Positions 1 through 38,143 of a DNA stretch of 38,143 nucleotides are shown in pieces. The stretch is from an uncultured Actinomycetes bacterium (GTDB taxonomy: Bacteria; Actinomycetota; Acidimicrobiia; Acidimicrobiales; Ilumatobacteraceae), in the NCBI GenBank assembly GCA_903872155.1, contig CAIQJP010000042.1, positions 147,028-185,170 of the forward strand, written 5' to 3'. The notes below the pieces were generated by a model. It was not told the DNA's origin. It worked only from the letters and a program-made list of their open reading frames with translations, and did no database searches. Position numbers and translations under genes: made by a program. How positions within the stretch are numbered: position 1 is the stretch's first letter; each line of letters opens with the position of its first letter.

Positions 1-16
1 CTGACAATAATTTCAT
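1..16 (-). CDS. Possible 5' end of a gene running off the left edge
   Basis: On the minus strand an ATG at 16-14 opens a frame reading M-K-L-L-S that leaves the window. A purine-rich GGCGGA lies just upstream of the ATG and could be a ribosome binding site. It would be the gene after fdhD on the same strand, about 60 bases downstream. Only five codons are visible, so nothing can be said about function and the call is tentative. Confidence 0.25.
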
Positions 17-77
17 GATTCCGCCTTTGACAAAACAATTTTCCCTCTTGACGACAATTGTATACAGAGTTATTACC

Positions 78-872
78 TCACGGGTTATAACGAACCGCCG
101 AGCCGTCTCTCACAAACCCAAAGAGCGAAATACCAGCGACTTTTGCTGTCTGAACTGCCAACGACGTCGGTGCGCTGACCGATACCAATGTGCCGAATCC
201 AGCCGCCCAGGCCTTCTGCACCATTTCAAAACTGGCACGACTCGACACAAAAAGTCCAAGGTCATGTGCGGGCAATGAGTGATCAAGAAGCAATCGACCA
301 ACGACCTTGTCAACCGCGTTATGCCGGCCAACATCTTCTCGGACCACGAGCACATTGCCTTCTGCGTCAAAAGCAGCAGCAGCATGCACAGCACCGGTTT
401 GATCAAAGAGTGTCTGACCCGGTCGTACCAATCCAGCGATTGACAAAACAAGGTCGTTTGATATTGCAGCGAGTCGTTCTGTTGGCAGGGGTGCCAAGCG
501 CTCAACCAATCCATCGATTGATTCAGTCCCGCACACACCACAACTTGATGTGGTCGTTCCTAGACGCGGCGTCGGGACCGGTGCTCGATTGCCCGTTTCG
601 ACGGTCACCACATTGAAGTTGCTCTCAACTGCCGAACCATCGGCGCAGTAACGCACACCTTGCACGGGCGCGCCGGCCAATAAGCCTTCGTTAAAACAAA
701 ACCCAACCGCCAATTCGTAATCATGCCCAGGAGTACGCATCGTCGTTGCAACTAAATGACCATCAAGGCGAATCGACATCGGCTCTTCGACGACTAGATC
801 GTCTGGTACGCGACGCGACGACTCAGAATCAATCTTGACGACCAATAATTTGTCCGTGCGCTTACGAGTCAT
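78..872 (-). CDS. fdhD: FdhD, formate dehydrogenase accessory sulfurtransferase
   Basis: FdhD carries sulfur from a cysteine desulfurase to the bis-MGD (molybdenum/tungsten) cofactor of formate dehydrogenase, a step needed for activity. The protein shows the family's SSCGVCG motif, with the two conserved cysteines near residues 111 and 114. It also has the HDYELAVGF segment near the start and the EDVGRHNAVDK motif in the second half. I start it at the ATG at 872 (MTRKRTDK, 264 aa, normal for the family). The longer frame to 944 would run into the divergent gene that starts at 898. No formate dehydrogenase is in the window, but selA and selB at 24.5-27.4 kb suggest a selenocysteine-type enzyme elsewhere. 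Confidence 0.93.
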   Translation of the reverse strand: MTRKRTDKLLVVKIDSESSRRVPDDLVVEEPMSIRLDGHLVATTMRTPGHDYELAVGFCFNEGLLAGAPVQGVRYCADGSAVESNFNVVTVETGNRAPVPTPRLGTTTSSCGVCGTESIDGLVERLAPLPTERLAAISNDLVLSIAGLVRPGQTLFDQTGAVHAAAAFDAEGNVLVVREDVGRHNAVDKVVGRLLLDHSLPAHDLGLFVSSRASFEMVQKAWAAGFGTLVSVSAPTSLAVQTAKVAGISLFGFVRDGSAVRYNP

Positions 873-884
873 TGCCTGAAAGGC

Positions 885-890
885 TACGGT
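885..890 (+). promoter_or_regulatory. Putative -10 box for a leaderless start at 898
   Basis: TACGGT fits the actinobacterial TANNNT -10 pattern and ends 7 bases before the ATG at 898, so transcription would start at about the A of the start codon. No Shine-Dalgarno sequence is seen. The site lies in the 25-base gap between the divergent fdhD and the 898 gene. Confidence 0.35.
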
Positions 891-897
891 CAAGCGT

Positions 898-2049
898 ATG
901 AGCAACGACGGCATTGACCCAGACGAACTGTGGGCCCAGACCACCGCCGTGCCCGTGACTCCCCCACCGTCAGGTACCCCTACTCGTCAACTCGTCATTA
1001 TCGGCGCAAGTGCCTTTGTCATCATGCTGATCGTTGGCTTGATATTGACGCTCGCACTCGGCGGGAAAGACTCAAGTACAGCCATTGTCACCACGTCAAC
1101 ATCGACCTCAACGTCGGTGGCTACTTCAACCACGTTCCCGACTCCAATTGTGACCACTTTGGCTCCCACCACAACAGACGAAACGACAACGACTTCATCA
1201 ACAACAACCACAGTTGTTGGTCCCATAACAAATCAGCCGATCACCGTCGCAGGCAGTCTTGGTATCAGCCATATCGCCGATGCCAAGACAACTCGCATTG
1301 ATAGCAACGCGTGGGTGATTGCATTCCGACTAGCCGATGGTTCGTATATCGCGCAACATGTCAGGCCAAACAATGGACAACTTGGAGACACCACGATCTA
1401 TCGCGTTGGGGCAACTACGACGGTCGTCAAAAGCGCGCCCAACCCAAATACCGATTGGATTCAACTGCACGATGTGTACACCGAATCGGGCTCAACTTTT
1501 GTTCTCTATTCGTTGAATACAAACTTCGTTTCACCCGAAGCAAAAGAAGAACTCTTTGCACTTGACGTCAACAATGGATTGACAACTTCTTTTGGCGTTG
1601 TCGGAGGAATGAACTCTGGAGTTTCTCGTTTGACCTATGGAAACAACATCATCGTTGGCGAGAAGTTTGAAGAAGCAAATGCCGGACCCTTCTTCTTGAA
1701 TCTTGATGGCTATACAACCAACCCCAATGATTTGGGACTGGCTGATTCGTATGACAATTGCACCGTTTGTCCGAGCAAATTTACTGTTGATCCAAGTGGG
1801 CAACGTCTGGCCTGGATTGAAGCCGACCTGCTCGTTGTTCTCGATCGAACGAGTGCACGTCGTATTGCTGAAATACCTTTGCCTAAAGGCCTGTACACAA
1901 ACATCAATTCACTCGATGTTTTAGGTGACCAGATTTTGATCAATGTCTACGATGCAACCATTGACACAATGGGTAAACCCATCTTGATGTCATTTGCCGG
2001 AACATCAACGATTCTTGATACCGCTGGTACTGCGACGTTTGATCAATAG
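898..2049 (+). CDS. Membrane-anchored extracellular protein with Thr/Ser-rich linker, unknown function
   Basis: This 383-residue protein is not recognised by family. It has a short Pro-rich cytoplasmic N-terminus, one transmembrane helix at about residues 31-54, and a Thr/Ser-rich linker (about 60-110) typical of glycosylated or wall-spanning stalks. An outside domain of about 270 residues follows. That domain has repeated short beta-like blades, with phrases such as 'WVIAFRLADGSYIAQHV' and 'RLAWIEADLLVVLDR', and a pair of cysteines (DNCTVCPS). It may be a beta-propeller, but this is inference only. The last 45 bases overlap, antisense, the end of the convergent surface-protein gene. The ATG at 898 lies 7 bases after a TANNNT box. 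Confidence 0.8.
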   Translation: MSNDGIDPDELWAQTTAVPVTPPPSGTPTRQLVIIGASAFVIMLIVGLILTLALGGKDSSTAIVTTSTSTSTSVATSTTFPTPIVTTLAPTTTDETTTTSSTTTTVVGPITNQPITVAGSLGISHIADAKTTRIDSNAWVIAFRLADGSYIAQHVRPNNGQLGDTTIYRVGATTTVVKSAPNPNTDWIQLHDVYTESGSTFVLYSLNTNFVSPEAKEELFALDVNNGLTTSFGVVGGMNSGVSRLTYGNNIIVGEKFEEANAGPFFLNLDGYTTNPNDLGLADSYDNCTVCPSKFTVDPSGQRLAWIEADLLVVLDRTSARRIAEIPLPKGLYTNINSLDVLGDQILINVYDATIDTMGKPILMSFAGTSTILDTAGTATFDQ

Positions 2050-3972
2050 ACCAGCACCCAACATCAGCATTGCGTACGGCAATAAAGTGAGGTTGTTGCC
2101 AGTTGCAGGAATACTCTCGAGGATCTGCTCAACCACTGGCGCAGGAACCAGAGTAATCATTTGCTTTGCACCACGTTCGCTAATCGGTGCATAGACACTC
2201 AAAGTGTGTTCTCCAACGAGATCAACCGGCAGAGTGATCTCAAGGGAAATCGCACCTTCAGCATCTGCCTGGACCGACGCCAACAAACGCGGTGTGGAAG
2301 CAATTGAAATCTCAACCCACTCGTACGGAAGGAAACCGCCGTAGGAAATTGTCGTGGTTTTTCCTGAAATCGCCATGGCGCCAGCTTTTAAGTCGACAAC
2401 GGGCAAATTGTTCATGGTTGTTTCATCAAGAGTTGGCTCAGTTGGCGCAACAAAGGTGAAGACACTCGGGAAGGTTCGTACACCGAAATCGCTCGTCACC
2501 TCGATATCAACTCTTCCCGCATCATGGGCGGGTGTAATCACAGTGAACGACGACTCATCCACCGGCACGATGGCCGCGGCTTCGATTCCGCCAAACTTAA
2601 CGCTCGTAATTTCGGCATCGTAGAAATTACCGCTGACAAGAATGCGAGTTCCTCCCAAAGTAGATCCTTTCGTTGTCGAAATAGATCCACCAGAAATTCT
2701 CGAAAACGTGAATGCATTTTCAAGCACTACGGTGCCAAGTGGACCGCTTAATACAATGTCAACGAGACCCGGAATGTGGCGAGGAGAAACCACGGTTGCA
2801 GTCGTAGAGGTTGTTTCAACAACTGCCCCTTCTATTCCGCCAAATGTCACTGTCGTCATATTTTCAAGACCTGTGCCAGTCAAAGTGAAAGTACTACCAC
2901 CGTTAGGCGTATCGGTCGCGACGTCAATACCAGTTAGCGTCGGCAACGGTGTACGACGCACGACAACACCGATATTTTCAACCGCTGAATAAATGAAATC
3001 TCCATGCTCCGAAAGCGCAAAGTCGGTCACGCCGATGTTGTTATTGATGGTTGCCTCGGCCCAAGTGTCGCCATTGTTGGCTGAGTACCAAGGTTTTGCG
3101 CCATAGCGAGATACGACCATCGTTGAGCCATCACGCGACATCGAACCTTGTGAAAATTCACTTCCGGTGTAAGTCGCATTAAATGCAGTCACCGTATGCC
3201 ATTGCGTACCCCCATTATTCGTCCAATAAGCACCGGGGTGATACCCAAACAAACTGCCAACCGCTAGCAGTGTCTGACCATCTTCCGATGAATCAATTGA
3301 CGTCCAAATATGTGCATAGTTATCGACCGTCAACGTTGTCCAAGTGGCGCCGTTGTTAGTTGACTTCGTCAAGTCCCCTGCACATTCTGCAAACAGAGTT
3401 AAACCATCACCTGATACAGAAACCGCTCCACAATCCAAAGGTGTCAAGGTTTCAAATGAATCTCCAGAGTCAATTGACAACAAAAGTCCACCACTGCTCG
3501 ACACTAAAATCACACTGCCGTTTGATGACATTGACACCGCGCTATAGGTCGTCGATGGTTCATCAAATTTGTTCACCCATGTAGCGCCGGCATCGTTTGA
3601 GAACCAAAGGACACCATTATCAATTTGTCCCAATTCGGTTTGACCGATCGCAACAATGATTTCGCCATCACTCGAAGTTTTGACATCGCTCCATCGCTCC
3701 GTGGGTGATCCACTGATCGGCGCCCAGGTCATGCCCGAATCTCGACTCGTCCAAATCGCGTCGTCAGTTGGCGTCGAAAAATCGCGTACGACGTAAGCGG
3801 TCGAACCACTCTCAGAACTAGCGACTGCGATGGGTCGATAATTAGCCTCTGACCCGATAGGACGAACAATCCATGTCGGAGCAACGCTGGCGCTTACCGA
3901 TTGATGTCCAATGAATGGAACCACAAGAGCGATCGCTACGAAAGTGGTGCTAAGAATTTTCCGCCGAGACAT
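2005..3972 (-). CDS. Secreted cell-wall protein with BNR/Asp-box repeats, IPT/TIG domains and LPXTG-like tail
   Basis: This is a 655-residue exported protein. It has an N-terminal signal peptide (basic RRK, hydrophobic core to about residue 28). Six Asp-box/BNR-type motifs of the S-x-D/N-x-G-x-T-W kind follow, near residues 76, 125, 166, 204, 251 and 297. These form a probable sialidase/VPS10-like beta-propeller. Two IPT/TIG immunoglobulin-like domains (about 345-430 and 430-515) and one further Ig-like domain come next. The C-terminus has the layout of a sortase signal: IPATG at 621-625, a hydrophobic helix, then KRRS and a basic tail. No sialidase catalytic residues could be assigned, so a binding or structural surface role is more likely than glycosidase activity. 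The 3' end overlaps the convergent gene by 45 bases. Confidence 0.85.
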   Translation of the reverse strand: MSRRKILSTTFVAIALVVPFIGHQSVSASVAPTWIVRPIGSEANYRPIAVASSESGSTAYVVRDFSTPTDDAIWTSRDSGMTWAPISGSPTERWSDVKTSSDGEIIVAIGQTELGQIDNGVLWFSNDAGATWVNKFDEPSTTYSAVSMSSNGSVILVSSSGGLLLSIDSGDSFETLTPLDCGAVSVSGDGLTLFAECAGDLTKSTNNGATWTTLTVDNYAHIWTSIDSSEDGQTLLAVGSLFGYHPGAYWTNNGGTQWHTVTAFNATYTGSEFSQGSMSRDGSTMVVSRYGAKPWYSANNGDTWAEATINNNIGVTDFALSEHGDFIYSAVENIGVVVRRTPLPTLTGIDVATDTPNGGSTFTLTGTGLENMTTVTFGGIEGAVVETTSTTATVVSPRHIPGLVDIVLSGPLGTVVLENAFTFSRISGGSISTTKGSTLGGTRILVSGNFYDAEITSVKFGGIEAAAIVPVDESSFTVITPAHDAGRVDIEVTSDFGVRTFPSVFTFVAPTEPTLDETTMNNLPVVDLKAGAMAISGKTTTISYGGFLPYEWVEISIASTPRLLASVQADAEGAISLEITLPVDLVGEHTLSVYAPISERGAKQMITLVPAPVVEQILESIPATGNNLTLLPYAMLMLGAGLLIKRRSTSGIKNR

Positions 3973-4045
3973 TCGATTATTCTACAGATAGGTCAGTAGG
4001 CGCCGAGAATGCTGAGGTCAATTCATCTTTCAACGTACATTTTGA

Positions 4046-4939
4046 TTACTTTTTCAACGACCCAGCCAAGACCTCAGCCGCTTCAGGGTGAAGTAACAAG
4101 TACAACGAGGGCTCGGTAAGTTCGAGTTCGATGATGACCGGGCCTTGAGCAGTCGGCAGTAAATCAACTCGCGCATAGAGCAATTTTCCAAAGCGCGACG
4201 ACAGCCACTTCACAGCTCTTTCGCCTATCAATAACTGCTCGGCAGTGGGCTGACGAATACCAATTTCTTCTTCGGCATACAAACCACCGGACATGTTTTT
4301 CTCTTGTGCCAACAATGCGCCTTTGGCAAAAGCATGCGAAAACTTACCGTCAATGAAGACCAGCCCTGTTTCGGATTCCACATCAACATCGGCCATGTAC
4401 GGCTGCAACATCACCGATCGTTGTACCGACAACAATTCACTGATGTGTTGTTGAGTGACATCGATGTTGCTGTGGCGTTCGGTGTCGTTACTGCCGGCGC
4501 TAATTGTGGGTTTCACAACTACATCACCCTTCGTCAGCAACTCACGCACATGTTCAAGCCAGTCCTCTTGACCAGGTTCAATAAAAACTGTCGGTACGAC
4601 GGGTAAACCCGTCTCCGCCACTTCAGCCAAATAATGCTTGTCAGTGTTCCATGTGATGACATCAAGCGAATTACTGATGGTGCTCACTGAACTCACCGCA
4701 CGAACCCACTGCATAAATTCGTCATAACGGCGGTGGTAATCCCAAGTGCTACGTATCACAACTTGCGCGTACGTCGACCAATCAATTGATGCATCGTCCC
4801 AGCACACTTCGTCAACTGCAATGCCAGTAGCCCGAACAGCTTCAAGCAAGAGCGGCATGTCGTAGTCGATACCTAGGGCTTCGCGACAGGTCACTAATGC
4901 AACAGAACCCCGAGTTGCCTCGGGGTTCTGCGCAATCAC
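4046..4939 (-). CDS. ATP-grasp domain protein
   Basis: The protein resembles the ATP-grasp family whose members start 'ALVTC' and carry 'VIRSTWDYHRR'. Visible family signs are that segment, the ATP-binding 'GDVVVKPTISAGSND' stretch, 'YMADVDVESETGLVFIDGKFSHAF', and the metal-binding 'VIIELELTEPSLYL' near the end. ATP-grasp enzymes join a carboxylate to an amine or thiol through an acyl phosphate. The substrate here is unknown. The start is uncertain. The frame is open to 5029, inside groEL, but the ALVTC strand must be kept, so I favour the GTG at 4939 (297 aa). A GTG at 4894 would cut off that strand. The gene follows groEL on the same strand, and a strong hairpin (4903-4930) lies within its first codons. 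Confidence 0.75.
   Translation of the reverse strand: MIAQNPEATRGSVALVTCREALGIDYDMPLLLEAVRATGIAVDEVCWDDASIDWSTYAQVVIRSTWDYHRRYDEFMQWVRAVSSVSTISNSLDVITWNTDKHYLAEVAETGLPVVPTVFIEPGQEDWLEHVRELLTKGDVVVKPTISAGSNDTERHSNIDVTQQHISELLSVQRSVMLQPYMADVDVESETGLVFIDGKFSHAFAKGALLAQEKNMSGGLYAEEEIGIRQPTAEQLLIGERAVKWLSSRFGKLLYARVDLLPTAQGPVIIELELTEPSLYLLLHPEAAEVLAGSLKK
4903..4930 (-). terminator. Perfect 12-bp hairpin with GCAA tetraloop after groEL
   Basis: On the minus strand CAGAACCCCGAG, loop GCAA, then CTCGGGGTTCTG form a perfect 12-bp GC-rich stem closed by a GNRA-type tetraloop, 32 bases after the groEL stop. Only a weak T-rich stretch (TTGCATT) follows, so it may be an inefficient terminator or an mRNA-stabilising hairpin. 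It overlaps the likely first codons of the downstream ATP-grasp gene. Confidence 0.65.
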
Positions 4940-4961
4940 TTCATTTAACGAACTGGACAGA

Positions 4962-6593
<1,632 letters not shown>

Positions 6594-6687
6594 TCACTTT
6601 CGTTGGGATGTCGATCGAACGATCGACGGACTAACTGATGGAGTAATAAACGCCACCCACGGGAGCAAACTCGGCCGTGAACAGCAG

Positions 6688-6714
6688 TTAGCACTCTAGA
6701 GGCAGGAGTGCTAA
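6688..6714. promoter_or_regulatory. CIRCE operator (HrcA binding site) of groEL
   Basis: TTAGCACTC, a 9-base spacer, then GAGTGCTAA is an exact match to the CIRCE consensus inverted repeat. HrcA binds CIRCE and blocks transcription of chaperone genes under non-stress conditions. It lies about 100 bases upstream of the groEL start and overlaps the predicted -10 box. No hrcA gene is in the window. Confidence 0.95.
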
Positions 6715-6722
6715 AGCGACAA
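6693..6722 (-). promoter_or_regulatory. Putative sigma-A type groEL promoter overlapping CIRCE
   Basis: On the minus strand a TTGTCG -35 (6722-6717), an 18-base spacer and a TAGAGT -10 (6698-6693) overlap the CIRCE repeat. This arrangement explains repression by promoter occlusion. Transcription would start near 6686, giving a leader of about 100 bases that contains the distal part of the operator region. Confidence 0.55.
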
Positions 6723-6796
6723 CTAGTGGGGCTGGTATTCGCCCGGAGTCGGGCTAGTTCTTGTCGCCAAATCAGACAATTTTGGCGCCTACCGCC

Positions 6797-6802
6797 TACC
6801 CT
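6797..6802 (+). promoter_or_regulatory. Putative -10 box for a leaderless start at 6809
   Basis: TACCCT (TANNNT type) ends 6 bases before the ATG at 6809, placing the transcription start at the start codon. No ribosome binding site is visible. The site is in the divergent region shared with groEL. Confidence 0.35.
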
Positions 6803-6808
6803 TGACTC

Positions 6809-8281
6809 ATGACCACGAACTTGGACGTCATCGTCGTTGGCGGCGGAATTTCGGGCTTATCCACAGCCCTCAAGCTCAGCCGGGCCGGCCACCGCATCAC
6901 TGTTCTTGAGCGCGACGACACCCCGATGCCCGAAAGTGCCGACGCAGCCTTCGAGTGGGACCGTCGAGGCGCTCCTCAGGTTCGTCACAGCCACGCATTC
7001 TTGGCCCGCCTGGTGTCGTTGTTGAAGGCCAACGAACCTGACGTTCTCGACAAGTTGTTTGAAGCCGGCGCCACCGAGATCAAGTTTGGCGAAGACCTTC
7101 CCGCCACGATGGAAGGGTTCGTCTCCGAGCCCGAAGATGCCGAACTCAACATGCTCACGTGTCGGCGCACAACGTTCGAGTGGGTCTTGCGTCGTGTCGT
7201 GCTTGACGATGGACGTGTTTCATTCAAGACCGGAGTTGGAGTTAAAGGACTAGTACATGAGACCGATGCGACTTCTGGTCTTGAACGAATCACCGGCGTC
7301 ACTCTTGAAGATGGTTCGCAACTCACTGCCGACTTAGTTGTTGTTGCTGGTGGACGTCGCTCGTCGTTACCCGATTGGCTGAATGACATCGGTGTCGGAC
7401 CGGTACAGGAAGAAGTTGAAGATACGGGCATCATCTACACCTCGCGTTTTTATCGACTGAATCCTGGTCAGGTCTATCCCCCACGCAACGGACCCATCGG
7501 TGGCGATCTTGGTTATGTCAAGTACGGCGTTTTCGTGGGTGACAACAACACGTTCTCAATCACATTGGCCGCACCATCTGATGATGCCGAACTCCGCACC
7601 AAACTTTCTGATCCTGCGACCTTTGATGAAGCGGCACGCAAGTTAGTTGCCACTGCGCCCTACCTTGATGGTCGCGCCACGCCTTTAGTTGATGAAGTTT
7701 TTGTGATGGCCGGATTGTTGAATCGTCAGCGCCATTACGTCGTTGATGGAAAACCACTTGTGCTCGGCATGTTGCCTGTTGGTGACGCGGTCTTGTGTAC
7801 GAACCCGTTATATGGACGCGGTTGTTCAATTGGTTATTGGGGTGCACACCTCATGGCTCAGGCCATTAACGAACATGCCGACGATTTATTAACTCTTGCT
7901 ACCGAATACGACGCAGCACTACAGCGCGAAATTGTTCCGTGGTATCTATCTGGTGTTCAACAAGATGCCGAAGCTCGTCGCGTGTCATCTGCATTATTAA
8001 AGGGCGACGACCCCGATGTTGACACTGCCGATCCGAAAACGTTTATGCGCTCAGTTCTGCGCGAAGGATTATTGCCAGCGTTGCGTTACGACCCTGTGGT
8101 GTTGCGAGCGTTTATGCGCAATCTCAATTTGCTCACCGCACCTGATGCAATGATGAATAATCCCGAAGTCATGAATCGCGTGTTCGCCATTTGGCAAGAT
8201 CGTGAAAACCGACCCGCTGAAATTCCGCTTGGACCAAAGCGTCGACGTGAATTCTTAGAACTTCTGAATTCTGCAGCTTGA
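6809..8281 (+). CDS. FAD-dependent oxidoreductase (monooxygenase/halogenase-like fold)
   Basis: The 490-residue protein begins with the Rossmann dinucleotide-binding motif GGGISG at residues 11-16, ending at the acidic ERD that binds the FAD ribose. A second FAD motif, 'PVGDAVLCTNPLYGRGCSIGYW', lies at about 325-345, where PHBH-fold monooxygenases have their GD box. Between them is the DLVVVAGGRRSSLPDWL segment typical of this fold. The best fit is a PHBH-type flavoprotein close to lipid-modifying or geranylgeranyl-reductase-like oxidoreductases. The substrate is unknown. The downstream glycosyltransferase gene begins one base after its stop, so the two are co-transcribed and probably translationally coupled. 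A shared role in modifying a glycan or glycolipid is possible but is inference. Confidence 0.85.
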   Translation: MTTNLDVIVVGGGISGLSTALKLSRAGHRITVLERDDTPMPESADAAFEWDRRGAPQVRHSHAFLARLVSLLKANEPDVLDKLFEAGATEIKFGEDLPATMEGFVSEPEDAELNMLTCRRTTFEWVLRRVVLDDGRVSFKTGVGVKGLVHETDATSGLERITGVTLEDGSQLTADLVVVAGGRRSSLPDWLNDIGVGPVQEEVEDTGIIYTSRFYRLNPGQVYPPRNGPIGGDLGYVKYGVFVGDNNTFSITLAAPSDDAELRTKLSDPATFDEAARKLVATAPYLDGRATPLVDEVFVMAGLLNRQRHYVVDGKPLVLGMLPVGDAVLCTNPLYGRGCSIGYWGAHLMAQAINEHADDLLTLATEYDAALQREIVPWYLSGVQQDAEARRVSSALLKGDDPDVDTADPKTFMRSVLREGLLPALRYDPVVLRAFMRNLNLLTAPDAMMNNPEVMNRVFAIWQDRENRPAEIPLGPKRRREFLELLNSAA

Positions 8282-8282
8282 T

Positions 8283-11200
8283 GTGAACCAGACTGCGTCA
8301 CGTCCGCGCATTTGCCTGGCGATGATTGTTCGTGATGCCGCTGATTTCATCACCGAGACGTTGCAATCGGTTCTGCCATACATTGACGAATGGGTCATCG
8401 TTGACACTGGTTCTCTAGATAACACCAAACAAGTCGTTCAGAACTTCTTTGATGAAGCCCGACTGAAAGGCCATCTTGTTGAACGGCCATGGATCGGTTT
8501 TGCCCACAATCGCACCGAGGCCATTGCACTGTGTCAGGGGCACGGCGATTACGCACTGATGATTGATGCTGACGATTTGATTCAAGGCCAACTTGATCTG
8601 TCACATCTCGATGCTGCCGGGTATTGCGTGCGGTTTGGTCCACACAACGTGTACTGGCGTCCGGCCCTATTTTCACTCAATAAAAATTGGGAATTTCGCG
8701 GAGCAGTTCACGAATACGCAGTTTGTTTAGAAGGCGATCCGACCGTCAACCTCAATGGTGACTACAACTTCGTCTTTCGATCGCTTGGTAATCGTGGGAA
8801 AGACCCACTGAAGTTTCAGCGAGACATTGATGTACTACTTGCGGAATACGAAAAAGATCCAGACGATCCGCGAACCGTTTTCTACCTTGCCCAGAGTTAC
8901 CGGGATCACGGCGACACTGAAAAAGCTATTGAGTGGTATCGACATCGATCAGATATGCGCGGCTGGGATGAAGAAACTTTTGTTGCAACTCTTGAACTCG
9001 GCAAGTTATTGGTACAAACAAAGGCCGAGGCAGAATCCGTAGTCGAAACCTTCGCACGTGCTTGGCAACTGCGACCTTCCCGCGCTGAAGCATTAGTTGA
9101 GCTTGCAAGATTTCATCGAATCAACGAACATTGGTTTGATGGCTACCTTGTGGCTTACCGAGCAAGCAGTATTCCTTTCCCTGAAGAAGACCGACTCTTT
9201 GTTGATGCCAGTGCATATCGGTGGCGAGCGCTTGATGAGTTGGCTATTTGTGCTTCACAACTTGGCAACCACCAAGAGGCGATTAGTGCATGTCACCGCT
9301 TGTTGACATCACCACATTTACCCTTTGACCAACGCGAACGCGTTTTGTGGAATCAGACCTACTCCATGAAATGTTTGGGCTTTCCCCAGAACATCATTCG
9401 CGAACAACCCTTAGAACGTCGATCCGGCCCCAAAGACGATGTCACTTTTACGATCACTACTTGCCGGCGGCGTGAACTGTTCGAACGAACAATGGATTCG
9501 TTTTTAGAAAATTGCCTTGACCATCACTTAATCTCTCGCTGGATTTGTGTTGACGATGGCAGCAGCGAAGAAGATCGCGCGGCAATGCACGAGCGTTATC
9601 CATTTTTTGAATTCATCTACAAAGATGGTTCAGAAATCGGTCATGCAAAAAGCATGAACCGAATTCTGTATGAAGTGCACAGTAAATACTGGTTGCACTT
9701 TGAGGAAGACTGGCAAACTGTCAAGCCCAGTCACTACATCAGTGCTGCCATTGCTGTACTTGATAATGATGATTCGCTCATTCAATGTGTCCTGAATCGC
9801 AACTATGCCGAAATTCTTGATAACCACAACATCGTTGGTGGACATCTTGTCGTGAGCCAAGATCATCAAGCCGTTTACCGAGTACACGATTACATCAACC
9901 CAGAGTCACCAGAATTTAATTCTCTACTTGCTCAAAATCCTGGACGACTCACTAATGCTTATTGGCCAGGGTTTTCATTGATGCCTTCATTACTGCGCCG
10001 TCAAGCCTTTGACGGTTTGGGTTCGTTCAACCCTGGTGCAGGTCACTTTGAACGTGATATGGCCGATCGAGCGATGGGTCGTGGCTGGAAAACCGCCTGC
10101 TTTGACGACTTAACGATGTTGAACATTGGTCGCTTGCGCATTGAGACCAATCCTGACGGCCCCCTCAATGCCTATCAGCTACTCGGCGTTGACCAATTCG
10201 CTGACTTTGAAGACATCACTGTCGGCATCGTCACCAATTGGACCGACGGCGACAACGTCGTTCGCCAGTGGCAACGGCAGTTTCCAAATAACGGTGCATG
10301 GAAAGGAGTACGCCTCGTGACGTCCGATGGCGATGCTGTACCGCACTTCACATTGGTGATTAATCATCCTCGGAACGAAGATCTACCAATCAACGTCAAC
10401 ACTTCAATCGTGGTACATATGGAACCGCAAGAAGGAACTTCGCTCTACGGAGACTGGGCAAAACCAGACTCGACGCGTTTCATGCACGTGCACTCTCGTG
10501 ACTTTGCCCTGAATTTCTTGGAGTGGCACCTTGACATAAGTTACGACCAATTGGCAACCACAAGTCCTAGCAAGACCGCAGACTTGTCAGCGATTGTCAC
10601 CGGCAAGCGATTATCTCCTGGTCATCACTTGCGCTTAGATCTCATTCACCATCTTGAATCAATCGAACACGAGATTGATGTTTTTGGACTCGACAACAAC
10701 GAGTCATTCAGAAATTACCGCGGGGCACTTCCATGGCTCGACAAACGCGAAGGTCTTGCCCCATACCGTTACACAATTGCTGTTGAGAATAACTCAGAGA
10801 ACAACTACGTCACCGAGAAACTGACTGATGCAATTCTTTCGGAATGCCTCCCCTTTTACTGGGGATGCCCCAACCTCGAAGACATCATTGATCCCGATTC
10901 GTTTATTCGATTACCTTCTGACGACATCACAGCAGCTACGTCAATCATTCGTGAAGCTATTGCCAAGGATGAATACTCTCGGCGCTTACCAGCAATCAAG
11001 CGGAGCAAAGAAAAGCTCCTGAATTCCTTGCAACTTGCTCCCACAATTTCACGGATTATTCGTGGGCACAACCTTCTCAATCAAACTCCGATTCATCTCA
11101 TTAATCTTGATCGGCGTGCAGATCGACTTGATGAGTTCATGCAACGCGTTTCGCTAGCAAGTGGAGATCGATTGGCCTCGCGCATCGAGCGGTTCTCGGC

Positions 11201-11744
11201 AATTGATGGTCAAGATCTCGAGATGACGCCAGAAATTATGCACATGTTCAGGGGAAGCGACCTTCCACTACGTCGTTCACAAACGGCGTGCGCGTTAAGC
11301 CATTTGTCTTTGTGGATTGAACTCATCAGCAGCGAGCATGATCGCTACATCATCTTTGAAGACGACGCCTTTTTCGCAGACAACTTCAATTCACGACTCG
11401 GTGTACTACTCGGCCAGCTAGACGATGAAAGTGCAATTGACGTGGCTTTTTTGGGACTTCACTACCATGACGATTCACAGCGTCCACAAAGTTCGGTGCA
11501 AACTTTCCGCGAACTACAGATTGATCAATTGATGGGCGGAACTTTCGGTTACCTCATCACAAGATCTGGCGCACAGAAATTATTGAATATTGCACAAGTT
11601 GAGGGAATCCCTTACGGAATTGACACTTTCATGTTGATGAATCGTCATCGAGTACGACTCATTGAATCGTTGCCCAACATCGTCTCATCTCCAGTCGCGC
11701 GAAGTGATGGATCACTTGTTGACTCAGATATTCAGTACGAGTAG
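8283..11744 (+). CDS. Four-module glycosyltransferase: GT2 - TPR - GT2 - GT10-like - GT25-like
   Basis: This 1153-residue protein strings several glycosyltransferases together. Residues 8-115 are a GT-A GT2 domain ('CLAMIVRDAADF', DTGS, and an acidic DADD near 95). About 185-345 are TPR-like helices. Residues 387-610 are a second GT2-like domain (TITTCRRRELF, VDDGSS, HFEEDW). About 640-905 match the GT10 fucosyltransferase C-terminal core, with ENN..NNYVTEKLTDA at 834-850 and PFYWGCPNLEDII after it. About 935-1125 match GT25 (LPS/procollagen galactosyltransferase type): INLDRRADRLDEF, ALSHLSLW, FEDDAF at 1025-1030. No signal peptide or membrane helix is seen, so it should act in the cytoplasm. 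The GTG start at 8283 follows the oxidoreductase stop by one base. The gene ends 8 bases from the end of the convergent collagen-like gene. Sugar donors and acceptor are unknown. Confidence 0.9.
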   Translation: MNQTASRPRICLAMIVRDAADFITETLQSVLPYIDEWVIVDTGSLDNTKQVVQNFFDEARLKGHLVERPWIGFAHNRTEAIALCQGHGDYALMIDADDLIQGQLDLSHLDAAGYCVRFGPHNVYWRPALFSLNKNWEFRGAVHEYAVCLEGDPTVNLNGDYNFVFRSLGNRGKDPLKFQRDIDVLLAEYEKDPDDPRTVFYLAQSYRDHGDTEKAIEWYRHRSDMRGWDEETFVATLELGKLLVQTKAEAESVVETFARAWQLRPSRAEALVELARFHRINEHWFDGYLVAYRASSIPFPEEDRLFVDASAYRWRALDELAICASQLGNHQEAISACHRLLTSPHLPFDQRERVLWNQTYSMKCLGFPQNIIREQPLERRSGPKDDVTFTITTCRRRELFERTMDSFLENCLDHHLISRWICVDDGSSEEDRAAMHERYPFFEFIYKDGSEIGHAKSMNRILYEVHSKYWLHFEEDWQTVKPSHYISAAIAVLDNDDSLIQCVLNRNYAEILDNHNIVGGHLVVSQDHQAVYRVHDYINPESPEFNSLLAQNPGRLTNAYWPGFSLMPSLLRRQAFDGLGSFNPGAGHFERDMADRAMGRGWKTACFDDLTMLNIGRLRIETNPDGPLNAYQLLGVDQFADFEDITVGIVTNWTDGDNVVRQWQRQFPNNGAWKGVRLVTSDGDAVPHFTLVINHPRNEDLPINVNTSIVVHMEPQEGTSLYGDWAKPDSTRFMHVHSRDFALNFLEWHLDISYDQLATTSPSKTADLSAIVTGKRLSPGHHLRLDLIHHLESIEHEIDVFGLDNNESFRNYRGALPWLDKREGLAPYRYTIAVENNSENNYVTEKLTDAILSECLPFYWGCPNLEDIIDPDSFIRLPSDDITAATSIIREAIAKDEYSRRLPAIKRSKEKLLNSLQLAPTISRIIRGHNLLNQTPIHLINLDRRADRLDEFMQRVSLASGDRLASRIERFSAIDGQDLEMTPEIMHMFRGSDLPLRRSQTACALSHLSLWIELISSEHDRYIIFEDDAFFADNFNSRLGVLLGQLDDESAIDVAFLGLHYHDDSQRPQSSVQTFRELQIDQLMGGTFGYLITRSGAQKLLNIAQVEGIPYGIDTFMLMNRHRVRLIESLPNIVSSPVARSDGSLVDSDIQYE

Positions 11745-11752
11745 GTCACTGA

Positions 11753-12763
11753 TCAATTAGGACTGAACGTCGGCATTGGACCTGTGTCGCCCATCGGACC
11801 AGTCGGACCTGGGTAGCCGGTGTCACCAGTTGCTCCAGGCGCACCAGTGTCACCCTGCGGACCAGTCGGACCTTGGTAGCCGGTGTTACCGGTCATACCA
11901 GTAGCGCCAGTCGGACCCCATGCCCCAGTAGGGCCAGTCGGTCCTAGAGCACCTGTTGGGCCGTACACACCAGTCGGACCCCATGCCCCAGTCGGGCCAG
12001 TCGAACCTCGAGCACCAGTCGGACCGTACGCACCAGTCGGACCCCATGCCCCAGTCGCGCCGGTTGCACCGATCGCGCCAGTTGGGCCGTACACACCAGT
12101 CGCTCCCATAGCGCCAGTCGGACCCCATGCCCCAGTCGCGCCGGTTGCACCGATCGCGCCGGTTGAACCCATAGCGCCAGTCACACCAGGAGACCCCGTT
12201 GCGCCAGTCGAACCCGCAGCTCCCGTCGCACCTCGTGCACCGGTTGAGCCATCTACACCCGGGGTTCCTTGAGCACCGGTGTCACCACGTGGGCCAGTCG
12301 GGCCGCCTAGTGGTCCGGTCGGACCAACTGAACCATTTTGCCCGGTGGCCCCAGCTGGGCCAGATGCTCCGTCACGTCCATTTGTCCCATTTATGCCAGC
12401 AGCTCCAGTTGCTCCAGCAAGCCCAGCTGCACCAGTTGCACCATCACGCCCATTTGCTCCGGCGGCACCCGTTGCGCCGTCACGACCGTCACGACCGTTA
12501 ATACCGTTGATTCCGTTCGTGCCGTTTGCACCGTCTTGGCCGGCTAAACCGTCTTGGCCAGCCGCACCATCGATACCGACTGCGCCATCTTTACCAATAA
12601 TTCCGTCGGCACCATCAGCGCCCGAGGCTCCATCCTTGCCGGCAACGACAGAAGCAATAACACCACCACCAACTGCACCGCCGAGGACCGAAATGACCGA
12701 TGACAACAACAATGTGCGTCGCGAAACTTCACTTCCAATTTTCCCGCCAAAGGATGAAGTCAC
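11753..12763 (-). CDS. Exported collagen-like protein with 96 Gly-X-Y triplets
   Basis: The 336-residue protein starts with a Tat-like signal or anchor (SRRTLLL at 14-20 and a hydrophobic Gly/Val/Ala stretch to about 41). It then runs as Gly-X-Y from residue 42 nearly to the end. There are 37 triplets, one extra Gly at 153, and 59 more triplets, ending in a 6-residue PTFSPN tail. The first block is rich in Asp, Asn and Arg (GRD, GQD, GIN). The second is rich in Thr and Pro (GPT, GAT), as in Bacillus BclA, where Thr carries O-glycans. Trp and Tyr in GAW, GVY and GAY triplets are unusual. No globular trimerisation domain or sorting signal is present. The start is GTG at 12763. The neighbour, a GT25-containing enzyme, is a candidate modifier. 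Confidence 0.92.
11907..12136. repeat. Tandem coding repeat in the collagen region
   Basis: A 23-base unit beginning ccagtcggaccccatg recurs at 11907, 11970, 12033 and 12114, at spacings of 63, 63 and 81 bases, all multiples of 9. On the minus strand it encodes the Gly-Ala-Trp-Gly-Pro-Thr module. It is probably prone to length change by slippage or recombination in steps of whole triplets. Confidence 0.85.
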
Positions 12764-12770
12764 AAGAAAT

Positions 12771-12801
12771 ATTGTATCCCTAAGTTACGACCAATGGTCA
12801 A
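12771..12801 (-). promoter_or_regulatory. Putative promoter of the collagen-like gene
   Basis: On the minus strand TTGACC (12801-12796), a 19-base spacer and TACAAT (12776-12771) form a good -35/-10 pair with slightly long spacing. The -10 ends 7 bases before the GTG start at 12763, so the mRNA would be leaderless or nearly so. The rest of the 12764-12910 gap shows nothing else I can name. Confidence 0.5.
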
Positions 12802-12910
12802 GTTGTAGACATAACTTTTGTGTTCCACATTTCACGAATGAAAAGTTGACTCGCCGAGGGAAGCGACATCGAATTTCAACTCAGGCGCTGACAAACAACG
12901 CCATTCGAAA

Positions 12911-13186
12911 TCAGCCGCCGGCAACAGCAGGAATGATGCTCACGGTTTCGCCCGCAGGCACCGGAGTCTCAAGACCCTGCAAGTAACGCACATCATCGTC
13001 AGCAACAAACAAGTTCACGAAGCGACGCAAACCACCATTGTCATCAAACAAACGATCTTTGAATCCGGGATGGACGGCCTCAAGGTTGGCCAACACTTCG
13101 CCAAGGGTTGCGCCTTCAACAGACACGGTGGAATTTCCACCTGAAAGTGGACGAAGGGTTGTCGGAATACGAACGGTCACGGACAT
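12911..13186 (-). CDS. cysO: CysO-like ubiquitin-fold sulfur carrier (MoaD/ThiS family)
   Basis: The 91-residue protein ends in the Gly-Gly tail (VSIIPAVAGG) needed for thiocarboxylation. It closely follows the Mycobacterium CysO pattern: VTVRIPTTLRPLSGG, TLGEVLANLE, RRFVNLFVADDDVR and the AVAGG end. CysO thiocarboxylate gives its sulfur to O-phosphoserine via CysM in an oxidant-resistant cysteine pathway, and Mec then releases cysteine. Neither cysM nor mec is adjacent here, so a role in molybdopterin (MoaD) or another sulfur transfer cannot be excluded, but the sequence pattern favours CysO. It starts at the ATG at 13186, divergent from glycerate kinase. Confidence 0.85.
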   Translation of the reverse strand: MSVTVRIPTTLRPLSGGNSTVSVEGATLGEVLANLEAVHPGFKDRLFDDNGGLRRFVNLFVADDDVRYLQGLETPVPAGETVSIIPAVAGG

Positions 13187-13265
13187 ACCAAAACCCTACC
13201 TACTCGGTCAGGAATATCCCAACTAAAATTCCTGCAAGTTGGCGACCAAGCGCAAGACTGACAAC

Positions 13266-14279
13266 GTGCGAGTTTTGGCGGCAGTCGACAAATTCAAGGG
13301 AACTGCGAGTGCTGCCGACGTTGCCAAAGCAATTGGTCACGCCTGTTGGGAGCTCGGCCACGATTGCGACGAGCTCGCACTAGCCGACGGCGGCGAAGGC
13401 ACCCTCGATATTTTGGGCGGAGCTAATCGAGAATCGGTCGTCACCGGTCCCCTTGGCGACCTCGTCAAAACTCAATGGCGCTTTCACAATGGCACTGCCG
13501 TGATTGAAATGGCTCGTGCATCTGGTCTCTCACTTGTGGGAGGACCCACAAAAAATGATGCAGTGTCGGCATCGACAACCGGAACTGGCGAGCTAATTGA
13601 CAAGGCTCTCGATCTTGGCGCCGAACGCATCATCGTTTGTTTAGGTGGTTCAGCAACAACCGACGGCGGACTTGGTGCAGTGCGCGCAATTCATGCACCA
13701 GCTCGACTGAAGGCAGTTGAGTTTTTAGTTGCCTGTGATGTCACGACACGTTTTGTTGATGCAGCAAAAGTTTTCGGCCCGCAAAAAGGTGCAACGCCAA
13801 GTCAAGTGCGATTGCTCACCGGACGCCTTGAACGTTTGGTGCAGATGTATCGCGAAAATTGCGGTGTCGATGTTTCACAAATCGAAGGTGGCGGTGCTGC
13901 CGGAGGTTTAGCCGGCGGACTCGTTGCGCTTGGTGGCAAGTTAATTCCGGGCTTTGACATGGTTGCCGATGAATTGAATCTCACCGATCGCATGAAGAAT
14001 GCCGATCTTGTGATTACTGGTGAAGGACAACTTGATCACACGAGTTACGAAGGAAAAGTTGTTGGTGGCGTCATTGACAACTGTCAGCATTTCAATACGC
14101 CAGTCGCGGCAATCGTGGGTTCGTACGAGTTTGACACAGAACTTGATAACGAATTCACGCGACCAAAACCGTTGATTTCATTAACAGAAATGTACGGTCA
14201 CGAAAAAGCGATGAATGAACCGTTGTGGTGCATTGAGCACGCCGCGCTTAAATTACTACGGCAAATTTCGCCGCAATAA
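13266..14279 (+). CDS. Glycerate kinase (GarK/GlxK family)
   Basis: Glycerate 2-kinases of this family phosphorylate D-glycerate with ATP in glyoxylate or serine metabolism. The sequence shows the N-terminal 'VRVLAAVDKFKGTASA', the 'LADGGEGTLDIL' motif, the 'CLGGSATTDGGLGAVRA' glycine-rich loop, 'EGGGAAGGLAGGLVAL' and the C-terminal 'VITGEGQLDHTSYEGK' motif. The GTG at 13266 puts the first strand right at the start, as in the family (337 aa). A TTG at 13239 would add nine residues. The protein is slightly shorter than the usual 370-380 residues. Its stop is one base from the stop of the convergent LytR_C gene. Confidence 0.92.
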   Translation: MRVLAAVDKFKGTASAADVAKAIGHACWELGHDCDELALADGGEGTLDILGGANRESVVTGPLGDLVKTQWRFHNGTAVIEMARASGLSLVGGPTKNDAVSASTTGTGELIDKALDLGAERIIVCLGGSATTDGGLGAVRAIHAPARLKAVEFLVACDVTTRFVDAAKVFGPQKGATPSQVRLLTGRLERLVQMYRENCGVDVSQIEGGGAAGGLAGGLVALGGKLIPGFDMVADELNLTDRMKNADLVITGEGQLDHTSYEGKVVGGVIDNCQHFNTPVAAIVGSYEFDTELDNEFTRPKPLISLTEMYGHEKAMNEPLWCIEHAALKLLRQISPQ

Positions 14280-14280
14280 A

Positions 14281-14886
14281 TCAGGCAGGTGCAACTGTTG
14301 TTGTCGTGGTGTCAACTGGGGCTGCAGGCAATGCGCCTGGCAACAACTTGCCAGCGAGGTCAGTGCCCAACATGATCAAGACTTGTGCTTCACCCAGTGA
14401 GCCGCCTTCAACAGGTGCTGGTGTCGCAACCGGCTGAATTTGTACTCCACCTAAAATTTCGGCAACTGCAGTTGCTCCAGTTTCGTAACCAGGCACATAG
14501 AACACCACGGTGACACTTTGCTTGCCATACGTAACATCAGCGTTAATGGGTTGGGTCACAATGAACTGCTCTGACTGCAAAGCCGTCGACATCTGTCCAG
14601 CCGAACCAGTAATACCAGAAGCGTTGGCAACCATGACCTTGAAACCACTGCGCGGCAGCGTTGTTGTTTCAGCAGGAGCCACTGAAGATTCACCAGTTGG
14701 ATCAACGACGGGAGCCTCGGTCACGACAGGTGCAGAACTGTTGTTGTGATCACGATTCACATCGCGCAAAATGAGAAACCCAAGTAACACGGCAATCGCT
14801 GCGACAACCACACTCAGTGTCGTTGAAACGCTGACACCGTTAGAACCGCTACGGCCTGTTGATTCGTTGGCATCTTCTGTGTTCAT
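14281..14886 (-). CDS. Membrane-anchored LytR_C (VirR-like) domain protein
   Basis: The 201-residue protein has a short cytoplasmic N-terminus, one transmembrane helix at about residues 24-42, and a Thr/Pro/Val linker. It then has a LytR C-terminal domain (about 80-160) beginning FKVMVANASGITGSAGQMSTAL. The tail is Ala/Pro/Thr rich. LytR_C domains stand alone in actinobacteria in proteins such as mycobacterial VirR (Rv0431), which affects envelope integrity and vesicle release. It overlaps the upstream DUF3263 gene by 4 bases (ATGA), the same order as Rv0430-Rv0431, which supports the assignment. It probably acts at the outer face of the membrane near the cell wall. Confidence 0.85.
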   Translation of the reverse strand: MNTEDANESTGRSGSNGVSVSTTLSVVVAAIAVLLGFLILRDVNRDHNNSSAPVVTEAPVVDPTGESSVAPAETTTLPRSGFKVMVANASGITGSAGQMSTALQSEQFIVTQPINADVTYGKQSVTVVFYVPGYETGATAVAEILGGVQIQPVATPAPVEGGSLGEAQVLIMLGTDLAGKLLPGALPAAPVDTTTTTVAPA

Positions 14887-15143
14887 GCTTGCAACCCTCC
14901 GGACTCAGAAGCGCCATCAAGACGCATACGACGACGTCGTTCACGCGCCCGTTGTAAGCGGCGAACGACAAGAGGATCGTACGCCAATGCTTCGGCGGTA
15001 TCCAGCAGTCTGTTCAATTCGTTGTAGTAATCGTCGGCAGAACAGCTGAAGCGTTCACGCAACATCGAGTCCTTGACGCCATCTTCGGTCCACCAGCCCC
15101 GTTCAAAATCAAGGATTGCTTGTTCACGTTCGCTTAAGGACAT
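14883..15143 (-). CDS. DUF3263 family protein
   Basis: The 86-residue cytoplasmic protein matches the DUF3263 pattern: LSEREQAILDFERGWW near the start, then 'RERFSCSADDYYNELNRLLD', and an Arg-rich end (RRLQRARERRRRMRL). The segments look like a helix-turn-helix that fits a sigma-like or DNA-binding fold, but no function is established. Its stop overlaps the start of the VirR-like gene by 4 bases, so the two are translationally coupled, as in mycobacteria. Confidence 0.85.
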   Translation of the reverse strand: MSLSEREQAILDFERGWWTEDGVKDSMLRERFSCSADDYYNELNRLLDTAEALAYDPLVVRRLQRARERRRRMRLDGASESGGLQA

Positions 15144-15249
15144 GCCCTAAGCCTGCCCGTTGGAGGTGCCCCAATACAAGCACCGACGGAAACCATTTCC
15201 CGCCGACAAGGGTGCTATAAGAGCCGCCAGCGACTACTCTCCACTCTGC

Positions 15250-15882
15250 ATGAGCAGGGAAAATGCCACCAAACCCTTTGTCATTGGCGTCGCCGGAGGT
15301 ACGTGCTCGGGCAAGACGACCGTCGCCGAGCGATTGGTTGATGTCATTGGCTCAGACAATTTGGCACTGATTCGTCAAGATGCCTATTACATCGATCGCA
15401 CGCACGAGGCTTTTGAGGTCCGCGCGGCAGCCAATTACGACCATCCGGACGCTTTTGAGTGGCCCCTCATGATCAAACAACTGACCGATCTCATTGCCGG
15501 CCAAACCATCGAAGTCCCCATTTACGACTATCCCGATCACAATCGTTCCAAAGACGTTGAAGTCATTCATCCGACCAAGATCGTGGTCTTTGAAGGCATC
15601 TTGGCCTTGATCGATCCTGCGTTACGCGAGTTGTTCGACCTGAAAATATTCGTTGATACCCCAGCCGATATCCGTCTGACGCGACGACTTCAACGTGATA
15701 TCACCGATCGCGGACGTACCCACGACAGCGTGATTGCCCAGTATTTAGCCACCGTTCGACCCAGTCACGAATTTTTCATTGAACCGAGCAAGCGCTTCGC
15801 CGATTTGATTTTCCCTGAGGGGGGCCAAAATGACGCCGCATTCAATGTGCTCGTCGCACGGATTCGTGAAGTTTTACGCTGA
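15250..15882 (+). CDS. udk: Uridine kinase
   Basis: Uridine kinase phosphorylates uridine and cytidine to UMP and CMP in pyrimidine salvage. The P-loop GVAGGTCSGKTT lies at about residues 13-24, followed by RQDAYYID, the 'AANYDHPDAFEWPLM' substrate segment, 'VPIYDYPDHNRS', 'VVFEGILAL' and the 'RRLQRDITDRGRTHDSVIAQY' lid. I start at the ATG at 15250 (210 aa, normal length) because it places the P-loop correctly. The frame is open upstream to a TTG at 15160 without family similarity. A TACTCT box 9 bases upstream could be its -10. Confidence 0.95.
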   Translation: MSRENATKPFVIGVAGGTCSGKTTVAERLVDVIGSDNLALIRQDAYYIDRTHEAFEVRAAANYDHPDAFEWPLMIKQLTDLIAGQTIEVPIYDYPDHNRSKDVEVIHPTKIVVFEGILALIDPALRELFDLKIFVDTPADIRLTRRLQRDITDRGRTHDSVIAQYLATVRPSHEFFIEPSKRFADLIFPEGGQNDAAFNVLVARIREVLR

Positions 15883-15902
15883 TCGAAAACCAGCATGAAG
15901 AG

Positions 15903-15974
15903 AGCCGGGTGTGGGGATTGAACCCACGACCTACCACTTACAAGGCGGTTGCTCTACCACTGAGCTAACCCGGC
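15903..15974 (-). tRNA. tRNA-Thr (anticodon TGT)
   Basis: On the minus strand a full cloverleaf is seen: acceptor GCCGGGT/ACCCGGC, D arm GCTC...GAGC, anticodon stem ACCGC/GTGGT with loop CTTGTAA (anticodon TGT), and T arm GTGGG-TTCAATC-CCCAC. The length is 72 bases. The 3' CCA is not encoded. It lies between udk and rlmB. Confidence 0.97.
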
Positions 15975-15999
15975 GTGTCGCTGACGCAACGCCTGCAGG

Positions 16000-17040
16000 C
16001 TAGCGACGATGACGGGCGACTTCATATGTGGCAAGCGAAGCTGCCACAGAAACATTGAGTGAACTCAGGCGACCCTTCATCGGAATGCTCACAATCAGGT
16101 CACATCGTTCACGAACCAAGCGTGACAGTCCCGATCCTTCAGCACCCATGACCAAGCAAATGCCCTCAGTTGCCAAGTCTCCAAGTTCAAAGAGCGACTT
16201 GTCGGCGGCGTCATCAAGACCCACAACCCAAATACCAAGTTCACGCATACGGGCCAAAGTTGTGGGCAATCCACCCACCACGGCCATCGGCACATATTCG
16301 ATCGCACCAACCGACGTCTTGGCCACCGTGGGCGTGATGTGCACACTGCGGTGACGCGGCAAAATCACGCCGTCAACACCTGCTCCGTCGCAGCAACGCA
16401 ACAATGCTCCCAAGTTGCCGGGATCGGTCACGCCATCAACTGCAACTAAGAACGGTGCTTTGCCTGGTCGACGACGCAGCAACGCATCAATCGGAACCGA
16501 AGGCAACGGTTCAGCATGTGCAAGAACTCCTTGCGGCGCTTCACTGCGTGCGGTGTAATCAAGTTTCTTTCGACTCACTTCAATCACTGGTACGCGGTTG
16601 GCACGCGCGAGTTGTTTGATGTCTTCAACTACGTCACTTTCATCAAGATCGCCAGCGATCCACACTTCGAATGTTCGGCGACGACCAGCAATCAATAGTT
16701 CACGAACTGCTTGACGACCTTCAATCTGGGTGCCACCGAGATCATCATCTTTGTCGCCAGTTGCGCGACCTGAACCGCGTCCCGAACCGCGTCCGGGCTT
16801 GATTGGTCCTGCTTGCACTGGGCCAGTTCGTGCGGCACCACGAGCGTCAGGCACGCGTGGTCCACGACTTGACGGTCCGGGGTTACGACCTTTGGCAACG
16901 GGTCCACCAGAAGATGCAGGCTTTGCTTTAGCTGCCGACACTTTGCGCGACGCGGGACGCTCACGCCCTGCTGGCTTTGGTGCAGGTTTCCCCTTACCGC
17001 CAGACACTGGACGGGGACTCGAACTTTTTCGCGCAGCCAT
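16000..17040 (-). CDS. rlmB: 23S rRNA (guanosine-2'-O)-methyltransferase RlmB-type (SpoU/TrmH family)
   Basis: RlmB methylates the 2'-OH of G2251 in the 23S rRNA peptidyl-transferase loop. The protein (346 aa) has a long Lys/Arg/Pro/Gly-rich disordered N-terminus of about 100 residues, typical of actinobacterial members. The SpoU substrate-binding domain follows (QIEGRQAVRELL to HAEPLPSV). The SPOUT knot domain has DGVTDPGNLGALLRCCDGAGVDG, 'LVMGAEGSGLSRLVRERCD' and 'IPMKGRLSSLNVSVAASLATYE', the three TrmH motifs. The start codon shares one base with the ispF stop, so it is the last gene of an ispD-ispF-rlmB operon. Exact target-site specificity is inferred from the family. Confidence 0.93.
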   Translation of the reverse strand: MAARKSSSPRPVSGGKGKPAPKPAGRERPASRKVSAAKAKPASSGGPVAKGRNPGPSSRGPRVPDARGAARTGPVQAGPIKPGRGSGRGSGRATGDKDDDLGGTQIEGRQAVRELLIAGRRRTFEVWIAGDLDESDVVEDIKQLARANRVPVIEVSRKKLDYTARSEAPQGVLAHAEPLPSVPIDALLRRRPGKAPFLVAVDGVTDPGNLGALLRCCDGAGVDGVILPRHRSVHITPTVAKTSVGAIEYVPMAVVGGLPTTLARMRELGIWVVGLDDAADKSLFELGDLATEGICLVMGAEGSGLSRLVRERCDLIVSIPMKGRLSSLNVSVAASLATYEVARHRR

Positions 17041-17543
17041 CAGACTTCACTCCTGTTTTCCATTTGAAAAATCACGGCAACTGCCCAACAAGCAATACCT
17101 TCTTGACGACCGAGAGCACCAAGGCCTTCGGCTCGACGACCTTTAACCGACACCGGCGCACCAGCGGCAGTTGACAACTTTTGTTGCATTTCGTCACGAC
17201 GCGGTGCCAACTTTGGTTGTTCGCATACAACGCTGCAATCGACGTTGCCAATCACCCAACCTTGAGCACGCACCAACATGGCGACGTGATCGAGAAGTTT
17301 GAGTGAATCGACACCCTTCCATTGTGGATCGGTATCAGGAAAATGCTGACCGATGTCGCCTAGCCCAGCAGCACCTAACAAGGCATCAGCACACGCGTGC
17401 GCAACTGCATCGGCATCGCTATGACCTTCAAGTCCGCGGACACCCTCAAATGTGACGCCACCTAAAACCAATGGTCGGTTCGGATCATCGCTAAAACGAT
17501 GAATGTCAAAACCTTGGCCAACGCGCACTCCGGTGATACTCAT
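17040..17543 (-). CDS. ispF: 2-C-methyl-D-erythritol 2,4-cyclodiphosphate synthase
   Basis: IspF cyclises CDP-ME 2-phosphate with loss of CMP in the non-mevalonate isoprenoid pathway. The zinc ligands Asp13 and His15 (FDIH) and the GHSDADAVAHA segment are present, followed by GLGDIGQHFPDTDPQWKG. The usual KATTTE loop that contacts the nucleotide phosphates reads KGRRAE (134-139) here. The Glu is kept, but the threonines are lost. The protein is 167 aa, of normal length. Its start overlaps the ispD stop by 4 bases. Confidence 0.95.
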   Translation of the reverse strand: MSITGVRVGQGFDIHRFSDDPNRPLVLGGVTFEGVRGLEGHSDADAVAHACADALLGAAGLGDIGQHFPDTDPQWKGVDSLKLLDHVAMLVRAQGWVIGNVDCSVVCEQPKLAPRRDEMQQKLSTAAGAPVSVKGRRAEGLGALGRQEGIACWAVAVIFQMENRSEV

Positions 17544-18274
17544 GAACTCGCCTGCTGACTTGCGATGAATTCACGAGCCCATATCAAATCTTCGGGATGC
17601 GTGATTTTGCGATTATTTGCTTCACCAGACACGACTATGACGGTACCGCCTATTGCCTCCACCAATGATGAATCGTCAGTGCCATCAATCTCGGGAATGT
17701 ACGCCCGACGCAAAATGTCGGCGCGGAATGCCTGAGGAGTTTGCACCGCAACCAAAGTGGCACGGTCAGGAGTATTCACAACATGTGGGACAACGGCATC
17801 AACGGCCGAAGAATGCGCGACTTCAATGACTTTCACTGTGTCGACAACAGGCAAACCCGGAACCGAACCATCGGCACCAGCTTCGACTGCTGCGATCACT
17901 GAGCGATACAACTGCGCTGAAGCAAACGGACGTGCCGCGTCATGAACGAGAACCATTGTCGCGGTGGCGGGGACAGCCGTCAGGCCGTGTCGCACACTTC
18001 CCGTGCGGGTCGGGCCTCCGGCGACCACATGGACCCGAGACTCAGACTGCTGGTTGCTCGCTTCATCTCCGACATCATCAGCAGGCACAACCACAACCAC
18101 GCCATCGCAGTTCGCCAGGGCCACATCAACCGCGTGGTCAAGAATACGGCGATCTCCAATGATTTCGTATTGCTTCATCGTCCCAAAACGACGACCCGAG
18201 CCACCGGCCACGACAATTGTCCATACTTCTGGCGAGGCTCCATTCGGCTGAGTTGTCGGCTGAGCATCGGACAT
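17540..18274 (-). CDS. ispD: 2-C-methyl-D-erythritol 4-phosphate cytidylyltransferase
   Basis: IspD couples MEP to CTP, giving CDP-ME, the step two before IspF. The nucleotidyltransferase signature VVAGGSGRRFG lies at the start of the fold, followed by KQYEIIGDRRIL, VVAGGPTRTGSVRHGL, VLVHDAARPF, 'ATLVAVQTPQAFRADILRRAY' and 'ITHPEDLIWA'. The frame is open upstream to 18418, but that region overlaps the divergent crp, so I use the ATG at 18274 (MSDAQPTT, 244 aa). It leads the ispD-ispF-rlmB operon, and only 21 bases separate it from crp. Confidence 0.95.
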   Translation of the reverse strand: MSDAQPTTQPNGASPEVWTIVVAGGSGRRFGTMKQYEIIGDRRILDHAVDVALANCDGVVVVVPADDVGDEASNQQSESRVHVVAGGPTRTGSVRHGLTAVPATATMVLVHDAARPFASAQLYRSVIAAVEAGADGSVPGLPVVDTVKVIEVAHSSAVDAVVPHVVNTPDRATLVAVQTPQAFRADILRRAYIPEIDGTDDSSLVEAIGGTVIVVSGEANNRKITHPEDLIWAREFIASQQASS

Positions 18275-18295
18275 ACGGGTTGAGGGTAGTACCGT

Positions 18296-18967
18296 ATGGT
18301 CCTGATGGCTTACGAAGACGTCCTCCTCCGCACTGACTTTTTTGGTGACGCACCGACCGAACAGGTCGCCGCGATCGCCGCTACCGGCCGCAAGCGCATA
18401 CTTTCCCGCGGCGACCATTTGTTTGAGGCAGGCGAAGAAGCCGAATCGATGTACATCGTGATCAGCGGTCGCGTCGCTATCGCCATTGCGAGCGAACTCG
18501 ACAAGCGCGAGAGCATGGTGGCCCTCATGGAAGCCGGAGACCTCTTCGGCGAAATGGGACTTCTTGATGGCGGCCCCCGGTCAGCCATGGCCCGCGCTAT
18601 TGAGCCGAGCGAAGTTCTAGAGATTCCTTACGACCCCGTAGGCGACTTGCTCGACAACAACCCCAAGGTGCTTCGGGGCGTCGTGCGCATGCTCGCCGAA
18701 CGTCTTCGAGTGATGGATGGCGCACTTGCCGATTCGGTTTTCCTCGACGTCACTGGCCGCACCGCAAAGCGTTTGCTCGAACTCGCCGCTGGCGCCGATG
18801 AATTTGTTCTTCCCGTCACTCAAGAAGAACTTGCTGGCATGGTTGGCGCATCACGTGAACGCGTCAACAAAGCGATCAGCAGTTTCATTCGCTTGGGCTG
18901 GATCGAACAGCACGAGCGTCGTTACAAAATCTTGTTACGCGACCGCCTCGAACTTCGCGCTCGCTGA
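18296..18967 (+). CDS. crp: Crp/Fnr-family transcriptional regulator (cAMP receptor protein-like)
   Basis: The 223-residue protein has the N-terminal cyclic-nucleotide-binding beta roll, with RGDHLFEAGEEAESMYIVISGRV. The pocket has GE at 85-86 and Arg95-Ser96 in GGPRSAMARA, so cAMP contacts are kept. A long dimerisation helix (about 118-150) and a C-terminal winged HTH (VTQEELAGMVGASRERVNKA, about 174-193) follow. Overall layout and motifs resemble mycobacterial CRP (Rv3676), a global regulator of carbon metabolism and stress. The ATG at 18296 has GAGGG about 10 bases before it, and a second ATG at 18305 is also possible. Its end overlaps the convergent FtsK-like gene by 33 bases. Confidence 0.92.
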   Translation: MVLMAYEDVLLRTDFFGDAPTEQVAAIAATGRKRILSRGDHLFEAGEEAESMYIVISGRVAIAIASELDKRESMVALMEAGDLFGEMGLLDGGPRSAMARAIEPSEVLEIPYDPVGDLLDNNPKVLRGVVRMLAERLRVMDGALADSVFLDVTGRTAKRLLELAAGADEFVLPVTQEELAGMVGASRERVNKAISSFIRLGWIEQHERRYKILLRDRLELRAR

Positions 18968-21900
18968 TTGAACGATGCCTGTCGGGCATCCGTCAACTAC
19001 CCACAGCCCACGCCCAATTGCTTCGCCATACACATGTGGATGTGTTGCATAGATGCCAAACAGATCGGCATCTTCGATCGCTACTCGTCCGAGCAACAAA
19101 CCAGTACGTGCTCGACGCATCATGTTGATCCAATGTTCGGGATGAGCTCGAGCGAAATTCGGTGACACACTCGCGATGATCGTGACATTGCCCCGACACT
19201 GCGTTGTTTGATTCAGAAATTCCATGATCAATGGATTCACTGTGGATTCATCGGCTAGCACCAACGCGGGTTGTTCATCGTGAAGACCATCAAAGTCTTT
19301 TACTTCTGACAGCTTTCGCAAATCAAACACGCGCCCTGATAAATGAATCTTCGCCCAGGCTTGCGTCATGGCATCAATGGTCATAGAACATCCCGAATCG
19401 CGGACACCGAAAACACAAATACTGCCGCCCAATGGAAGAGGAATTTCCGACAGATCATCGGCTGCAACGGCCCACGATGAGGCCAGGGTCAATGAATCAA
19501 TGTCAATCAAGCGGGGCAAGTGGCGCAATTCAAATCGTTTGCGTTCGGCTTGAACCGCAGCATCACTGGATGTGGTTGGCGTCAATAACTGTGCGAACAA
19601 CTCTCGCCCACCACAATCAACAAAGCATCGGCCGGGTGGCAAAGTTAATACCCACTTCTGTTTCAGACGACTGCTCAACATCGCCGGAATCGCAGTTGGT
19701 TGAACACCAGAAATGACACACGCAATATTTCGACTTGGGCCTTCCAAGAAGATGCGCTCAAACATCGTCCAGTTGTCAAGACCGATTCGATCATCAACAA
19801 AATAGTTTCGCCAAATATCAATGTCGTCAATGAACAGAAGCCAACGTTCAGTTGAATCCAAAACTGGAGGACCATCAATTCGTTTGATCATGAGATGTAA
19901 AAGACGTCGTAATAATTCACGGTCACTCACATCAACCTGATTCGCAACCGATGAACTGCTTCCCGAACAACTAATGGAAAAGACTTGATGGCCAAGAGTG
20001 GCCGACTTGTTACGCATCATCTCCAACGCTGAAGACTTTCCCGATTTTGCCGAACCCACAATGAATACATGGTTTGAGATTTCCCAACGCATCGGAACTT
20101 GACGTTGATTCATTGGATCATCAATCAGGCCGACCACGATCTCGGTGCTCCCGGCTTGGTCATCAACTGCATTCTCCGATAGATGCGCGGGCAGTGCATC
20201 GAGCCATGGCCGACGCGGACGGGGAATACCCAATTGCGCGCCCGCCTCATTTGCCATATTGACCAGCGACTGCACGTCAACATCAAGGTGTACCGATTGG
20301 AATATGTACAGCTCTTCCGAGCCAAGTCGCAGCGCAATCCGCCCCGGAGTGTCACGCGAAAAACTCGCAGCTACCGCGGAACCAACAATTTCTTGCGCAT
20401 CATGTGCCGACTGCACCCTCAATGCCAATCGAATATTCGCATTGGCCAATACATCGGCCGAAATCGCCGAACCTGGGCGTTGCGTTGCCACAACAAGGTG
20501 AATACCCAAGCTTCGACCTCGCTGCGCAATACTGACTAACGACCCAATGAAATTTGGTATGTCGTCTTTGAGAGCCGCCAATTCATCGACAACAACGATC
20601 AAACGGGGCAGATGAATTGCCAGGTCCTCTCGCAGTCGTTGCTCACGGTAACGCAACTCGGCCTCAAGGCTTACGAGAACTCGTGCGGCTAAACCCTCGT
20701 CAAGGTCGGTAATCACTCCGACGACATGAGGCAGTTCGGCACATGAGTCGAATGCTGCCCCACCCTTGTAATCAATCAAAATGAGATTGACATCTGCTGG
20801 TGAATACTGCAACGCAATGGTCACGACCATCGTTCTGAGAAATTCACTTTTACCCGAACCGGTAGTACCAACGACCACTGCGTGCGGACCGTCGTTGATG
20901 AAGTCAATCGCGATTGGACCATCGGCCGATTCACCAACGAATGCGTTCAGACTTATTTGATCCTGCTTTTGCCAAGTCGACGCAATTGCCTGAGGTTGCA
21001 TTGCAGAAACAGAAAAGTATTTCGAAAAGTTAACACGTTTCGAAATCAGGCCCGCCTCATGATCTGGATCAATCCACTGTTGCAATGCGTGAGCAAATTC
21101 AAGTGCTGTGCTTTGTGACATTCCATCAATTCCACATTCATCAGCACAAATAGTCTCGGTACAGATCGCTGGAAGATCACTCAAGTCCCCACCGATTACC
21201 ACCATTGAGACATTGTCCCGCCGCAACATTCGACGGGCGATTGAAGTTCGCTGTGCAACAAATTCTTTTTGTTTAACCAACAACAGTCGATGTCTATTTT
21301 CGTTTGAACTCTCAAGATCAACCCGATCGAGAAGTGTCGCCCGAACATGAGCGAATTGTGTGATGAAATTCCACTCTTCATCCGCTTCACCGACAAAAAT
21401 GAGTTGCCAATCTGCTGGCCCGACCTCAACCGCAAGTCGAGCTAACAATGCCGTGACGCACTGATGTGCCCGTACCCCATACACCCCAAGAACTTGTCCT
21501 GACGACAAAGTCACGGTGCGCGGGTAATGCGAAATGACAATCGGGACAACATCACCCTTCATCTTCACTTCTCTCGTTTCATAACCGAGACACACTTCAT
21601 CAATGTTGTGGTGCGCCCACAGGCTTGGGTCTCCTTGCTCGGCACTTCGGCGTAACTCTCCTATTGAGCGATGACGTTTGCGTCGTTGGTGCACCAATTG
21701 ATGAGTGAACTCGATATTTGCTTGATGAAATTGGTATGCGCCTTCATCGCAGCTCTGGCGCCAACGAACCATTGAACGCCGATAGGTCAGTCGACTTACA
21801 GCCCAAGTCAAAAACGTGATGACACCTGTGGTGACGGCAAAGAGGCCAAAAAGAAATTGTCGAGTCACGAGAGCCATGGTCAGACCTAAAACAACACCAC

Positions 21901-22303
21901 TAGCAATCGGCACGACCGGTGGCGTCAATGGTTTTTGCGGCTCGCGAGGATTTTCAGGACGACTTGGAGCCAAGAGAATTTCTTGACGTTCTTGTAATGC
22001 CCGATGAAAGTTTGTTGACGATCTTTGCTGGGCTTCGTGTCGTTCACGAATCCCACACCGTGATTCACCCAATGCGACAACCGTGTCGGTGCCTACGTTC
22101 TGAACAAGAATTTGGCCACCAAGCGCCTGGCTTCTGAGAACTGGGTTGTCCCATTCAAGAAGTCCGTGGTGTGGTTCAATCGCCGGATCATTAATGGTGA
22201 GCCCAGCCACCTTTGACCGACCGATGGTTTGTCGTCCACTGTGAATTGGTAGTACCGCCCCGCTATCGGGCCCGCTCATTACAACAAGTTCATACGAAGT
22301 CAT
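18935..22303 (-). CDS. FHA-domain, three-module FtsK/EccC-like (type VII secretion type) ATPase
   Basis: The 1122-residue membrane ATPase starts with an FHA phosphothreonine-binding domain (YELVVMSGPDSG...GRSKVAG, residues 3-55). Two transmembrane helices (about 130-170) follow, then an FtsK/SpoIIIE region with three ATPase modules. Module 1 has an intact Walker A (GTTGSGKS, about 479-486) and Walker B (LIVVVDE, about 568-574). Module 2 has GSAKSGKS (about 750-757) and LLFIDD. Module 3 has a degenerate loop, GVRDSGCS. This is the layout of EccC/EssC, the motor of type VII (ESX) secretion, and the FHA is as in EssC. No WXG100 (Esx) gene, EccB, EccD or mycosin is nearby, so the substrate is unknown. 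I start at the ATG at 22303, just before the FHA. Confidence 0.9.
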   Translation of the reverse strand: MTSYELVVMSGPDSGAVLPIHSGRQTIGRSKVAGLTINDPAIEPHHGLLEWDNPVLRSQALGGQILVQNVGTDTVVALGESRCGIRERHEAQQRSSTNFHRALQERQEILLAPSRPENPREPQKPLTPPVVPIASGVVLGLTMALVTRQFLFGLFAVTTGVITFLTWAVSRLTYRRSMVRWRQSCDEGAYQFHQANIEFTHQLVHQRRKRHRSIGELRRSAEQGDPSLWAHHNIDEVCLGYETREVKMKGDVVPIVISHYPRTVTLSSGQVLGVYGVRAHQCVTALLARLAVEVGPADWQLIFVGEADEEWNFITQFAHVRATLLDRVDLESSNENRHRLLLVKQKEFVAQRTSIARRMLRRDNVSMVVIGGDLSDLPAICTETICADECGIDGMSQSTALEFAHALQQWIDPDHEAGLISKRVNFSKYFSVSAMQPQAIASTWQKQDQISLNAFVGESADGPIAIDFINDGPHAVVVGTTGSGKSEFLRTMVVTIALQYSPADVNLILIDYKGGAAFDSCAELPHVVGVITDLDEGLAARVLVSLEAELRYREQRLREDLAIHLPRLIVVVDELAALKDDIPNFIGSLVSIAQRGRSLGIHLVVATQRPGSAISADVLANANIRLALRVQSAHDAQEIVGSAVAASFSRDTPGRIALRLGSEELYIFQSVHLDVDVQSLVNMANEAGAQLGIPRPRRPWLDALPAHLSENAVDDQAGSTEIVVGLIDDPMNQRQVPMRWEISNHVFIVGSAKSGKSSALEMMRNKSATLGHQVFSISCSGSSSSVANQVDVSDRELLRRLLHLMIKRIDGPPVLDSTERWLLFIDDIDIWRNYFVDDRIGLDNWTMFERIFLEGPSRNIACVISGVQPTAIPAMLSSRLKQKWVLTLPPGRCFVDCGGRELFAQLLTPTTSSDAAVQAERKRFELRHLPRLIDIDSLTLASSWAVAADDLSEIPLPLGGSICVFGVRDSGCSMTIDAMTQAWAKIHLSGRVFDLRKLSEVKDFDGLHDEQPALVLADESTVNPLIMEFLNQTTQCRGNVTIIASVSPNFARAHPEHWINMMRRARTGLLLGRVAIEDADLFGIYATHPHVYGEAIGRGLWVVDGCPTGIVQSASAKFEAVA

Positions 22304-22404
22304 GCCCGTGTCATGTCGAACTGAACTCACCGTAAGTCTCACCGGCAATAGCAACGGACATCGTTATGTGACTTGCGGTGAGGTCCATCACGCCTAGTGG
22401 CGTC

Positions 22405-23184
22405 ATGACACCTACCAACTCAACTTCAAACGGCCGCATCACCATGGCAACTCGCCTCATCACTGAATGGCGACGTATGGCCCGTCAGCCCCACAACATC
22501 CGCCGCGCCAATTCGCTGGGTTTGCCTGGCGAACCTGTCACCCACTTACAAGAAATCCTCCTGCGAAGTGGACTCGATGACTTATCAAATGCCGACCATT
22601 TTGATGAATACTTGGCGCGACTTGTCGAGTGCGCCAAGACCGATGACCTGGCAACCCGCATGGTTTTCCAGCGCATCATGCCTGGCTTAATTGCGATGGC
22701 AATGCGTCGAGCTCACGTCACTGCCGGAGGATTACCGGCAGCATTTGACCTCATCGCATCGGCAGCGTGGCTGGTCATTCGGCGATATCCCATTGACCGC
22801 CGCCCGCGTCGGGTTGCCGCCAATCTGTTGATGGACATTGAATATCAGGCTTTTGTGCGCGAACCTCGACTGAAGCGCAATCGCGCCGAATTTCATTTTG
22901 CTCCAGCAGGATTACTCGGCGTTGAATTTGAACGCTTTCGACTTGGTGAAACCGAAACCGATCCTGTGGGCACGAGCGCATCACTGGAACTCTTGTTTTC
23001 TGAATTTGAAAAACGAGGTCTCACTGAATACGACCTGCAAATACTGCGAGCGGTCTGCCACGACATCAATTCAGTTGAAATGGCCCCACATTTGAATATC
23101 AAACCAAGAAGTGTGCGCAATCGCCGCGAACGAGCCCTGAATAAGGCCCGCAAAATTTTGCTTCAGATTGATGACCTTGACTGA
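22405..23184 (+). CDS. Putative regulator with sigma-70 region 4-like HTH
   Basis: This 259-residue protein is not recognised by family. Its C-terminal 60 residues (EYDLQILRAVCHDINSVEMAPHLNIKPRSVRNRRERALNKAR) look like a sigma region 4 or LuxR-type HTH. 'MAPHLNIKPRSVRNRRERAL' would be the recognition helix part. The middle is helical, with 'LIASAAWLVIRRYPIDRRPRRVAANLLMDI', which could correspond to sigma region 2-like helices. It is divergent from the FHA-FtsK gene, separated by about 100 bases, so it may control that gene. The start is uncertain: GTG at 22378, ATG at 22405 or ATG at 22444 are all possible. No function is claimed beyond possible DNA binding. Confidence 0.7.
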   Translation: MTPTNSTSNGRITMATRLITEWRRMARQPHNIRRANSLGLPGEPVTHLQEILLRSGLDDLSNADHFDEYLARLVECAKTDDLATRMVFQRIMPGLIAMAMRRAHVTAGGLPAAFDLIASAAWLVIRRYPIDRRPRRVAANLLMDIEYQAFVREPRLKRNRAEFHFAPAGLLGVEFERFRLGETETDPVGTSASLELLFSEFEKRGLTEYDLQILRAVCHDINSVEMAPHLNIKPRSVRNRRERALNKARKILLQIDDLD

Positions 23185-23205
23185 TGCATGAGTGAACTGA
23201 GATTC

Positions 23206-23961
23206 TCAGCGATCGGGCAAGTCGTCGTATCCAGCGTCACCAGGCATGAGCAGTGCTTCGATTCTTCCGTCATCGCGCCACTTCACTTTGGGTAACAGTT
23301 TGGGTGGCGTACCAATCTTGCGAGCAGCAGTCATTATTTCATCGACCGAAGAATGGGCCGCCAGAAATTCAAGATTGGCAATTGTTGGTGGCAACATCAA
23401 AAGTTCGCCCGCATGCGCACGATGCAAGGCATCACTAGGAGTCACCCACAAACTGTCTACTGTCTCTTTGTCATCGTGTAAAGGAATTTGATCATCCGGC
23501 ATTGCCACCACAAAGAAACGTGTATCGAAGCGCCGCACTTCGCCAAATGGTGTCACCCAATGTGCAACCCACAACAATTCATCGCTTTGGGCGACCAAGT
23601 TTTCAGCGGTCAATACACTCGTCATACTTTGTTCGCCAGCGTGAACCGCATGTCGGTAGGTCGTAAAGCGATCGTGTGATACCGGATCATCAAATCGAAC
23701 TGTTGCGCCAGTCGTTGTTCGCGCCAACAACACGCCAGCTTCTTCAAAGCATTCGCGAATCGCCGCGATCTCATACGACGAATCTTCGGCGTCAACTGCT
23801 CCGCCAGGAAAGACATACATGCCCCCAGCAAATGCTGCTTTGGTGGTACGTCGCATCATGAAAACTTCGACACCCAATTCGCGGGTCTCGCGCAACAACA
23901 TCACAGTTGCGGCGGGTTTGATGGCAACACTTGCGGGATCAAATTCAGTGTTCTGAGACAC
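23206..23961 (-). CDS. NUDIX hydrolase, NUDT19-like
   Basis: NUDIX enzymes hydrolyse nucleoside diphosphates linked to another moiety. The 251-residue protein has the Nudix box as GGAVDAED...AAIRECFEEAGVLL, with the REXXEEXG core intact and a slightly longer spacer. A N-terminal 'AATVMLLRETRELGVEVFMMRR' strand region comes first. The C-terminal part is longer than in simple MutT proteins and contains 'LWVAHWVTPFGEVRRFDTRFFVV', which resembles the NUDT19/acyl-CoA-type subgroup. The substrate is not known. The start is GTG at 23961, two bases after the fxsA stop, so the two are in one operon. Confidence 0.88.
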   Translation of the reverse strand: MSQNTEFDPASVAIKPAATVMLLRETRELGVEVFMMRRTTKAAFAGGMYVFPGGAVDAEDSSYEIAAIRECFEEAGVLLARTTTGATVRFDDPVSHDRFTTYRHAVHAGEQSMTSVLTAENLVAQSDELLWVAHWVTPFGEVRRFDTRFFVVAMPDDQIPLHDDKETVDSLWVTPSDALHRAHAGELLMLPPTIANLEFLAAHSSVDEIMTAARKIGTPPKLLPKVKWRDDGRIEALLMPGDAGYDDLPDR

Positions 23962-23963
23962 GA

Positions 23964-24413
23964 TTAGTCCAACTCGCCGCGAGGTTCTTCAGCATCAGCG
24001 TCGATGAAATCGCCAGATCTCGCCGAAGAACGACCGCCGAAGCCCGAAGTAAAAAACGCGGTGCCTTTTTTCGCCCGACGCATCAAGTACGAACGGAAGA
24101 AGGCCCGTGTCACTGGGAAGAGCATCAAGATGCCAAAAACGTCAGACAAGAATCCAGGTGTCAGCAAAAGGGCGCCGGCACCAAGAATGAGGACCCCATC
24201 AATCATTTCTTTGGTCGGAACCTTGCCTTGAGCCACCGCTTCATTAAAGCGACGCCACACACGCAAGCCTTCACGTTTGACCAGCCAACTGCCAATGAAG
24301 CCAACCGCAATCATCAAGCCCAAGGTGTTGAAAAAGCCGATAGCCCCACTCATTTGGATGATGGTGTACAGCTCGGCAACCGGGGCCACGATAAAGAGCA
24401 AAAACAAGATCAC
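23964..24413 (-). CDS. fxsA: FxsA-family membrane protein
   Basis: FxsA is a small membrane protein named for suppressing phage F exclusion in E. coli. Its wider role is unclear. The 149-residue protein has the family layout: a first helix at 1-20 containing 'APVAELYTI', a second around 30-48 (GLMIAVGFIGSWLVKREG), the 'GKVPTKEMIDGVLILGAGALLLTPGFLSDVFG' segment and a basic/acidic cytoplasmic C-tail. The start is GTG at 24413. It is divergent from selA, with 48 bases between them. Confidence 0.9.
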   Translation of the reverse strand: MILFLLFIVAPVAELYTIIQMSGAIGFFNTLGLMIAVGFIGSWLVKREGLRVWRRFNEAVAQGKVPTKEMIDGVLILGAGALLLTPGFLSDVFGILMLFPVTRAFFRSYLMRRAKKGTAFFTSGFGGRSSARSGDFIDADAEEPRGELD

Positions 24414-24461
24414 GCACTCACCCTAGTCAGCAAGTGACGACAAGAGATAGCGTCGCTCTCA

Positions 24462-25730
24462 ATGACTTCTCGGCCACCCAGCGTTGATTCTTTGGCGCGA
24501 TCACTCGCCCACATCGGATTGCCACATCCGCTGTTGGTTGACGCCGCTCGACAGGCAATTGCTGCGGGCGACCCGCAATTGGCCGAACAAATTGCCAACG
24601 ACATCGCGCAATGTTTACTTGTTCCGGTCATTAACGCCACTGGCGTGATTGCTCACACCAACCTTGGTCGCTCGCCTGTCGCCCATACTCAAACTGCTCG
24701 CGCACAAAACCTTGAATTCGACCTGAACACTGGTCAACGTGGAAGTCGTCAAGCAGGTATCGGACAATTGGTAGCGCGAGCATGTGGCGCCGAATCGGCA
24801 ATGGTCGTGAACAATAATGCCGCAGCGGTCATGTTGGTATTGGCCGCGCTCGCCCACGACCGCGATGTTGCGGTGAGCCGCGGCGAGAGTGTTGAGATTG
24901 GTGGCGGGTTTCGTGTTCCCGAAGTCATGGAACAATCTGGGGCACGGCTACTTGATGTCGGCACCACGAATCGCACACGACTTGCCGATTACCGCAAAGC
25001 GATTGATCGCAAAACAACTGACGTCGCTCTCGTTCTGAAGGTTCATCCGTCGAACTACCGCGTTGAAGGTTTCGTTGAAGAGACGTCGGTTGATCAACTT
25101 GCAACTCTCGGCGTCACGGTTGTTTCCGACATTGGCTCGGGGCTGCTTGATGCCGCGTGTCCTTGGCTCAACGATGGACCACCGTCTTGGCTCAACGGCG
25201 AACCTGCTGCCAAACAAACATTGGCTGCTGGCGCTGACTTGGTTACTTTCAGTGGCGACAAATTGATGGGCGGACCACAATCGGGTTTCATCGTGGGCCG
25301 AGCCGATTTAGTACAAGCATGTGCCGCCCACCCTCTCGCGCGCGCGTTACGACCTGGTGGTTTAGTTCTCGCGTCGCTTCACAACACATTGTTGGCGTAT
25401 CTCGCCAGAACTGCACAAAAAGACATCCCCTTTTGGCGAATGGCCACAACGTCAGTCAAAGAATTACGTGATCGTGCTCAAGCAATTGTTCAACACACTG
25501 GTGTTGGCCAAGTTGTTGATTGTGAATCACTTCCTGGAGCAGGCAGTGCACCAGGTATCACGATCAATTCAGTTGGCTTAGTCATTGATGCTGATCACCT
25601 GGTGGCGCTGCGCAACTACCAGCCGCCCATCATTGCGCGGGTCAAAGATCGAGCAACCATGATCGATTTACGAACCGTCGACCCGACCGATGATGCAGTG
25701 TTGATTGAGGCACTCAAGAAAATTCACTGA
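24462..25730 (+). CDS. selA: L-seryl-tRNA(Sec) selenium transferase SelA
   Basis: SelA converts seryl-tRNA(Sec) to selenocysteyl-tRNA(Sec) using selenophosphate, with PLP on a lysine. The sequence has the fold-type I motifs 'NATGVIAHTNLGRSPVA', 'NNNAAAVMLVLAAL', SRGESVEIGGGFRVPEVMEQSGA, 'SDIGSGLLD' and the PLP lysine in TFSGDKLMGGPQSG (Lys267). It is 422 aa, near family length and shorter than E. coli (463). selB starts one base after its stop. Neither selD nor tRNA-Sec was found in the window. Confidence 0.96.
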   Translation: MTSRPPSVDSLARSLAHIGLPHPLLVDAARQAIAAGDPQLAEQIANDIAQCLLVPVINATGVIAHTNLGRSPVAHTQTARAQNLEFDLNTGQRGSRQAGIGQLVARACGAESAMVVNNNAAAVMLVLAALAHDRDVAVSRGESVEIGGGFRVPEVMEQSGARLLDVGTTNRTRLADYRKAIDRKTTDVALVLKVHPSNYRVEGFVEETSVDQLATLGVTVVSDIGSGLLDAACPWLNDGPPSWLNGEPAAKQTLAAGADLVTFSGDKLMGGPQSGFIVGRADLVQACAAHPLARALRPGGLVLASLHNTLLAYLARTAQKDIPFWRMATTSVKELRDRAQAIVQHTGVGQVVDCESLPGAGSAPGITINSVGLVIDADHLVALRNYQPPIIARVKDRATMIDLRTVDPTDDAVLIEALKKIH

Positions 25731-25731
25731 C

Positions 25732-27441
25732 ATGCGCATCATTGCCACTGCCGGCCATGTCGATCATGGCAAGTCAACATTGATTCGCCGACTTACTGGC
25801 ATCAATCCTGATCGCTGGATCGAAGAACAAGAACGTGGTCTCACCATCGACCTTGGTTTTGCGCATATGCAGTTGCCCAGTGGCGACAGCATCGCATTCA
25901 TCGATGTTCCGGGCCACACTCGATTCATCGGCAACATGTTGGCTGGCGTTGGCGGAATCAATGCGTGCATCTTGGTGGTTGATGGCCACGAGGGATGGAA
26001 ACCACAGACCGAAGAACATTTGCGCATCATGCAACTCGTGGGAGTCAAGCACGGAATCATTGCTCTCACCAAAATTGATTTATGTGATGCCGATGATCGC
26101 GAACTTGCAAGCATGGATATCGCCGACCATGTTGCCGGAACCTTCTTGCAAGATGCCCCAATTGTTCCTTTAAGCGCAACGACAGGCGAAGGACTTGATG
26201 AATTCATCGCCGCACTTGATGCGCTGGCCCAACAAAGCGCACCGTCCAGCAACCACCATCGTCCACGCCTTTTCATTGATCGCGTCTTTGCGGCCAAAGG
26301 AAGTGGCACCGTTGTCACGGGTACTTTGACCGATGGCTCATTTGCCGTTGGCGACAACGTACTTATCTCACCCTCGGGCAGCGAAGCAAAGATTCGCGGA
26401 ATTCAAACTTTGGGCAGCGCTGTTGAGACAATCGAACCTGGCCATCGAGTTGCGCTCAATCTGTCGGGTATTGAACACTCCGAGCTCACACGTGGTGATG
26501 TCGTTGTCAAGGCAAACAATTGGCACTTCAGTGATCGTGTTGATGCATCGCTTCATGTGTTGGCTTCGTTAAGTCACGTCGTGTCACGACGCGGTGCATT
26601 CACAGTGCATATTGGATCGGACGAGATTCCCGCACGTGTACGCGTTCTTGGACCCGAATCAATTGCACCTGGCCACGACGGACTGGTTCGCCTGCACCTT
26701 TCGCGAGCCGTGCCTCTGCTTCCGGGTGATCGTTATGTGTTGCGTGAGAGTGGACGTTCAGAAACGGTTGGTGGCGGTGAAATCCTTGATGTCGCACCGA
26801 AGTTGCCAGCATCTCGCGCCAAGCCCACGCGATCTGTTGATCGAGTCATCGACGAACATGGTTGGATCACTGCCGATTCACTCACGCTTCTCACTGGCGA
26901 GAAACGAGACGCTCAATTCGGCGAATGGATCGTGGCTGCTGAAGTTCTTGCTTCAACGATCGCAACTATCGAGTCTCTGATCACCAAAGCGGGAGACGGA
27001 GGAATTGAACTGCTATCTCTCGATGAACGCCAACGCTTAGTTGTCCCGACTCTTTCTCAATTGTCAATCAAAGAAGGACGCGTCACGATTGCCGGCGTCC
27101 ATGATCCCCTGCTTGATCATCCGATCATCGAACAACTCGCTCAGGCTGGTTGCGCGCCCACCGCGCCAACGGGCATTACGCCGCCAGAACTTCGCCGACT
27201 CGCCAAAGCCGGTCTGCTCTTTGAACGCGAAGGTGAGTGGTTTCATGTGTCGGCCCTCGAAACTGCTCGTGCTGTTGCCGTAAAACTTCTACTGGCCAAT
27301 CAAGATGGGTTCACAATGTCGCAGTTCCGTGAAGCCCTCGGTGTCACTCGCAAACACGCGGTGCCACTGGCCGGCGAACTTGATGCACGAGCGATGACTC
27401 GCCGCCGAGGCGATGTGCGTATCGCTGGACCAAAGCTTTAG
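25732..27441 (+). CDS. selB: Selenocysteine-specific elongation factor SelB
   Basis: SelB is an EF-Tu-like GTPase that delivers Sec-tRNA to UGA codons marked by a SECIS hairpin. G1 is GHVDHGKS (8-15), the switch I region has 'ERGLTIDLGFAHM', G3 is DVPGHTRF and G4 is TKID (about 115). EF-Tu-like beta barrels and a C-terminal winged-helix region (about 390-569) that would bind the SECIS element follow. The ATG at 25732 is chosen because it starts the G domain at MRIIATAGHVDHGK. The upstream in-frame ATG at 25705 lies inside selA. The last 4 bases overlap the convergent alkB-like gene. Confidence 0.96.
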   Translation: MRIIATAGHVDHGKSTLIRRLTGINPDRWIEEQERGLTIDLGFAHMQLPSGDSIAFIDVPGHTRFIGNMLAGVGGINACILVVDGHEGWKPQTEEHLRIMQLVGVKHGIIALTKIDLCDADDRELASMDIADHVAGTFLQDAPIVPLSATTGEGLDEFIAALDALAQQSAPSSNHHRPRLFIDRVFAAKGSGTVVTGTLTDGSFAVGDNVLISPSGSEAKIRGIQTLGSAVETIEPGHRVALNLSGIEHSELTRGDVVVKANNWHFSDRVDASLHVLASLSHVVSRRGAFTVHIGSDEIPARVRVLGPESIAPGHDGLVRLHLSRAVPLLPGDRYVLRESGRSETVGGGEILDVAPKLPASRAKPTRSVDRVIDEHGWITADSLTLLTGEKRDAQFGEWIVAAEVLASTIATIESLITKAGDGGIELLSLDERQRLVVPTLSQLSIKEGRVTIAGVHDPLLDHPIIEQLAQAGCAPTAPTGITPPELRRLAKAGLLFEREGEWFHVSALETARAVAVKLLLANQDGFTMSQFREALGVTRKHAVPLAGELDARAMTRRRGDVRIAGPKL

Positions 27442-28043
27442 ATCGAATTGATGTAGCGAAAAGTGAGGTTGATGCGCGCTTCAACAAATTTCTTCGTCTT
27501 TGGAACATCATGCATCCAATATTGTTGAGACAAGCCACTCATCACCAACAACGAGCCAGACGCCAAGGAAACTTGTTGTAGTTCTTTGCTCTGGCGATGT
27601 CGTAAACGAAAGTTACGTTCTCCGCCAAAACTCACCGATGCAATGACCGGCTCAGCACCTAGTTCGGGCTCATCATCGGCGTGCAGACCCATTGAGTCTT
27701 GACCATCGCGATAGAGATTCACTAAGACCGAATTGAATTGGGTAGATGCTGCTTCTTCGCAGCGTTGTTTGATTTCAAGCAATGTCGGGGTCATTGGTCG
27801 AGGGTCAAGGGTGATTCCCGAATACGAATACGCTAAATCTCCATACCAACACGCCAACCGTGGTTGAGGAACTTCTTTACCGAACAAAATGATGTTGCGT
27901 GCTTCCCATGGGGTTTCATCATTTATTTTGCGAAACATGCGGTCGCATTCGTCCGAATTGAAAAATCCTGGGCGATATAACGCGCTGCCGTCGTGAGGCA
28001 ACAGTTCTTGAGGTTGCATGAGTGGCTCATCAAAAAGTCTCAT
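27438..28043 (-). CDS. alkB: AlkB-family 2-oxoglutarate/Fe(II) dioxygenase (ALKBH2-like)
   Basis: AlkB proteins remove methyl groups from N1-methyladenine and N3-methylcytosine in DNA or RNA by oxidation. The 201-residue protein keeps the iron ligands His121-x-Asp123 (GLHADDE) and His178 (QQYWMHDVPKT). The 2-oxoglutarate-binding arginines are in EARINLTFR (Arg190, Arg196). The PxPRLACWYGDLAYSYSG segment and the 'ASVSFGGERNFRLRHR' motif fit the ALKBH2 group. It is the last gene of a minus-strand operon after a hypothetical and an NfeD-like gene (14 and 11 bases between them). Confidence 0.93.
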   Translation of the reverse strand: MRLFDEPLMQPQELLPHDGSALYRPGFFNSDECDRMFRKINDETPWEARNIILFGKEVPQPRLACWYGDLAYSYSGITLDPRPMTPTLLEIKQRCEEAASTQFNSVLVNLYRDGQDSMGLHADDEPELGAEPVIASVSFGGERNFRLRHRQSKELQQVSLASGSLLVMSGLSQQYWMHDVPKTKKFVEARINLTFRYINSI

Positions 28044-28057
28044 ACGACGTCAACTCT

Positions 28058-28507
28058 TTATGGCATGGGTAAATCAGCAAATTGCGATTCAATAATTGAG
28101 CGATCTTCAAGGTCGCTAATTCCGGCGATCAATTGCACTGTCACCATGTACACATCGCCATAGCGGTCGTCATCGGCATTCAACAACGCGCGCGAATAAC
28201 CCTCGTGCAATGAAGCGATCAGCCAATCATCAACTGCGTTTTCAATTGCCCGAGCAATAGCCGATTCAATCAGTGTCACCGCATCTTCGGCCATGCCATT
28301 CACGGTGAGCGCTCGAGCAACTTGCCAATCACCAATCAACAAGTTCATCGCATTTCCGATGGGCTCCCAGAGCGCTCGTGACGCCAAAGCTTCACACAAT
28401 GCTCGGTACGCATCTTCTTCTGAGAGTTCGCTGCGATCAAGAATGTCTGATGCATTGTTATACGCGCTGATTGCCAATTGGCGACGAGTTTGAATTGCAT
28501 CACCCAT
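28058..28507 (-). CDS. Hypothetical helical protein
   Basis: The 149-residue protein is not recognised. It is mainly alpha-helical, with no signal peptide or membrane helix, and acidic. The helices look like repeated units around 'AYRALCEALASRALWEPI', 'AVTLIESAIARAIEN' and 'LHEGYSRALLNADDDRYGD', which could be TPR-like, but the repeat is not clear. It sits between the nfeD-like and alkB-like genes in one operon, with short gaps on both sides. Confidence 0.7.
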   Translation of the reverse strand: MGDAIQTRRQLAISAYNNASDILDRSELSEEDAYRALCEALASRALWEPIGNAMNLLIGDWQVARALTVNGMAEDAVTLIESAIARAIENAVDDWLIASLHEGYSRALLNADDDRYGDVYMVTVQLIAGISDLEDRSIIESQFADLPMP

Positions 28508-28518
28508 AGTGAGACCCT

Positions 28519-29901
28519 TTACTTCTCTTCGATCTCCGCGACTTCTTTGGGTCGGCGTTCGCGGTAATCGCGAGCACCACCCTCCTCAGGCTCGACCTGC
28601 AACACGATGCCGTCAATGGCAACAACACGCGCCATTTCACCAGACTTCACGGGAGTTGCACGGTTGGTGCGGGCCTTCCAACGGGCAGCGCCTATTTGTA
28701 CTGCGCCATCGGGGCTGATATCAGAGATTGCCATGCCAACTTCACCAATCAGACGTTCGCGTCCAACCGTTGGCGTTGCAAAGCGTGTACGAGTCATGCT
28801 CGGCATACCCGACACAAATGTGAGTGCAATGCCGCCAACACCAACAAGCAAACTCAACCACGACACCTGCAGTGATTGCTGATCAAAGACTGGGAACATA
28901 AAGACCGATGAAACAGTGAAGGCAACGAGTCCGAAACCAGTCCAGAATCGCGGAATTCCAACTTGCACATCAATGGAGAAGGCAAACATCGAGACAAACA
29001 TCAAGATGAGTGCCCAGTTACGTTCGGGTAATTCGCCAAGACCGTAGAACGAAAGCAATAGCAACACTGCACCAACAACACCAGCAACGCCGATACCAGC
29101 GGTGAAGAATTCAAAGATCAAAAGCGCGAGGCCAATAATGAGGAACAGGTATGCAACAGGCGGGCTCGCTGACGTGTGCAACATTTGAGCCCACAAACCA
29201 AGCTTGTGGAAACGAACCGTGGTGATGTCGTTTGAAACACTTCCATCTTCGTTGAGAGTTTCAACTGCAGTATCAAGGGTGACACCATCAAACGTGAGAC
29301 CGTCAAGGGCATAGACCATGTTGCGAATCGTTGGGGCACCTTCGTCGCTAATTTCTAGCTTCAATGCTCCAGCACGACGAGCGTCTTGGAAGCCAAGAGT
29401 TTCGGTACGCAATTGGTCGGTTGCTTCACCGAAGTCGACGCCATCAACGAGCGGTGTTCCTGACTTACCAATACGAGTGCCCGGTGCCATTCCAGTGGCA
29501 TCGGCTGCTGACAAAAGTTGTGCACCAAGACCAGTTGCCTTCGAGCCTGAAGGTCCGACCCAAATCGCAACCGGGACAGTTGCGTTGGCGATGCGGTTGT
29601 ACAAATCGCGCATCGTGTCACGACCAACGAGCGAAGCCTTTGAGTTGATCTGCAACACCAGAGCTTGGGCTCCATTGGTTTCGGCGTCGGCGATTGCGTT
29701 GTTAATGGCATCGACGATGATGTTGTCAATCAGGCCAGAAACTTGCAGCACGTCAACTGGGGCGAGACCAGTTGCGGTTACTTCAGCGCTCGTGGTCACT
29801 GCCTCTTGAACGGGCGGTTCGGTGCCCGATGACGCATGTGCCACATCAATAAAGCCGAGCACGGAGCCGACAGCAATGAAGAGGATGGCTAGTCTGCGCA
29901 C
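28519..29901 (-). CDS. NfeD-family membrane protein with ClpP-like domain, likely without catalytic serine
   Basis: Full-length NfeD proteins join an extracytoplasmic ClpP/SppA-like serine protease domain, several membrane helices and a soluble OB-fold. Here a signal sequence (residues 1-25) is followed by the ClpP-like part (VLQVSGLIDNIIVDAINNAIADAETNGAQALVLQI), four or more helices (about 235-370) and the C-terminal OB-type domain (VGMAISDISPDGAVQIGAARWKAR). In the region that normally reads G-A-R-A-A-S-A-G, this protein reads GSKATGLG, so the usual Ser is absent, although the following 'MAPGTRIG' is kept. The start is GTG at 29901 with GGAGA 6-8 bases upstream. It leads an operon with a hypothetical and alkB. 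Confidence 0.88.
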   Translation of the reverse strand: MRRLAILFIAVGSVLGFIDVAHASSGTEPPVQEAVTTSAEVTATGLAPVDVLQVSGLIDNIIVDAINNAIADAETNGAQALVLQINSKASLVGRDTMRDLYNRIANATVPVAIWVGPSGSKATGLGAQLLSAADATGMAPGTRIGKSGTPLVDGVDFGEATDQLRTETLGFQDARRAGALKLEISDEGAPTIRNMVYALDGLTFDGVTLDTAVETLNEDGSVSNDITTVRFHKLGLWAQMLHTSASPPVAYLFLIIGLALLIFEFFTAGIGVAGVVGAVLLLLSFYGLGELPERNWALILMFVSMFAFSIDVQVGIPRFWTGFGLVAFTVSSVFMFPVFDQQSLQVSWLSLLVGVGGIALTFVSGMPSMTRTRFATPTVGRERLIGEVGMAISDISPDGAVQIGAARWKARTNRATPVKSGEMARVVAIDGIVLQVEPEEGGARDYRERRPKEVAEIEEK

Positions 29902-29942
29902 GAGTGTCTCCGAAAAAGAAAAATATTGACCCACTGTTCACC

Positions 29943-30869
29943 ATGTCGCGGATGCTTGTGGTGGCCGGCAAGGGTGGTGTCGGCAAGACAACCGTAACGG
30001 CTGCGATGGCACGCGCCTCAGCCGATCTCGGACTTCGAGTGTTAGTTGTGACGCTTAACTCTCGCCAAGGTTTAAGCGAACTGCTGGGCGGAACAGCAAC
30101 CGATGGGTCTGACTACGACGGCACCACTATTTTGAGCGGACTTGGCCCCAATAAGACCGGATCGATTTTGCTTCGGTCATTGACCGCAAGCGATGCCCTT
30201 GAGGACTATTTGGGCACCCAAGGACTCGCTCGATTAGCCAAAAGGTTGGTCTCAACAGGTGTCGTTGGAGTGGTCGCCAGTGCGGCACCAGGCATTGATG
30301 ACCTTTTGGTTTTGGGCAAACTCAAGCACTTGGTCGGTCGCACGGGTCCCGAGGGTGACCATGACCTGATCATCGTCGACGGCCCAGCCGCCGGACACGC
30401 GATTTCGTTCCTGCAATCCCCTGCTGCCATGGCCAAGACCATTAGCGGAGGCCCTTTGCATTCGCAGGCCAACGAAGTTTTGGCCATGCTGCATGACGCC
30501 AGCAAGTGTCGCGTCATCATGGTGACCTTGCCCGAGACGACTCCTGTCAACGAACTTGTTGAAACCACGGCCCTGCTCACCGAAACCGTTGGGGTTCATT
30601 TCGGACCAGTTGTGATCAACGGAGTTGATCATGCTCCTGAAATCACTGCACTTGTGGCGAAGAATCAATTGCCAGAAGGCGAGCTTGGTGATGCGGCCCG
30701 TTATCGCGCCTCGCGATGTGCGATGCACGCCAACGCAGTTGAGCGAGTGAATCAACTTGTTGCGACTGGTTCAATTTCATTGCCACATATTGCAAGTGCA
30801 GGATTGTCCGCCGGTGATATCAAAACTTTGGCGAAAGTTTTGCTTGCAGAAGTGAGCGCACAATCATGA
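29943..30869 (+). CDS. Get3/ArsA-like ATPase A (Rv3679-like)
   Basis: This 309-residue P-loop ATPase of the ArsA/Get3 superfamily begins 'MSRMLVVAGKGGVGKTTVTAAMARA', with the deviant Walker A KGGVGKTT that Get3/MinD proteins share. The Walker B-like 'HDLIIVDGPAAGH' follows. In actinobacteria two such genes stand together (Rv3679/Rv3680, named Bag in mycobacteria), the proteins form a hetero-complex, and they are linked to stress tolerance. Exact cargo is not known. The ATG at 29943 is chosen because it begins the conserved fold. An upstream frame to 29904 would overlap the divergent nfeD-like start. It overlaps the next gene by 4 bases (ATGA). Confidence 0.88.
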   Translation: MSRMLVVAGKGGVGKTTVTAAMARASADLGLRVLVVTLNSRQGLSELLGGTATDGSDYDGTTILSGLGPNKTGSILLRSLTASDALEDYLGTQGLARLAKRLVSTGVVGVVASAAPGIDDLLVLGKLKHLVGRTGPEGDHDLIIVDGPAAGHAISFLQSPAAMAKTISGGPLHSQANEVLAMLHDASKCRVIMVTLPETTPVNELVETTALLTETVGVHFGPVVINGVDHAPEITALVAKNQLPEGELGDAARYRASRCAMHANAVERVNQLVATGSISLPHIASAGLSAGDIKTLAKVLLAEVSAQS

Positions 30870-31972
30870 GCAAGAAGAATTTTCGCGATGTCATTTCAAC
30901 TTCGCGCATTGTGGTGTGCTGTGGTTCGGGTGGAGTTGGCAAAACAACAACTGCCGCCGCGTTAGCGATGCAGGCCGCCGAACTTGGACGACGAGTTGTG
31001 TTGATCACCATTGACCCGGCGAAACGTTTAGCCGATGCACTTGGGTTATCTGACTTAAGTAACGAACCTTCACTCGTGCAACACGAATGTTCGGGCGAAC
31101 TTTGGGCCATGATGCTCGATGCACGCGCCACATTTGACGAAGTCATTCGTCAACAGTCGCGAAATAAGCAACAAGAACAGGCGATTTTGACGAATCCGTT
31201 CTATAGCAATATTGCGAGTCGTTTGTCGGGCAGCCAAGAATACATGGCAGCTGAAAAGCTGTATGAGCTATTTAACGACGATCGGTTTGATCTCGTGATC
31301 GTCGATACTCCCCCAACCCGCGAGGCTCTTGATTTTCTCGAGGCTCCGCAAAGGCTGATGAACTTTCTGGACCACCGCGTATATCGCTGGTTAGTGATGC
31401 CTGCTCGCGGCGGACTGCGTGTGTTGAACTTTGCGGCCCAACCAATTTTGAAAACAATCGGCCGCGTCATTGGTGCCGATGTTTTGGCCGATGCCATCAA
31501 CTTCTTTCAAGCCTTCGAAGGTATTGAGGAAGGTTTTCGTCAGCGAGCGCTCGCCGTTCAGACTTTGTTGAAGTCACAGGACAGTAAATATGTTGTCGTC
31601 GCTTCGGCACATGACGACACCGTTCGTGAAGCAATCTTCTTCACCGATGAACTGGCGCGAGTTGGCACTCCGGTGACCGGATTGATCATCAACCGCCTAC
31701 AGCCAAAATTTGGTAAGGGCTCAGCGACTGCCTCAACTACTGCGGCGCGCAAGGCCGACAAAGAAGGCGACACCGATCTGGCGGCGCTGCACCGCAATAT
31801 GGCCCACCTGCGCCACATCGCGCAGGCCGAAGAAGCCACCTTGAAGCCCCTGCTTGACGCCGTCGGGTCGGCGCTGGTGGTGAAACTCGATCAGCGAGCC
31901 CAAGACATTCATGATCTTGATGCCATCGCCGATTTAGGGCGGGATCTCGTCGCCGCCACCGCCACGAGGTAG
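30866..31972 (+). CDS. Get3/ArsA-like ATPase B (Rv3680-like)
   Basis: The second Get3-like ATPase has 368 residues. It has the canonical P-loop 'CGSGGVGKTTTAAALAMQA', then 'ITIDPAKRLADALGL', the signature Asp-containing 'VIVDTPPTREALDFLEAP', and 'GTPVTGLIINRLQPKF'. A C-terminal helical part includes 'IAQAEEATLKPLLDAVGSALV'. Compared with its partner it keeps the more complete ArsA-type switch motifs, as in Rv3680. Its start overlaps the first ATPase by 4 bases, so the two are made together. Its stop overlaps the -10 box of the receiver gene. Confidence 0.9.
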   Translation: MSKKNFRDVISTSRIVVCCGSGGVGKTTTAAALAMQAAELGRRVVLITIDPAKRLADALGLSDLSNEPSLVQHECSGELWAMMLDARATFDEVIRQQSRNKQQEQAILTNPFYSNIASRLSGSQEYMAAEKLYELFNDDRFDLVIVDTPPTREALDFLEAPQRLMNFLDHRVYRWLVMPARGGLRVLNFAAQPILKTIGRVIGADVLADAINFFQAFEGIEEGFRQRALAVQTLLKSQDSKYVVVASAHDDTVREAIFFTDELARVGTPVTGLIINRLQPKFGKGSATASTTAARKADKEGDTDLAALHRNMAHLRHIAQAEEATLKPLLDAVGSALVVKLDQRAQDIHDLDAIADLGRDLVAATATR

Positions 31973-31975
31973 CGT
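31970..31975 (+). promoter_or_regulatory. Putative -10 box for a leaderless receiver-gene start
   Basis: TAGCGT (TANNNT) ends 7 bases before the GTG at 31983. Its first three bases are the stop codon of the Get3-like ATPase B, so the promoter lies on the end of the coding region. Confidence 0.3.
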
Positions 31976-31982
31976 TTCGTCT

Positions 31983-32447
31983 GTGCATGTGATCCTGGCT
32001 ACCGATGCTGACTGGCTGGTCGACGAAGTCGTCGCCTCCCTTGGCGGACCCGAAACAACTTTCACCCATTGTCGCGACGGACGCTCGGTTGTCGAGGTGG
32101 TCAAGGCTCGTACCCCTGATCTGGTGATTCTTGATCTGCAGATCGGCACCATGGGCGGCATTGCCGTCACCATGGACTTGCGTCTCGACGAAAGTGGTGG
32201 CACGTTGCCCCATGTTCCGATCTTGATGTTGCTCGATCGTCAAGCCGATGTGCACATGGCTCGTCGTAGTGGCGCAGATGGTTGGCTCATCAAGCCGCTT
32301 GATGCATTGCGTCTACGCCGTGCCAGCAAAGCCATCGCTGCCGGAGGTTGCTTCGCTGAGGGAATCCCCGCAGTCGACGAACCGGTCGTTGAAGAAATCG
32401 TTGAAGAAGTCGCTGCTGCAGAAGTTGAAGTCGCAACCGCCAACTGA
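31983..32447 (+). CDS. Stand-alone response-regulator receiver protein with acidic tail
   Basis: The 154-residue protein has a CheY-like receiver domain: acidic pair at Asp8/Asp10, phospho-acceptor Asp51 in VILDLQIGTMGG, and the conserved Lys104 in WLIKPLDA. The usual Thr/Ser in the fourth strand is replaced by Leu (ILMLLD), so switching may be altered. There is no DNA-binding output domain. Instead a short Glu/Val/Ala-rich acidic tail follows. No histidine kinase is adjacent. The start is GTG at 31983, supported by the TANNNT box 7 bases upstream. An in-frame GTG two codons later is also possible. Confidence 0.85.
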   Translation: MHVILATDADWLVDEVVASLGGPETTFTHCRDGRSVVEVVKARTPDLVILDLQIGTMGGIAVTMDLRLDESGGTLPHVPILMLLDRQADVHMARRSGADGWLIKPLDALRLRRASKAIAAGGCFAEGIPAVDEPVVEEIVEEVAAAEVEVATAN

Positions 32448-33164
32448 TTACGGGTACGCAATACCTAACAGTGCGTGCGTATTGGGTCCTGCAATTCCGT
32501 CAACGGGAATGTTCTGCGAAAACTGGAAGTTCATCACCGCTTTAATCGTTGCCGGACCGTATTGACCATCAGCCACATCTTCAAGAAAACCAGCGTTAAT
32601 CAACGCTTCTTGTAGAGCAGTCACTCGAGGACCAATGTCGCCATACAGCAATTGGTCGGTCGCACTTTCGGGGTGATACCCCTTATTGGTTTCATCACAC
32701 GGAAAACCTGCAACGGCGATTTGAATTGTCGTGAGGATAAAACTCTCGTTAGTTATTGCGCCTTCAGGTTCTGGCCCATACCCATCGGGCACCGAATAGC
32801 AGTAGATGTATAGCGGGTCATACATCTTCCACTCGTTGTTTTCTAAATGGAACGGAATAACGCCCTCGCATTCACCACAGTCGGGGTAATTCTGAGTGAT
32901 CATCCAGTCACCGAGACATTCGAGTTTGATTAAACCACTGACGTCTTGATCGGCCGAAACAGCAGACAGGTCACAAGCGGGCTCGACTTCGAGAGGAGCG
33001 CTTGTTGTTGTTATCTCAAAGGTTGTTGTCGAGGCTTCGGTACTAGACACATCTGACACTGGCGCCGAGCCGTCAGCTGTTGTACTGGCGGAACTACTGC
33101 ATCCTGCTAAGAGGCCGAATATCACTGCAGCGGCACCGAGCCTTCGCACCATTTGCTGTTTCAT
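32448..33164 (-). CDS. Lipoprotein with C-terminal peptidoglycan-binding domain
   Basis: The protein (238 aa from the ATG at 33164) has a lipobox LLAG-Cys22 after a hydrophobic segment, so it should be lipid-anchored outside the membrane. A Ser/Thr-rich linker (about 25-60) follows. A middle domain of about 100 residues contains several cysteines (CDLS, LECLGDW, YPDCGECEG, YIYCYSV, FPCDETN). A PG_binding_1 domain ends the protein ('GPRVTALQEALINAGFL...DGQYGPATIKAVMNFQ'). The family usually targets peptidoglycan. The start may also be at 33176. Its stop abuts the convergent receiver gene with no gap. Confidence 0.85.
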   Translation of the reverse strand: MKQQMVRRLGAAAVIFGLLAGCSSSASTTADGSAPVSDVSSTEASTTTFEITTTSAPLEVEPACDLSAVSADQDVSGLIKLECLGDWMITQNYPDCGECEGVIPFHLENNEWKMYDPLYIYCYSVPDGYGPEPEGAITNESFILTTIQIAVAGFPCDETNKGYHPESATDQLLYGDIGPRVTALQEALINAGFLEDVADGQYGPATIKAVMNFQFSQNIPVDGIAGPNTHALLGIAYP

Positions 33165-33285
33165 CTTCGCCCCCATTTTCCTCTTGAGGTCAGAGTAAAC
33201 CAAGCCAGGTGGGCAGTGTCACCAAAAGCCGGTTGTGCAGTTAGGGGAAACTGCCGAGTCCCTATAGGCTCGTTTCCTGCACCAT

Positions 33286-33363
33286 CGGGGTGTAGCGCAG
33301 CTTGGCTAGCGCGCCACGTTCGGGACGTGGAGGCCGGAGGTTCAAATCCTCTCACCCCGACCA
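33286..33363 (+). tRNA. tRNA-Pro (anticodon CGG), CCA encoded
   Basis: The cloverleaf is complete: acceptor CGGGGTG/CACCCCG, D arm, anticodon stem CCACG/CGTGG with loop TTCGGGA (anticodon CGG), T arm with TTCAAAT, discriminator A. CCA at 33361-33363 is encoded. A strong hairpin follows directly. Confidence 0.96.
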
Positions 33364-33366
33364 GCA

Positions 33367-33394
33367 CACATCCCCCGCTTCGGCGGGGGATGTG
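33367..33394 (+). terminator. Hairpin terminator after tRNA-Pro, UUCG tetraloop
   Basis: CACATCCCCCGC, loop TTCG, then GCGGGGGATGTG form a perfect 12-bp stem closed by the very stable UUCG tetraloop, starting three bases after the tRNA CCA. A short weak T stretch follows (ccattt). Its role is probably to end the tRNA transcript or set its 3' trailer. Confidence 0.8.
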
Positions 33395-33429
33395 CCATTT
33401 ACCGGGTCATTTCGCCCTACGGTGAACCC

Positions 33430-33708
33430 GTGGATATTGCGCAACTTCAAGATGTCATCGAACGTACCTACGGCGATCGTGATCGTGCCCGAGGCGTGCC
33501 CTCAACTGTGGCCTGGTTAGCCGAAGAAATCGGCGAACTCGCTCAGGCCGTGCGCAAAGGAACCAAGGCGCAACAAGAGCACGAGTTCAGCGATGTGTTG
33601 GCCTGGGTGGCGACCCTCGCCAATCAAATGGGCGTCGACTTATCTGCGTGTGTTGAGCGTTATGCCAACGGATGTCCGCGCTGCGAGGCTCTTCCCTGTG
33701 CTTGCTAA
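33430..33708 (+). CDS. MazG-like nucleotide pyrophosphohydrolase with Cys-rich tail
   Basis: The 92-residue protein has the MazG/HisE all-alpha metal-binding pattern EEIGE...EFSDVLAW (Glu32, Glu33, Glu36, Glu52 and Asp55). It probably hydrolyses (d)NTPs to monophosphates and may clean the nucleotide pool. The C-terminus ends GCPRCEALPCAC, four closely spaced cysteines that could bind zinc. The start is GTG at 33430. Its stop is 7 bases from the convergent asd. Confidence 0.85.
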   Translation: MDIAQLQDVIERTYGDRDRARGVPSTVAWLAEEIGELAQAVRKGTKAQQEHEFSDVLAWVATLANQMGVDLSACVERYANGCPRCEALPCAC

Positions 33709-33715
33709 CTGATCT

Positions 33716-35604
<1,889 letters not shown>

Positions 35605-35607
35605 GAA

Positions 35608-36858
35608 TTATTTCCGCTCGGGCAACGGTGCGCTATATGACTGGCCACTGTCGAGACCAAATGCAGTGTGCAATGAGCGGGCGGCCTTTTCAAGATCGGC
35701 CGCAGCAACAACAACGGAAATGCGAATGGTCGACGTTGAGATCATTTCAATGTTCACATCGTTGTCAGCAAGAGTGCGGAACATCTTGGCGGCAATGCCG
35801 GGACTGGTTTTCATTCCCGCACCGACCAATGAAATTTTGGCAATTGAATCGTCTTGTGCAATGCCAGCAGCACCAATTTCTTTGGCAACCGATTCAACGA
35901 TTCCTTGCGCGACTTTCATGTCGGCCTTCGGCACAGTGAAACTGATGTCGGTGTTGCCATCAGTTGACGTGTTCTGCACGATCATGTCGACGTTCACGTT
36001 TGATTCGGCAAGTTGTTCAAACAACGCAGCCGAAATTCCGGGGCGATCGGGCACCTTTCGCACGGTCACTTTGGCTTCACTGGTATCGGTGACAACTCCA
36101 GAGATAATGGGATCTTCCATCGAAGGCTCCTGACTAGTGACCCAAGTGCCAGGTTCCCAGGTGAAACTGGAACGCACTTGAATCGGGACATTGTGATTAC
36201 GAGCAAATTCGACTGAACGCAGAGCAAGAACCTTGCTACCAGCGCCAGCCATTTCGAGCATTTCATCAAAGTTGATGTGTTGCAGTTTGCGTGCTTGCGG
36301 AACGATGCGCGGGTCGGCGGTAAAGACGCCCGTGACATCGGTGTAAATCTCGCAACTATCGGCATTGAGCGCAGCCGCCAGAGCAACCGCCGTGGTGTCC
36401 GAGCCACCACGACCAAGCGTGGTGATTTCTTTATCGGTGCTGACGCCTTGGAAGCCGGCGACGACACATACTTTGCCTTGTGACAGCGCCTCGCGGACGC
36501 GATCGCCCTTCACTTCAAGAATCTTGGCTTTGGTGTGCACGGTGTCGGTGATGATGCCGACTTGGCTTCCCGTGAAACTGATGGCGTCAATTCCTACGCC
36601 GGCGAGAGCCATACATACCAGGGTCATAGAGATGCGCTCGCCAGTAGTGAGCAACATGTCGAGTTCGCGGGCCGGCTGCACCGATGAGACATCGTTGGCG
36701 AGCTTGATCAGGTTGTCCGTTGACTTACCCATGGCCGAAACCACAACGACCACATCGTTGCCGTGGCGCTTGGTGAAGGCCACATGTTCGGCCACGGCAC
36801 GGATACGTTCAGGGTCGGCTACCGAAGTGCCTCCATATTTTTGGACAATGAGTGCCAC
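35608..36858 (-). CDS. lysC: Aspartate kinase
   Basis: Aspartate kinase phosphorylates aspartate at the head of the lysine/threonine/methionine pathway. The protein (416 aa) has the N-terminal KYGGTSVADPERI motif, 'VVVVSAMGKSTDNLI', 'TTLGRGGSDTTAVALAA' and the 'FDEMLEMAGAGSKVL' segment. Two ACT regulatory domains (about 265-400) are present, so feedback control by lysine/threonine is expected. In many actinobacteria an internal start makes a separate small subunit that contains the ACT domains. It heads the lysC-methyltransferase-asd operon. Confidence 0.97.
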   Translation of the reverse strand: MALIVQKYGGTSVADPERIRAVAEHVAFTKRHGNDVVVVVSAMGKSTDNLIKLANDVSSVQPARELDMLLTTGERISMTLVCMALAGVGIDAISFTGSQVGIITDTVHTKAKILEVKGDRVREALSQGKVCVVAGFQGVSTDKEITTLGRGGSDTTAVALAAALNADSCEIYTDVTGVFTADPRIVPQARKLQHINFDEMLEMAGAGSKVLALRSVEFARNHNVPIQVRSSFTWEPGTWVTSQEPSMEDPIISGVVTDTSEAKVTVRKVPDRPGISAALFEQLAESNVNVDMIVQNTSTDGNTDISFTVPKADMKVAQGIVESVAKEIGAAGIAQDDSIAKISLVGAGMKTSPGIAAKMFRTLADNDVNIEMISTSTIRISVVVAAADLEKAARSLHTAFGLDSGQSYSAPLPERK

Positions 36859-36965
36859 AAGGGTGTCAGGCTACCTCTTTACAGCGCTGAGATCAGGTTG
36901 TTTACCTAACGATCACCATTCCTGACCTGCGTGGCAGGCCTCTCCCCCGTTAGCCTTCCCCCACT

Positions 36966-37826
36966 ATGGGAACAGCAAAACGTGAACGTAAAAAGATGAA
37001 CCGCGATATGGGCCGTCAGGCTCAAGAAGCCGCCGCTAAGCGCCAGAAGACGACCAAGATGACCATCCGTATTGTCGGAGCCGTTGTCATCGTTCTGGCA
37101 TTGTTCTTCGGCATCGCATTCCTCACCAAGGACGACTCAACTGACAAGGGCACGCCTGTCTCAACACCTGTTGATGCATACGCAAGCACCACAATCGCCG
37201 GCGACGCCACGACTACCTTGCCTAGCGACACTGCTGCACCAGCAGACTTTGTCTACGGAACTACCGAGTGCCCACCAGCCGAAGGTGCCGCAACTCAGAC
37301 TCAGACATTTAGTGATTCATTCGCACTGTGTATCGACCCCGCCAAGACGTACACCGCAGTGGTGAAGACCAACATGGGCACGTACTCAGCCGTACTCGAT
37401 GCTGCGAAGGCTCCGGGCACCGTGAACAACTTTGTGAGCTTGGCTCGCAACAAGTACTTCGACGGCACTAAGTGTCACCGTGCCATTCCTGGCTTCATGA
37501 TTCAGTGTGGTGACCCCACCGCAACTGGTTCTGGTGGTCCTGGCTACAAATTTGCTGATGAATTGCCCGCGTCTGGCGAATACAAGATTGGCTCATTGGC
37601 CATGGCGAACTCTGGTGCAAACACCAACGGTAGCCAGTTCTTTGTGATCAGTGGCGATCAAGGTGTTTCATTGCCACCGAATTACACCTTGTTCGGTCAA
37701 GTCACTGATGGACTTGACACCACAGTTGTTGCACTTGATGCTGCTGGCAATGATGATCCTTCTTCTAATGGCGTACCGCCGCTTCAAGAGATCAAGATTG
37801 AATCAATCACCATTACTGAAAGCTAA
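36966..37826 (+). CDS. Membrane-anchored cyclophilin-type peptidyl-prolyl isomerase
   Basis: The 286-residue protein has a basic cytoplasmic N-terminus, one transmembrane helix at about 33-54, a Thr/Ala linker and a C-terminal cyclophilin domain (about 125-283). That domain has APGTVNNFVSLARNKYFDGTKCHRAIPGFMIQCGDP, then SLAMANSGANTNGSQFFVI, then LFGQVTDGLDTTVVAL. The catalytic Arg (HRAIPGFMIQ) and the 'GSQFFV' segment are retained. It probably folds proteins outside the membrane. A TAGCCT box lies about 9 bases before the ATG. Confidence 0.93.
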   Translation: MGTAKRERKKMNRDMGRQAQEAAAKRQKTTKMTIRIVGAVVIVLALFFGIAFLTKDDSTDKGTPVSTPVDAYASTTIAGDATTTLPSDTAAPADFVYGTTECPPAEGAATQTQTFSDSFALCIDPAKTYTAVVKTNMGTYSAVLDAAKAPGTVNNFVSLARNKYFDGTKCHRAIPGFMIQCGDPTATGSGGPGYKFADELPASGEYKIGSLAMANSGANTNGSQFFVISGDQGVSLPPNYTLFGQVTDGLDTTVVALDAAGNDDPSSNGVPPLQEIKIESITITES

Positions 37827-37862
37827 TTAAGTTCTTCACATTGGTACTGAATTCCAGATACT

Positions 37863-37940
37863 AAAAATCCCCCTGAGTTTCTGGTGAGTATTTTTCTTCA
37901 TTATGAAGAATTTTCCTCACCAGATTCCCAGAGGGATTTT
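37863..37940. terminator. Long double-hairpin terminator between convergent genes
   Basis: AAAATCCC...GGGATTTT forms the outer stem (imperfect, 37864-37877 with 37927-37940). CTGGTGAG/CTCACCAG (37881-37888 with 37916-37923) forms the middle stem. TTCTTCA/TGAAGAA (37894-37900 with 37904-37910) forms the apical hairpin. The T-rich flanks on both strands suit a bidirectional terminator between the cyclophilin gene and the minus-strand surface gene. Confidence 0.8.
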
Positions 37941-37965
37941 GTTTTAGTTGGGTATTACTTGTGAA

Positions 37966-38143
37966 TCAGACTGGTTGTGCTACGAAGTAACCCGCTGCGT
38001 CCACGAGCAAGTGAGCCTTGCCGTACACGTAGAAGCACACCTTGCCAGCAGCCGAGACTGAAGCAATCACTGCGTTCGGAACGGTCTGGCCGTTGATGAA
38101 GTTGAGGTTCGACGAGTTCGGACGAGTACCACACGGGTACACA
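37966..38143 (-). CDS. 3' end of a secreted surface-repeat protein (partial)
   Basis: The minus-strand frame ending at the TGA at 37966 is open to the window edge (58 codons). It reads VYPCGTRPNSSNLNFINGQ, then TVPNAVIASVSAAGKVCFYVYGKAHLLVDAAGYF, then VAQPV. This is the repeat that recurs at the C-terminus of many large exported actinobacterial proteins (PCG.RP..SNLN, then VCFY.YG.AHLLVD..GYF). The cysteines at PCG and VCFY probably pair. Only the last module is visible, and the gene starts outside the window. Confidence 0.85.
   Translation of the reverse strand, partial: VYPCGTRPNSSNLNFINGQTVPNAVIASVSAAGKVCFYVYGKAHLLVDAAGYFVAQPV

Follow-up and report, generated by a model that had tools for sequence, protein, structure and literature searches.

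A candidate collagen O-glycosylation cassette pairing a multi-module glycosyltransferase gene with a collagen-like gene in bacteria of several phyla

Results and Discussion

The window, a 38,143-nucleotide stretch of DNA from an uncultured Actinomycetes bacterium, carries a multi-module glycosyltransferase (GT) gene (P0001) beside a collagen-like protein gene (P0002), and the two genes probably constitute a dedicated collagen O-glycosylation cassette, which would build a multi-sugar glycan on threonine residues at the Y position of the Gly-X-Y repeat before export by the Tat pathway. The GT modules carry their motifs, linkage to Thr-rich collagens was observed across phyla and gene arrangements, and both genes are jointly absent from empty sites. 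A sequence-only reading had already proposed that the locus glycosylates a collagen, probably on Thr, and this proposal is supported by the conservation of the pair in several phyla and from its joint absence at 9 of 9 readable sites.

Domain architecture of the glycosyltransferase

The ORF coordinates confirmed the earlier observation that the GT gene (+) ends 8 bases from the collagen-like gene (−), tail to tail (Table 1). The 1153-residue product of P0001 combines a GT2 domain, TPRs, another GT-A domain, GT10 and GT25 in a single polypeptide, and its AlphaFold2 model has a mean pLDDT of 84.2 and a pTM of 0.62, the latter denoting low confidence in domain packing.

Table 1. Features of the locus, with positions in the window
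Feature	Position	Strand	Basis
Accessory block (GT + collagen)	8282..12910	.	Missing as a unit from the equivalent site in relatives
Multi-module glycosyltransferase gene P0001	8283..11744	+	ORF, Pfam, AlphaFold2 model, homologues
M1, GT2 domain, residues 1-170	8283..8792	+	Pfam PF00535, profile, fold, motifs
TPR region, residues 171-365	8793..9377	+	Pfam TPRs, helices in model
M2, second GT-A domain, residues 380-625	9420..10157	+	Fold, motifs
M3, GT10 (fucosyltransferase-like) domain, residues 650-930	10230..11072	+	Pfam PF00852, profiles, module map, motif
M4, GT25 domain, residues 931-1153	11073..11741	+	Pfam PF01755, profiles, fold, EDD motif
Collagen-like protein gene P0002, 336 aa, proposed substrate	11753..12763	−	ORF, Pfam
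Gly-X-Y repeat of P0002, 96 triplets	11774..12640	−	Triplet count
Tat-like signal region of P0002, residues 1-41	12641..12763	−	Sequence, motif test with controls

M1, at the N-terminus, matches the Pfam GT2 family (PF00535, E 3.4e-18), possesses both the DTGS and DAD motifs, gives profile matches to SunS (3.9e-15) and GmaR (1.2e-14), and has a modelled fold resembling SunS/ThuS with Z 17-19. SunS/ThuS and GmaR act on bacteriocin Cys or on flagellin, and the likeness is confined to M1 by profile (SunS, GmaR) and by fold (SunS/ThuS), whereas M2-M4 have no counterpart in those matches. M2 displays DDGS and EEDW motifs (EDDW in most homologues); PDB sequence searches gave no match over this stretch, and by fold M2 resembles TarP and GalNAc-Ts (Z about 15). 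M2 and M4 together align, in the same order, with the two domains of COLGALT1, which was the best Foldseek match of the M2 and M4 modules of a relative (E 5.5e-21). A COLGALT1-like packing of M2 against M4 was considered and is not established, with an rmsd of 15-18 Å and a model pTM of 0.52.

M3 matches the Pfam GT10 family (PF00852) over residues 781-877 (E 1.9e-8), bears the ENNSENNYVTEK motif, has solved alpha-1,3-fucosyltransferases as its profile matches, and is missing in some homologues in the module map. The earlier assignment of the last module to the GT25 type was borne out by the Pfam match of M4 (PF01755, residues 935-1117, E 2.6e-21), which also contains an EDD motif. Its profile matches include mimivirus R655 (1.3e-37), COLGALT1 (5.7e-24) and a bacterial beta-1,4-galactosyltransferase of GT25 (9.8e-8), and its fold aligns to R655 with Z 24.3 and an rmsd of 2.1 over 202 residues. 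M4 thus groups with the R655/COLGALT1 branch and not with the LPS enzymes, R655 and COLGALT1 being its closest relatives, by profile and fold, among solved structures only.

The module motifs are largely kept across the homologues, with those of M2 degraded in L067. L065, L070 and L072, the last from the culturable Picosynechococcus PCC 7117, lack both M3 and M4, and the GT of L073 lies in broken frames; M1-TPR-M2 was found in every family locus of sufficient length.

The collagen-like protein

The product of P0002 matches the Pfam collagen family (PF01391, E 1.3e-44), and its 96 Gly-X-Y triplets are interrupted by a single 1-residue break. The Y positions hold 37 Thr and no Lys. Thr is concentrated in the C-terminal half, taking 28 of its 48 Y positions against 9 of 48 in the other half, in agreement with the first description of a GPT/GAT-rich C-terminal half; the 96 triplets include 13 GPT and 13 GAT. 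The N-terminus reads SRRTLLLSS followed by a hydrophobic stretch, and the collagen repeat begins directly after the signal region.

Recurrence of the gene pair

A genome scan yielded 24 homologous loci spanning five phyla; two Streptomyces loci (L074, L075) had been left out before this count because their match is limited to residues 366-515 at 23-26%. A collagen-like gene was found within 1.3 kb in 16 of the 24. In three more (L053, L054, L060), the GT is directly followed by an ORF that the contig end truncates, and the N-terminus of this ORF matches that of a confirmed collagen partner, while the stretch ends at the GT in another three (L061, L062, L069) and no collagen is present on the visible side in two (L068, L073). 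At 1.7 kb from the L068 GT lies a glycine-rich ORF, which was discounted as non-collagenous. Recurrence across phyla argues that the adjacency is not chance, and the pair, far from dissolving in relatives, is retained in several phyla. Conservation across related genomes, suggested earlier as a check, often takes the form of an apparent operon on one strand: the 17 pairs including the window, with gaps and arrangements taken from hand-trimmed gene starts, comprise 5 tail-to-tail, 7 GT-then-collagen, 2 head-to-head and 3 collagen-then-GT.

A collagen-like ORF lies within 1.5 kb at 10 of 22 family places versus 0 of 30 other GT2 loci drawn from ten genomes picked because they carry the pair (Fisher p 4.1e-5, a value that, like all p-values here except the lineage-collapsed Thr test, ignores kinship, loci within one lineage not being independent). 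Three genomes (G019, G258, G278) contribute two places each to the 22, and L096 and L099 were left out as further pieces of genes already counted. The other 12 places, some of them cut by contig ends, show no collagen-like ORF within 1.5 kb, and for G040, G019 and G410 longer stretches likewise contain none nearby. Two loci, L041 and L042 (= L050, L063), possess an additional stand-alone GT2-TPR gene upstream of the collagen gene and co-directional with it. Matches were also detected in 19 plasmid records, and among the eight inspected a collagen-like ORF lies within about 1.5 kb in six (L100-L104, L107), with no collagen by the GT2-TPR gene in L105 and L106; L101, which pairs GT2-TPR with a collagen, belongs to the culturable Cupriavidus metallidurans CH34. 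M1-TPR aligns at 30% to a GT2-TPR ORF of a Peribacillus plasmid, located two genes downstream of a collagen-like gene.

Joint absence from empty sites and the FAD neighbour

Ten same-genus genomes were fetched, and at all nine readable sites the GT and collagen genes are absent together, the FAD and ThiS genes adjoining with neither gene between them. The FAD gene upstream of P0001 (6809-8281) is real, and the suggestion that its product alters the sugar did not survive: it persists at the site when the GT and collagen genes are gone, and it occurs in 14 same-genus genomes that lack a full-length GT, so it was rejected as a partner.

Threonine at the Y position of linked collagens

The median Thr share at Y is 0.52 in 18 linked versus 0.13 in 44 unlinked collagens, "unlinked" meaning no GT2-TPR profile match in the stretch, mostly 1.5 kb flanks, with some ORFs cut by locus ends. 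The difference persists without the Pro-poor rows and when collapsed to 11 lineages, for which lineages and medians were set by hand. Four collagens (L142, L143, L156, L162) were moved from the unlinked to the linked set because they are GT-linked, and rows repeating a gene that had already been counted (L154, L155, L157-L160, L164, L175, L182, L185) were dropped. Some of the 44 unlinked collagens are equally Thr-rich (0.42-0.59 in five and close to 0.9 in one same-genus collagen), and Thr at Y is not specific, since bacterial collagens as a whole often have it (31.6% across all bacteria, according to extracts of PMC8968730). Among the 16 linked collagens measured together with the window protein, Lys makes up 0.00-0.03 of the Y positions.

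Tat-like signals

Tat-like signals, scored as an S/T-R-R-x-hydrophobic motif before a hydrophobic stretch, were observed in 17 of 22 partners (L044 and L132 being weak positives) versus 1 of 29 unlinked collagens, hand-picked mainly as those with a start inside the locus, and 9 of 249 other ORFs. In P0002 the motif takes the form SRRTLLLSS. Five partners, including the cyanobacterial one, fail the test, and the script did not register RR motifs that can be seen in L056 and L128. The curated TAT model finds no match in P0002, and its best score on ten partners is 15.1 bits, below the 16.7 cut-off; the P0002 signal is termed only Tat-like because that cut-off is not reached.

Proposed function and alternative explanations

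Because the pairing recurs in distantly related bacteria, the enzyme very probably builds sugar chains on the collagen, and we infer the acceptor residue, the module order, the sugars, Tat export and the surface role as follows. The 1153-residue enzyme would act in the cytoplasm, where its N-terminal GT2-TPR unit may bind the collagen-like chain and put the first sugar, by analogy with Clostridioides difficile SgtA a GlcNAc, on Y-Thr of GPT, GAT and other GXT triplets. M2, M3 and M4 would then extend this sugar, so that one polypeptide makes a short oligosaccharide; the donor is probably a GDP-6-deoxyhexose such as GDP-fucose for M3, and UDP-Gal or UDP-Glc for M4, which belongs to the R655/COLGALT branch. 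The host genome carries TatC and a gmd homologue, and the decorated collagen would leave via the Tat pathway and be displayed as a hydrated surface fibre, its Y-Thr sugars perhaps stabilising the triple helix where hydroxyproline is absent.

A broader reading, which we hold as possible but somewhat short of probable, extends this to a phylum-crossing class of cassettes, in which a cytoplasmic assembly-line enzyme makes a multi-sugar glycan on Y-Thr of collagens exported folded via Tat. In the same tentative reading, this enzyme consists of GT2-TPR and a GT-A/GT25 pair like that of COLGALT1, between which a GT10 module may or may not lie.

Glycosylation of the linked collagen by another route, in which GT25 or a stand-alone GT2-TPR enzyme initiates or the acceptor is not Y-Thr (e.g., Ser, Asn or the N-terminal stretch), is unlikely. 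The extra stand-alone GT2-TPR gene of L041 and L042 speaks for it, as do, in extracts of PMC9614988, the animal hydroxylysine galactosyltransferase, which acts directly on collagen, and mimivirus L230, which also acts on collagen and has an N-terminal domain resembling the animal enzyme. The window, however, has no stand-alone GT2-TPR gene, and the search of its own genome gave no other match apart from a second cassette, so the window's own module would have to initiate; moreover, M3 and M4 are absent from three loci while M1-TPR-M2 occurs in every family locus of sufficient length, and the enriched residue is Thr at Y. GT25 is probably not the initiating enzyme, since the N-terminal GT2-TPR unit has the architecture of SgtA, a known collagen-Thr initiator (extracts of PMC7157674).

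Very improbable is a role of the GT in cell-envelope polysaccharide or lipoglycan, with the collagen adjacency a neutral accident. Polysaccharide synthesis, too, employs GT2, GT10 and GT25 modules, as the Pfam title of GT25 likewise indicates, and the window pair is convergent rather than an operon; yet recurrence in five phyla and four arrangements, the control count of 0 of 30, the joint absence at 9 of 9 sites and the resemblance of M1 to the peptide GTs SunS and GmaR all stand against it. Hydroxylysine glycosylation of the animal or mimivirus type, suggested by the closeness of M4 to R655 and COLGALT1, can practically be dismissed because Lys at Y is absent from the window protein and nearly so (0.00-0.03) in the 16 linked collagens.

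Comparison with known systems

A close parallel to the proposed cassette is the SgtA-BclA3 pair of C. difficile, in which SgtA, a GT plus TPR protein of 358 aa encoded directly upstream of bclA3, adds beta-O-GlcNAc in vitro to Thr of BclA3 collagen-repeat peptides (extracts of PMC7157674). Both systems encode a GT-plus-TPR enzyme beside the gene of a GPT-rich/Thr-rich collagen-like protein, and M1 with the TPR region is an SgtA-like GT2-TPR unit by architecture, as described and not by sequence alignment. SgtA has GT and TPR only, whereas P0001 fuses the GT2-TPR unit to three more GT modules, and BclA3 is a spore-surface protein, unlike P0002, a collagen with a Tat-like signal. The glycan of Bacillus BclA is described, in extract, as a rhamnose-anthrose tetrasaccharide; BclA resembles P0002 as a glycosylated bacterial collagen-like surface protein (extracts of PMC8968730), glycosylation of P0002 being a proposal. 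COLGALT1 differs in its acceptor, hydroxylysine, the linked collagens being without Lys at Y (none in the window, 0.00-0.03 in others), and the activity of R655 was still untested in 2022 according to extracts of PMC9546862.

Bacterial collagen glycosylation in the literature found concerns Firmicute spores, with no demonstration found there of a sugar on P0002 or on any linked collagen outside Firmicutes, and the cassette suggests that the modification may be widespread among environmental bacteria. The cassette family points to specific enzyme-substrate pairs, and its enzyme might serve as a single-protein means of decorating recombinant collagen with defined sugar chains where hydroxylysine is lacking. 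If the phylum-crossing reading is true, COLGALT-type GT25 would be associated with collagen beyond animals and giant viruses, and without dependence on lysine hydroxylation. The cassette also poses the testable question of an old collagen-linked ancestry common to animal, viral and bacterial GT25 enzymes.

Viral relatives

A viral origin of the cassette was considered and rejected, the viral-contig scan giving 26 pattern matches and no relative. Twelve phage records contain a match, none covering 80% of the query, and the ten phage matches listed involve the GT2-TPR or GT10 part only. The jumbo-phage homologue (Tunturi_5), with no collagen among five translated neighbour ORFs, lies near a tail-fibre gene.

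Conservation of the GT–Collagen Pair

The sequence-only reading had proposed that the glycosyltransferase (GT) P0001 and the collagen-like protein P0002, whose genes lie 8 bases apart in the window, form a collagen glycosylation locus, and the expected conservation of the pair in relatives was borne out, with a collagen-like gene within 1.3 kb of the GT in 16 of 24 loci from five phyla. These loci come from a scan of GTDB species genomes in which the GT alignment served as query (26 loci, less two Streptomyces loci that matched only part of the second GT-A domain, M2), and titles and tree labels place them in Actinomycetota, Pseudomonadota (Burkholderiales), Myxococcota, Acidobacteriota and Cyanobacteriota (Picosynechococcus PCC 7117). 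In L053, L054 and L060 the GT is followed by a contig-truncated ORF whose Tat-like N-terminus matches that of a collagen partner confirmed in a sister locus; the sequence ends at the GT in L061, L062 and L069; and no collagen-like gene was found on the visible side of the GT in L068 and L073. A glycine-rich ORF near the L068 GT was rejected as a partner, as it is not collagen. L050 and L053 are titled Bifidobacterium breve MAG, yet they group with Acidimicrobiia MAGs (L050 GT 87% identical), and the titles look mislabelled.

Among 61 genomes, including the window's own, long GT homologues were detected in four others (G016; G015 and G002, both cut at the 5' side; and G033, without the GT10 domain, M3), and a collagen-like gene directly adjoins all four. 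The GT family was matched at E ≤ 1e-20 in 19 of 397 genomes of the order. Of 22 family places, 10 had a collagen-like ORF within the 1.5 kb flanks, compared with 0 of 30 places of other GT2 genes in ten pair-carrying genomes (Fisher p 4.1e-5). The 17 full pairs, including that of the window, comprise five tail-to-tail, seven GT-then-collagen, two head-to-head and three collagen-then-GT arrangements; an adjacency that survives such reshuffling is better explained by function than by a frozen gene order.

Positions of the genes and cassettes described in the text
Feature	Sequence	Coordinates	Strand	Description
FAD gene	Window	6809-8281		Flanks the pair
GT gene (P0001)	Window	8283-11744	+	1153 aa
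Collagen-like gene (P0002)	Window	11753-12763	-	336 aa, collagen by Pfam
Small modifier gene	Window	12911-13186		ThiS/SAMP1-like, flanks the island; NCBIfam 58.6 against SAMP1 cut-off of 60 bits
L047	Own genome, C21	6220-11502		SGN-repeat cassette
L042	G015	2725-4434		569-aa protein
L129	G094	5581-8616		N-terminal stretch fused to GT2-TPR
L195	G019	3007-7395		1462-aa collagen-like protein
L100	E. coli plasmid pRT18-1	573-5191		Autotransporter and 398-aa GT2-TPR
L233	Jumbo phage Tunturi_5	4004-9023		GT2-TPR gene and small-gene run

Domain Organization of the GT

P0001 contains GT2 (M1), TPR, GT10 (M3) and GT25 (M4) domains by Pfam, and its AlphaFold2 model has a mean pLDDT of 84.2 and a pTM of 0.62. 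In structure comparisons of this model, residues 1–285 resemble the SunS/ThuS fold (Z 17–19, rmsd 2.7–2.8), residues ~383–640 generic GT-A enzymes such as TarP and GalNAc-Ts (Z ~15), and residues 934–1153 mimivirus R655 (Z 24.3, rmsd 2.1 over 202 residues, 26% identity). A profile built from 22 homologues matched R655 (1.3e-37), procollagen galactosyltransferase 1 (5.7e-24), SunS (3.9e-15), GmaR (1.2e-14) and a plant fucosyltransferase (1.3e-12), with a GT25 bacterial beta-1,4-galactosyltransferase far behind R655 and the procollagen enzyme (9.8e-8). The motifs are mostly kept among homologues (M1, DTGS and DAD; M2, EDDW; M3, ENxxExNYxTEK; M4, EDD), M2 reading EEDW in the window enzyme and being degraded in L067.

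The core common to the family loci is M1-TPR-M2. M3 is absent from L064, L066, L067, L068 and L071, both M3 and M4 from L065, L070 and L072, and L056 and L061 carry an additional M3-type domain ahead of M1. Module make-up varies, the class of candidate substrate does not, and the pattern would fit one module per sugar. The best Foldseek match of the modelled M2-M4 pair of L067, where the two are adjacent, is COLGALT1 over both domains (E 5.5e-21); they do not superpose on it as a unit (rmsd 15–18 Å, model pTM 0.52), so a common packing is not established.

Threonine Content and Signals of the Collagens

The repeat of P0002 spans 96 triplets with a single one-residue break, and threonine occupies the Y position in 37 of them (28/48 in the C-terminal and 9/48 in the N-terminal half), lysine in none. 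Collagens with a GT2-TPR match in neighbouring sequence show Y-position threonine of 0.31–0.81 (median 0.52, n = 18) and lysine of 0.00–0.03, whereas the threonine median is 0.13 in 44 unlinked collagens of the same order (Mann–Whitney p 1.4e-7). The difference persists without Pro-poor ORFs (29 remaining, p 3e-7) and with the linked rows collapsed to 11 lineages (p 8e-6). In six of the unlinked collagens threonine reaches the levels of the linked ones (0.42 to ~0.9), and in bacterial collagens at large threonine at Y is common (31.6%; PMC8968730). The L195 protein (~0.9) has a 397-aa neighbour and no adjoining GT2-TPR.

The P0002 N-terminus consists of SRRTLLLSS and a hydrophobic stretch, followed immediately by the repeat. 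A simple RR-plus-hydrophobic test assigned a Tat-like signal to 17 of 22 partners, compared with 1 of 29 collagens without a linked GT and 9 of 249 other ORFs; the cut-off of the curated TAT model was not reached by P0002 or by the best of ten partners. TatC and a gmd homologue are encoded in the window's own genome, making Tat export and a GDP-6-deoxyhexose supply possible. The partners in L056, L065, L066 and L070, from Burkholderiales, Myxococcota and Acidobacteriota hosts, have in common, as judged by eye, a head region (NYQGRLTDP-like) on the N-terminal side of the repeat, and small genes with SSAS-type sequence lie close to the collagen gene in L056, L065 and L066.

Proposed Mechanism

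A GT2-TPR enzyme paired with a collagen is already known from Clostridioides difficile, where the 358-aa GT-plus-TPR protein SgtA is encoded immediately upstream of bclA3 and adds beta-O-GlcNAc metal-dependently to threonine (and serine) of BclA3 collagen-repeat peptides (PMC7157674). Residues 1–365 of P0001 have the architecture and size of SgtA and align at 30% with the GT2-TPR ORF of a Peribacillus plasmid, on which a collagen-like gene lies two genes upstream of that ORF. On these grounds, M1-TPR would start a glycan on Y-position threonine, M2, M3 and M4 would lengthen it, and the collagen-like protein would then be exported via Tat. The likely benefits would be a more stable helix where hydroxyproline is lacking and a hydrated coat at the surface, in agreement with the view on BclA reported in PMC8968730. 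Searches of open-access papers, several of them directed at adjacent subjects, turned up neither a fused multi-module enzyme that includes a GT25 of the collagen branch, nor the Tat-like partners, nor the cross-phylum spread; as most subscription journals lay outside this coverage, the absence is weak evidence of novelty.

Gain and Loss of the Pair

The FAD-gene region was taken from ten same-genus genomes, and at all nine sites with both flanks readable the FAD gene directly neighbours the ThiS gene, with no GT or collagen between them (tblastn, E ≤ 1e-8); the proteins flanking the empty site of G004 are 96–100% identical to those of the window. The FAD gene is retained in genomes without the pair, and the earlier suggestion that its enzyme belongs to the system was rejected. 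In G015 the pair adjoins the same ThiS flank and is accompanied by two extra genes, for the L042 protein and a stand-alone GT2-TPR, the latter also kept in G016. From the empty sites and this gene content, the site is probably an old accessory island, lost both piecewise and whole. Apart from a G034 match starting at residue 35, just before the repeat, G000, G016 and G015 are the only ones of the 61 genomes with a P0002 match that starts within the signal region; the G002 and G033 partners are cut or diverged in that region. The L042 protein, ahead of the stand-alone GT2-TPR, has a weak, sub-cut-off HtrL_YibB match, and the L129 stretch a similarly weak one.

Related Cassettes

A GT2-TPR or GT10 match was found in 19 plasmid records, of which eight were inspected. 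A collagen-like ORF lies at most ~1.5 kb away in six of these (two from Cupriavidus and one each from Methylobacterium, Mesorhizobium, Peribacillus and E. coli); the other two, Priestia and Acinetobacter, have none in that range, the Acinetobacter match adjoining a YadA-type protein. On pRT18-1 the partner is an autotransporter that includes a collagen stretch of 41 triplets, and the GT2-TPR follows it immediately; tblastn matches of the same identity to this GT are present on Enterobacter and Citrobacter plasmids. The Tunturi_5 GT2-TPR gene is convergent with a small-gene run next to a tail fibre gene, with no collagen among five translated neighbours. The second cassette in the window's own genome (L047) encodes two proteins that look Tat-like by eye and each contain 11 SGN repeats, and the gene for a 1193-aa GT2-TPR-GT7C-GT10 enzyme follows immediately. 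All five genomes of the genus inspected have such a GT next to an SGN-repeat gene.
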